Shown here piece after piece: positions 1 through 64,000 of a DNA stretch of 64,000 nucleotides; position 1 is the stretch's first letter; every line of letters begins with the position of its first letter. The DNA lies in contig OX344754.2 in the NCBI GenBank assembly GCA_947034885.2, positions 16,386,501 to 16,450,500 of the forward strand, read 5' to 3'. The DNA comes from Thuidium tamariscinum (lineage: Eukaryota > Streptophyta > Bryopsida > Hypnales > Thuidiaceae). The position numbers and the translations under genes are program-made. Below the pieces are notes generated by a model. It saw only the letters and a list, made by a program, of their open reading frames with translations, ran no database searches and was not told the DNA's origin.

Positions 1-119
1 ACTTTTGTGCACTCTTCATAGAATCCAAATTTATAGAAGTCAAGATTTGGAAATAAGATAAAGAAGTAAGTGAAAAAAGTACCCTCCAACTTTCATAACC
101 ATTAAACAAAAACTCAATA

Positions 120-229
120 GAGTCATTACAAGAAAGACCAACCATTTTGTGTAGTGTTTAGGCTATTCCTTCAACAATACTAAAAAATTTGAAAAACAAT
201 TTTTTTTTTAATATTTAAAAAATGACTAA
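120..229 (+). mobile_element. End fragment of the 730 bp TIR family
   Basis: The first bases read AGTCATTACAAGAAAGACCA and are followed by a TGTAGTGTTT block. This matches the left end of the 733 bp element at 51550, which begins GGGTCATTGCAAGAAAGACC and continues into TGTAGCGTTT. Only the first 100 or so bases are recognisable, so this is a decayed or truncated copy. It abuts the start of the next repeat. Bases 1-119 hold nothing I can identify. Confidence 0.55.
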
Positions 230-1372
230 TGAAAGTTTACAAGCCATTTCTAGTACAAGTACCAACTTTTAGAAGAAAAAAAAACATTTTTAGATACATA
301 TAAGTGTAGGATCTTGTAGTGAACTCATTTGAGAAGATGTAGAAAAAATTTCAGAAATTTCTACTATGTAAATTGTAAAATATGAGTGTTTGAATTGACA
401 AATATTTTTTTGGACCCTACAAAAGAATAACCAATTGCACTTTAGATGGTCACATTTGTATGAAAAAATGTAATGATTCTTTGAATTTCTTCTTCAAAGC
501 AAGTTGTCTACATGCTTAAAATTTTTCAAATCATTTGGAATTGTACAGCATATAGGAAAAAAACAATAAAAAAGTAGAGTATGATCGAAAGTATAAAATC
601 ATTAACAATTTATTTATAGAATTGAAAAATGTCAATTCCAATGGTTTTAATATTGTGATAAATAACCTATTCCTATTGATTTAAAAAATTTTCAAAAATA
701 TTAAAAATTGAGTAAAATAAAGAATTCCAAATTTTTTAGTGGAGGAAAAATTCTATAACTCATTAGATGAAATTTGAGGGCATTAGGAGACTGCAAGTTC
801 TCGGACTGTGGGAATGCAGTTTTTGCCCTGTGAACTTGAATCCTACGTGGTCATGACCCTCCCACGTAATTTGTTTTTTCAAAATTTGTTTTGGACTTAT
901 TTTCATATTTCGGGACCCAATTTTTTTTTTGATTAAAGCCGGCCTGACAGCGGCCAGCAGCATTGGAAGCCATTTTGGGAATAGACCCGAAACAGCCCTG
1001 TAATGCCCTCAAATTTCTTCTAATGACCCACAAACTATTCCAAACTAAAACTTCTCATAATTTTTGAATCATTGATTCAATCATTTTGCTTAGTCATAAA
1101 TCTTAAAAATCAATTTCAAACTTTTCTTTCAAATAAATTTTTTTTGAAGAATTTTTTTTATGCTTGGACTGTCTACAGAATAATGAAAACTATTTATCAT
1201 ACAATTACTTTTTAACTATTTATTCAAAAGTTATGAAAATTATTGGGCCTCAAAGGTACTTCTTAGAAAACTATTGTGTGAAAATTTCAAAGAAAGAAAA
1301 TAAAAACTTCATTCATAGTGAGTTGCCCAAAATTACTATATTGCTCAGAAATGCAGTTTAGTGCTTTAGCGG
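230..1372 (-). mobile_element. TTAA-flanked TIR element, decayed copy (P0)
   Basis: This stretch aligns in the same order with 24917-25760 and, in reverse, with the better preserved copy at 22670-23611. Shared blocks include one ending in GGATCTTGTAGT, the block around CATTTGGAATTGTAC, and the block at 1230-1310. The right end reads CTTTAGCGG followed by TTAA (1373-1376), against CTTTAGGGG plus TTAA in the intact copy. The left end is worn away. A 265 bp MITE (761-1025) is nested inside. Small ORFs here are not genes. The name P only marks the family within this window. Confidence 0.6.
761..1025. mobile_element. MITE of the CATTAG family, copy M1
   Basis: The ends are inverted repeats: CATTAGATGAAATTTGAGGG on the left, and the complement of CATTAGAAGAAATTTGAGGG on the right. 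It interrupts the older P0 element: aligned P copies at 22.7 and 25.4 kb run through this point without it. Length is 265 bp, against 280-284 bp in the three other copies of the window. No target duplication is evident. The interior contains a TCATGACC core and a CGGCC-rich stretch and has no coding potential. Confidence 0.7.
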
Positions 1373-1376
1373 TTAA

Positions 1377-2914
1377 AGAAGGGTGAAAAATAGTCAACAC
1401 AATTCTAACCTTACACTAAGTTTGTTACACCTCCAATCTGTCATTGATAGTCCTTGATATTTCACGTTATTTTTTATAAAAGAAGAAAATTGGACAAATT
1501 GGTTATTTAAGCTTCAATTGTTCTACTCTCATGCCATGCTTTCTAGCCCTCCTATTGTACTAAAGCTACTTCATTACATGAATTATTTTGAAGGTTGCGT
1601 CAACTTGCATCAATTTGAAACAACGATTAGCCATTCCCGATGATTTTCAAATTTCAAGCCAAAATTTCTTAGATGAGATCTCTATATAAGGCGAAAGATT
1701 AGATATAATGTATTTTTAAATCAAAAATTAATTATAGTCACAAGGATACAATGGAGTTCTAACTAGAAATTGTATTACTAGTAGAAAAGTATGACCAAAT
1801 CAACATAAAATCAATTGATTTTAGGTTTTTGAGGCACTATATTGACTATTTTCACTAGTTTATGAATTTTTTATAAAACAACAACATGGTTGCTTGCATT
1901 TCATTGAAAGGCATTGGAAATTTTCTCTTTGTGATATACTTTGTCTTTCCTACATAAGAAAATGTTAATTCAACCATAGATCACCATACCCTGTATCTTG
2001 CTCATTTACATTTCTATCTCTTTTTCTAGATTTTAGTCCTCTAAAATAATGTTTTTCATACTTGAGTCCAATTGATATAGGAAAGCTTATCAAGTCTCAT
2101 TTATACAAAAGTTTGGAAATTTGATATTCAATCTATACTATTATAAACAAATGTGGTTGAAGTTTCAAATTCTTTTAGCATGTATTGTATTTGGTATAAT
2201 TTTTTCCATTTTTATTTTTTAATTCCAAAATTTCACAAAAAATCAAGAATTTTTATATAAAGAATCTATAAGTACACATGTAATCATACAATATGTGTAC
2301 TCATAGAACATATGTGATTGCATTTCTTTTCAAACTCTCAAAACGCTTCAAACATTGGGGTGACAATGTCCAAATTTCAAAGAAAAGATATTTCATCTCT
2401 AAAAATATAAAAAAATTATTTAATGTTCAGTAGAAAAAATGGACACATACATAAAGTAGGGACATCCAAAAGTGCCACTTTTAATAACTAATGGACTATT
2501 ACTATTATTAATCTAGTAAAATTTTCATATTGTCTTATAAACAAATGATAAGTAAGGTTTTTTCTTCCTAATTTTTAATGAAGTGCCAAAGTAGCAATAT
2601 AAAATGTTTTAGTGGTACTAGAAATTTCAACAATCATGTACATACTTGATAGAAAATATCACATTAGCACATATCACACATCCATAGTTATGTTTTCATC
2701 CACAATCTAACAATTTTATCCAAGATTTTTCTTTAATTTGAAACTTTTTATTGATTTCATCCAAGATTCTATTGTTTATGCTCCAAAGACTTGGTCCTAG
2801 GATCATTAATGTGGGGCAATTTGACAACAAATCGCCAAAAAAACGTAATGATAGGAGGTTCAAATTTACTAAAAAAATACAACATTTAGATGCCTTTGCA
2901 AAAGTTACAAAAGG
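1377..2914. other. AT-rich non-coding stretch
   Basis: No gene is supported here. Near 2455 the sequence AGTAGGGACATCCAAAAGTG resembles one end of the TA-flanked MITE at 3879-4151, so a worn copy may lie around 2,455-2,620. The ORFs beginning at 2696 and 2751 run into the MITE at 2915 and have no protein-like features. Confidence 0.5.
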
Positions 2915-3198
2915 CATTAGAGGGGATTCAAGGCCAACAAGAGACTGCGAAAGCCCTGTTCCCAAAATTGTTCCCGATATTGTTAGGTCAGCAATTAATT
3001 AAATTTAAATTTAAAAAAAAATTTGTCCTAAAATGCAAAAAGAAGTCCAAAAATTTGTTTTTTTTCAAAAAAAATTTGGTGACATGGCACACTCTCGACT
3101 ACATCAGCAGAGACCAGTTCTACATTTCTGCAGCAAATTCCTGCGTTCACTGCATTGGGAACTCATAGTCTCATGTTGGCCTCGAATCCCCTCTAATG
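2915..3198 (+). mobile_element. MITE of the CATTAG family, copy M2
   Basis: Terminal inverted repeats of about 30 bp begin CATTAGAGGGGATTCAAGGC on the left and, read in reverse, CATTAGAGGGGATTCGAGGC on the right. The interior matches the copy at 37744-38023 in reverse orientation, including the TTCTGCAGCAAATTCCTGCG block and the TGACATGGCA block. The length is 284 bp. Several ORFs overlap it and are incidental. No clear target duplication flanks it. Confidence 0.8.
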
Positions 3199-3384
3199 GT
3201 CATAGTTTGTTTTTTAAATGTTCTAAAATTGATTCTTCAACTTGAGTACATATCAATTTTAAAGATATTCACAAAGTAATGATGAAAGTTTTAGCCACAA
3301 TGATGCAATGGGGTCTCTCCATTTGTTAAAAAAAAATGGAAAAAGAAAAAGTTCTACAATGAAAGACTTTTCCTAAATCATACT

Positions 3385-3876
3385 AGAGTATTTCACCCAT
3401 TTCTAACCACTTAAGCAATTACACATATATAGAGTGTAACTTTTTGAATGCAGTTTCTTTTCATGTATAGAAATTAAATTTAACTTAGAAGGATACCATA
3501 TTTTTCAGAATTTTATTACACAAATTGTCATTTCTATGAAATTTTTAGCAGAGGATTCTCTTCGGCCTATAAGAGCAGCCCCACTGATGCACTATAAAGC
3601 AACATTGTAAACATTTTGGACCATTGCTCTTACTTTGATAAGGAAGATCAGTGGTTCAAAATGTTTACATTGTTGCTTTGCAGTGCACCTGCGGGGATGC
3701 TCTAATGGTAATATAAGTTGATTGTAAATTCAACCAAGGGCTAGTTGCATTTATGAGAGCCTTGCAACCAATCATAATGTGCCACAATTACTCTGGGAAC
3801 TACACCACAACTTTATGGAAATAAAATAGCCTATTGACTGAAAATGGGGGTTGATCAGTAATGGGTTGCCATGTTC
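3385..3876. repeat. Dispersed repeat R, copy 1
   Basis: About 490 bp that recur at 62583-62955. Shared blocks include GTATTTCACCCATTTC, the CAAGGGCTAGTTGCATTTAT block and the ACTACACCACAACTT block. Copy 1 differs from copy 2 mainly by carrying the 130 bp Tourist-like MITE at 3573-3702, and by ending where the TA-flanked MITE at 3879 begins. The nature of the host repeat is unknown; it has no long ORF. Confidence 0.75.
3573..3702. mobile_element. Tourist-like (PIF/Harbinger) MITE, 130 bp
   Basis: The element begins GAGCAGCCCC and ends GGGGATGCTC, and long arms follow (left AAAGCAACATTGTAAACATT, mirrored on the right), so it folds almost completely. It is flanked by TAA on both sides (3570-3572 and 3703-3705). 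The paralogous repeat at 62.77 kb carries one TAA and no element, which is a direct empty site. A 3 bp TAA target and GAGCA-type ends are the known signature of Tourist MITEs mobilised by PIF/Harbinger transposases. Confidence 0.88.
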
Positions 3877-3878
3877 TA

Positions 3879-4151
3879 AGGTAGGTACACCCAAAAGCGC
3901 CATGTTCCTAAAAGTGCCATCTACAGTGCACATACATTTCCGAAATCAGTCATGTTCATAGATTGTAGATGGCGCTTTCAGAAACAGACTTTGACTGTTA
4001 ATAACTTTTGCATACGGTATCTAAATCCTGCGTTCTTTGGTGCATTGGAACATGCTTTCACTTGCCAAGAAGACTACATAAAAATTTGAACTAATTAATA
4101 ACAGGAACTAGGCTCAGTATGAATAAGTGGCGCTTTTGGGTGTACCTACCT
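3879..4151. mobile_element. TA-flanked MITE, 273 bp (K1)
   Basis: Near-perfect terminal inverted repeats of about 26 bp start AGGTAGGTACACCCAAAAGC at both ends. The dinucleotide TA flanks both sides (3877-3878, 4152-4153), consistent with a Tc1/mariner-type target. The interior has one further copy of the sub-terminal motif AGATGGCGCTTTC and no coding potential. A worn relative, recognisable by the block TTAATAACTTTTGCATAC, lies at about 21960-22190. Confidence 0.75.
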
Positions 4152-4183
4152 TAGTGTATATTTGTGTTGCAATCCTAATGTAC

Positions 4184-4414
4184 GTAACATTTAGTAGCAC
4201 TCTGCAAGACTGCCTTCCCAAGGACGGAATCGTGTAGAATATCCCACATCATTCCATCCAAAAGGATGAAATGGTGTGGAATATTCTACACCAAATCAGT
4301 AACTTTTATTCAGTAGCAAGGCAAAGAAGCAACGCGTCAAAGTTTCAGCTTGGAATTTGTGGATGACTCTGCCTGCTTGGAAAAGGCAGAGTCTCTTCTA
4401 GCTACTGAATGTTA
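4184..4414. mobile_element. Nested foldback element
   Basis: The outer ends are inverted: GTAACATTTAGTAGC at 4184 and GCTACTGAATGTTA at 4401. A third copy of the end motif (ATTCAGTAGC) sits internally near 4310. Inside lie two hairpins. The larger, 4230-4301, pairs GTGTAGAATATCCCACATCA with its complement around a short AAAAGG loop. The smaller, 4360-4392, pairs GACTCTGCC with GGCAGAGTC. It looks like one small TIR element placed in or duplicated within another. The superfamily is not determined. Confidence 0.55.
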
Positions 4415-6600
4415 TGTAAAAAAGGATCCCCAGTGCTTCTTATTCAAGATGTCCCTTTTTTAAAGAAAAAGAAAAAGCCTTTGATGATGCTTTGTGTGAA
4501 TGCTTGGAGGTCTTATTCCAAGTTAAATAATTTTTCATATATTTTTAAGAAAAAAAGTTGAATAATTTATCATAGTCTGTTGGTTTGTCAGTGCTACAGC
4601 GAGTCAAACACGTACGGACAAGAGGCTGAGTGTCAAAAGAATCAACAGAAGTCAACAAAAGAATCATTTCCAACGCGGATAAAAAAGAAATTACACTACA
4701 AATAATTTGCAATGCTGTCGAAATTCCATTGGTCAGGACTGAGCACCATTTTTATTGCAAGAAACCCTGTTTTTTCAAATATCATTAAAAAAAAGGCTAT
4801 TGAGTGTCCAGTGGAATCAGTGAACCACTCAATGAGCATCATCGATGGATCACTCTGAATATTAATGTCCTTTTATTTAATCTCTAAGTTTCCGAAGCCT
4901 TTTTTGAGCTTCTCCAAATTTGTTCTAAATTGAAGAAAAACACAACATTTTGATAATTTGAATCATTTAAAAAAAATTGTTATCACAGAATAGACATATA
5001 GAGATCATATAGGAAAAGAAAACACAACAATATCACTTATGAATTGAAAGATTACAATGTTTGATCATGAGGGTGTTAAAATAGTAAAAGTCATTTGAAG
5101 TCTTTCAATCCTCTTTTTGCAAGCCAAATTTGAAAAGTTAGTCATCCAAAAAATTAGAGGTCAAATGGTTTAACATGCATAACCCCAACTAATATATGGC
5201 TTCTCAGAATCTCTTCTACAATTCTTTTTTAAATGAATTTTTAATGTGATTTTTTCTCTAGGATCTAGTTCATTTGAGGCTCATTTTCAAGAGCCCCTTA
5301 ACACTAAGCAAAGCCAAGATTACACCCTTGCACAAAATCTTATATAGATAAATCATATTCAATCATTTTTAAAATTACATTATTGATGCTAAAACTAGAC
5401 TTAAAAATAAAATTCAAATATGTAAAATATGAAAAAGAACAGCTTGGTTAGATTTTATTTAACTTCAAAGTATTGTCTACACCAAAATTTGGTATCTTGG
5501 GCATTTGGGTGTTAACCTCTAAAATATATCTATGAATACAAAGTGTGTTATAGTGAGTAGAAATAGACAATGTTTCTATTATTTAAAAAATTGAATCATA
5601 TTTAAATGATTGTTTATTATTGAGGTGGTATTTTTTAAGGATTAATAATAGAATTCATATTTGATCACTATTATTAGAAGGATATTAACATTTTTTTGAA
5701 ATAGACATTCTAAAATTTGGATTTGGAATTTGGAGAACCAAAATAAAGACCATTAGAAATAAGGTAAAAGACAAAAAAAAATTGTAAAGAGCCACTTCAG
5801 ATTGTATTAAAAAATGTCAAGGATACAACTTCTTCAAATTGCAGAGACATTAGAGTTAATTGTAAAGTTCTCCCTAATTTGCACAAGGGTTGTTAGAGTA
5901 AGACTCAATTAGAAATAAATCAAACTAAATACATCCCAATAATCCATCTAACCCTAGTTTGGGTGTTTCAAGGAGTTTTATCCTATACATAATTTTTTAA
6001 AGGAGTTTTATCTTCTACATAATTATCTCAAACATCCTCATACTCAAGTTCTTGGTCCTTCATTTTAGGCACTTCACAATAGATTCTATTACTTTGCATA
6101 TTTCTTTCTTAATATGATTTGAAACCACTATCTATATTTGATTTTGACTTTGGACAACCAAAACATAATCAAGTTGAAGCAAGCTAAAAGAGAGTACTAT
6201 TTGGGATTAATATTTAGATTAAGAAAAAAATTACATGTGCAATTTCTAATGAATTTTTTGAGAATGGAGAAGGAATTCAAGGCTATTACTTGACATCTTC
6301 ATCTCTTTCTTTCCACCCCATATCAAAATCATGACGATATGTACTACTAGGAAAAAAATGAGAGTTTTTGAATCACTTTTGAGCCCTCTAATTTCAACAT
6401 TTTGAATTCAGCATAAATACAAAGTACCACCTAATCAAAACATCTTTCGTCAATCTTCTCAATGGTGACATTTTCTCAAAAATTGTGCAATTTCATCAAT
6501 CTTTTTCATATAGGAAAGCTACATAAATTTTCCATCATTTCAATAGTGGCAATCATCACAATTGCTCCAAAGAAATGAAGAATTATGCTAGTTACTAGAG
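4415..6600. other. AT-rich non-coding stretch
   Basis: I see no gene, no complete transposon and no tandem repeat here. Homopolymer A and T runs are frequent and all ORFs are short. Confidence 0.5.
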
Positions 6601-8638
6601 CTAATCAAGAAAAGCAAGAGCTGTGCTCCCCCCTCTCCCGCCCTCCTGTCCCAGTCTTTTGGGGGTTAACGGTCATAACACTGTTATAGTTATAGTGTGT
6701 GGTACAAAGTAAGTTCCCTCTATGCCAGCTTCACTTTTTACTGAATTCATGACATGAATTAAAAAAAACCAGAAGCTAAAAATAATTGAAGGCCACCCCG
6801 GGACGAAAGTTCCATCTCCATATTGGTAGGAAGAAATTCCAGCTCCCCACTGGCTGGACTTTCGTGGCCTGCTCCCCATTTTCAAGGAATTCAATACTGA
6901 ACGCTGCAGAAGTCGGTAAACTGAAGATCGAGGGCCACCATGCCATCTGCTCAGCGAGACAGCGACAAAGTCTGCGCCGTGAGCCTTCGTCACTGGTCCT
7001 CGACTCCGTCCTTCTGTGCTTATTATTCTACTACTCTGTACGCATTCCTTTTTTAAAAATTATTTTGTGTGCAATTCCTCCTTCCAGGTTTACCTTTTGG
7101 TGGTATCATCAATTTGTTCACTTGTGCGTTTCTTATTTTCGTTGCGAAACTTCCAGTTTGAAAGCTAAGCTTAGTCGGCGCTGCGGGGAGTGACACGATG
7201 TCCGCAGAACCCACTTGTGAGAGTGGGGTGCACTTAAACGGGATTCACTTAACTTAGGTTTTGAGATTACTGAGGAGGAGGAGGAGGGGATCTGATTGCT
7301 GCAAGAGGGCAACAGTTTGGTGGGGTTGACTTGAAGGGTGAAACGTTAGAAGTAAATAAGCTTACCTTCGGTAGTGAGTGTCTCCGAGAGAGAGTCGGGG
7401 AGGTTCTTTCTTGCAGACTTGCTGACAGCGGAGGTAGAGATGGCGGGCACCGAGTACCGACAATAGTGCGTTGCCGCGCCATTGCATGTTGATAAAGGCT
7501 GTGTGTGGAGTTGACCTGTAGGTAGATTGCCAACGCACTCGCATTAACAGAGTTCTGAAAGTTTTGCAAGGCAGGAATGGGTTTGGGGACCGGGTGGGTT
7601 GAAACCTAAATAAGCCATGGTGGGAAGCACGGAAAGGGCTTGCGTGGGTTTACCTCGGAAGGGATCTGGAGAAAACGTTAACTGGAGCTTGATGAACTCA
7701 CTTGCTGCTGAAAGGCCGAGAGCATTATTAGATTTCTCATGTTCTCTCTTGCATTTGGAGCGGACGGCAGTGGGAGCACTTTCGGCGAGTCCGGTAGATG
7801 CACTTTTCTCTCTTCTTCTGCGTATTCGTCAATTTTTTTGTAAGCTTCTGTGCATAACTTTCTTAATGAGGAACTTCGATCTTCTTGGGTCCATCTCCTG
7901 TATCAAGGAAGAATCAGGATATAGCCAAGATTCGCTGATTCTCTGACATTTTCTCTCTGACACACGTCTGTTACATCTTTGACTCTTTACATCTTGAGTT
8001 CAAGAATTTTGAAGAAAGAAGCTCTCGCACATCAATAACGGCCATAGCTCCCTGAACGTAGCTAGCACAAGTAGCATGTTGTTGTACAGCTTCCTCTGGC
8101 ATATCGAGTGAATTCAAGTAATATCTTCTGTTTTTTCACATGTTGTCAGATGATTAGTATGGTGCGTGCTCTCCTAAAGCAACTTGAGAATGGGTCAGTC
8201 TAAGATTCCTTAATTGATTCGACGGAGTGTGTAAAAAGTATGATATACCTGATCTACAAGCCACTGTGGCACCATAGCTACATACAAGTAGGAATGAGTC
8301 AAGGCTGATCGGCCTCTAGGGCTGAGAAGACTCTCTCTTAAGAATCTCATCGACATTAGCTGCAAGAATGTTTTAAATGTTTGACCGTTTCAATCTTTAT
8401 TTCCCTTACCCTTACTCATCCGGCCTTCTTTCAGTTATGGAGAGATGGCGAGTATCTCGTCAAAATCATGTGAATTGTGTATAGTTTGGGACAGTTTTAG
8501 GGATATGTTTTTAATCTACGCATGGTGGTTTCGTTTGTGCAGCGAGCTTGAGGCTTACCTGCGCATTGAAGTCGACATAACCGAGTATGACTTGTCCGAA
8601 ACATCTTCGAATCTCTTCCGTTGCATCGAAGTTCACCC
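6601..8638 (+). other. Upstream region of the kinase-like gene
   Basis: Base composition shifts to higher GC near 6,600, marking the gene island. The stretch probably holds the promoter and 5' leader of the kinase-like gene. The short ORFs here, such as 6786-7193 (+) and 7267-7569 (-), show no recognisable domain. An ORF opening with ATG at 8445 overlaps the kinase start in another frame. It is either an upstream ORF or a sign of a leader intron that I cannot place. A GAG-rich run lies at 7272-7292. Confidence 0.4.
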
Positions 8639-10432
8639 ATGGATCGTTTCAAAAGAGTCCCACCACGTAGCTTTCAGCGAGTCGAGGAAGCGGAAGAAGC
8701 TTTTGGAGCTCCTGCACCGTGTAGTCCTAGCAGTAGTAAAGCTTCTGGAACACCTGCACCGAGTAGTCCTAGCAGTAGTAAAGGCGACTTTCTGAAGATT
8801 TCTTTACGGAGTGTGCATCGAGTTCACGATCGCCTGCGAAGCCAAAAGCAAATCCTCAACGAATATCAATGTTGGGACCTGTCCACGAAGCTCTTAAGAG
8901 CGGCACTCAACATCGAGCATCTGGTTCATGTCTCGGAGCTTGATAATGAACCCTTCGATTTCGCCTTGAAGAACTTTTTCCGAATCACAGAGAGCGCCAA
9001 GAGACTGGTTGAAAGCTGTCGCAGTGCAAACTGGTGTCAGGCAGCTGCGTTGCAGATCAACAACGAGGAGGCATTCCGTGAAATTTTGGTGGACACAGGG
9101 TTGTGCTATGACGAAATTTATGAGCAAGTCCGAGAACAATCGAGCTTCGAGATTGAGGACCTCCGACAGTCTTCCGCATTCTCACCTGCAACTGCCACTG
9201 AAGTTCGCAAGGACCAGGAGAAGCTCTACAAAAGACTCATGGACCTGGTCTTGGCAGAACCGACCAATTGGAACGAGACGCTTATCCAGCGCCGACGTCT
9301 TGGATTTCACTTGCTAGAGAGGCTGCATGCCATGCTTGAAAACGGGGATAGCAGGGTGAAATCTGACCTAGGAATTGAGCCGGACAATTTTGGTCTTAAT
9401 CCATGGGGTGAGTGCTCTCTTGTCCGCGGTGGGGTCTTCAGGGGCACATGGCTAGGCATGCCTTGCGCAAAGAAGGTCCTCAAGGTGGGAGAATGGAACC
9501 CAATGCAGTTCCAGAAAGAAGCAATCAGATTGCCCATGTTGAACCATCCCAATCTCGTCAAGATCTTTCACTGCGAAAATGACCAGGAAACTCGTGAGTG
9601 CTTCCTTGCCATGGAGCTCATGGAGGGAAACCTTCAAGACGCGATTGAGGAGCAAGAGGAGATTGGGAGAAAAACTCCGTTCTCGCTTCCTGCAGCAGTT
9701 GATATCATGATCCAAATAGCCAACGGCATGTGCTACCTTCATGACCATGAAATTGCACACGGTCATCTCAAGCCTGCTAATGTGCTCATCTTCCGACTCA
9801 ACTCTCCACATCTTCAAGACTATCTGCATGTGAAGTTGGCCGATTTTGGCCTTCTGCAGGCAGAGGTCAGAGCATCCGGATCCATGAAACCTGCTATTAG
9901 AACGACACTATATGGAGCACCAGAGGCCTTCTCTCAAGATGGAAGAAGATTCAAGATCGCCATGAAGAGCGACGTGTACAGCTTTGCTGTGGTTGCCTCC
10001 CACATTCTCAGTGGCAAGAAACCGTTTGAGGGAATCCCTCCCTCCCGTTTGGACGAGGCGATTCTCAGTGATGCGAGACCCAAGTTGCCTACCAACTGTC
10101 CAGAAGAGCTTGCGTCCATCATTCGAGACTGCTGGGTAAAGGATTATCGGAAGAGACCTCTCTTTGTGGAGATTTGCTGCAGACTTCAAAGTGTGAGAGT
10201 CAGGTTGTCCAGAGGTGACTATCTTCACGGATTCCATGCTCTGCAGCGCGACCAGGATCCTTCCGTCCCGACGTACGCGTTCGGGATGTACAGTGAAAGA
10301 TCCAATTTTCGGCAACGAAATGCTGAGGCTCGCGACGATAAGGTGAGATGTTCTGACCTGCGTCATAGCGTTAAGTCTGGTGCTCAATTGGACTCTGCAT
10401 TTAATGACCAAATTGAGAAGCGCAAGAGTTGA
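8639..10432 (+). CDS. Kinase-like protein with N-terminal helical domain; likely pseudokinase
   Basis: Single long exon, 597 residues from the ATG at 8639, whose context (CACCCATGG) is good. Residues about 15-42 are a Pro/Ser linker containing a short internal duplication (PAPCSPSSSK, PAPSSPSSSK). Residues about 50-225 form a helical region resembling the N-terminal domain (DUF1221 type) of plant MLKL-like kinases. The kinase domain follows, about residues 245-520: glycine loop around RGGVFRGTW, ATP-site lysine in PCAKKVLK, ADFGL magnesium loop, GAPEAF activation-segment end, and a final DCW..D..KRP motif. The catalytic loop reads HGHLKPAN where the family has HRDLKPxN or HGDLNPSN, so the catalytic aspartate is histidine. 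This predicts little or no phosphotransfer and a signalling role through fold changes; that role is inference. The frame is open upstream to 8591, so a missing 5' exon cannot be excluded. A polyadenylation signal follows at 10503. Confidence 0.85.
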   Translation: MDRFKRVPPRSFQRVEEAEEAFGAPAPCSPSSSKASGTPAPSSPSSSKGDFLKISLRSVHRVHDRLRSQKQILNEYQCWDLSTKLLRAALNIEHLVHVSELDNEPFDFALKNFFRITESAKRLVESCRSANWCQAAALQINNEEAFREILVDTGLCYDEIYEQVREQSSFEIEDLRQSSAFSPATATEVRKDQEKLYKRLMDLVLAEPTNWNETLIQRRRLGFHLLERLHAMLENGDSRVKSDLGIEPDNFGLNPWGECSLVRGGVFRGTWLGMPCAKKVLKVGEWNPMQFQKEAIRLPMLNHPNLVKIFHCENDQETRECFLAMELMEGNLQDAIEEQEEIGRKTPFSLPAAVDIMIQIANGMCYLHDHEIAHGHLKPANVLIFRLNSPHLQDYLHVKLADFGLLQAEVRASGSMKPAIRTTLYGAPEAFSQDGRRFKIAMKSDVYSFAVVASHILSGKKPFEGIPPSRLDEAILSDARPKLPTNCPEELASIIRDCWVKDYRKRPLFVEICCRLQSVRVRLSRGDYLHGFHALQRDQDPSVPTYAFGMYSERSNFRQRNAEARDDKVRCSDLRHSVKSGAQLDSAFNDQIEKRKS

Positions 10433-10502
10433 CTAGAAAAGAGGAATTTTTAAGAAATGAACTTTGTATCTCTTGTTTGATTCTACCTTCGCTTGTGCAC
10501 TG

Positions 10503-10508
10503 AATAAA
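10503..10508 (+). terminator. Polyadenylation signal AATAAA
   Basis: AATAAA lies about 70 bases after the stop codon of the kinase-like gene and about 125 bases before the ATG of the ARM gene on the same strand, which suits the end of the first transcript. Confidence 0.55.
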
Positions 10509-10631
10509 ACATGCAGTATTCATAACGTGTTCTCTCACAGCGTATAAATTAACGCACCACTGTTGATATTGGTCTAATACCAGAACTCGTCGAAGAAGTC
10601 AAGTGTGCATTCATCGAGGTCCTCGAGGTTG

Positions 10632-11923
10632 ATGCCATCAAGAAGTGCGGACGCTGCTGGGAGCAGTAGTGCTGGTTCGAGCTATAGAAACTCGTCCGAA
10701 AAAATTGAGGAGGTGAGTTGAAGCATTTCGTTTCCATTGAAACCACCATTAACCAGTGCTAGGAACGTTATGCTGTGCTGCAATGATTAGGAAATCATAG
10801 AAGAGCAGGTCACTAGATAAGTGATACTAGCCTTGAAGACCTGACGAAAAGTTCTGGCATTGCTTCACTGAGCAGGTTGATGACTCTGCGTTTATAAATG
10901 AGATCATTGCAAAACTGAGCAACAGGAAAGTAGAGGTTCACCGGGATGCTGCGAACACCATCAGATGTCTCGCAAAAATGGACAGTGAGAAACGAGTTCG
11001 CATTGCGGAACAAGGAGGCATACCTTTCCTGATCAACCTTCTACGATCACCTGACAAGATGACTCAGGAGCACGCCATCACCGCTTTGATGAATTTGTCC
11101 CTACAGGATAGTAACAGAGCCCAGATTATGAGGGCAGGTACACACGTGCTACTTCGCTATTTTGCTTTCTATTGTATGAGTCTACCCTGAGATTGAATTC
11201 CATTTTCTATCAATCCTATTTTCTGCTGTAATGCAAATGAATGTAGCCCTGAAGTTGATTCAGAAACGTAAATCCAAAAAGTCAAGTGACTAAAGAACTG
11301 ACAATTCCCTTCTTGTATTCATAGGGGCAATAGACAGCATCGTCCACGTCGTCAAGTGGGGGCAGACCACAGGGGCCCGAGAAAACGCTGCTGCAACAAT
11401 TCAGTGTCTCTCATACGAAAGTGAGAACAAGATCTCTATTGGCAGCACAGGGGCCATTCCTGCACTGGTCGAGTTGCTGCACACTGGAACAAGTCAAGGG
11501 AGGAAAGATGCAGCTAATGCTCTCTGCAACCTCGTCAGCTCTCAGGAAAGCAACAAGATGCGAGCAGTTCAAACTGGCCTCATCACTGTCCTGATGGACA
11601 TTCTGCATGACCACTCTACAAACGAGTTAGACGATATTTCTCTCTCTATTTTAGCAAATCTGTCGCTTTTCCCAGGTGCCCTCGTTGACATTGCCAACGC
11701 AGAACCCGCAACCTTGTTGATTGATTTCATCACTTGTGGATCTCGCAAAAAACAGGAGCTTGCAACCGCGCTCTTGTGCAAGCTCTGTGTAGAGGATCCT
11801 ACCTTAATTGAGGCAGCGTATCATTCTGGAGCCCCTAGCCCCTTGGAAGCTCTGCTGAGGGATGACAGAACCACAGCTCGCTGTAAACGGAAGGCCAAAC
11901 AACTTCTAGACCTTTTGAGATAG
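10632..11923 (+). CDS. Armadillo-repeat protein, PUB-like ARM domain without U-box
   Basis: Three exons join in phase: 10632-10712 (donor GAGGAG|GTGAGT), 10876-11137 (after GAGCAG; donor GGCAG|GTACAC) and 11325-11923 (after ATTCATAG). The product is 313 residues. A 27-residue Ser-rich start is followed by ARM repeats throughout, for example DAANTIRCLAKMDSEKRVRI, EHAITALMNLSLQDSNRAQI, ENAAATIQCLSYESENKISI and DAANALCNLVSSQESNKMRA, with typical GAIPALVELL segments between. It is closest in style to the ARM half of plant U-box ubiquitin ligases (PUB/SPL11), but no U-box precedes it. A scaffold or substrate-binding role is therefore likely, in cytosol or nucleus. It starts only 200 bases after the stop of the kinase-like gene on the same strand. 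The first exon is inferred from frame and splice consensus; the other two are firm. Confidence 0.82.
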
Positions 11924-12596
11924 CACTAGTAGGAGCAAGTTAGTTTTACCTGAAGAAGACATTCATCCTCTTCAACCTCGCTGTCTGCACTCATCACTTA
12001 TTAGAATTCCCATGCCACGCCATTTTTTCAGTCGTAGAAGGTGTAATCAACTTCTGTATACCGATGCTGTTTGTCCCGCCAGCTTTGAAATCTCACAGTG
12101 CAAGCATTTCAGCATTAAGAGTTGTACCCTAATTTTGACTTACATATTTGCAACCTATCTCTTCCTATGTTCATGAATCTTGATGTTGATGAATCTGATG
12201 TCCATTTCTCACCGGGGCTTAGTAGAACGATTCAAGTCATGAAGATCTTCAAAGGACAATCCTTAGTGCATTCTTGCCAAACTTGAGATTAGACCAATCA
12301 ACCGACTCCACAAGAACAGCGAACCAGGAAAGGAATGGAACATTAATATGTTCACGTGAGTCTCATAGTAACGACTGAAAATTTGCAATTTGCAACGATT
12401 TATTTCTGCATCCACCCCTCCATGTCTCTTATGACGTGCTTCCGCCAAATCAATAAGCCGGGCCTACAAATTTGATAGGAGGTACATATTCACTTCTGAC
12501 TCTTCATTTCGGTTCTCAGGCGTCTGTTTTGCCCCTTACGTCCACATTCCACCTCATTAACAAAGGAGAGCTGACAGGTCAAGCTTTCTTGCTCAA
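11924..12596. other. Convergent 3' region between ARM and HGPT genes
   Basis: This 670-base stretch separates the ends of two converging genes and should hold both 3' UTRs. No other gene or element is visible. Confidence 0.5.
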
Positions 12597-14687
12597 CTAG
12601 AACGCTTCCTGCTGATAAACCTCCGGCTTCAGCACTCCTATGCATGGAAGACTTCGAAACCGTTCCGCATAGTCCATTCCATAACCAACTATAAAATAAT
12701 CTGGACACTGTCGATAAGAACATACAAGGAAAATAAGAGTGAGATTTTGCAGAAAACGGATTTATCAAGACAGATACAAGCAATATATTACATACAAAGC
12801 TACCTGACAGCTATAAAATGAGTATACACCAACGAATGTATTCTTGAACAAATTTTTTTCCGTCATATTCTGAGAACAATTGATACTTCGAGTGCTTTTA
12901 TATGTTTACCCACAATACAGTTGAGAGGTGTTCCCTCCGATTCTGTACCACAACGCCCTCCTATGTGCACCGATCAGACAAGCACATACATTTGCGTGTG
13001 AAGTTGATGACGAATAAGATTAAAAGCATTTCCTCCTCTTAAGACTGGAGCTTGAATATACCTCGAACCCCACGTAGCATTTTCCCATGCCTGAAAGCTT
13101 GAGAGGTACAACACGGCGAGACACTTTGTCAAGCAGCACGCACACTGAAACGGACGCCGCTCCTTTTGATCTGAGATGAGTCACCAGCTTTGCGAGAGTT
13201 GTGCCAGTGTCAATCATGTCCTCCACCTGGTAATAATTCATCCCAGTATAAGAAAATAGTGACTTACGTCTGTTCAATCTCCAACAGGTAGTTGCAAAAA
13301 AAGAGTTGGAATATAGGCCAATTTATCTCAGTCGGTATAGCATTTTTGCAAGCCAGAGTAACATTTAGAAGTTTTACTTCAGAAGAGAATCTTGTAGCAT
13401 TCAAAGCTGTGTATTTGTTTCCTTACAAACACCCAAAATTGAAGAAGCCAGTACGTTTTGACATTTGGGAAATAAGATGGGGTAGGGAAATATACCACGA
13501 TAATATGCTTGTCTTTCAGGTCTATTTTGCAATCAGTGCTGATGGTGGCCACACCTGAGGTTTTCATGCTATTTCCATACGACTGAACTCGAACTATGTC
13601 CACTTGCAAAGGAAGGGCAATATGCCGCACCAAGTCCGCCAAAAACATGAACGCCCCTGTTGCAACCTGCAAGAATTACGACCTCCTCATCATGAAGTCA
13701 TGGCATTAACGGACATAAATTGAATTGAAATATTATATAAACAAGACTTGCTCACGCCTTAAAGCAATAGGCTGAACAATTTACAGCTGCATTTGTAATT
13801 GTAATACTAAGGGACCTTGATACCTCCATACAAATGCACTTATCCGCTCAAGGTTCTTTAGAATTGAAGAAAACGACCGGATAATGATGACCGGATACTA
13901 CCAAACATACAATACTCGTCTCGTGACACTTAAAACACAGAATCTAGTGATACAAAGAGGAAAATTTCTTTCCCTACTCAGAACTAATTAACCACTGTTG
14001 AAGACAAGTTGTGGACCATAGGAGAGGAATGAAGAATCGAAGCCGGAGAAGAACCCTAAAGCCCTATATCTTAAACCCTATCTCTTCGTGCTTCGGGCAT
14101 CACCCACCATAGCGAAGGTTCAACCATGAATTCTGTGCTCTGTAGCCCATGGAATCTCATCTGACGCAATCCAATCAGATTAATTACGAGAAACAAGGAA
14201 AAAAAATTCGCAAGCAGACGCACATGCAATGGCGATAGAGGATGAAGGTAAGAACGATAAGAAAACCCTAGTAAGCAATATCCCCTTCAGAAAGGATTTT
14301 TTTTTCCATACGTGGACAGCTACCTCACATGCAGCAATTTCCAGTTGAAAGTTTGGGGATTAAGAGGCAGAGTGTGGGTACCCCAAGAATTAAAACAGGG
14401 CGTCCGTCAAAGTCCGTGGAAATGTCCTGTCCTAGCTCCGCTACTCGAGCCTGAATATCATGCGCCTTCCACAGCACACTCTCCAGCATATCGGCCTCTT
14501 TCTTCATCACAAATTTTTTCTCTGGCTGTTTCCAGCTTTCCACTTCCACTTTTGAACACATAACTAGTCCTTCACGTCGCAGCTTCGAAACTAGCAGAGG
14601 TAATCGACCTACCACATATGTACTCTCTGTGTGCCGGATGCGACCAGGGGCATATGACAGCCTCGTCCTAACTAAACATCGCTCCAT
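12597..14687 (-). CDS. HGPT: Hypoxanthine-guanine phosphoribosyltransferase
   Basis: Purine salvage enzyme: it transfers phosphoribose from PRPP to hypoxanthine or guanine, giving IMP or GMP. Four exons on the minus strand join in phase 0: 14382-14687 (102 codons), 13496-13666 (57), 13062-13226 (55) and 12597-12707 (36 plus stop), giving 250 residues. Diagnostic segments are [26 protein letters not shown], the PRPP-binding loop [26 protein letters not shown] and the C-terminal [17 protein letters not shown] with [10 protein letters not shown]. Donors and acceptors all fit GT-AG. The start is the ATG at 14687 in good context (CAGCCATGG). The N-terminus is about 60 residues longer than the 188-residue Arabidopsis enzyme as I remember it; the extension is rich in Arg and hydrophobics and could be an organelle signal, but that is inference. 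Intron 1 is about 715 bases. Confidence 0.93.
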
Positions 14688-15928
14688 GGCTGCAGACCCT
14701 CCCTAAAACAATACAATCGTGTGTGAACGGAGTTATCTTGGGAACCTGGAGATGTTAGTTACAACTAATAACGTAAATTTGCAAGTGCCACCTCGTTCGG
14801 TGATACATGTAAACTATTCAAAGTCACTGTATTTCTATCCAAGTCGCACAGGCATGTACTCTGCATTACTTGGAAGAAAGTCATCCACGGAGCCTCCTAC
14901 ATAGTCAATAGAGCATAGCGCACATGTGACCTGCGAACTCTTCGACACCGAAGGAAGAGATGAAACCGTCTCTGCTACAGTGTCGAAACGAAAAGCAAGA
15001 GGAAAATTCGAGTATAAGGTGACAGGAAAAGCCTAACAATACTGGAAAATAAAAGTGGACAAGAGTCATGTCCATGAGGTTGGACAGGGCATAACGGAAA
15101 AGCTCCATTCCTTAATCCGAGGAACAGGTGGAATATTCTTCCCGGCAGAGAGAGAACCACTCAACTCGGATTCTCGACCTATATTCTCCCTGATCCCTTC
15201 ACAGCTAATCAAGAATGTCAACACTGCATCCTTAACTCATCAGTATTTCTGTCGAGATAGTGGAGATTTTCGTCATGACCAATAGTCGTGATTAGGGCTG
15301 CGTGCTACCTTCCACATTTGATAACCTACTATTGTATCCTCGCGGAGTGACACTTTGCATCCGGCACAGTATATTACAGTGGCGCCGCACTGCTATCAAA
15401 TTACCAATTTTATTGTCAGTAGCATTACCAAATGTGTTCAAGACGGCATAGCATCCAGATCTTCAGCATACATAGACTGAGATTCATATGAAAACTTTAG
15501 AATCAAAAGAGTTACGAGAACATCATTGTAGCTCAAATGCATATCAGAAATATCATGAATCATTCTAGGCCCGGGAATCATGCTCCTGAGCAATTGGTCT
15601 AAACATTCTCAACTTCAAACATCTCTCAGAAAATCGCAATCTCATTGTTCAGCTAGCTGCTGATGTTGGGAATATGTAAAATCATCACCCCTAATAGACT
15701 CGCGATTCGTAAAATTGACTTGCTCCATGATTTTTCTACTATTACTTGCCTCTGCAAAGACCTAGGAACTGTCACTCAATGATCTATAAACATTTGGTTC
15801 ACTTTTAGCATGGATTCATGAGCTTAGAGGATATAAACTCCGAAGCCAGCTCCAGTGATGACAACGCCACCAACATGAGCAAAATGGTCCAGTAAGAGCG
15901 TACTTTCAAACTTCGCCGCTCCGATCGC
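14688..15928. other. Intergenic region between HGPT and plastid S13
   Basis: Both neighbours are on the minus strand, so this holds the HGPT promoter and the S13 3' end. No further gene is supported. Just after the S13 stop, and in its frame, the minus strand stays open for 34 more codons ending near 15,827; this is discussed among the findings. Confidence 0.5.
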
Positions 15929-17067
15929 TCATCTTTTGGTCTTCTTTTTCCCAGCAACAGCCCTCTTCTTCCCTTTTCGTCTGGTTCGTGCATTGCACTG
16001 CGTGTGTTGACCCCTGCAGGGCAACCCTAAAACATGTCGTCGCCCTCGGTAGCATTGAATGTCGATCAACCGTTTAATATTCAAAGCATTGAACCGCCGC
16101 TGAACAGAAATAAAGGGGGATATATTAACAGAAAAATTAAGGAGTTCAAAACATCCCAAAACGAAACAAAGAAGCACTGCCCATCGGTCCGGTCAATTTA
16201 TTAAAATTTGTTCAGTAGACTATTCAGTGAAAGGATGTTCAGGACCAACCAACTCTCCCTCGATCATGTAATTTGAAAGCTCGTCACGTATTTTCGTGAG
16301 CTCCGATTCAGAGAGTTCCGATGTCATCTTATTCTCCAATCCCACGCTGAGCAAAACTTGTCGCGCTGTTGTCTGCCCCACTCCGTGAATGTACTGCAGA
16401 GCCGTCTCAATGCGCTTCATTTTCGGCAACTCAACTCCTCCGACTCGAGCACATCGAATGTTGACTCGGTCCTGAAATCCTGTACTCCACTGCTCACAGC
16501 TCCAAACAATCAAGTGCATGAGCAATAAGAGATATAAGGATACCAATGACCAAGAAACCTCAAGCCTCGAAGGATCGGACTAAATCCTATGACAGACCCG
16601 AAGGATCCGAAATCCTCAATGGCAAAGACAAAAGACAGTTCTTAAAAGTCGGCCGTAATCCTGTCAATCAGTGGCCGACTCTGAACAGAGAAATCATAAC
16701 CTAACTTATTGCAACCTCAGGCTACGCAGATTCAAGAAAACAGAAAACGTCGTTTGATTTTGTTGCCAGATTGAAAAAGAAATCAAGACGCTTTCCTCGA
16801 TACCTTTAATTTTGATTTTAATCACAGAAGTAGGTAGGTATTAGTAATGCAAATTAAGTATTCGCATGAGATCCGATGAGCAGATATGCCTGGAGCCGAT
16901 CGTCCAAATTCCTGCAAAAAGACAGCGCTGGAAAACAGTACCTTCGGGAGAAAGCTCACTTTCAAGATTGCATTCGAGAAAGAGCGATCGGATCCAGGTA
17001 AGGTACTAAACGAGCTGTTTGAAGCGCCCACGAAAGTCGAGTGACGGCCTAAAGCTTGGAGTGCCAT
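15929..17067 (-). CDS. RPS13: Plastid 30S ribosomal protein S13 (nuclear-encoded)
   Basis: Component of the small-subunit head of the chloroplast ribosome, contacting 16S rRNA and the 50S bridge. Three exons join in phase: 16942-17067 (42 codons, donor CCGAAG|GTACTG), 16250-16471 (74 codons, acceptor TTTCAG, donor GAGTTG|GTTGGT) and 15929-16099 (56 codons plus stop, acceptor GTTCAG); 172 residues. The first exon is a typical transit peptide: Ser/Ala rich, starts MALQ, lacks acidic runs. The mature part begins near [14 protein letters not shown] and carries the helix-hairpin-helix [20 protein letters not shown], the coiled segment around [13 protein letters not shown], then [18 protein letters not shown] and a basic tail ending GKKKTKR, as in plant plastid S13. 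A mitochondrial destination is the alternative, but the IQCYRGxRH and LPCRGQ wording fits the plastid form better. Confidence 0.92.
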
Positions 17068-18482
17068 TGCTGTTTTAAGAATTTGCAACGAGACCAGAGG
17101 TTACAACTCTCTCGCAATCCCTGAACAAGAAGGCAGGAATAACTGAAGAGGACAACAACTAAATTTACTAAACAGACATTGGAATCTTCCAGGCCGTCAT
17201 TTTATTTGGAAATCCTGTAGCGGCGAGGGTTTCAGGCGCATCTTGCACAAGAACTTGAACTACACTCCACCTTAGGTAGCAGGTAGGTTTAATGATTTCT
17301 TAATCCCTGCATGCATTCGAAGCTGCACACAGAAAAATTATTGCATTGTAAGCTACTCTGACTAGCCGATCGTCAGTCCGCAATTCCGCATTAGGAATTA
17401 AGATGCTGCTCACTGGAACAACAGCAGTCATGTTCCTCACACATAGCGTTCCCAGGGTTTCCTAAGGATTCTTCAAAGTGATCCGGAATCATTAAACTTA
17501 CCTGCTACCTGCTACCTGCTGCTGGCCGTGAGTTGATCAAGTTTTGCAGTTTCATTCTTGCTTTTTACATCCTAACTAATGCACTGGTTTGAGTTGCCAT
17601 GGAGACATCTTCGGAGCTGCGATTCTCAACAGAAAAGAATTTCAAACGCCGATCGATTTGCTTGTAGGATTTGGAGGGTTACGTATCTTTGAGATCTCTA
17701 CTTTAATCCACCTCCTCGTCTCCAACAGTTGCACTGAGCTCCGAGACAGCACATCATACTCACAGTTGCCTTTCAAGAAACGCACTTACTCTAAGACTCG
17801 CACAGAAGTATCCGCGTTGATAACTCCAAAACTTCGGCGGTCCTAATTCCTAGCACAAAATGCGATCAGCGCGGCTAACGAAAGGATCGCCTGATGTCGC
17901 AAGCTGATCGAGCTCCTCCTCTTAGCCTTCTCCACCAGAATACTCGAAAGAAATGGTAAAACAGAGGATGCCAATCGAGTAAATTGCTTGCTACACCTTT
18001 CTGGTCCTTGAACATTTGTGTGAAATAAGTTACTACTGCGTAATGTATAACAGGAAGATCAAACCAAGCAAGCATTCTAGAATTTGCTGCATAACTTTTT
18101 GAAACAATCTGTCCCTGGCTGAACAAGTAGTAGGAGAATTTGTTAGATCACTGGATTGATGTCTCTTGTGCATTCAGTTCCTTTGTGTTCATAATCTTTC
18201 CAACTTGTCCGGTGCGGCGTTTCGACATTAACGAGATCGGTGCTCGAGTTAGCGCAACACCTAATTTATTTCTATTTCGAGAGCAAGTGAAGCCTTCTCT
18301 GCACAATTTGGCTCCGCTCCTTCAGCCGATGATCCAGACATACTTCTCGACGGTGTACATTAATTCTTGCTAACCTTCAGGTGTCCATAGCTACAATGAA
18401 TCATCCCTAAAACTCCACTTAATCGTTGCTCTAGTTAGAATATTCCAGCTGACATTCATTTGCGAGTCTCCATTGCTCGCAG
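17068..18482. other. Divergent promoter region of S13 and the SAXO-like gene
   Basis: The two neighbours are transcribed away from each other, so both promoters should lie here, and the missing first exon of the SAXO-like gene too. A 25 bp inverted repeat at about 17272-17523 is listed separately. ORFs at 17589 (+), 17875 (-) and 18140 (+) show no recognisable domain. Confidence 0.45.
17272..17523. repeat. Inverted repeat with GGTAGCA ends
   Basis: The left arm reads GGTAGCAGGTAGGTTTAATG, extended by ATTTC. The right arm is its complement with one or two changes, followed by three tandem copies of CTACCTG. About 190 bases separate the arms. It could be a small TIR element or a regulatory inverted repeat; no target duplication is visible. 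Confidence 0.45.
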
Positions 18483-19312
18483 ACCAGTAGCCGAAAAATT
18501 TGTACATGCAAGATCTGCACCTGCGGCACACACAACTGCCCGAGATGGCCAGCATGGAAGCGACCAGATCCTTTAAAGCAGTCAGTCATCCCGTTTTGCG
18601 AGGGGGGCAAAATTGGAACCACGGAGTATGTGGATGAGTATGTGCCAAAGCCAGTGCATCCTCCTGCACCGGATCACCCGAAACAATTCAGGTCTGAAAA
18701 ATGGATGTCCTCTTTCTCCTGCATGATCTTTGAAGATTTTCCCTATTCAACATACCTTCAGAGTGAGACTAGTTCTTCACTTCAGTGACGAATTGTTTTT
18801 GGTCTGTGGACCAAGTGAAGCTACATGCGAGGAAACTTGGCTTGGACCTTGTCTATTTGAATGAAGCTTTCCATCAAATTCTTTCAAGAATTTTGGAGAA
18901 ACCGGCATTGGCAAGTTGATAGAACTAAGAAGAAATAGAGAAGAGACCAGCAATGACCTTGAGAAAGAAGAGCAGTGAAAGGACCCAACAAAGAATAGTG
19001 ACGATCTAATTTTGGTGCTTCATGGCAAGGATACAAATGACTCCCCACATCCACTGTTGAATAATGTTATGAATACTTCGCTACAGGTATGCTCATCCAA
19101 GACAAACCAGCTACATCCACCACTATCCGTGGAAATGTCCGGCGGAGCATCCGTATAAGTACAAGAGGTGTCCTGAGAAGAGCTTGTTCAAGGGCAACTC
19201 CATTTACACCTCCGATTACACACCTCCTCCCAACTGTCCAATCTGCCCTGTAGAGCCTTTTCTGTCGCAGAAAACCACCATCGACAAATTGGGCCATAGG
19301 ATTTACGATTAG
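18483..19312 (+). CDS. SAXO/FAM154-like axonemal microtubule protein, partial model
   Basis: Two exons are seen: 18483-18691 and 19087-19312. The first follows the acceptor GCTCGCAG and ends at CAG|GTCTGA; the second follows CTACAG, and the split Arg codon is restored exactly. Exon one encodes KICTCKICTCGTHNCP, the cysteine cluster (CxCxxCxCGxHxCP) that opens SAXO proteins, then TTEYVDEYVPKP. Exon two encodes SLFKGNSIYTSDYTPPPNCP, like the FxGxSxYxxDY microtubule-binding modules. SAXO proteins sit inside doublet microtubules of cilia and flagella, so expression in swimming sperm is expected. The 5' end with the start codon was not found; an upstream exon is likely. Further modules in the 395-base intron were not found. 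The family call rests on the cysteine motif and module pattern. Confidence 0.6.
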
Positions 19313-20489
19313 CTCGGGACAATATATATTTGCTTCGTTTTAGGTTTCAATTGTATGTTGTTCCAATTCCTCTATTAGTACAAAAGGTTTCCTCTCAATT
19401 TTTCTGGAAGTTTCAATCTCAATTTCAATCTCTAGGTCTGTCGCAAATTCATTCCTCTGTTGCATCATTCCCACTCTATGCGCGTTGAAGTAAGAGTGAC
19501 AGGGACTTCTCAGCTTAGTTTAGGAAATGGTGTCGCTCCAGTAGGAGGGCTTGAACAGCAAAACAGTGTATTGCACGATGCCGCAAAGTTAGAACTCGGG
19601 TCACCAAAGCGCTGTAGCATTGTAATTACAGTTTGTGTTTCCTACTTCGACAAATCTCTTGCTTTTCTGCCGCCATACATCCTCAAATCTCGTACTACAT
19701 TAGCTAGAAAAAGCTTGGCAAATGGTTTCTGCAAGCGTGAGAAATCCTAGCAGGATGCTCTGGACGTGGATTGCTAGATTTGAACACCTAATTAACACCA
19801 CAATTAATTCACTTTCAGACGATCACTCTGTAAGAGCAAACCCTAAATCTGCGTAGAGCGCCTTCTCAGGAGATGGATGCGAAGAAGATTAAGCTAGCTC
19901 GCAGAGTGATCATTTCAAACATTTCCCCATCACTGGCTCTCAACCAGCGTTTGCATTACTCTTGTTTTGGGCTTCCCACTGCAGTGGCTCCAATCATTTG
20001 GCTGAACTAAACTGTTCTACAAGCTTGCTTGAACACCTCCCTCAAGTCAAGTCTTAAAAATTTCCACGTTTATGCACAACTGAAAGCTTGGAGGCAACAT
20101 CCCTTCAGTGGTGCAAATACTCATGATACAGTCAAATTGCAAATTCTGGAATGCCTGCTTGTTTGCACAGAGGGGCGATTCACGCACATTCTCTCGAATG
20201 CAAACCTCCGTCTACAGCTGACCTCAAGAGGAATCATGCAATGGATATTCATTGCAAGTTTTGTTAACCCTTAAAGGATGAGCTAGTGGCCGTGGAAATC
20301 ATGAATTTTGATATCATGGGAATCATTGGTTCCAAAAAATCCAAAAGCACTTTGGAAGTTGAAGTATTGTAGAAGATTTTCCCTTTCCACCCTTAATTCT
20401 GTGGATGGATAGTTACATTTTTGTTCTACACAGAGAAATTCCTCTCATTCATTGACTTGTAAATGGCCTCTACATTGTTTATGGATTAA
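19313..20489. other. Edge of the gene island, no gene recognised
   Basis: Composition falls back to AT-rich after about 20,300. ORFs at 19460 and 20029 lack recognisable features. A telo-box-like AAACCCTAA lies near 19,845; such boxes occur in plant promoters, but no gene start is evident next to it. Confidence 0.4.
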
Positions 20490-21270
20490 GGGTAGTCACA
20501 ACTTCTTCACTTTCCAAATTGTTTTTTAAGAATGGGGAGGTGGTGATTTAGGATTGGCTTCTAAAAGGCCCTCGTTGGTAGAATATTCTCCTTCTACAAA
20601 AGGTCTTTGTTGTGCACAAAGGTAGTGACACCTCCTAAACAGCATAGCACTTCTCTAAAGAATGAGAGAAACAAAGACCTAATTAGGAGCAAAAAATTAT
20701 GAAGATGTGACACCCCATTTATGTTGCTCAAGAATAATACTAAAAAATGCACATCAAGATCTAGGACTACAAAAAATGTCAATAGTTAGGGAATTATAAG
20801 AAATAAGAAGTGCAATAAGAGTAGAATATTCTCCATTTGAAAAGGGTTTGTAGTGTTTATTATTCACCTCCAAAGGTGAATAATGGACATTGTGAACCCT
20901 TCATAGGAAAAAAGTATTCTATCAAAGTACTCCTTTCTTAAGCAAATCTTGAACAATGACTTCCCCATTCTTTAAAGAAGTTTTGGAAGGTGAAGAAGTC
21001 GTGATAATCTTTTAGAGGTGAATAATTGGTGTTGAGATTATCGATCATAGAAGAAGAAAATGTTGCTTTGGTTGTATGTTCAGTATTTCCTACTTCCTCA
21101 CCCTTCGAGCACTCTGCACTTGTAGATCTTATTGTGCATTCTCCAACCTTGTTCTCCAAAGAGTAGAAATGGGGTGTCAAACCTTCTTAATGATTTTTGG
21201 ATCTTAATTGACTCTTTTTTTCTCTCATTCTTTAGAGAATTTTTGTACCATGAAGAAGGTGTGACTACCC
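20490..21270. mobile_element. Long-inverted-repeat element, 781 bp
   Basis: Both ends begin GGGTAGTCACAMCTTCTTCA. The similarity continues inward: the block TCTCTAAAGAATGAGAGAAA and the block GACACCCCATTT occur in both arms in opposite orientation. The arms are roughly 200-300 bp, and the left arm carries an extra stretch of about 110 bp. The centre, near 20,880-20,980, is not palindromic. No target duplication is clear and no transposase is present. The superfamily is open. Confidence 0.6.
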
Positions 21271-21668
21271 CTTTGTTAGTAGATAGCCTACACCATGGCT
21301 TTCCTATTTAGTTTCATTGTATTGTATTATACAGAATTGTACCCTAGAGAATTTAGACCATAAAAAAATATATACTATAGAGAATTTTATATTATAAAAA
21401 AATATTGATGATGGATTTTTAATTTTTATTATGCAAATATTTAAAGAAACCTCAATGTGTATATATTACTTTTTAAAAAATTGCGTAACCTAGGAAAATT
21501 TTACACTAAAGAAAATTCAATGTAAAGATGTTGACTTCCAAGATTTTGTTCTATACTTAGGGTGTTGTATACAATTGTATTGAAGATGTTTATGACAAAA
21601 TGTTCATTGCAACTAAATAGGTACCTCATATATACTATCAACCAAAAACAACCATCATTACTTTATGT

Positions 21669-21951
21669 CATTAGGGGGGATTTGAGGCCTCTAGAGGGTC
21701 ATTTCAAGACTGTTTAGGAAACAACTAGCAACCGTCAAGCCAAAAAAAAATTTATTTAAAATTTATTTTTTGGGTCCTAAAATGTGAAAAGAAGTCCAAT
21801 TTTTTTTTTTTTTTTTTCAAAAAAGAAATTAATGACCTAGTAGTCACTCAATCATATAGGATTCTTGCGTTTCAACGTTTTTAGGGGAGTTCTTACATTT
21901 TCAAACTATGGGAACTCACAGTCTTCTTTAGCCCTCAAATTCCCCCTAATG
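21669..21951. mobile_element. MITE of the CATTAG family, copy M3
   Basis: The left end reads CATTAGGGGGGATTTGAGGC and the right end, in reverse, CATTAGGGGGAATTTGAGGG; length 283 bp. The middle carries the same poly-T block (AAAAGAAGTCCAATTTTT) and TAATGACCTAGTAG block as the copies at 2915 and 37744. No clear target duplication flanks it. Confidence 0.75.
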
Positions 21952-21959
21952 ACACTTCC

Positions 21960-22190
21960 CAAATCAACATGTGCTTATGTGGGAGAAATGATTTTAGAAC
22001 ATCATCTATAGAAAAATTAGATCCTTAATAACTTTTGCATACAATATTCAAATGTTACGTTTCTAGATGCATTGGAACTCCCTTCTACTTGCCAAGAAGA
22101 TAATACAATATCAAAGTTTGAACACTATCTAATAGTAGTAACTAGACACAATTACAAAAAAATGATGATTTGAGGGGTTCCCGCCTTCAA
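21960..22190. mobile_element. Worn copy of the TA-flanked MITE
   Basis: The interior TTAATAACTTTTGCATACAA, then TGCATTGGAACTC and TTGCCAAGAAGA, matches the element at 3879-4151 in order and spacing. The terminal repeats are not preserved. Confidence 0.5.
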
Positions 22191-22669
22191 TGGTTACTTT
22201 TTGAGTTTGGTTGTACATGGTTGCATTAATGATGCTCATGAGAGAATGTTTATAACAATGTGGTGTTGCTTCATCATTATCACATCCTCAAAATAATGCA
22301 CTTACTTCAAATGTTAATTTTATAATCTATATTGCATTTGCTAACTTTTTGAGTTGGTTAGAAGATCATCTTTTGGTAAGATACTATATATAAAATTTAA
22401 TAAAGTTATGATGGAAATCTATAGCCAAAGAATGATAATTAATGGTTGAAAATCACACTAAAACTTCAATGGCAAAGTCACTTTGTCAATATTCCTCTCC
22501 ATGTAAAAGATTCTTAGGAACCTAGTAATTGAAGGATGATGAGGGATTTTATTCTCCTTCAATGTTTGTGTAGGGTCCAAATATAGGTTTACACATTGTT
22601 TGCAGGATTCTATGAGATGTTCCACAAAAAGTTTTGAAATTTTCTAATATTGAAAATATGCCTCTTTAA
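22191..22669. other. AT-rich non-coding stretch
   Basis: No gene or element is identified between the worn MITE and the TTAA element at 22670. Confidence 0.45.
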
Positions 22670-23611
22670 CCCCTAAAGCCCTAAACAACGTTTTTTGAGA
22701 TTATAAATTTTTTGGGCAGCTCACTACGGATGGAGTTTTTATTTTTTTTCTTTGAAATTTTAATGCAATGTGTGCCCAAGGAGTAGCTTTAAGGCCCGAC
22801 AATTTTCATAACTTTTGACTTCACGGTTAAAAAGTTATGGCAAGATATGTTGTTTTCTTTACTCGGCGGGCAGATCGGGCAGCTGAAATAACTTTTTCAA
22901 AAAAACTTTTTCTTAAAAGTGAAATTTCAAATTGGTTCTTTAGGTTTATACAAACATGGGAAGATTTGAATCAATCCATTCTGATCAATGAGTCAAAAGT
23001 TATGAAGATTTTGAGTTTGGGGTAGTTTGCGGCCAGCTACAGAATCTCTACAGTACAAAAAAAGTTTGAAATTCTTCATTTAATTCAATTTTTCATATTT
23101 TTGGAAAAAAAATAAAAACAGAAGGTGTAGATTGTTTATTAGAACATTTTAACCATTGGGATTGAAAATTTTCAATTCCATGAATAAAATGTTCACAATT
23201 TAGTATTTTGGCTCATTTTTTACTTCTTTCTACTTACTTATTTTTTCCTATATGTTGTACAATTCCAAATGGTTTGAAATTTTTTGAGAATGTAGACAAC
23301 TGGCATTGAAGTATGAATTTAAAGAGTAACCACCATTTCGAATTTTTTTTCACACAAATGTGACCTTGTGAAGTGCAGCTGCCCGGATTTTCGCAAGGAT
23401 AAAAAAACAATTTTTGTCAATTCAAATGTTTATATCTTGTAATCTACACAGTGGACACTTCTGAAATTTTTTCCACGTGTTTACAAACCATCTTACTAAA
23501 AGATCCTACAGTTATATGAGTAAAAAATGTGTTTTAAAAAAAATGCACTTGTATTAGAAATGGCAGTTTTGGAGCATTTTTGGTGAAAACATAGTCAAAA
23601 ACCTTTAGGGG
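22670..23611 (+). mobile_element. TTAA-flanked TIR element, best copy (P1)
   Basis: The 942 bp element starts CCCCTAAAG, ends CTTTAGGGG, and is bounded by TTAA at 22666-22669 and 23612-23615. The interior is shared with 230-1372, 24917-25760 and short pieces at 36637 and 49433. A TTAA target with ends starting CC is the known signature of piggyBac (Kolobok also uses TTAA). Because TTAA is its own complement, it could instead be part of the inverted repeat. No transposase is encoded; the 62-residue ORF at 22837 is incidental. Confidence 0.65.
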
Positions 23612-23615
23612 TTAA

Positions 23616-24460
23616 ATAGTTAACCGCATTAATCTTCAATGGAAAATTCATAGAAATTATTTAGATTGCAATAAAATCTTGCTAAAAGTTAAAGTAATTT
23701 TTTTTATAAAAATAAAAAACTCAGATAACAAATTTTAAGATATTTCAATAACCAAAAATATCTAAATTGACAAGATTCTCCAAGTACTAATAACATTAAA
23801 GATTATGGTAGAATTTGACAAGCATTTCTAGAGCATACGAAATCAGAATGAAGTTCAAGTTAGGTTTCTTCTTACCCCCTTATAGTTATTAAAAATCCTT
23901 AAGCTAGTTATTGTTTTTAGAAAAATCAACCTTTGGAAGTTGAATTTTTATCCTTTTGGGTCATTAAGTTGGCCCTAGGATTCTTTGAGTTTTTAGCATA
24001 AAAAAAACGGGAGGGAGATTTTCTGCCTTGGAAAATGACCTTTTAAAGTCAATGGCACAATCCATTCGTGATTTGGAGTTAATATCCAAAAAGTAGAAAA
24101 TTGATTATTGTAGAAAGTCAAAACTAGTAGGATTAGGATGAAAATACTAAGTCATAAGATTACCACAAGAAAATGAGAGGTGGTGGGTGGCCTTAGAAAA
24201 GTATAAATGATCACCCATTCCCCTCTCAAAATACCCCTTGTAGCCATTATTTTGGCACAGAACTAGGTTTGTTTATTTAGTTGGATTTTTTGCCAAGTTT
24301 TAGCCAAGTTGTTAGATGTGTGTTTCTTGGATCATTTCTAGCTCTAATTTTTGAGTTTCTTGCATAAGTTTTGAATGACTTAGGGTCCTTTCAAACCTAA
24401 CTTGCTTGTTTGAATATCTTGTTGAAGTTTTTGACTATTTTTGTGAAGTTTTGTTAATAA
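23616..24460. other. AT-rich non-coding stretch
   Basis: I recognise no gene and no bounded element here. Confidence 0.45.
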
Positions 24461-24463
24461 CTA

Positions 24464-24679
24464 CACTAGTAGAAACCCTCGTTTATTGTAACAAGGCCTA
24501 ATTTTTCTTGACAAATTTTGTTAAGCATCAAAAGTAACAACTCATATTTTTATGTCAGCATTGATGTTGTGTTGAACATTTTTGTTGACATAAAAACACG
24601 GGTTGTAACTTTTGATGCCTAGCAAAATCCGTCAAGAAAAATTAGGCCTTGTTACATTAAACAAGGGTTTCTACTAGTG
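24464..24679. mobile_element. CACTA-type foldback element, 216 bp
   Basis: It begins CACTAGTAGAAACCC and ends with the exact complement. The flanking triplet CTA is repeated on both sides (24461-24463, 24680-24682), the 3 bp target size of CACTA (EnSpm) transposons. Nearly all of the element is one stem of about 100 bp per arm (shared blocks AACAAGGCCTAATTTTTCTT and GCATCAAAAGT) with a small loop. It has no coding capacity. Confidence 0.85.
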
Positions 24680-24916
24680 CTAACACTTGTACAAATCCTA
24701 GAGAAACCCTCCCTCTATAACTTGGCGATGCGACTTAGGGAGGCCTCTACTGCTTTGTTTAGAGCATTTTTTGTCAACTAATAGCTTCTATTAACTTATA
24801 GTTTGATATCTAGTTTGTACTAATACATGTACTAATATATGTGATAGTTTGGTGTTTGTACTAATGAGTTTATTGTCCATATTTAATCCATCCCATTTGG
24901 AATAGCGAAGTGTAAA

Positions 24917-25761
24917 TCCCTAAAGTTCCTTGACTATGTTTTTACCAAAAACTCTTAAACTATCATTTCTAACACAAGTATCAAATATTTGGAAAATAGT
25001 ATTTTTAGATACATGTAACTATAGGATCTTGTAGTATTTTGTTTTGAAAAGATGGGGAAAAGATTTCAGAAATTTCTACCATGTGGATTATAAGACATAA
25101 GAATTTGAATTGACCAAAATCCTTTTGGGGCCCTGCAAAAAATCGAGTAGTTGCACTTTACAAGCTCACATTTGGAGGAAAAAAAGTCCAAAATGATGGT
25201 TCTTTTTTGATTCATTCTCCAAGGCAAGTTGGCTACATGCTTGGAAAAATTTCAAATCATTTGGAATTGTACAACATATAGGAAAAAAATAGTAAGTAAA
25301 AAGAAATAGATAATGTTTCAAAATACTCAATTGTTAAGAATTTATTTGTAAAACTAAAAATTGCCAATTCCAATAGTTCAAATGTTGTAATAAACAATCT
25401 ACACCCAATGTTTTTATTTTTTCTAAAAATATTGAAAATTGAGTAAAATAAAGGACTTTAAAGTTTATTTTAGTGTAAAAAATCCATAACTACCTAGAAA
25501 CTAAAACTCTTCATAACTTTTGATTCATTAAACCAAATGGAATGATTCAAAGCAATCTAGGTATATGTAAATCTATGTAACCAATTAGAGAATTTTGTTT
25601 TAAAAAAAGTGATTTTTTCTCATTTGCCCAAATTCTTTGAGTTGAGAAATAAACAACATATTATGTAATAACTTTTTAACCATGTTGTTAAAAGTCATAA
25701 AAAATGTTGGGCTTTAAAGATATTCCTTGTCCACACCTTTTATTAAATTTTGGTTTGAAAA
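24917..25761 (-). mobile_element. TTAA-family element interrupted by a copia insertion (P2)
   Basis: The left end reads TCCCTAAAGTTCCTTGACTA, matching the outer end of P1 in reverse (CCCCTAAAGGTTTTTGACTA). The family sequence then runs to 25761, where the copia element sits. A short remainder with a CTTTAGG-like end appears to follow the copia at 30810-30850. The copia insertion is therefore younger than this element. Confidence 0.65.
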
Positions 25762-25963
25762 TGTTGAGATAAGATAATGATCCTAGTTAACTTAGGTTAA
25801 GTGAGACTTAGGATAAGATAAGAGTAGATCTCACTACTAGTGACACTACTAGTGATACTTCCTATATAAATGTATGATCATGTAACACTTATGATTATTA
25901 CTTTGAGAACTTCTTATTTGCATTATATATTTTATGTGTCTATGCTCTGCTTCCTTCGCAACA
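25762..25963 (+). repeat. 5' LTR of the copia element
   Basis: 202 bp, TGTTG to CAACA. It has a CTATATAAATG box near 25863 that could serve as the TATA element of the retrotransposon promoter. Confidence 0.93.
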
Positions 25964-26045
25964 CGTTATCAACACGATTTGTCTCTCGTTTTGCTATTCT
26001 CTTTTTCTCTTTTCTTTTTTGCTATTGTCTTTAGCTACGATAGCT

Positions 26046-29000
26046 ATGGCGGATAAGAAGTCAGCGCGGGAGAGTAGCTCCCGGGTACAACCACTTTTGT
26101 TTGATGCTCTTGAAGTCGATGGTAGCAATTACATGGAGTGGAGTATAGATGTGAAAGCGTACTTTTATTCGGAGGAGTTGGACGATGCGATCGATGATGA
26201 ACCAGAGGCGGATTTTCCAATGTCATCCAAGTGGAAAGCTTTGCTTGTTCTTCGCCGCCACCTTCACACCTCTCTTCGACAGCAATACATCCAAGTTGAC
26301 AACCCGGCGGAGCTACGGCGTCAACTTCATGCTCGGTTTTATCATGAACGCACTATCTTTCTTCCCCAAGCTCGAAATGATTGGATTGCTCTTCGTGTTC
26401 TTGATTTCCCTGATTTCCTTTCCTTCAATGCTGAATTGCATCGTATTACTGCTCAACTTCGTCTTTGTGGAGATAAGATTACAGATAGGGAGCTCATAGA
26501 TAAAACCCTATCCACTTTTCCTCCGGCTTCTGCCCTCTTAGCTCAACAGTATAGGAATATGAAGTTTACGACACATTCCGAACTAATGTCTTATCTCTTG
26601 CTTGCTGAAAAACAGCAACAGCTTCTACTTAAAAACGTAGAAGCAAAACCCGCTCGAGAGGCTCATACTTCTGAGATCTCGAGGCAACAACCACAAGGAA
26701 CAAGGAAACAACAACAACGGTTGCCAAATCAGCAACACCCTAGAGATAAGTCAAACTCTTATAGACCCTCCTCTAATAGAGTCTCTCGATACTCAGATCG
26801 TTTTTCTAATCGTGATTATCGCTCTTCTCAATTGAACGATAGATCTTCTGATAGAACCCTCGATAGGAAGTCATCTTTTTCATGTGACGATCGTACTTGT
26901 CACAAGTGTGGCCGTAAAGGGCATATTGCTCGATACTGCCGCACTCCTGAGTACTACGTTAGTATGTACAAAGAGTTAGAGAAGTTTAGAAATGAAAAGA
27001 GAGAGGCTCATTCACTCGACGCTCCTTCCTCTTCCAATGTAAATATCGAAAATTACATGGTGCATATCTCCAAAGAGTTAGCTCCTACAAATATAGCTCT
27101 TATCGATAGTGCCACGACACATACAATTCTTAGAGATCCGAAATATTTCACGTTTGCTAGTCGTGATAGAACTTGGCAGACTTGTGATATCATCACAATT
27201 GCTGGAAGTCGGAACTTTCGGTTCCGAGAGGGCCAGGCAACTATAGTATTGCCTGGAGGGACCCCCCTCGTGTGTGAAAAAGCAATGTATGCCCCTGATG
27301 CCCCCCGGAGCCTGATCAGCTACCGTGATTTACGGGCTAATAGGATGGATGTCTCCACTGCATTGGATGACCATAAAGAAGTATTGGAACTCAGGCAAGG
27401 TCAGCAACTCCTTGCCACCGCTAACGCAGGAGTTACTGGCCTATACGAGTTATTGATAAGCCCTCCTAAGGAGTCAGCTTTTCACTTCTCTACTTCGGTA
27501 GGAGATGATGAAGAGTACCGGGAACTCAGGCAAGGCCGACAGTCCCTTGCCACTGCGAAAGCAGGAGTCGATGGACTAGTATGTGAGAGCAACTCTGCTT
27601 TGATACCCCCCTCTACAGCTAAGACTGGATTGTGGCATAGTCGGTTGGGCCATCCAGACACCACTATGTTGAGGAGGATGTTACCTTTGTTGGAAGGACA
27701 CAATTTGTGCACCAGTGATGCTGACAAGGTTGGGAGCTGCGCGGCATGTTCACAAGGAAAGCTTATTAAGCGCCCTTCACATTGGAAGCTATCAACGGAA
27801 CTCCCTCCTATGTTACAACGTCTACAAGGTGATGTATGCGGACCAATTACTCTATCTTCTGGACCATTTCGATATTTTCTTGTGCTTGTTGATGCTTCAT
27901 GCAAACACTCGGAGGTATCCCTGCTTAGCACCTGAAACATGGTGTTTTCAAAGCTTCTAGCTATGATTATTAAGTTTCGGACTCATCATCCGGACTATCC
28001 TGTGAAGAGTTTGAGGATGACAATGCCCAAGAATTTCGCTCTCATGCCTTTGAGGATTATTGTATTGCTAATGGGATTTCACTTACATACTCTGTCCCAT
28101 ATGAACATTCACAAAATGGATTGGCGGAGGCATATATCAAGAAGATTCAACTCATCACTCGGCCTTTATTGATCCATGCCAAGTTGCCTCCTACAATGTG
28201 GGGACATGCAGTTCTACATGCAGCTACATTACTCAGGTTTCGTCCTACCTTGCTCAATACTCAGTCTTCTTTCGAGTTAATATCTGGACGCGTCCCCAAT
28301 GCTTTCCATTTTTGTGTATTTGGCTGTAGAGTATGGATTCCAGTTTCTGAACCTCATAGGAAAACGATAGGTAGTCACCGTCAGGAAGGGATCTATGTTG
28401 GTTTTGATTCCCCTAGCATCATTCGATATGTTTCACCTTCATCAGGCACTCTCCTACGTGCTAGATTTTCCAATTGTCATTTTGAAAAGTATAGTTTCCC
28501 TTCTCTACCCAATGTCAAGTCCCCTGCTTTAGATTTTTGGGCACCTGAAACCATCATTTAAAACCCTGACCCCCGCACAGCCTTAGCTGAGTCTGAGGTC
28601 AAGAAACTTATTCATTTACAATCCCTTGCAGACAAACTACCAGATGGCTTTAGTGATGGTCCCCGAATTACTCGAAATCCTCTCCCTGGCACAGGACTTA
28701 TCCCCATTAGTGTCATTCCTTCTAAGCATACGATTGATCCTACTGCTTCTATATCTAAGAAACCTCGCCCTCATCATGTCACCTTACATAGTGATGCACT
28801 TTTCTCACTTGATGATAATTCACAATTTTCTTCTTTCCCTGAAGATGGTTCATCCGTGACCGCCTTCATTACTCGGATACTTAGTGATTATCCTGATCCA
28901 CTCACGTTAGATGAAGCAAAATCTAGCCCTGACTGGCCAAAGTGGCAAGTTGCACTTGCTGCCGAATATTCTTCCCTTAGAAAACATGAAGTCTTTGGTC

Positions 29001-30511
29001 CTTTGTTGACCAACCTTCCTACTAAACCCATAGGATACAAGTTGATTTTTACTCGGAAACGTAATACCCAAGGACAAATAGTCCGATTCAAAGTCCGATT
29101 AGTGGCTCAAGGATTCAATCAACGTCCTGGCATTGATTTTACCTTTACTTATTCTCCTGTTATGGACGCCACTACCTTTAGATATCTACTTGGCCTAGCT
29201 GTACAACATTCTTTGGAAACCACGCTTCTAGATGTTGTGACAGCTTACCTTTATGGAAATTTAGATGCCACAATTTATATAAGGCCTCCTCCTGATTTCT
29301 TGCCTACGCCCCCTTTGACTGATTCTTCGAGCAAGTATTCTGGCCTCAAGCTACAACGAGCTCTTTATGGATTAAAACAAGCAGGTCGCATGTGGTATAA
29401 ACATTTGAGAGATTTCTTGCTATACCACAAGTTCCGGCACGACCCTACCCTTCCGTGTATATTCACTTTGAAGGATGCTCATGGATTTGTGATAATTGCC
29501 ATTTATGTTGATGATCTCAACCTTATAGGTACGCCCTCCACTTGCCGCCAAACGGTAACATTACTAACAACTCATTTTGAAATGAAACTACTTGGCCGCA
29601 CTTCTTTTTGTCTTGGTTTAGAGATTACACATTTGCCCAATGGAAGTATATTTCTTCACCAAACTGCGTATACTCAACGGTTGCTCAAGAATTTCAAGAT
29701 GGACCAAGCAAATCCTTTATTTGCTCCCATGATCGGTCGAAGCAAGACAAATGATGACCCATACCAACCTTGTGAGGAGGAGGAGGAGGAGGTATATGAT
29801 AGCAAACGGTACCTCACAGCAGTCAGAGCTTTGTTATATTTATCTACACATACTCGACCAGATATATCATTTGCAACAAGTGTGTTAGCTCGGCATAGTC
29901 AGAGGCCCACGATGCGACATTGGAATGGAGTCAAACATTTGTTTAGGTATCTTCACGGAACAGAAGACTTAGGACTTCATTATACAAAGACTGGACCATC
30001 AAATTTAGTTGGATATGCAGATGCTGGTTTCAAGTCAGATGAAAACACGGGCAAGTCCCAGACAGGTTATATCTTCCTACGTAACAACGCACCCATATCA
30101 TGGAAGTCTGTGAAGCAAATAGTGACTACAACATCAACCAACCATGCGGAGTTAATCGCATTCCATGAAGCGACAAGAGAAGTAGTTTGGTTGCGGACAA
30201 TTGACAAGATCATTTCAGATCAATGTGAACTCAGCCACAATACACAACCAACAACGATTTTTGAAGATAATGCAGCATGTGTGGCGCAAGTTACAGGTGG
30301 ATTCATCAAGGCTGATCGAACGAAGCACATTAGTCCACAAATCTTTGGATTTACCCAAGACTTTATTGAATCAGGAGAAATTGAAGTGAAGAAAGTTCAA
30401 TCCTCCAACAATATTGCTGACATACTTACAAAGGCACTCCCTGCTTACACTCACAGACGATTGGTTCAAGAAGCTGGCATGAGATCTCTTCAAGATCTAG
30501 TTACACATTAG
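26046..30511 (+). pseudogene. Internal coding region of the copia element (fossil)
   Basis: Approximate parts: gag (UBN2-like) 26.05-26.85 kb; CCHC zinc knuckle CHKCGRKGHIARYC near 26.9 kb; aspartic protease around LIDSATTHTIL near 27.1 kb; integrase zinc-binding head LWHSRLGHPD near 27.6 kb and integrase core to about 28.5 kb; reverse transcriptase with YVDDL near 29.5 kb; RNase H to about 30.45 kb. The region is interrupted by about three or four breaks and is not expected to make a full polyprotein. Confidence 0.9.
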
Positions 30512-30602
30512 GTTACGCTCTTTTTCTTTCTGTGAATTTTCCTTATAAAGGTTTTTGTCACAGTTAAGTTTTTTAATGAGGTAACCCATGATCGAAGAAG
30601 AG

Positions 30603-30804
30603 TGTTGAGATAAGATAACGATCCTAGTTAACTTAGGTTAAGTGAGACTTAGGATAAGATAAGAGTAGATCTCACTACTAGTGACACTACTAGTGATACT
30701 TCCTATATAAATGTATGATCATGTAACACTTATGATTATTACTTTGAGAACTTCTTATTTGCATTATATATTTTATGTGTCTATGCTCTGCTTCCTTTGC
30801 AACA
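30603..30804 (+). repeat. 3' LTR of the copia element
   Basis: 202 bp, the same length as the 5' LTR, with two single-base differences and no gaps. It is followed by the target duplicate GAAAA. Confidence 0.93.
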
Positions 30805-31237
30805 GAAAACATGAAATTGAAGAAGGCATTTTGGTCCTTTAGGCCAACAATGCATGAATGGATAATTTTTTTTTTCTTATTCCCATACATGTTTTTGTAA
30901 AGCTTCAAAGCCTTTTCAATTAGGTCACCTTCACTTGTTTTGGACTCATCAAAGTATCTTATGTTTGAGACACATGAATTGAATTTCATTGTTTTAGCCT
31001 TAATCATACTGAGTTTTGTCTCTAGTGAATTCACGGGTCTTTTAGTTGCATCTAATTATCCATTTATGAATTAAAAATGAAATTAATTATAATTTTGAAG
31101 TTATTGCTATAATACATATTAGTGTGCCATGTGCCATTGCCACATCCAAAATCAAAATAATAGTAATTTTCTAATTTTTTAAAATAAAAAATAATTCAGA
31201 AATCCATAACTTTACCAATGTAAGTTGGAATACCACA

Positions 31238-31966
31238 GGGTCATTGCAAGAAACACCGTCCAAAAAGCATAGCGTTTTCACAATACCCTTTTTTTCCTTC
31301 ACTAGGGCTTTAAAATTAGAAAAACAATTTTCAAAAATAATAAAAAAATATGTTTCATGTATATATCTTTAAGAAGAAGGTACCCTCAAAAGGAAAATTA
31401 TAGGAAAAATCTGTAAATAGGAGAATTAGAAAAGTGCAAAATCTCATGAAAATTGGTACTTTTACATTTTAATTTGTAAAAAATAGGAAAATAAATTTTC
31501 TTAAAAACTAAAAATTGTCCATTCTTAAAGAGTTGATTTTGATGAGATTTCACCAAAAGAACAATCTTAGAACCATCTTCAATGTTTAGAAATTGTGCGC
31601 AACGGAAAAAAATTTGCACTCATGTGGAGGACATGAAATAACATATTTTTGGATTTCATTCAAAAGTTATAAGTTTTACACCTATATGTATAGACCATGA
31701 AATTTTTGTTTATAAATCATTAAATTTGGGCACTCATAACGTAGTGATTTTTGGAAACTAAAAACTGTGACGCTCAACAAAAAACTTTTTGAATATAAAT
31801 TGTTATTTTAATTTCTGAAAAATAAGGGATATAATAACCTTCAAGTTAGGTATGTCCAATAAAGATTTCATGTTCATTGAACTTAATCTCCAAAAGTTAT
31901 AGTAGACAACAAAAAAGTGGTTTTCATTGTGACATGAAATAGGACTAGTGTTTCTTGCAATGACCC
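31238..31966 (+). mobile_element. 730 bp TIR family, copy G2
   Basis: It starts GGGTCATTGCAAGAAACACC and ends with the complement of GGGTCATTGCAAGAAACACT; length 729 bp. It is colinear with the 733 bp copy at 51550 (shared blocks AAGAAGGTACCCT and AGGAGAA.TAGAAAAGTGCAAA). The flanks CACA and TACA match in three of four bases, possibly a worn 4 bp target duplication. It has no long ORF. Confidence 0.78.
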
Positions 31967-32602
31967 TACACAACAAAGCCCTTGCACCCCTCCACACCAA
32001 GAGCTTTCCAATAGTACTAAATATGCAACTAAAGGATGCACAGTCTTGGAGATCCCAATGTGACAAACAAACATACAAAACAAACAAACAATTATAAGGT
32101 ATAGATAAAACTCACAAAACAAATTATTTGAAACTTACCTTGTCCAATTGTATCCATACAGTACTTTAGTATTCTCTCCTACAATTTATTTGCCTTCTAT
32201 TTAATCCCCACAATAGGATCTTGGCTAATATGCATCTAATTCTTGCATAATTGAAGTTTGTTGCTACTATTGTAGTTTTCAAATTGTTTGGATGTACCCT
32301 CATCTCCCATATTCACAATTTGAGTAGGTAAGACATTTACGTCACAAAAATAAAAAAATAATTAGAATCACATGACTATGAGTACAATTGAAAAATGTTG
32401 TGCATAGCACATACAAAATCAATGTAGTTCTAAAGCTTTTTGCAATGTGGTAGAATACAAAGCATATCATTGAATTCTACAATTTAGATGCACACTTCAA
32501 AAACTAGTGTGAAATTCATACAACAATTATACAAACTAAAGGACTAAAGAAAAAGCTTCTTCCATTTGTGTACATCAAGCCAATTTTTTCAATGTTTTTT
32601 TT
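31967..32602. other. AT-rich non-coding stretch
   Basis: No gene or element is recognised between copy G2 and the 92 bp tandem array. Confidence 0.45.
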
Positions 32603-33690
32603 TAAACTTGAGCTTTTAGTTGACACCCAAGGTTTTACTTTCACTTTTAATTTGAAAAGATAGATAAGACATAAGTGAATAGTACTTTGAAATGGAAGTA
32701 TTACTTTAAGCTTTAAGTTTTAACTGAAACCAAGAGTTTCACTATAAAAAGAGCAATAAGATATAAATAAGTAGTACTTCAAAAGGGAAGTATTACTTTA
32801 CACTTGAACTTTAAATTGAAACCAAACGTTTTACTTTAAAAAGAGCAATAAGATATAAATGAGTAGTAGGGCAATTGCATGAAAGACTTGTACTATTTTC
32901 CATCACACGTCTCATGCTGATTTGTTTTTTGACCATAACTTTTGCATTTTTGCTCCAAATGACTCAAGATTTCTAGAGAAGGTACTCATAACTATCATAC
33001 AGCTCACATGATTTTTTGATAATTTTCAAAAATATTTTAATATAAAAATAGTACTAGTGATTGAATGTCACATATGACAATTTGGAGGTTTTTAGTACTA
33101 TGGAATACCTTTTTTTAATTATTTTGAGATGAAATTTAGAGGAGATGGTCTTCTAATATACTTATAGCTTTCCACAAAAGGATTTTCAAAAATAGTTAAT
33201 TTTATGTCCTGTGGAGGTCTACGAAGAGAGCTTCATTCTGCTTGTATTTTGAAACATATAAAATATTATTTTGGTAGATTCTTTGGTGAATGACCATCTG
33301 CATAAAGTTGTTGCAAATTTCCACTTTTTATTTTTTGTATTTAATTATTTTTACTATTTTTCCCTAATTAAAACATGAAGGTATGTATTTTCTTGAGATT
33401 TGGCACTTTTCCAGTTCTCCTACTTAGAAAATTTTCCTATACAATTCCTTTTGTAGGTACCTTTGTCTTAAAGGTGTATACATAAGTCATATTTTTTTTT
33501 AAATTATAAAATTATTTTTCTAATTAAATAGTACTCCCGAAAAAGTCAGGAGTACTATTGCAAAACGCAACAAATAGTACAGGTCTTTCGTGCAATCACC
33601 CAGTACTTCAAAATGGAAGTATTACTTTAAGCTTAATATTTTAATTTAAATTAAAAGATTTACTTTTATTTTAGCTTTTCAAATAACTGA
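32603..33690 (+). repeat. 92 bp tandem array, split by a transposon
   Basis: Units start AGTACTTYRAAAKGGAAGTA at 32681, 32773 and 32865, exactly 92 bases apart, after a partial unit from about 32603. The third unit is interrupted after its first four bases by the 733 bp element at 32869 and resumes at 33602. Later sequence drifts from the consensus. The array is non-coding. Confidence 0.8.
32869..33601 (-). mobile_element. 730 bp TIR family, copy G3, with visible empty site
   Basis: The ends are GGGCAATTGCATGAAAGACT and, in reverse, GGGTGATTGCACGAAAGACC; length 733 bp, opposite in orientation to copies G2 and G4. AGTA flanks both sides (32865-32868, 33602-33605). Because it sits in a tandem array, the neighbouring unit shows the uninterrupted site, TAAGTAGTACTTC, which proves a 4 bp duplication. 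It encodes no protein. Confidence 0.88.
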
Positions 33691-33761
33691 AAGGGTAGAA
33701 GTATATAAAATGAATTGGGCATCAACATATATGTACCGTATCCTATATTGTTTTGAGGTAA

Positions 33762-34640
33762 TTATATCCCATTCTACTTGTAGAACACCAAAACATTAGT
33801 CCACATCATTGCAAGTAGCTTCTTGCATCTTTGCATAATATTGTTGTTTTTCTCCTTAGGGATGGTGAATGGTTTGGTCGAAGATACTCCATTTAGGATA
33901 GATTTCATCTATTAAGAGATAGTAATTTGCATTTGCCCCTCAAAAAATTGGTTACTAGTGGATTTCAATGCACAACATTAATGTCATTATGTAATCTGGA
34001 TAATCCAAAATAGGCATACCAAAGCCATAGACTTTGATTAGCAATTGCTTTTAAGATTATAGATTTTAAACCATCTTTGTCTTGATATGAACCACGCCAT
34101 GCTATAGGATAGTTCTTCCACTCATAGTGCATGCAATCCAATGATGCAAATATACTAGGCCAACCTCATGCCTCATTAATGTGTAGTTGCTTGTGAATAT
34201 TTTTTTTGGTTGGTTGTCTCAAGTATGTGCTCTCAAAAACGTCTTGGATTGCTTTTACAAATTGTTTCAAGGCCTCCATGCATGTACTTGATGCCATGCA
34301 AACATATTCATCAATGGCATTTAGTGAGATACCATAAGCCAACATCTTCATTGTTGTTGTACATTTTTGGAGACTACTTAAGTTCAATTTACCAATTGCA
34401 TCTGCTTTTTCTACTAAATACCTATCATGATTTTGCACACTTTCTACCGATTTAAAAACAAGTGCCTTGACATATGAACAAAACATCCTTGCATCATAAA
34501 TTGGGTCATCTTCAAAATAGTCCTTCATTAGACAATCTTGTGCTTTCGTTCTTCTTACAATGTTTGGTCTTTTTTCATGAGTGGAACCACCACATTGAGG
34601 CAACAAATGTATGGTGCACCAAAGTCATGTACTTGTTTAT
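33762..34640 (-). mobile_element. PIF/Harbinger transposase gene fragment, left palindrome arm
   Basis: This 879 bp arm is the mirror of 34713-35591 with no gaps. Reading outward on the minus strand it encodes a decayed PIF/Harbinger (HARBI1/ALP1-like) transposase without its true N-terminus: RRTKAQDCLMKDYFEDDPIY, LNLSSLQKCTTTMKMLAYGI, INAIDEY-type helices, then the DDE region (SLDCIHYEWKNYP and HNDIN). The 146-codon open part is identical in the two arms, and both carry the same in-frame stops after it. Confidence 0.85.
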
Positions 34641-34712
34641 GAAGATCATGAATTTGAAAATGTATAGCAATGACGAAGATTTTGAATTAAAGTATTTGTT
34701 TAGATGCCACTA

Positions 34713-35591
34713 ATGAACAAGTATATGACTTTGGTGCACCATACATTTGTTGCCTCAATGTGGTGGTTCCACTCATGAAAAAAGACCAAACATTGTAAGA
34801 AGAACGAAAGCACAAGATTGTCTAATGAAGGACTATTTTGAAGATGACCCAATTTATGATGCAAGGATGTTTTGTTCATATGTCAAGGCACTTGTTTTTA
34901 AATCGGTAGAAAGTGTGCAAAATCATGATAGGTATTTAGTAGAAAAAGCAGATGCAATTGGTAAATTGAACTTAAGTAGTCTCCAAAAATGTACAACAAC
35001 AATGAAGATGTTGGCTTATGGTATCTCACTAAATGCCATTGATGAATATGTTTGCATGGCATCAAGTACATGCATGGAGGCCTTGAAACAATTTGTAAAA
35101 GCAATCCAAGACGTTTTTGAGAGCACATACTTGAGACAACCAACCAAAAAAAATATTCACAAGCAACTACACATTAATGAGGCATGAGGTTGGCCTAGTA
35201 TATTTGCATCATTGGATTGCATACACTATGAGTGGAAGAACTATCCTATAGCATGGCGTGGTTCATATCAAGACAAAGATGGTTTAAAATCTATAATCTT
35301 AAAAGCAATTGCTAATCAAAGTCTATGGCTTTGGTATGCCTATTTTGGATTATCCAGATTACATAATGACATTAATGTTGTGCATTGAAATCCACTAGTA
35401 ACCAATTTTTTGAGGGGCAAATGCAAATTACTATCTCTTAATAGATGAAATCTATCCTAAATGGAGTATCTTCGACCAAACCATTCACCATCCCTAAGGA
35501 GAAAAACAACAATACTATGCAAATATGCAAGAAGCTACTTGCAAAGATGTGGACTAATGTTTTGGTATTCTACAAGTGAAATGGGATATAA
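34713..35591 (+). mobile_element. PIF/Harbinger transposase gene fragment, right palindrome arm
   Basis: The plus-strand arm. After the open part ending HINEA at 35187 there is a TGA where the family has Arg (INEARG). The same frame then gives GWPSIFASLDCIHYEWKNYP, PIAWRGSYQDKDG, and SRLHNDINVVH before a second TGA. A frame change precedes DEIYPKWSIFDQT, and two TAA codons follow, in place of the family Gln of PQGEK and the Arg of VERxFG. The first two catalytic aspartates are visible (DC, ND); the final acidic position reads KDVD. No intact enzyme can be made. It stops a little short of the usual C-terminus. Confidence 0.85.
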
Positions 35592-36636
35592 AGGTGAATG
35601 CAAGAAACACTTTACATTTTTGGCTCAAAAACATAGTTTTCAGCCATGTGGAATTAAGGAGCTGCAAAGGAGCGAATTCCTCACCTAATTGGCAATTCTT
35701 AGCAAAACTAAACTAAAAGCTAAATCTACAAAAGCCTACACACCTCAAAACCTGTATACTTCAAAGCCTGCACCCCCCCAAAACAACCCTAATCTACAAG
35801 AAAGACAAATTGGCTCCCCATCATGTGAAACCATCGTATAAAAGGCAAATCCTAAGTTGCAGATGTAGGCGCATGCATTGAATTCTCTAGCAAACATAAA
35901 CTAGAATTAGAACTCACGACGATAAACCCTAAAGTAAAGCCGCAAATTTGGCGTTGATGACTCTTGAGCCTTGAATTTAGGGCACGACACGACCTGCAAT
36001 GGGGTTGTTGATGAGGCAGCGAGCCGCCCACACAGGTCAATGTCAGGTGAATAATTTTTTTAAATTATCCTTTATAAAATTCACTTGCCCCCCAAATGAA
36101 GGGATTTTGGGCGAAAATTTGCCAATAACAAAATTGCTACTAGTAATACTATAAAATCAATTAGGTACTCTTCAAACTCCTCCATGAAAGGTCAACAAGC
36201 AAAAAATTGATGAAAAAATACTTTCAATCTCTCTCCAAATCATCTTTTAGTCAATTAAAAGCTAGAAATTAGCACTTGTGGCTTTTAGGGGTTAAAATTA
36301 AGAAGTCCTTGAAAATTTAGAAATAAAGAAATACAGGCCAAGAATAAAAGCGGTTTACATGGAAAATGCCATAGGATCAGTCTCATCATTCTAAAAAGGT
36401 TGAAACTTCTAAAAATGTCAAAAAATATTGAACATTGCATATTGTATATTGAATATTAAATGCTTTTCAACATGGGACATTATAGTGCAAAGCATTAATT
36501 TACTTAGGATGCAACCACCCACAATCAAGGTAGTCACCAAAACACTTTGACTATTGGATCAATTAGTACATTCTTTGTTTTTACTATGAATAGACAAGTC
36601 ATTCATCAATCAATTTTTGTATCTTAGCATACTTTA
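35592..36636. other. Non-coding stretch
   Basis: Somewhat less AT-rich between 35,700 and 36,050. No gene, RNA gene or bounded element is recognised. A TTTAGGGGTTAA at about 36285 resembles the P-family end, but the sequence beside it does not match. Confidence 0.4.
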
Positions 36637-36720
36637 ATCCCTAAAGGTTTTCCAATATGTTTTTATCAAAAACTTCTAATACTAAAACATAATAATCTTG
36701 CAACATGAGTCAATTGCATA
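36637..36720 (-). mobile_element. End fragment of the TTAA family (P4)
   Basis: TTAA is followed by TCCCTAAAGGTTTTCCAATA and TGTTTTTATCAAAAAC, matching the outer end of P1 in reverse. The rest of the element is not recognisable. Confidence 0.5.
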
Positions 36721-37085
36721 ATATTTTCTTTCACCAAATGCATCGTTACATACTTTTGAGTCCAATGAAAGTAACCAAATTGTAAAGTATTATTACCAAT
36801 ATATACCTTAAGTCCTAAGATCTTCCTTTTAATGCCCACAAATGTTCTATGAGGTCATTTCTATGTGTGTAGTGTTTATTTGTATCATGAATCACTTCAA
36901 ATTCATGTAAAAAATCTTCAAATATTAATCCACTTTTTAAACGTGACAAAATCTATAGTTGAATTAATAAGCTCCAAATCGTGATTTTGTTCATCTTCAA
37001 TTATCATATTATGCATCATGACACATGCCATTAAAATCTCATTTACAATATCCACATCCCATTCTCAATTTAGATTTTGAATTAT

Positions 37086-37670
37086 GGGTGATTGCAAAAA
37101 ACACTTGTCCTTTTTTTCTGTCCCTTTGACCTCCAATAGGTAGTTTATTGCTCATAACTTTTGCATCTTTTGTCCTTAGGGCTCGAAATTTGGAAAAAAG
37201 GTGCACACAAAAGTTTTGTATGGTGAGTATTTTTTAATTTTTCTTAAAAATTAGTTAACTATTTTTAACCTACCTCCAATTGCATATCTACCTTAGCCAT
37301 TTTAGGGGGTTTTAGTCCTATTTTAAATCCAAAAATCCAAATTTGAAGCCACAAATTGGACAAGTTGGAGGTCTACTAACATTACAAGGATTGACAATGC
37401 ATTTTTATGAAAATAGCAACATGTTTGTTGCGCACATGGGGTCAAAGTGACCTTCCTTTGCACAAAGGCTATGAAGAGGGAAAAAATTTCCTAGAAGAAA
37501 TTTTTATTGCAATGTGAGGACAATCTTGTTTAGAAAATTGAATTTTTTTTAAATAATTTTTTGAATATTTTTTGAATTCCTAAAAATGAAAAGGTCCACA
37601 ATCCCCTTTTTTGCTATTTTCTACTACCAATGGCCTTTGTAGTACTTTATAGCAATCTATATTGACTACA
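37086..37670 (-). mobile_element. 730 bp TIR family, worn copy G5
   Basis: It starts GGGTGATTGCAAAAAACACT, and the block CATAACTTTTGCATCTTTTG matches the interior of copy G3. The far end cannot be placed with confidence. Confidence 0.5.
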
Positions 37671-37743
37671 TAGTACAGATTGACAATCAATGGTTAAGAT
37701 TTGCAAGCATAGTGCTGATACATTTTACTACCAACGTTGTATA

Positions 37744-38023
37744 CATTAGAGGGTATTCAAGGCCAACAGGAGATTGTCAGTTCCCAATGCAGTGAATGCA
37801 GGAATCTGCCGCAGAAATGCAGAACTGGCCTCTACTGACATGGTCAAGAGTGTGCCACGTCACTGACTTTTTTTTGAATTTTTTTAGAACTTCTTTTTGC
37901 ATTTCAGGATGAATTTTTTTTTTTGAAAAACAAAATTAATTAATTAATGACCTGACAGTATCGGGAACAATTCTAGGAACAGGGCTTTCGCAGTCTCCTG
38001 TTGGCCTCGAATCCCCTCTAATG
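37744..38023 (-). mobile_element. MITE of the CATTAG family, copy M4
   Basis: The ends are CATTAGAGGGTATTCAAGGC and, in reverse, CATTAGAGGGGATTCGAGGC; length 280 bp. It is in reverse orientation relative to M2 and shares with it the blocks CAGGAATCTGC.GCAGAAATG, TGCCAACAG-type ends and the AACAGGGCTTTCGCAGTCTC end. It lies 19 bases before the CACTA-like element. Confidence 0.8.
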
Positions 38024-38042
38024 GTATTGCCAGTCTTCGGGC

Positions 38043-40603
38043 CACTACTAGAAAGGGGGGCCTGTTTTTGCATAAATTGAGTTGATTAATGTTGATTTCA
38101 ATAATTATTTATGCCAAAACTGCAAATTTGTCCATTTTGATTGGACAATCAACATAGATTACCTAAATAACATAGATTTTTGTTGATTTGAAATGTACAA
38201 TGATCAATCAACTAAAAATGTTGAATTTAATCAACATAGATTGCCTACAATTGTTGATTTCTATTTATTTGAAATTACAATCATCACATATTAAAGACTC
38301 ATACCAAAATTAAAGTAAATTTTTAGGAAATTTTAGAATCTTTTTAAAATATTTTTGGAATCTATTAGGATCTTTAGAATCCCTCAAAAACCTTTTAGAA
38401 TACTTTCAAAAATCTTTCAAAATCTCTTAGAATCTTTTAGAAATCTTAAGAAAATCTATTAAATTTTTAATACCACAATTTTTCTTAAATCTATTAAATT
38501 TTCTAAATATATTGAAATCTTTTCAAAATTATTGGAATCTATTTGAATCTTTAAAAAATCTTCCAAAATCTTCTAAAATCTTTTGAAATCATTTTGAATC
38601 TTCTAAAAAGTATGAATTTCCATTTTGAATTTTAATCAAATTTATATCAAATATAATTTGAATTTGAATTTGATTTGAATTCTAATGAAATTCAATAATT
38701 ATGATTCAAATTTAAAATTTGATAAAAAGTTTAATTAAATTCAACTCTAATTAAAACTTTGATTCAAATAACTTAATGAAAATTCAAACTTTGGTTCAAT
38801 TTACTCTAAATAATTCAGATTTGATGAAAATTATAATTCTAATGCAATTATTATTCAACTTTCAATACAATATAGTTTGATTAGAACTCAAACTTACAAA
38901 TTCATTGAGTTTCTAATTTATATTACAAAACATTTTGGTTTCAATTCTAATTTGATTTTAATTCTAAGTTTTGAATTAAAAAAGTTAAAATTTTGAACCA
39001 TTTACAATTCAATTTTGAACTTTCAATTATTTGAATATGAGCTCTTCAAGCCCTAAATTGTCAACAACATTTTTCTACCAAAACATTAAATATTACAATT
39101 TTTGGTGCACTCATCAAAGAAACCAAAAATAATTTTTTTTTTATCAAATCATAGGATTGTGCACTTCTCTTATCTTAAATCATATGCTAAAACATTCTAG
39201 ATTGTTTTAGCAATTGCAAATAAATTTAATCTTGAAATAAAATTTTGATTTAAAAAAAAATTACAGTAACTAATGAATCTTATAGGTTATTTTATCACTA
39301 AAATACTTAAATGCATATAAATTAAGAATCTTTATAATTTTTTCAACACAAGTTCAATTAGAGTAAATCAAAGCTTCACATATATGTAAAGCACAATGTT
39401 TAAGTAGGAAAATTTTAAATGTTATTTTGACAATTTGTGGGGTTGTTTGTATTGCCTACCAAATTTGGTTTTGAACTTATTGAGTGGCATAGCTTTACTC
39501 CCAAGCACAAATTGAAATAAAAATTGTAATTGTAAAAACATAATAAGATTTTTGTTACATGTCAAAGTTCCACCATAAATTGTCATCATACAAACTTGTT
39601 TGAAATTCATTTTGTCTTTCAAAGGATCATTAGTAAATTAAAATATGAATTCTAATCTTTGAAATACTCAAAATGTAAATTTTCAACTTTTCAAAATTTT
39701 GATTTTGAAATATTCAAACTTTTAAATTCAAACTATTCAAAAATGAAACTATTTAATTCCAAGTTTTGGCCAAAGCACTTCTAGAATTGGTTGTCAAATT
39801 CTCTAAACATATTATATAAAATTAAAAATTATACCACTAAAACTAGACTTTAAAATATATTGAACACAACAAGTTTTTATAGAATTTAGACTTACAACAA
39901 AGGAGAAAATGTCTTGCAAAGTTAGTTGACTTGCCAAAATACAGTGAAAATATATGAATTAAACTAACTTCGGCCAAATGACCTCTTTTAAAATGGTTGT
40001 CAGATTCTCCAAATATATTATGAGAAATTGAAAATTTTACCACTAAAACTAGACTTCAATATCTATTGAATTCAACAAGTTTTGTAAAATTTGGACTTAT
40101 GATGAAAGTGAAAATCGCTTGCAAAGTTGGCTGACTTTGCCAAAATATAGTGGAAATGAATAAATAATACTAAAACTCCCTCCTGCAGTCAAGGACTTTG
40201 TTAGTGGCGTAGTGGGTGACGGACTAGGTTCATTGCCGGGAGGTACCAGGTTCAAACTCCGGTGGAGCAATCCATGTCTCTGTGGATCCTTCATGTATGG
40301 GCTGCCTACGTGTCTAGGTTCCCCACCTGCCAGAGCTACCCACCTGTTCGTGGGACTGCCCATATAGAGGGCCAGAATTTTAAATCTTTTTTTTGCTGGC
40401 CGGGAATTTTCGGGCAGCAAAGAAATTCTTTTGGATGGAAAACAAATAAAATTTTGTGTGATTTTTTTGTACTTAGTACTTTGTCTGAATCAACATAGTT
40501 TTATGCTAAAAAGTGTCCAAATGAAGTCATCCTAACCAACCCTTTCTATCAACACAACTATGCAAAATCTATGCTAAAACGGACAATGTTTTTTCTAGCA
40601 GTG
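38043..40603. mobile_element. CACTA-like element, 2.56 kb, non-autonomous
   Basis: The left end is CACTACTAGAAAGGGGGG and the right end, in reverse, CACTGCTAGAAAAAACATTG. Sub-terminal repeats of ATCAACATAG and related words occur near both ends, as in CACTA transposons. The interior is very AT-rich, with many AATCTTTTAGAA-like repeats and no transposase. The flanking triplets GGC and ACA do not match, so the two ends may not come from one insertion, or the target duplication was lost. A SINE lies near the right end. Confidence 0.6.
40191..40394 (+). mobile_element. tRNA-derived SINE
   Basis: An A box (TAGTGGCGTAGTGG, 40202-40215) and a B box (GGTTCAAACTCC, 40249-40260) are spaced as in tRNA genes, 34 bases apart. 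The body is GC-rich, unlike its AT-rich surroundings, and ends in a run of eight T residues at 40387-40394. No acceptor stem can close the head, so it is not a working tRNA gene. The long minus-strand ORF across it is incidental. Confidence 0.75.
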
Positions 40604-41180
40604 ACATTGTGACGATTTTAAGATGGCTCTGTGGGAGCTTGGGAGGTGGGAGGTGCGTTCTTTGACAATGCAGGTCAAATTTTTAGTTTATGTGATTTCA
40701 GCCATGACCTGTACTGATCAAATTTGGGATTTTAGAGTCATATTTCTCCACAATTTGGCAATTCACGAATTTGTGTACTTGTCTTTCTTAATTTGAATGC
40801 ACACAACTTGCTTGATGGCTGCATTGCATAAATTTTGGAGGTCTTGCTTGGGTTCTACAGATGAATTCTTGTCCTCCTTTCACAAGTTTGAGCTTAGAGT
40901 GCATCGTGTTCTTGATCATGGGTAAACACGGTTCGATCATGGAGAAATTTTTGTATGAAAGGAGATTGAAATTGCAGGTTTCTGATGACTTTGTGGTTGT
41001 CTCACAAGGTACCACGCATGAGAAGTCGGGAAGCTAGGAATTGGTGGTGCGGGACGGAGAAGGCCCAGCATGGGACATACACGGAACGGAGGTGGGCCTC
41101 TAAAACTCTCTCTTGATTTAATTTGTTAACGTAATTAGGAATTAATTAGTAGGAAAGGGTTAGCAACCCCGGTGAGGTTA
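40604..41180. other. Non-coding stretch
   Basis: Moderate GC, no gene or element recognised. Only short ORFs without motifs. Confidence 0.4.
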
Positions 41181-41575
41181 AGGTCCGGCAGTTAGCAAAC
41201 ACAAATAGGAAAACAACTACAACTAGAATAGAAATAAGAAGAATGAATACGCAAGTATAGAATAGAATACGGAGAAGAGAAATAGAAGGAACAAGGACAA
41301 ATACACAGAGTAGGTTAAGATAAATACAAATACATAGAATAGGGTAAAAATACGAAGACGTAGAGTAGGCCCAAACAAATACGAATATGTAGAGTAGAGG
41401 AGTCCAATCCAAATATGTAGAATAAATTAGTACAACCCAAAATACGAGGAAGCGCATACCATACATAGAATAGACTAGAGAGGTATAATACGTAGAAATA
41501 AGAGTAACCCCATATGACACGTAGAGGTAGACCAGACCCACATAGGGCGTAGAGTAGATTAATCAAACCCACAAA
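41181..41575. repeat. Degenerate minisatellite
   Basis: The words AATACGTAGA, ATACATAGAATAG and ACGTAGAGTAG recur about every 35-45 bases through some 400 bp, with drifting spacers. Minus-strand ORFs rich in Tyr, Leu and Ile arise from the repeat and are not genes. Confidence 0.6.
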
Positions 41576-42290
41576 ACTTGAAGTAGCAATAGGAAGGCAT
41601 AATCACTTGGGCAGGAAGGGAATAGCGTCCCAAGTAAGAACAAAACACTCATTAGCATAGGTAGGAAAGTAAAGAAGATCCATTGCTTGGAAGGTACAAT
41701 GGATTGACGCTTAGACACCCATAGGTAGTAGGATCATTAGAACCAGAGCCTGGTTGTGATCACTTAATTCTAAGGGTGGAAATGAAGTGCCCACACAATA
41801 CCAAAAGAGTAAGATGATGATTGAATTACTTTCAGTTGGGTTAATGTGAAAATATTTAACTTCTTATCAAGTGCAATTTGAAATAATTCATTAACTTAAA
41901 GTGCTTGAAGCACATGTTTTAAATTTGTGTCATTGGTGTTCTACCTAGTACTATAGGCTTTCTATGTTTTCTTGTAACTTTTTTTTTGTGTTTTCAATTT
42001 CTCTCTTGTTGGTGAAAGGGAAGGAAGACTAGTCCCTTGCTTTTGCAAGAGGGACGGTTGTGGTGAAGTTCACCTTCCCCAATAAATTCTTGGTATTAAT
42101 TTTTAGAGTAATTTTTTGTGCACACTTTTCTTGTGGGTGATGGGAAAGCCAGACCGGTCCCTTGCATTTGCAAGAGGGACGGTAATAGTGAACTTCACCA
42201 TTCTTTGTAAACTCTATGTGTTTTATTTATCATTATTTTTTTTGTGTTGTTTATAATTTATTGATAATTTGTGTTGTTTCAATTTTGTAG
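41576..42290 (+). promoter_or_regulatory. Upstream region of the zinc-finger/TET-like gene with duplicated hairpins
   Basis: Two copies of a module 126 bases apart (around 42031 and 42157) each contain GTCCCTTGC, a short spacer and GCAAGAGGGAC, which can pair, followed by an imperfect palindrome GTGAAGTTCACC or GTGAACTTCACC. The region ends TTTCAATTTTGTAG directly before the ATG, so the last part may be a leader intron. A regulatory role is inference from position. Confidence 0.35.
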
Positions 42291-43542
42291 ATGACGAGGA
42301 GCAAGAAAAATAAGTCGTGGAAGATCCCCTTTCATCAAGATTGCCTATCATGCCGTAAGTGCATCTCATGCCCTAAGTTGTGGGAGGAGCACATAAGTAC
42401 AGCTCGACATGAGAGAGATTCAAGGAAATATAAGATTAGATTGTTGAAAAATCATGTGGATGAAATTAATGAAGGAAATTTCGATGTTCATGACACAAAT
42501 GATTGCAATGATGGGTTAAACAAAGCACTAATTACAGATGACAACATTTGGTTTGGCAAAAAGTATGAAAGGAAATTAAGGAAATGTCCCCTAGTTCAAG
42601 AGAGGGATAAAAGAGAAGTACACACACAATATGTTAATGAAAGGAATGACATGGTCATTGCAACTTTAACAGAAGATAAACAAATAATTCAATCTTTAAT
42701 TGTTCATGGTTTCTCCATACCATCGTCAGTCAGTAAAGTTTGTAGGCTGTAGAAGAAGAAAGGATATATAAGAGTTTCTGACCTAATTGAAATTACTGAA
42801 AATTGTGTTCTTCTTGATGAAGAAGAATTAGTTGGCCTTCTAATATTTGATTATTTCAGTCCTAAAGAGAGTCAAATATTAGCTCCATCATTGTATAAGT
42901 TGTGTAAAACTTCAAGATTTGTGAAACGGTCTAAGAAATTAAAAATGACTTATCAATTTATGTTTGGGGCAAGAATATGCAATGGACAATTTGATAGGTA
43001 CAAGCAATCCATAAAACCTCTTGGTCTAGGTTGTCTGCCGGGTAAAAAGCCTCCTACTTCTACAAACTTGGATTTTTTTTTCTGTTGATGTTGTGAATTT
43101 TGTTTATAAAAAAATTAAAATGCATTTGAATTCTTGGACGGATGAGTGGGAAAAAATGGTGCCTTGTATGGGCACTTCGTACGCTAGGTTAGGTAATTCA
43201 CCTTTCACTACAATGGCTACGACATTGAATTTCTATATCAATCTTCATTATTATGAGACGGATTGCGGTTTTGGTGCTATTGCTTGATTTGAGAGATTTT
43301 TTAATCCTACTATGTGTAGGTGTGTTGTATTTTCTTTGGTAGACTATGGCTTGTTTTTTAAACCTAAACAAGGAAGTTTACTCATTTTTAAACCTTCACA
43401 AATGAAACACCAAACTATTCAAAACCAAGAATACCCCCAACTTGGTTTGGCTTTAGCAGTGAAAACATCTATTTTCGACGCAGGCAAAAAACATATGGAA
43501 AAAGTTGGTCTTGGTCTTCATTTGGATGATAGGAAAACTTAA
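42291..43542 (+). pseudogene. C2H2 zinc finger plus TET/JBP-like dioxygenase fold, decayed
   Basis: Read from the ATG at 42291, the N-terminus is basic and carries CISCPKLWEEHISTARH, a U1-type C2H2 zinc finger with a second CxxC just before it. The frame continues past an in-frame TAG (42750) into about 110 further codons, shifts by one base at a run of T near 43080, and goes on through FTTMATTLNFYINLHYYETD, CGFGAIA, a TGA where the fold expects Trp, then VDYGLFFKPKQGSLLIF and MKHQTIQNQEYPQLGLAL. The last segments resemble the double-stranded beta-helix of TET/JBP-type 2-oxoglutarate and iron dioxygenases: HxDxxD corresponds to HYYETD (middle Asp now Tyr), and the distal His is in MKHQT. Such enzymes oxidise methylated or thymine bases in DNA. 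Two stops and one shift make the copy non-functional. The fold assignment is from motif order only; a plant-specific protein of other function is possible. Confidence 0.5.
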
Positions 43543-46500
43543 TTGTAGATGAACTACAAACAATTAATAATTTTGAGTGTATAGATTAGATGGTTGTGCT
43601 CTTTTCCAATTGGGCTTGAGTGCTCTTGAAGCTTGATTGTTTGGAGTTGAAAGATGAAATGTTTGTGTGAGCTTGGGATACTTTTTCACAAGCAAGGGTT
43701 GTTGCTACTGCTATTGTGGAGTTTTTGATGGTGTTGGAGAAATTCATGTGGCTATGGAGGTACAGCTAGTTTTTTCTACTCAAGATTAAAAGACAATGCT
43801 AAGAAATTACTACAGAATTGACAAAGATAGAGGTTGTAAATTAGGATTTCATATAAATTCTCTCGTTTTTCGTGAAGGAATAGTTCAAGATCTCATATGG
43901 ACTTTGCAATGTTATTGAATTTTGAATGATAAGCTGTTTGTGGCATTTGTGGAATTATTCTAGTCAACATTTGAAGCACGTATTATTATGGAAATGAAAG
44001 TGTTGACTTCAATCTTCTTTGCAATTGAACAATTTTGAATTAGAATTAAGAATTATAAAGATGTAAAATAGAAATTTGATTAGAAGTTTGAGTGTGAAAT
44101 TTTTGTTCATTCAAGTTGTTCTTCAAGCCATATGCTCTCGATATGGACTTACTATGGGTGCAAATATAGTGTGGCTAGTGGATATATTGATACTTCCCTG
44201 CTTGCCAATTGCAAATCCCACTTGCAAGGTAGAGTCTGAAATGTAGATTGCCAAAATATAGGATGAGATCATTTGCCTCGACCGTTTTTATTACGAGCAG
44301 TTTGAAATCGATTTATGGTTTAGGATTTTCAACTAGGTTGCAAAGATCGATGTGAGCTCTTTTTTACCCACCCTTGGTAAAAAAGGAAACACAACCAGAT
44401 TCTTTTAACTTTTTATGGTTTTTTAATCTATAGGTATTGTAATGGTTGTCCATTGTGCCTTTCGAGCAATGCATCTTTCTAACTTCTAAGTACATTCAAA
44501 ATATGCTAAAAACTAATCAAACATACTTAAAAATGCAAGTTATTACGCGATTAACCTCTACAATCGAGCCGCTATAGTTATTTTACTAAAGTTAGTTCAG
44601 ACTAAATCTAATTATCTTATCTTGTAAAGGATTAATTTCTCTTTCCAAAACTATAAAATTCAACCTAATCGGACAATCTTATCAAAAGTTATGAGCGGAT
44701 GAAGTTGGGCCACTAATCGGTTCATCCAAACTTCATCCCCTAATTACTCTTAATCTACAATTCTAAATTTAGTGTTTATTTCGGTTTTGAGTTCTAATTA
44801 TTAGCCTTATTCTAGATTACTCAACTTGTTCCAAAGTTTCAAGACTTATCTAGTTTTTGTTTAAAACCTCATCCACTTCTATCTTTTTTGTTTTAAATCG
44901 AATTTTTACGTGTGATATGTTTTTGGAAACCTCTAAGATAATTCTACAAGGTTTTTAGCCTAAAAATAGAAATCTTCTTGGTACTTTAAAGTGTACTTCT
45001 AGTTCGGTTACTTAGTCTAAATGATAAACTTTGAACATCCGAAAGAAATAAGAAAAATTAAGTTCATACCTCGGGGTTCACATCGTTGGGAAGGTTGTTG
45101 TACACTTCTTCGAATTCCCAATCATTCGCAATCTTCCGCATACTCTTGGTATTTTTGCCCACGACTTGAAAGTGACTTTTTAATACAAATTTGAAGTTTA
45201 AACTTTTGACTATTTTTTCTTTCTATTCTACTTCTTTCTCTTCAACACTATTCCCCCTCCATTATTGTATTCAAATGGTTGACTTGGCATCTAAATAATA
45301 ATTGATCTTCTATCAACTCTTCAAGTCAATTATTATTTTATCTAAGTTCTATTGATTCAAAATGACTCCCAAGGATTTCCACCTAATCCAATTTCTAATT
45401 TCTCTTCAACTTCCAAATGCACTCTTCATCTTCTTCATTTGCATTCTACATTGTTGAGTTGGAAGAGATTTGAAAATACACTATGAGAGGTTCTAAACTC
45501 TAGTCTATTTCAATGTTCTATTGGAAGTTTTTTGACAATTGTAAAGAATCTCTATTCCTATTCTATTTCTATGCAATATTTTCTCCAACCTTTTCTCTCC
45601 TACAACTTGTCTCTTCACTCTTCTATCTACCTTTCTCTCTTTTTAATTTATTGTTTTCGTTTAAACTATTCTAGTTCCTAGTCTTTATTTTTAAGAGTTC
45701 AAGAAATCCAAAAAAATAAGAAACTTGTCCAACACAGAGCCAGATAGTTTCGTTCACAGCAAGTTACTTGCAGCAGTTCAGTCAAGCAAGTTTTGTAAAG
45801 CAAGTTCAGTCCAGTAGTTTGGTCAAACTAGACCAATCAATCAAGTTCCCAGTCGGATTGAGCTACCAGTGAGGTCGAGCTTCCCAGTCAGGTTCAAGCC
45901 TTGCTGTCCTAGTACCAATTAGTTTGGTTCCGCAATTTTCTCCCTTCTTTTTTATAGACTGAAATCACCACCTTTCACAATTTCTCCTTATTTTAATTAG
46001 GGGTTTAGTTCTAATCAAGAAGCTAACCTCAATTTTTCCAAACAAATGTTTGGAGACTAAACTTGATGTGTTAAAAAACACATGGGTTGGAGATTTGTTC
46101 TAATTCTAAAGGAAGTTTTTGTGAGAATATTAGTGTTTTCTTTTGGGGAGTAGCAAAGCCAAAGCTTCGCCGTGTTTTTTACAAAATCACTAAAATACTC
46201 CCAATTTTTAAAACACACGAAGTTAAAGCTTCGCCGTATTTTTAAATACGGAGGAAATTCTAACTAAATTCTTCAAGAGCTCCGTTGCCTAAGGACAATT
46301 AGAGGTCAAATAACAATACCAAAAATACTACTGTAGGACAATAAGTGAGTGTTAATGGTATGAAACACTACTACAATTAGTATAAGTTAGAAGAATAACA
46401 AGCTAAAAGACTCTCCTAAATGGCATCGCCGATCACAAGGGAAGAACCTCTAGGATTAGTACAAAAACTTTAAGCTCCCAACAACAACAACAACAAGGCA

Positions 46501-49432
46501 AGTTAATTAAACAACAATTCTAGTGAAAGAAACTTGACAAAAACTTACCAACAAGTGCAAAATACAACAAGGAAGGTTTGAAGGGACCCCAATGTCCTTC
46601 AAAGCTTCACAAAGTAGCAACAAGAGGAGCTTGAAATGCTCCAAAAACAAAGAAATTTGGCAACTTGGCCTCAATGGCCAAAATCCAACTAAATGAACCC
46701 AAATGAAAACAAGGTGGTTCAAAATGAACCTAAGGGGTGAGAAGAGAGGGAAATGAGTGCCCTTTTATACTCAAAGCCAAGGGTTAACCCACCCCTAATT
46801 ATCTAATGGAAAACTAATTTAAACTAGTAAAAACTAATTTTTTCCCATTTTTCACTTCTACGCTGATCCTAACTTTTAACTTTTGGAGATTAACTCCAAA
46901 TCACAAACGGATTGCACCATTGGCTTCAAAAGTCCATTTTTAGTCTACAAGATCCCCTGCCCCCTTTTTCTACCTCAAAAACTCAAAGAATCCTAGCAGC
47001 GGCTGGAAACTCAAAATGGTATAAAAACCCAAGTTTGGGAGTTTACCTTTTTGTAAAAAGTAACTAGCCTAGGCTCCTAAGTAGATTCAAGAGAGTAAGA
47101 AAAGACCCTAAGTTTATTTATTCCAAGGTTGTGTGCTCCCGATACGCCGGTCAACTCGACAATTAACTTTAAAATTGCCGGTTTTAGAGGATGTTGTTAA
47201 TTTTGGCATCTCTCGCAATCAAAAAGTCACAAAACTTGTTGGGGTGCTTTATGAACATAAAAGAAACTATACTAATTTTTTGTGAGATTTTTATCGCATC
47301 CAAGGTAATTTTCATGAATTTACCATACTGAATTTTGGCGATTGACCGCTCGAAAAAAGATCTTTAGATGATCAGAAAAAACTGAGACTTTTTGAGAAAC
47401 CTCTCATGGAATTCCTCAAGAGATGTGCAAATTTATATTTCCATTTTGCACATCTAAAGAAGGAGAATCAAATCTTGCTATCTCCTTTAGCTTTCGATAA
47501 TTAGGGAATCTTTCAACCAAAAGGGAATCTGGGCAAACCGATTGCGCCGTTGGACTCCTGGAATGATTTCCACCTCAAATTGCCGTACTTAGGTTGTAGA
47601 TGCCCTTCGTTGCTCCATTTGAATTTCTTTCACCTATAGGCTAACATTTGGGGTTTCTACTATTTCATCGATGGAATGGGGAAACTGAAACCTATATTTG
47701 GAAATCAATCTTAGGGCTCTCACATGATTCCTTTGGACCAAGTTAGCCCTCTTGTGTCTCATTGCACAATAGGTGTAAAGAATTGGGCATTTTCTACTAT
47801 ATATGTTTATTTTGTACAATTTCTGGGTTTTTATTCTATCTACATGTAGAATTTGGTTACATTTGAAGGAAAATGTCTCATTAGGACCTTTTGCTATATT
47901 GGTATGTGACATCTATATTGTGGTTATTCACTCTTTTTTGATCTTTTTGTAAATAAAACTACACTCAAAACTAATAAAATTCAAAAAAAACAATTTTTGA
48001 GTTATGAGTGACCAAATGGGTACTCACAATCGACATTGCTTATTGTGGTCAGCTTCATGTTTACTGTATCGATTAAATTTTTTTTTGGATTATAAATTCA
48101 ATATTAGGACATCCGAATATCGCATTTGTTTTTTGGATGTGTGCCCAAGAGTTGATTTTAGATTTTTTGGCTTCTTTTAATGTTGGAATTGGGATTGTGA
48201 GACGTAGTTTCATCTCTTTGGATTTAGTTTGATGATTTTTTTTCTATAGTGTTATGGTAATAGAGCTCCACTATTTTGATATTTAAAATTGATAAATTGG
48301 GTGACAGTATTTTGTCAATTGAACAGTGGATTTAGTCTATTAAACAACAAAATTTTGTCAATAAAAGTTATAAAACGTTCAAATCCGCATGTCCTAGTTG
48401 ACAAAGGATTTGAGAAACTTATAAGTTTTCTGTTATTTCAAGCATGATTTCCCTTGTAATGAGTTCAGAACAGTCTCTATTCCCTTTGTGGAGGGTGCCA
48501 CTCTTGGGACACAAAATCCACTATTACTATCAACAAAGGCGTAAATGACACTAAGGCATTGTAGGTTTTTTGAATTTATCACACTAATCACATTTTGTGT
48601 TTCCATTTGAAATGGTTCGAATAGAATGGTAGGGCTTCATTTTCTTGTAGGATTTTATAGGTACTTGCATGGTACATTTAGTTGGTCCCATATGGAAATG
48701 AGCATGTGCTCACAGCGTACTTGATAATTTATAGGTGATTTAAGTCTACCAAAATCAAAAGAGTTGATTTTTAAGAGCTAAAATATATAGGCAAGCCCTT
48801 TCTAATCTCACATCTTTTGATTTCTCAACAAACCTTTGGGATGGCATATCTCAACCTTTGCAATTTTGGAAAATCTCCAAAAATAAGAGTAAAAAAATTG
48901 AAACTAGTGAAAATGAAGTAAGAAAAAATTAGTTCAAACTTATTTTTCATTGATAAATTCTATAAATGAATTTGTAATTTATTTTAGGAGTCAAGCATTT
49001 GATTTAGTGTAGGCCTCAATCTTTTTAGAAGTTGCCATTGCGTGGATTTTGAGATTGTAATTGTAAGTAGGTTATAATCTTTGAAAAATCATAAGTAATT
49101 CAATAAGTAATAGGAAAATATAGAACAAGTTGAATGACATTATTTATATATTCATTATTTATGAAAAATGATAAAGGCAAATCATTCCTTAAATGCTCAT
49201 TTCTAGAGTATAATACCTAATTGATATTTTACTTTGACATGGCAAACAATTACATCAAAATGCAAGGAAAGCATGAGTGTTTTTCCATTGCACTCATTCA
49301 TTGAACATACAATTGAAGTTAGGAACTCTATAGCTTTTTTGGCACAACACCTTCCAAGTGAACCTACTGAACAAAAAGATGCAATTGTAACTCATGAAGG
49401 ACCAAATTATGTTGTAGGGAAAAATGTTATTT
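43543..49432. other. AT-rich stretch without recognised genes
   Basis: Nearly 6 kb with only short, featureless ORFs. Minor structure: the word AAAGCTTCGCCGT occurs twice about 70 bases apart (near 46165 and 46225), and an ACAACAACA run lies at about 46482. A GGTTCAAGCC near 45,893 resembles a tRNA B box but has no matching A box at the right distance. Old, unrecognisable transposons are likely. Confidence 0.4.
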
Positions 49433-49545
49433 TTATTATTTTCTTTCATACAAAATTTCATACAATATGTGCTTGAGAAGTAGGTTTAAAGCCCAATAAT
49501 GTTCATAACTTTTGACTCCGTTGTTAAGAAGTTATTGCATGGTAT
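49433..49545 (+). mobile_element. Fragment of the TTAA family (P3)
   Basis: The block TTCATAACTTTTGACTCCGT followed by TTAAGAAGTTATTGCATGGT corresponds to the 22.81-22.85 kb part of P1, preceded by a matching CAATATGTGCTTGAGAAGTAG. The ends are missing. Confidence 0.5.
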
Positions 49546-51549
49546 GTAGGTTTATTTGATCACTAGACAATTTGGGTGCATTATTTGAATTCACTTTTTT
49601 TCATAAATAAAATGTTTAATTGGTTTACAATATTTATATGCATGTGGAAAGCTTTGAAACATTCCATTTCAATGAAGGAGTCAAACATTAAGAGGTTTTG
49701 TACTTCTAGGAGAGTAATGGATTCCATACTTAAATTTTTCTTTCTTTCTTTTGGTGCTTGCATTGGAAATGATAGTTTAGGAGTGTGATTTTTAGAAACC
49801 AAATCATAAAAAAAAGGTTTTAATGAAGATACAAATTGTTCATAATGAATTGGTTTTGGATGCCCAAACTCAAAAAAATAAGTGAACAATTAAAGATGTA
49901 AAAGTTCTAGTTCCGTTGGGATGTAATAACAATAAAATAAAACTATAGCAAAACAAATAATACATTCAGGTGAATTTATAAGATGGTATAATTCACAAAC
50001 TATGCCAAGTAGGTAATTTGAAGGTGTCTTTTAGGGGACTTCCTATCATTATTCTTCATGTAGCCCTTCACAACAAAGCAAATTACATACACCAATATTT
50101 ATGAAAAATTTGTAAATTATCAATGTCCTAAACTTATATGCATTATTAGATTAGGAAACCATGATAAGAGCCACATATATGACATGTTTTGTTTTTTGAT
50201 TTATAATATGTATTTCAAAGTTTTATCTATTTCATATCATAGGAAGTAGCAAGTTATAGGATTTACATAGTTTTTTTTTATGAATTAGGAAGACTATTCA
50301 AGAGGAGTTGAATAATTCTTTTGTAGGAGAAAAAAATTGGACAGTTGTACACCAAGGTATATGCTAAAGTAATACAAAACTAAAAAAAATCCATTGTAGC
50401 ATTGGTAAAAAACATTGTTGGTAATTAAATGCAAAATGAAATTGTATTTACTAGTAATACCTTTGATGAAGTGTGCTTAGAGTGTTTAGAGAATATAAAT
50501 AAAATGAAGTGGTAGAAATAGTATTGGATGATAATGAAGTTCGTACCTTAGTATACATAATTGAAGAACTACAATTTTGTGGATATGTAGTACAACTATG
50601 TGAAAATTGGCTTGTATTCAAAATCGTAGGCCACTTCGGGCTAGCAAGGTGTGGAAGGATTAAGGGCTGGAAGTATGTGGTGGCAGGAATTGATTTGATG
50701 TGATTAGAAGCAGCCACAATTATTAAATGCTACCATAGAGGTTCATTCGGGGCATATACATATACTGAAGATTGAAAATCTAAAAACCTACAGCGAAAGG
50801 TAGAACCTTTGTCGAAGTACATCCACTATACTTTCTCTCAGGAACACAGCTCTGTCACAACTTCTGCTTGTGTGAAGTTGCAGCAGCGCACTCTCTAGGA
50901 TTTGCATTCTATTTTGCGAGATTAAGTGCTTTTTCAGTAGATTTAGGTATTTTCCAAGGTCGTCTTCTGAATATCTTATTACCTTTGTTTATTGTTTTCA
51001 TGTTTTTTCTTCCTTTCACTGTTTCTTTGTGTGTGTACAAACTACTGACAATCCTTTCTTTTTTGTGTGCATGCGTTACGCACTTCATTCTATTGTTGTA
51101 AATTTGTGATATCACTCTTGAACTAGGTACAAATGATGTTGCATTGTGTGGGATGGCCCTTCTTCACTAGAATGTAAATTCAGGGAAACCAAACGAATGT
51201 GAGTGAATTTTGGAGATCATTGGGGTGGGAAGTGGCAGTGCCACAACTTGATGCATATCACATGTGTAAATTGGCTATAGCAGGGCTGCAACAGCAACTT
51301 CACGGCCTACAATCAAGTGAGTGACTCTGTTTTCTCACTACGCTTTTTGACTTGCAAAAAATGTGGGTGTTCATTGTTGTTTACATATCATAAGTGTAAA
51401 ACATGAAAGCAAATCAAGTAAGAGTCAATTGAATTCAAAATTGTCTTCAATGAATTAACAATGGAATGTTAGTTGTAGTTAGGGTTTCTTAACGCATAGA
51501 ATTAGGCATAATACACTTAGATTTGTGTCAAAAATACAAATCACATTCA
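49546..51549. other. AT-rich stretch without recognised genes
   Basis: Only short ORFs on both strands, several of them overlapping mirror images. No domain or element recognised. Confidence 0.4.
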
Positions 51550-52282
51550 GGGTCATTGCAAGAAAGACCGACCGATTTATGTAGCGTTTTCCACAATACT
51601 GCTGAAATTTTCGGGAGTATTGTATAATTTAAAAAACAATTTTTAAAAAATATAAAAAATATGTTTTAGGTATATACCTCTAAGAAGAAGGTACCCTAGG
51701 AAGGAAAAGTGTAGGAAAATTCTCTAAGTAGGAGAACTAGAAAAGTGCAAATTTTCATGAAAATAGGTACTTTGACATTTTAATTTGTAAAAAATAGGAA
51801 AAATAATTTTAAAAAAAATTGAAAATTGGAAATTGGGGATAACTTTATGATGAAGAGATTTCACCAAAAGAATGATCTCAAAACCATCTTAAATGTTCAA
51901 AAGTATGTGCGCAAGGGAGGCCTGTTTGCACATATGTAGAGGAAAGAGAATAATGATTTTTAAGATTTCCTTTGGTAGAAACATGCCTACCTAGTATGGA
52001 AATAGGCCACAGAAATTTCAGCTTTAGATCATTAATTTTGGATGCTCCCCAGTACTAAAAATCCCTAAACCGCAAAGTGTGACAAATTAGCTTAATTGAA
52101 ATTTAATTATAAAATTATTTTTGAATTTTTTTGAAAAATAAGTAATTTGATTGTTGTCATGTCAAAAATCTTTAGTCAAAATTTCAAGTTAATATGGTTC
52201 ATACTTTAAAAGTTATAATCAATAACAACTCCGTCATTCAAAGTGTGACACAAAATAGTACCGGTCTTTCTTGCAATCACCC
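51550..52282 (+). mobile_element. 730 bp TIR family, copy G4
   Basis: It starts GGGTCATTGCAAGAAAGACC and ends with the complement of GGGTGATTGCAAGAAAGACC; length 733 bp, equal to copy G3. The flanks (TTCA, TGAA) extend the inverted repeat rather than forming a direct duplication. There is no coding region. It is the best preserved copy for a family consensus. Confidence 0.82.
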
Positions 52283-55200
52283 TGAAGTCTAGCACAGAAT
52301 TCTTTGAGCTTCGTAATTTAATGCCAACAAAACTGCAATCACACTTTTACAATAACCTCTTATTGTAGACTAAAAAAAGGCTCACACTCTTTAACATTTG
52401 AAACTGAAATCGTAGTCGTGCAACAGAATTCAATTGCTAGTTGAACATACTACATCTACAGACATGAAAGCAGGCTTTTCATAAACATTTCGAACATTTT
52501 TTTAGACTATAGACAAATTGAGGCCAAAATTGCAAATGACAATGTCAAATTAGAAGAATTGTGTAGGACCCAGCCTAATGTTGTGTCTCATACAGAAGCA
52601 GTTCAAATGTATCAATTCTTTTAGGTTGCAAGCATGCATCTAGGTTTTGTGTAGTGAATCAAGGTGGCAACTCATGCAAGCAAGAATTTTTAGTTTATTT
52701 GATTTCTCACAGCCAAAGGCATCGCCAAAAGCCGGTCATGACTCTAGATCAAGTTCTTTTAAGATGCTCTAATGCAGGATAGTACAACTAGTTATGCAAG
52801 CAAACAAGTCTCACCTCTAGTGTACCATACAAGTTTTCTACTTGGAAACACATTGTTTCTTTTGATGGTAGTCTACCTCAACTCCCCAAAACCAATTGTG
52901 TAAATCCTATGGAGTCAATCTTGTGCATTTTGTTGCATTCCAAAATATTATTAGTTTGCTTGCTTAGTTTTGTTGAGTATTCACAGCATTCATGTTTCTT
53001 AGAAACAATAGAAGACGTCCTCTACGTAATATGTTCATGTACAACTAAGGATATGTATGATTGTGAAGGTGATTGACATTGTCAATTTCGGATGCACCTC
53101 ATATCACTACCATCAGAAAACATGATTGATTCACATGGTGACAAGTGAAGTAGTACTGATCAAAACTTTGTTTAAGTACGAGTGAGTTTGTCAAATTAAT
53201 CATGCAATCTTGTGTGACATTCTTTTAAAGAATGTCATGCTCATTTCATTAATTCTTCCTTGATTTGTTTCTTTCATCAATGAAGGTAGCATATTTCAAT
53301 GTCTTCCATGCTTTTATTTTTTCACTTGGAAAGAATTCTTATCAAAATATACTGGAACGTCAATTGAAAAGTCTGATGTGTTGTTGTTACAAGCCTTCTA
53401 CAACAACAGTTGAAAAGTCTAATGTGTTGTTGTTGTTGTTGTCACAAGCCTTGTACACTTGAAGTGCCAATTAGTCTAAGTAAGTGTAGAAACTTGAATT
53501 GTACAGGGTTGCAGAAGGTGCATATTGTGGAAAAGCTTGTCAACTCTAGTGTATACACCAAGTACCTGGTGATTGGGACATAAAAGGCTACAACTTTGTA
53601 GGTAAGCATTGTTGAAGGTGTTCGTACATGTGTAGTTCATATTGCAGTTTTTGCTCTATTGTTGCATTTGAAGATGGAATTGGTTGTTGCAGTACCCCGC
53701 AAGAAGCTCTTGTCCAATTAATGTAGTTTCAAGTGATGTGGCTTGAGCTCAGAACTCACAATTATGATTAAATGGAAGTTAGGTTTCGTAACACATATGA
53801 AGTCTCACCTTACTTGTGAATATGATTTCCACCGCTGTGAGTAGAGGCTACGACTAATTAGAAGTAGAATTGTGACTTTCATGGATTCATGTGACCTAAA
53901 ATATATTGAATGTCAAAAAGGTAAGCTTGAAAGACCCTCAAAAATTTCATGCTTGATATATGAGGACAAGTTTGATCCTGACCATCACATTGTGAGAAGT
54001 ATGATTATACATCAACATACATGGCTACATTGAATAAGTGACGAACATTTAATTAGCAAGTTGGTCAATAAACAAGTGAGAAGAAGCAATAGAAAATTCT
54101 CAAAGGACACATTAAAAGAGTTCCGTGCTTTTGGAAATTCCATGCTCCATGCCAAGTTGTTGTTTGTGACACTTGAAATTTTTAGTTTGTTTTTCTTCAT
54201 ATGGGGTAGATTGATGCTTCTACAAAGCACTTGTCTTGTACTAGAGTTTCAATTCTTGAAAGTCACATACTAGCCGTAGTTGATGAGTGCATTGTACTTC
54301 ATCCATCATCCTTGAGTGTCTTCAGAATTAGCACCAAAAGCAGGAGAAGCCATAGCTTCCTCACGACTTATTGCACACGTGGAGGCGTGATTTGTGTGAC
54401 ACTACTTAGTTTGTACTTGTTTAGTTTTGTAGGTTAATGGAGGTATGAAAATCTCAATTTTGTGTACTTGGCATTAGTCGACTACTAGAATTTTAGTAAT
54501 GCACGAAGTTGGGATGAACATGAAAATATGAAATCACCAATTTTTTGTTCACCAGAAATACTGTTGGATGGGAATTCTTGTTGAAAATGACGGATTCCTT
54601 TGTGCTATATTTCAAGAAATTGCTTTCTTTAGCTTGAAAGTGTAGGAGTGATGTAGATTTTTTAATACAAGATGTACTCATGAAGGTGTAAAGTTCGTGA
54701 AATAATCAGCATGTTGATGAGAGTTTGACTTATACTAGGTGACCTGACGTGGACACTGCCTTAGACTTGTACATTAGAGATTGATGTGAAAATCTATGGA
54801 AAGCCTTTGTTCAATTTTGTTTTTTTGAGAGCTCAAGTACTTGAGGGTAAAATATCATGATTTCAACAAGTAGAGCACTTACAGAATTTGAGTTTGCGGA
54901 CTTAATGCTGTAGGGTCATATGAAGTTCAAAATCAATTGCAACAATTTTCAATGGGAGGAACTACCAAGTGAAAATTAAAGGTATTTTACTTTAAGCCTT
55001 GGTTAAATAATTGTTGTACGCACATTGAACATAAAGTTCTATCCCGTACATTTGGAGCTACAAATTATCCTTTTGGGGGGTACAAAGCTCGTTTTGTAAG
55101 AGTAACGGGAAAGATGCAACAAATTCAATATTTGTTAATAGTTGAGAATTCCATAGGCAAGTTAGTTTTCTTAAGGAGTGAATGGTTATTCTATTAGAAC

Positions 55201-56861
55201 TTTATTTATTGGTTGTGATTTGTACAATATAGAACACTCATACAATATGCTAGAGCTATAAAATTTGCCTACAATTCAATGATGATGTAAGAGTGTATTG
55301 TAGTACAAAGGTTTATTGCAAAGTTCACAAAGAATTCAGATGTTGCTCGGATGATTATGTTCTCTATCATAGAACAAGAGAATACAAGAGTACAAATTCA
55401 CTTTGTTGGGACCTTGCATGAGGTCTTGAAGCAACATCGTGTACTCTAAACTTTTGTCCCAATCTACGTAGTCTCTAAAGTCTTAGACACAAAATCAAAT
55501 CTAAATTGAGCATTATCAAAAGAACATGTGCATGAGGACTACGATTGTGCAAGAATGACCATGTCAAATGTTTTGAAAACCAAGTAGTGCTAACTTTCTT
55601 TTGGAATGTAGCATCCCCATGCAACTAAAGTATCTGACAGAAACTATGCTCACACTGATGAACATTTAATTTATAGGAGTGCCTTTTTTCAATTTTTAAG
55701 GGTGATATACAATGTTATAGATACAATGTTTTCAACACTTGGATAGCACTAAAGAGTGTATACCTTCTCCAAACTTCTTTCAATCAAGTAAGGCAGTTGG
55801 GTTTGATACAAAAAAAAGGAGCAGAAGAGGTGGAAGTGATTTTTGAAGATGTGAAACAAGTAATTATATTTTTCAAGTAATTTTCATTCCAAAATTACTG
55901 CATTTACATCTAATCCAAGTGGTTTCATGTTTTGGAGAATTTAATAGAATTTTTTTTAAAGTTCTGAAGTCAAAAGGTCATAGACTCCAAAATGAAAAAC
56001 CTCAGAACTGTATAGAAATTGTACATTCTTCAAGGCTGCAACAAAAAAACGAGTATACTTAGTGTACAGTTAATGAGCTATGCTATTTTAGAGGTGCTTC
56101 ATATTGGAGCCGACTACCTAATTGAGAATGAGTGGTTCCACATATCATTTTCATAGCATAGTTGAAGCTTTTGTTATATGGTGACCTCAATAATTTCATA
56201 ATGGTATTCAAGAGTTCTAAAATTGAATATGAAATTTTTGGGGTACAAATGTCTCTTTACACAAGCCACTTCTTAGTGAACAAATATGAAGGAGAGAAGC
56301 ATTATTTTCTTAAATTTGAGCAATTGCTAGTTAGTTTTTTCAACTACAGTATAGTCTTCAAAAGGAAAGCCTTACTCATTCAAGCAAGGTATGCCTCTGA
56401 AGATTCATCATTACCTAAACTTTTCCTTAGTAGCATGTAATTTTGCTTTGGCAAGTTTTGGAGCTACAAGTTTACATTTCAAGATGTGGTGCTCAAGCTT
56501 CTACTGCAGTCCCCTTGCTCAATACCTTTATTTTGCACAAACTTCATTCTGTTTTTTCCTTCATAGAATGTATGAATCACTTTTAGTCAATTTGGTGTGT
56601 ACCCATTATAAATAAGCTTTGAGGGGATGGAGAGGGTAATGTACATTTGGATTCAAATAGTGATACATGAAGTATAAAAATTGTGTTGTATATGTGATGT
56701 TGAATGTGCTGGTTTTTATTCAAGAAGGACTTGAACATTATGTAATTGGTTGTCAAAAAATGTATTGAAGATATTTGTCCTTCATTGTACACAGGTGAAA
56801 GCACTCTCGAATCTAGAGAGTTTGCTTCTATAAAAAAGTGGAATCAAATGTCACCAGGTAT
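52283..56861. other. AT-rich stretch without recognised genes
   Basis: About 4.6 kb with short ORFs only. One small tandem duplication is visible: the unit TTGAAAAGTCTGATGTGTTG and the following ACAAGCCTT block occur twice between about 53358 and 53460. Nothing else bounded was found. Confidence 0.4.
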
Positions 56862-56864
56862 ATA

Positions 56865-56963
56865 CACTAGAAGAAAAGCCTGAAAATTTGCGTTTGTTTC
56901 AACATAACGCATCAAGTGAGTTATGTTGAAACAAACGTAGATTTTCAGGCTTCTCTTCTAGTG
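56865..56963. mobile_element. CACTA-type foldback element, 99 bp
   Basis: It begins CACTAGAAGA and ends with the exact complement, flanked by ATA on both sides (56862-56864, 56964-56966). Each arm is about 44 bp with only a few mismatches (block GTTTGTTTCAACATAAC is shared), and the loop is about 11 bases. The size and near-perfect pairing resemble a plant microRNA precursor, but no expression evidence exists here. Confidence 0.85.
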
Positions 56964-57212
56964 ATAAGATCTTTTATTTTACATCCTTATTAATTCTTCT
57001 TAATTGCTTAAAGTAGGATGGATTCAAACGCAAAGAACACTTAAAAATTAAGAATTCTTGCTTCTTGATTTGTGTTCATGAATCATGTAAGAGTGCCATG
57101 GAAGTAAAATTTCTGAATTCTATTTAGCTGAAGGTTTTCATAATGGCTTCTAGTAAAATTAGACAATGTATCATACTCCTGGAAATCATTATGTATATAG
57201 TATTTGTGGAAC

Positions 57213-60200
57213 ATGATGACAGGCATCATAGTGGTTTGGGATGGAGATCACAACTTGATCTCGAAATTCAAAGCACCTAAGAAAGCATGTGAGGTAATTG
57301 GAGGTCATAGAGAAGGAAAACTTCTTGACAATGATGATATTCAATTGGTGGGGGAAGACTTCGTGGAGGCTGGTGATTATACTTTCATATCACAAGATGA
57401 GAGTCCTACTGAGACTCTTGGGGCACAACAATTGACTAAATCTTTGAAAATGGTGTCAACAACTGCTCTCACACCTCTTGGAGCACACCAGTTGACCACA
57501 TCTCCAAATAAGGTGTCAACAACTTCTACTACACCTCTTGGAGCACACCAATTGACCACATCTCCAAAAATGGTGTCAACAACTCCTACTACACATGTTG
57601 GAGCACATGAAAGTAATTCCTTGAAAGAAGTCGAAAGAAAAGAATTTGAAGATGAATCTACGCCACTGCCAAAGTATGAACAACAGCGAAATGAGAGAGT
57701 GGCATTCAATCATAAGCGATTTTTGGAGTTGTTCCCAGACAAGTAATTTTTTTCTGGAAAATTATTATTGTTGAGTTTCTACTCCTACTTTGCTGAAGAG
57801 GTGAATTGTAACTTAAATAGACAGTTTATGTTTCATAATGATTGAGAAAAGAATAAAGAACTCTGCTCTTTCTAAGAAATAATGACAACATATTTGTGGA
57901 ATCTTGAATAGTTATTATGTTGTGGATAGTTGTTTTTAAAGGGTTTGAAAGTGATGTTTCAAAATATAGAGCACAAATTTTTCTTAAGTAGCATTACATA
58001 TTGGTATATGAAATAAAATACTTGCTCTTGCAAATTGTGGTTAGCCAACATTATATTATTGTATGCTCATTGTCTCATTCATCAATGAACATTGTTTACT
58101 ATTAAAAATGTAGAAAAATGAAGCAAAAGGAAGGAAAACAATCTGGAAAACAGATGAAACAAGTTCTGGAATCCCCGAAAATTTTGGCTGTGAAGTCACC
58201 CGAGGTACAACACATTCGAATAAAACCTATTCCAACATATGATCAGATTTTCAAGCCTCCACAAAAATTTCACAGGGATCCTTCAAAGAAGTATGGTAAA
58301 GAGGCTTTGAGAGTTGATTTCAATTCCCAATATCACACATTCATGTCCAATAGGAGGCTTCTAAAGGATTGGCTTAAAGAGGAAGGTTTCTATACAAGAG
58401 ACCCTAATTTGAAAACTGACTGGGAGGCAAGAATGGCTTTGAAGAATCTTATTTCACTCAAGCGCTCAAGTCTTGCAGCATTGAATTTTGATAGCATCAC
58501 TTTGAGGTGGCAAGAACAAGACATTTTTGCAGAAGCAAAAACAATGTTATAGTATACAAGGAAGGTGGATGCTGGGAATTTTAAAGAAGTGGTACGTGAA
58601 GAGTTTGATTTTGAAGACTCAAAAGTTCAAAGCCTTGTAGTTTTCTTGGACACTTCTACCACTTCAAGGTATGTTTTAATTTCCATTGTTTTGTTATTGA
58701 GTATTAAATTTTTACAGTGATGATTTACATCAATCCAATGTTCTCAAGTTTTAGTTTTTCACTATAGAAGGTCTAATACATGCAATTGTTTGTTTGTTTC
58801 AGCCATCGAAATCCACTTCTCTTTTCTAGTTCAACATCAATTGAACAAGAGAAGGAGAATGCTTTGGTTCCGTTCCAGGAACAAAGTGTAAGTTTGTAAA
58901 TACATGAAGGTGTACTTGACATACAATAGGCCTTAATTTTGTACTGTGCACTTTGTAATATGTTCATTTCAAAATTCATAGATGAACATGGTTGTGTGAA
59001 GCAGGAAAATTCAATCCTACAATCGAAAGTATTGGCTGAATCGAATTTGGGACTTATCTCCAATATCCCAAAACCTATTGAGGCAATACAAAAAGCATAT
59101 GAAGTGCTTCCAAATAAGGACAAAAATCATTGCAAACCTTTGGAGGCATTACCCAACAAGAAAGACTCATCTGTTGACAAGGTAAAGATCATTAATTGAA
59201 TATAATTAGTTATATGTCCACTTGAAATTTTGTCAGTCTTTTATTTTTTTATTTAGATAGTACTGAGTACAATTTTTCAAATTTTATTGTTCTATATGTG
59301 AATTTATCATTGCAATTTATCTTTTCACAATCTTATGATATAGTTTTCTTATTATACAGGTGGTAGCCAGTGGTGATCCAGTGGTTCGTGGAATACTAGT
59401 TGTAAGAATTTCCTCAAGGAAGAGGAAAGTTGCTACTCTCACCAAAGCAAATGCCAATTGTGAAAAGGCAAGTACCACCTCTTAGAACACAATTCTCAAT
59501 GAATCATTGATAGGCTCAATGGCTGATGCAAAGAACATGGTGTTGGTTGAATTTGGACTCAATGATGTGGATGTGATGTATTCAAAGCTAAAGGTTTATA
59601 TGAGAGAGCAGAATAAACTTGATACAAAAAAACCTTTCAAGAATACCTCAAAACTTACTGAAGAAGAAGCAGTGATGAAAGTAGCACCCCGGGGGGAGCA
59701 CTCCCATTTTTTTTTATTGTTAACGTGCGATCAAATGAAGGGGTATTATAATTACCTTGCACCTAAAATTTAGAAAAATTTTCAAAGTAAAATAGCATCA
59801 GAAGAATGGGAAAAAAGATTTATAAATAATGAAGGGTATAGAAAAATACTCAAATTTGGGTTAATTTTTTATGTGCAATAGCATTGCCAAAAAGGAAAAA
59901 CAAGAACAAGAACACTAAATACACTTGCTAGACCTTGCTACTCTAGAAAGATCCCAAGAAATTTGCTAGATCCCAAGTAATAACTTACTGTGTGTTTATA
60001 ACTTACAGAAGGAAGCCAATACTGTGTTTTAATTGGTATTCTCCTGTACTGGTCGTGGATCAATAAATGTTGATGAAGGTCGAACCTGCCATCAGCCTAA
60101 CGTTTTCTTTCCACACAGACAGTTTCATAATTGCGTAGTAGATTTAGGGTTGTGCTGGGATGTAGCTATGGTATTACTGGAATGTGGTTTTGTTGATGCT

Positions 60201-61015
60201 GGCATGCGGCTATGGATATTTTTGATGTGTTGGATTGTAGGCTTCTAAAGTGGATTAGGCAATTGCAGGGTTTTATTAGATTCAAGCAATTACAGGCTTG
60301 TTGATTCATCATGTCCACATTTTTTTCCCAATTGCAACTCGTATTGTTGTTCAGTAGCAGGATTCTAAAGTGCAATTGTAAGGTCCTACAATTTTTTGGG
60401 AAGTTTTAGGCTTGTAGATATGAGATTTTCAGTAATTTAGGTGACAATTATAGCACGAACTATAGACCGTAAACTCCTCCTTCATTGGATTTTTCTGTAA
60501 GTACTTTGCAATTGGAATGTGTTTATAAACACATACCTGAATCCTAAACATGTTGCAAGGTGTCATTTCTTTCCAACACTTGTATCTATTGTAGAATGTG
60601 TTGTGAGATTTTTGTATTGAAATATATGTTTGGTATGTTTGTTTGGTATAGGAAGAATTGTAGATCATGAACTTAGAATGCTCAACGCTAAACCCTTAAC
60701 CCTCATTTTATTCTCACTGCCTAAAACCTAAATCTTAGAACCCTATACATGTGTAAATTATCAATCCAAAACCCTGTATTTATAAGTAATATAGTATACA
60801 ATTAATTATAGTAAATTTCTATTTAAAATGAAAGATAGGGTATCTTAAATTATCATACTTTAGAAATTTAGGGAATATAGGACTATAGTAATTCTAAAAA
60901 TTTACCTACATAGCCCTCACTTTAATAGGGCTTGAACGCACGTGATCCTCAAACATTACAAGTAGTGCTCCCCCCGGGAGTAGCACAATACTTGGTAGGC
61001 AAGCAAAGCAATTAG
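57213..61015 (+). pseudogene. Unrecognised multi-exon gene, decayed and split by a transposon
   Basis: I do not recognise the family. Five exons join in phase: 57213-57742, 58114-58668, 58803-58887, 58930-59181 (acceptor uncertain) and 59360-59687 continuing at 60987-61015. Splice sites are good, for example TTCAAG|GTATGT and AAAGT|GTAAGT. Exon 1 opens with a compact region, WDGDHNLISKF to EDFVEAGDYTFI, then holds four tandem repeats of about 20 residues with core LGAHQLTTSPKMVSTT (57414-57620). Exon 2 is Lys-rich and encodes EALRVDFNSQYHTFMSNRRL. The last exon ends in an acidic helix, LTEEEAVMKVA. Two in-frame TAG codons (58550, 59483) and a 1,291 bp insertion 11 codons before the stop mark it as a pseudogene or a recently damaged allele. 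Small size of the lesion count suggests recent loss. Confidence 0.55.
59688..60978. mobile_element. hAT-like non-autonomous element, 1,291 bp
   Basis: The terminal inverted repeats are CCCGGGGGGAGCACT at both ends, perfect over 15 bp. The 8 bp target AGTAGCAC is repeated exactly (59680-59687, 60979-60986). An 8 bp duplication with short TIRs is typical of hAT elements; P-type and some other families also make 8 bp duplications. The interior has no transposase; the 71-79-residue ORFs inside are featureless. It splits the final exon of the surrounding gene, and removing one target copy restores that exon. Confidence 0.85.
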
Positions 61016-61039
61016 TATTTCATGTTTGTAACTCATAGC

Positions 61040-61590
61040 ATTTGTCTTGTGGGACCTATATCACTCACAACATTTGTTATTTTGGATATTTGTCACTTAT
61101 TTAAGTTATAAATCATTGCACTTCATAAATATTCCACTTGTTATTTGCAACCTTTCTCCTTTACTGCATTTTTAATTTACAGCACTTAAAATTTGCTACA
61201 TTTTCAATTCATTGCATCCCTGTTTTCCTACAATTTCCATTCACTACATTTTTTGCTTATTGCATTTTTTATTTCCAACATTCTCTATTTACTACTTGTG
61301 TAGATTGCTACAATTTCAATTCACCACATTCTTTGTTTACTACATTTTTTGTTTACTACATTTATCATTTGCTACATTTTCCCTTTACTACATTCTTTGT
61401 TCACTACATTTCCCATTTACTACATTCTCAATTCACTACATTTTTCATTTACTGCATTCTTTGTTTACTACTTTTCCAATTTGCTACATCCTCAATTCAC
61501 TACATTTCCCATTTACTACATTCATTATTTACTACATTTTCAATTCACTACATTTTCCATTTACTACATTTGTCATTTCACTACTTTTGA
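61040..61590 (+). repeat. 16 bp minisatellite
   Basis: The core CTACATTTTCAATTTA recurs with strict 16-base spacing (CTACA at 61340, 61356, 61372, 61388, 61404 and 61420) and becomes looser towards 61040. Since 16 is not a multiple of three and the unit lacks stop codons, all three plus frames stay open and give ORFs of 82-150 codons rich in Phe, Tyr, His and Leu. These are by-products of the repeat. Confidence 0.8.
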
Positions 61591-61621
61591 CATGTAGAGA
61601 TGGCAGTGCATACACTACAAA

Positions 61622-61700
61622 GTGTGTTTTACTACATTATGTGTTTTACTACTAAAAACATAGTAAAACAGGTAGTAAAATCCCTTGTTTTCCTAGGTAG
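61622..61700. repeat. GTAGTAAAAC inverted repeat
   Basis: TGTTTTACTA and TAGTAAAACA face each other around a short loop near 61640-61670, with further GTAGTAAAAC copies on both sides. It borders the minisatellite. Possible foldback; function unknown. Confidence 0.5.
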
Positions 61701-62071
61701 TAAAACAAAATAATCTCCCTGTGCTACTGGAATTCGAGGTGATAAATCTGCCTCAAACTAACCGAAAAAGACTGTGAAACAGTATGAGGCCTGTGGACAA
61801 TCTGGATCACTGTACTTCCTCATACTCTCGCAGTGGCTAAGCTAGATTTTTGCACAACTGAAGTTGTGTTGTGCCGCATTCACAGGCGAAATCCATCTGA
61901 AGCAGCAATTGTCAGAGTGCTTTGTTCTATGGGTGAAGGATTCCGCCATGGAATCTATTCAATCCGGCCTATCCCAACGGCCGAGTGCCAGTGTGGATTC
62001 CTTAGCAATGGACCTCTCCAACTGCATTGCAAGCTCGCAATTCACAGCGGCTACATCTCAAGTTGGACAGA

Positions 62072-62289
62072 CACTAGAAGAATCCCTTTTTTATCTAGAC
62101 ATGGGTTGTCTAACTTGATACTATTTACCTAGACGTTCAATGTAGCAACCTCATGTTTTTTTGTCATTGAAGATGTTACAGTGGACGTCAATATTGACAA
62201 AAAAACATGAAGTTGCTACATTGAACGTCTAGGTAAACAACGTCAAGTTAGACAACCCATGTCTAGATAAACAAGGGATTCTACTAGTG
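62072..62289. mobile_element. CACTA-type foldback element, 218 bp
   Basis: It begins CACTAGAAGAATCCC and ends with the complement of CACTAGTAGAATCCC, flanked by AGA on both sides (62069-62071, 62290-62292). The arms are about 100 bp each and share ATCTAGACATGGGTTGTCTA and CTAGACGTTCAATGTAGCAA. The stem sequence is unrelated to the foldbacks at 24464 and 56865. ORFs at 61833 and 61864 enter it and are incidental. Confidence 0.85.
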
Positions 62290-62582
62290 AGAGAGTGAGA
62301 TTGCACTGCAAGCTACGTCGTTGACTTCTGACCCACACATTCATTAACCCTGAAACGTCTCAATCCCTTTTTGAATTTTTGCACATTTTTGCTTATAGTT
62401 TTGTACAGATATATCATTTACCAGAATTTAATGAATTTGGTCATTAAGAAATGTTGTCTTCTCTAGATTCAAGTGTTACATTTGATAAATTAGAAGTTAA
62501 TTGGATGAAATAGTGCCTTGAAGGCCTCTGCTCATCGTCCAAAATATGGATGTCGGAGCGCTTCAAGGTTAACCTATAGCAA

Positions 62583-62955
62583 ACATTGGAGTATTTCACC
62601 CATTTCCAACCACTTAAGCAATTACACATATGTAGACTGTAGCTTTTCTGAATGCAAGTATTTTTTCATGTACAGAAATAGAATTTGGAAGGATGCCATA
62701 TTTATTCAGAATTTTATTACTTAGACAAATTGTAATTATTATGAATTTTTAGTAGAAGATTCTCTTTGGCCTATAATGGTGACATAGGTTGATTGCAAAA
62801 CCAACCAAGGGCTAGTTGCATTTATAAGAGCCTTGTAACCAATTATAATGTGCCACAATTGCTTTGGAAACTACACCACAACTTCATGGAAAGAAAATAG
62901 CCTATTGATTGGAAATCGAGGTTGATAAAAAATGGGTTGCCATTTTCTAAACTAT
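62583..62955. repeat. Dispersed repeat R, copy 2
   Basis: Colinear with 3385-3876. At 62771-62780 it reads CTATAATGGT, the empty form of the site that holds the Tourist-like MITE in copy 1. Confidence 0.75.
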
Positions 62956-64000
62956 CAATTACTCCAAAGTAGTTCTTAATAATATTGAATACCTATTGCT
63001 GAGATTTAGGAAATGGGGACTATAGAAGGTAGAAGTAACAAATTTTGTTCACACCCTATATTTTTCAAAGATGTGTCTATTGGAGTGTCACCAACTTATT
63101 TTTGTAAAGACATTACTATGTACTTTAACCCTTCAACTTAAAAGAAGATGTTTTTTTGTCCAAAGGAAGACACAAAATCCTTCTGGTAGGACGAAAGTGC
63201 AACTATTCATCTTTGGAATTTTGTTTTGAAAAAGGAGGTTTCCTACAATAGCTTGACTTCCAATGAGTGCTTTTGCAATTTTTTAGGTAGCAGTTTGTAT
63301 GGTATTGAAAAAGATGATTTCTATGGTTACCAACATGTCCTTCAAGGATTAACAATTTGATGGTAGAAATGAAGAATGCACACCTATAATTGCTCCCAAA
63401 ATCCTATTGATTCTTCTTGGATGACTATCTTTATTATAGATAGGTGTCTATTTGGAATGGCTCTTCTTTTACAAATGGTAACTTATTTCATGGTTGTATA
63501 GTAACAAATTAGTTTTTAGTGAATGGTTTTGGATCTTTCTCTAGGTGCTTCAAATATGTACCTATTGAACACTTAGAAGCTTATTCAAAACTTGACTTTG
63601 AAAATTTACAAAAAAATTCTAAATTTCTAAATTTATTAATATTATTTTTGAATATTAATGGTTTTCATTTGATTGGAAGGTGAAAACAACACTTAATTAT
63701 GATCTTGATTCCATCTACTTAAATGAATGGTAATAAATGTTTTCATTTAGGTTGTTGGACAAGTGAGATTAGCAAATCTATTGAAGTTGTGGTCATTTCA
63801 TCTTTTTGTCTCATTGTCATTGTACATGCTTTATTTATAGTAATTAGAAGGTATCTACACTCATAATAAACTATGTTGAAATGTAGTATCTGCTTTTGGA
63901 CTAAAAAGTGTGACAAGGTCACTAATTCTACACCTTGGGGCACTTCCCTTGAAGAACATTCTTTTATTTTTTGGTTACTCTTAGAGAGAATCAAAAATCT
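62956..64000. other. AT-rich stretch without recognised genes
   Basis: No gene, element or tandem repeat is recognised before the end of the window. Confidence 0.4.

Follow-up and report, generated by a model that had tools for sequence, protein, structure and literature searches.

Two copies of a dead transposase fragment lie head to head in a 64,000-nucleotide stretch of Thuidium tamariscinum DNA (hereafter the window, meaning the whole stretch that was analysed), and a sequence-only reading had proposed them as a candidate natural silencing hairpin. This raises the question of whether the palindrome serves as a source of small RNAs against its own transposon family or is an inert relic, and of how such a structure was formed.

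Geometry of the palindrome

The palindrome is present in the given sequence, and the coordinates, the 879 bp arms, the 72 bp spacer and the gap-free alignment previously claimed for it all proved exact. It consists of the following parts:

33762 to 34640, minus strand: left arm, transposase fragment read on the minus strand, 870 of 879 bases complementary to the right arm
34641 to 34712, plus strand: spacer of 72 bp, which would form the hairpin loop
34713 to 35591, plus strand: right arm, transposase fragment read on the plus strand, with a match to Plant_tran (PF04827)

Aligned arm to arm, the sequences are complementary at 870 of 879 bases without a single insertion or deletion, on either side of the 72 bp that separate them. 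The nine mismatches (33774, 33775, 33786, 33808, 33829, 33838, 34130, 34629 and 34638, in left-arm numbering) are unevenly spread: six fall in the outer 77 bp, two in the inner 12 bp and one in the 790 bp core (33839-34628). The sequence-only reading had described arms that match best in the centre and worst in the outer 80 bp, which the six outer mismatches bear out; to this can be added that the inner edge is also poorer than the middle. With a limit of 77 bp that was set after the data had been seen, at least six of nine random positions fell within some 77 bp in 0.155% of 20,000 simulations, while at least eight of nine lay no more than 77 bp from an arm end, as eight do here, in none of 20,000.

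Long palindromes are classic artefacts, and an assembly or library error could have duplicated one arm in reverse. However, a simple read chimera should be identical throughout and continue to the end of the read, and with nine clustered mismatches, distinct flanks and a distinct spacer, such an origin appears very unlikely.

As a single strand, the palindrome is predicted to fold into 892 pairs with an energy of -1572.6 kcal/mol (the G+C content of the window is 36%). If it were transcribed through, the duplex would reach nearly 880 bp, in agreement with the length that had been claimed.

The transposase fragment and its lesions

That the arms hold a dead PIF/Harbinger transposase, as had been read from the letters, is supported by matches to the Plant_tran domain. 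With X at the stops, the right-arm fragment matches profile positions 2-170 of 205 with an E-value of 2.3e-43 and 148.6 bits (cut-off 22), and an uninterrupted 66-residue piece of the same arm reaches 72.5 bits (E 4.9e-20). The N-terminal 152 residues, searched alone, matched no transposase model, their sole Pfam line being TIR_3 below the cut-off (E 0.066). Along the right arm, the coding frame of the matched protein is interrupted by two stops; downstream of 35386, a frameshift moves the Plant_tran match into another frame, which holds two further stops:

35185 to 35187, plus strand: in-frame stop TGA, left-arm counterpart 34166-34168
35386 to 35388, plus strand: in-frame stop TGA, followed by the frameshift, left-arm counterpart 33965-33967
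35495 to 35497, plus strand: stop TAA in the second coding frame, left-arm counterpart 33856-33858
35555 to 35557, plus strand: stop TAA in the second coding frame, left-arm counterpart 33796-33798

All four stops, with the frameshift between them, are common to both arms. The earlier description of four shared in-frame stops needs correction, as these lesions are split over two frames by the frameshift. One right-arm frame contains six stops (34714, 34726, 35185, 35386, 35446 and 35458), and the four that had been assigned to a single frame appear to include 35446 and 35458, which are out of frame.

Relatives of the fragment were sought in several collections. A search of viral contigs returned two pattern matches and a search of genome contigs 31, none of which was confirmed; these sets are viral and prokaryotic, respectively, and plant copies are not expected in them. 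Among solved structures, the best match was an unrelated Dps protein (E 1.1). Elsewhere in the window, blastn found no second copy of an arm at E 0.01, and tblastn with pieces of the arms gave E 0.088 or worse. No Rfam family matched at its gathering score anywhere in the window.

Boundaries of the arms

When the sequence outside the arms was added, the Plant_tran score rose from 132.9 bits for each core to 134.4 (right) and 135.8 (left), while the right-arm core followed by each of ten random continuations scored 132.4-136.5 bits, a range covering both real flanks. A transposase running on past one arm was rejected on these grounds. In addition, no Pfam match was found in about 780 bp of either flank, read in three frames; of the roughly 667 residues translated in each frame, about 261 were used for this search. 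Since neither flank exceeds random continuations and no Pfam match was found in these 780 bp, the transposase gene is truncated at an identical point in the two arms.

The fragment is most readily read as an internal piece of a PIF/Harbinger transposase rather than a complete element. A complete PIF/Harbinger transposon carries a second, Myb-like open reading frame. The locus shares the Plant_tran transposase domain with these transposons; in contrast, terminal inverted repeats and a TTA/TAA duplication were not found at the arm ends, which lie inside the coding match, and the repeat in the flanks is within chance. A TAA/TTA target duplication has been stated for Tourist MITEs (PMC10004981).

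The flank repeat consists of AGGTAA and AGGTGA, which adjoin the two arms (p 0.036 without a shift). As a target-site duplication of the whole palindrome, it was rejected, an equally good pair being found in 31% of 5000 random pairs when a 3-base shift is allowed. The same repeat, together with the matching end points of the arms, could point to a foldback-type mobile element whose arms are long terminal inverted repeats. Nevertheless, given the frequency of such pairs by chance, the arm ends inside coding sequence and the single copy in the window, this origin is highly improbable.

A 31 bp inverted pair on either side of the palindrome (33572-33602 and 37085-37115) was also considered as terminal repeats and discarded, the motif recurring in a dispersed, diverged repeat family of the window. 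Pieces of this A+T-rich family (31148-33679, 37079-37595 and 51550-52322), about 58-82% identical and lying in either orientation, account for much of the palindrome's surroundings. Three other repeats of the window (24464-24679, 62072-62289 and 56861-56966) are self-complementary: each is 84-87% identical to its reverse complement, has CACTAG...CTAGTG ends and is bordered by 3 bp repeats (CTA, AGA or ATA). These MITE-like repeats resemble CACTA-type MITEs. Farther away, a long open reading frame (8591-10432) matches PK_Tyr_Ser-Thr, a protein kinase domain, at E 3.1e-37, and another (11294-11923) carries armadillo repeats.

The spacer and the order of the arms

Most of the spacer together with the first 10 bp of the right arm (34657-34722) aligns on the same strand with 34986-35051, at 71% identity over 66 bp. 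The alignment score of 28 was reached by none of 2000 spacer shuffles, none of 2000 double shuffles (best 27.5) and none of 2919 other segments of the window (best 25). The homology thereby crosses into the right arm for 10 bp, of which eight are identical (0.16% for random local pairs). Most of the spacer is thus diverged sequence from the same transposase, in the orientation of the right arm. Since this older transposase sequence precedes the right arm and not the left when each arm is read in its own direction, the spacer and the right arm are probably the older part and the left arm the copy, a polarity drawn from one match of 66 bp at 71%.

Proposed formation by fold-back copying

In the best explanation, to which we assign a probability of about 0.6, a PIF/Harbinger-type fragment that was by then truncated and decayed was duplicated in inverted orientation through accidental fold-back copying, later underwent conversion in its core and is now inert. 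The proposed starting state would comprise the spacer and the right arm only, with the transposase fragment already truncated and decayed. During repair or replication, a strand would have doubled back on itself where the inner 8-12 bp of the arms form a short, imperfect inverted repeat, and outward copying from the folded strand would have produced the left arm. The inner edge offers a candidate for this repeat:

34716 to 34723, plus strand: perfect inner pairing of 8 bp, candidate fold-back seed, paired with 34630-34637 and bordered by the mismatches 34715/34638 and 34724/34629

Both the small gap and the imperfection of the inner edge are in keeping with copying by fold-back or template switching. 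In yeast, inversion junctions have been described at interrupted inverted repeats of 2-14 bp, with a spacing of 40-80 bp favoured (PMC10766183), and hairpin-primed foldback copying from a single strand has also been described (PMC7467729). The 8 bp seeds are 78 bp apart, compared with 72 bp for the arms; when the repeats are counted into the spacing, as in the legend of PMC10766183, the distance becomes 8+78+8 = 94 bp, outside the 40-80 bp range. The palindrome resembles yeast foldback inversions and ODIRA junctions in its inverted duplication and short spacer and, if the 8 bp pairing is counted as such, in a short inner repeat. However, the yeast events are described as large and chromosomal (PMC7467729; PMC10766183), whereas the present palindrome has arms of less than 1 kb and resides in a plant genome, to which the yeast mechanism is here transferred by analogy.

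Two further features argue against this scheme. The outer end of the copy coincides with the point at which the gene breaks off, which needs either a fragment end or a second switch. Moreover, fold-back copying alone leaves the outer cluster of mismatches unexplained, for which we infer a later conversion.

Probable conversion and decay of the arms

With eight of nine mismatches near the arm ends, conversion of an older palindrome could give the observed pattern. The stop at 35555 is common to both arms, and the outer 77 bp of both arms therefore derive from one dead ancestor. A chimeric copy is therefore the less favoured reading, compared with a core that was converted at a later time, and gene conversion would have homogenised the 790 bp core more than the ends. 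If the core was converted, the shared stops cannot order the death of the gene and its duplication. The sequence-only reading had offered two options, a gene dead before it was duplicated or arms homogenised by conversion; both are compatible with the shared lesions, but the two are not separable here.

A comparison for the divergence of the arms is provided by a Copia-type element upstream (25762-30804), the 202 bp LTRs of which differ at two of 202 bases, similar to the overall nine of 879 between the arms. This element has TG...CA ends, GAAAA on both sides and an RVT_2 domain, and its gag-pol is spread over three open reading frames and probably broken.

The base composition of the arms bears on their methylation history. 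TG/CA is in excess (observed/expected 1.55 and 1.53 in the arms, compared with 1.19 in the window), and 1.9-2.4% of 879-bp segments are as high or higher, counting segments that overlap the arms. For CpG, the ratio is 0.19 in each arm, against 0.51 for the window. This low CpG was not accepted as proof that the arms are specially methylated, since 12.7% of 879-bp segments have a ratio as low or lower. The TG/CA excess suggests methylation decay, probably old, and does not imply present methylation. The locus is probably methylated and silent, and the hairpin of any transcript crossing it would be diced without serving a dedicated role.

A related possibility is that of a self-limited small-RNA locus, in which siRNAs from the hairpin or from RNA-directed DNA methylation would keep the locus itself methylated while leaving other copies unaffected, and which might represent raw material for a microRNA gene. 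Both the TG/CA excess in the two arms and the inverted-duplication models for the origin of MIR genes (PMC10004981) are consistent with such a locus. However, the decay is common to both arms and may therefore predate the palindrome, and a self-limited locus of this kind seems unlikely.

The silencing hypothesis

As initially proposed, the palindrome would be a natural hairpin-RNA locus, with a read-through duplex of about 880 bp diced to 21-24 nt siRNAs that silence Harbinger relatives in trans. The support for silencing consists of the long, near-perfect arms and their predicted pairing. A source of read-through could conceivably be the young-looking 3' LTR of the Copia element, which lies on the same strand with its end at 30804, about 3 kb upstream. 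Precedents exist: the soybean aquaporin inverted repeat (621 bp, with a spacer of about 1,000 nt) is reported to give rise to many siRNAs, 40 of which match a gene without mismatch (PMC3534067), and in maize, the Tpd1 hairpin has been described together with DCL2 22-nt siRNAs (PMC11390486). These loci and Arabidopsis IR71 resemble the palindrome as long inverted repeats of gene-like sequence. They differ in having mapped small RNAs (PMC3534067; PMC11390486; PMC2600652), while the present locus is described from DNA letters.

Against such a role, inverted repeats are common: P. patens has 132,656 of them, which make up 6.2% of its genome and show a median identity of 79% between arms (PMC2600652), and those of imperfect pairing number about 134,000 in Arabidopsis and 410,000 in rice (PMC10004981). 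No relative that could serve as a target was found in the viral and prokaryotic contigs or as a second copy in the window. In addition, the arms carry stops, a frameshift and a TG/CA excess, and fewer perfect matches of 21-24 nt to active copies would therefore probably be available.

Mu killer of maize, the precedent that had been invoked, is a weaker and more complicated one than was claimed. It is an inverted duplication of transposase sequence that silences, but the read-through hairpin model for its action has been disputed (PMC3440606). According to this study, Mu killer plants that silence MuDR contain antisense transcripts of 0.65 and 0.74 kb, unable to form a large hairpin, and the read-through transcripts are sense and associated with failure of silencing. 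The central part of Mu killer had proved refractory to sequencing, and the authors of the study leave room for a contribution of minor, longer transcripts (PMC3440606). Both loci are partial inverted duplications of a transposase gene from which, on paper, a long hairpin RNA is possible. However, Mu killer has copies of TIR A, is described as co-linear with mudrA and has been shown to silence (PMC3440606), whereas the palindrome described here contains a decayed gene, with four stops, a frameshift and a decay-like composition, terminal inverted repeats were not found, and silencing is hypothetical. Taken together, silencing of Harbinger relatives in trans appears distinctly unlikely.

Conversion and silencing could also be combined. 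The contrast between the core (one mismatch in 790 bp) and the ends (six in 77 bp) might then reflect a hairpin maintained by conversion, in which a duplex of dead transposase acts as a host small-RNA memory of an old Harbinger family; we give this very little probability. In the literature, no silencing locus made of a Harbinger inverted duplication was recognizable by title or abstract among the matches listed.

Significance

If small RNAs are made from this locus, it would be a further natural inverted duplication of a transposon that possibly silences its own family. Even if the locus is a relic, the homology in its spacer is a rare hint as to which of the arms is the copy and how palindromes of this sort begin.
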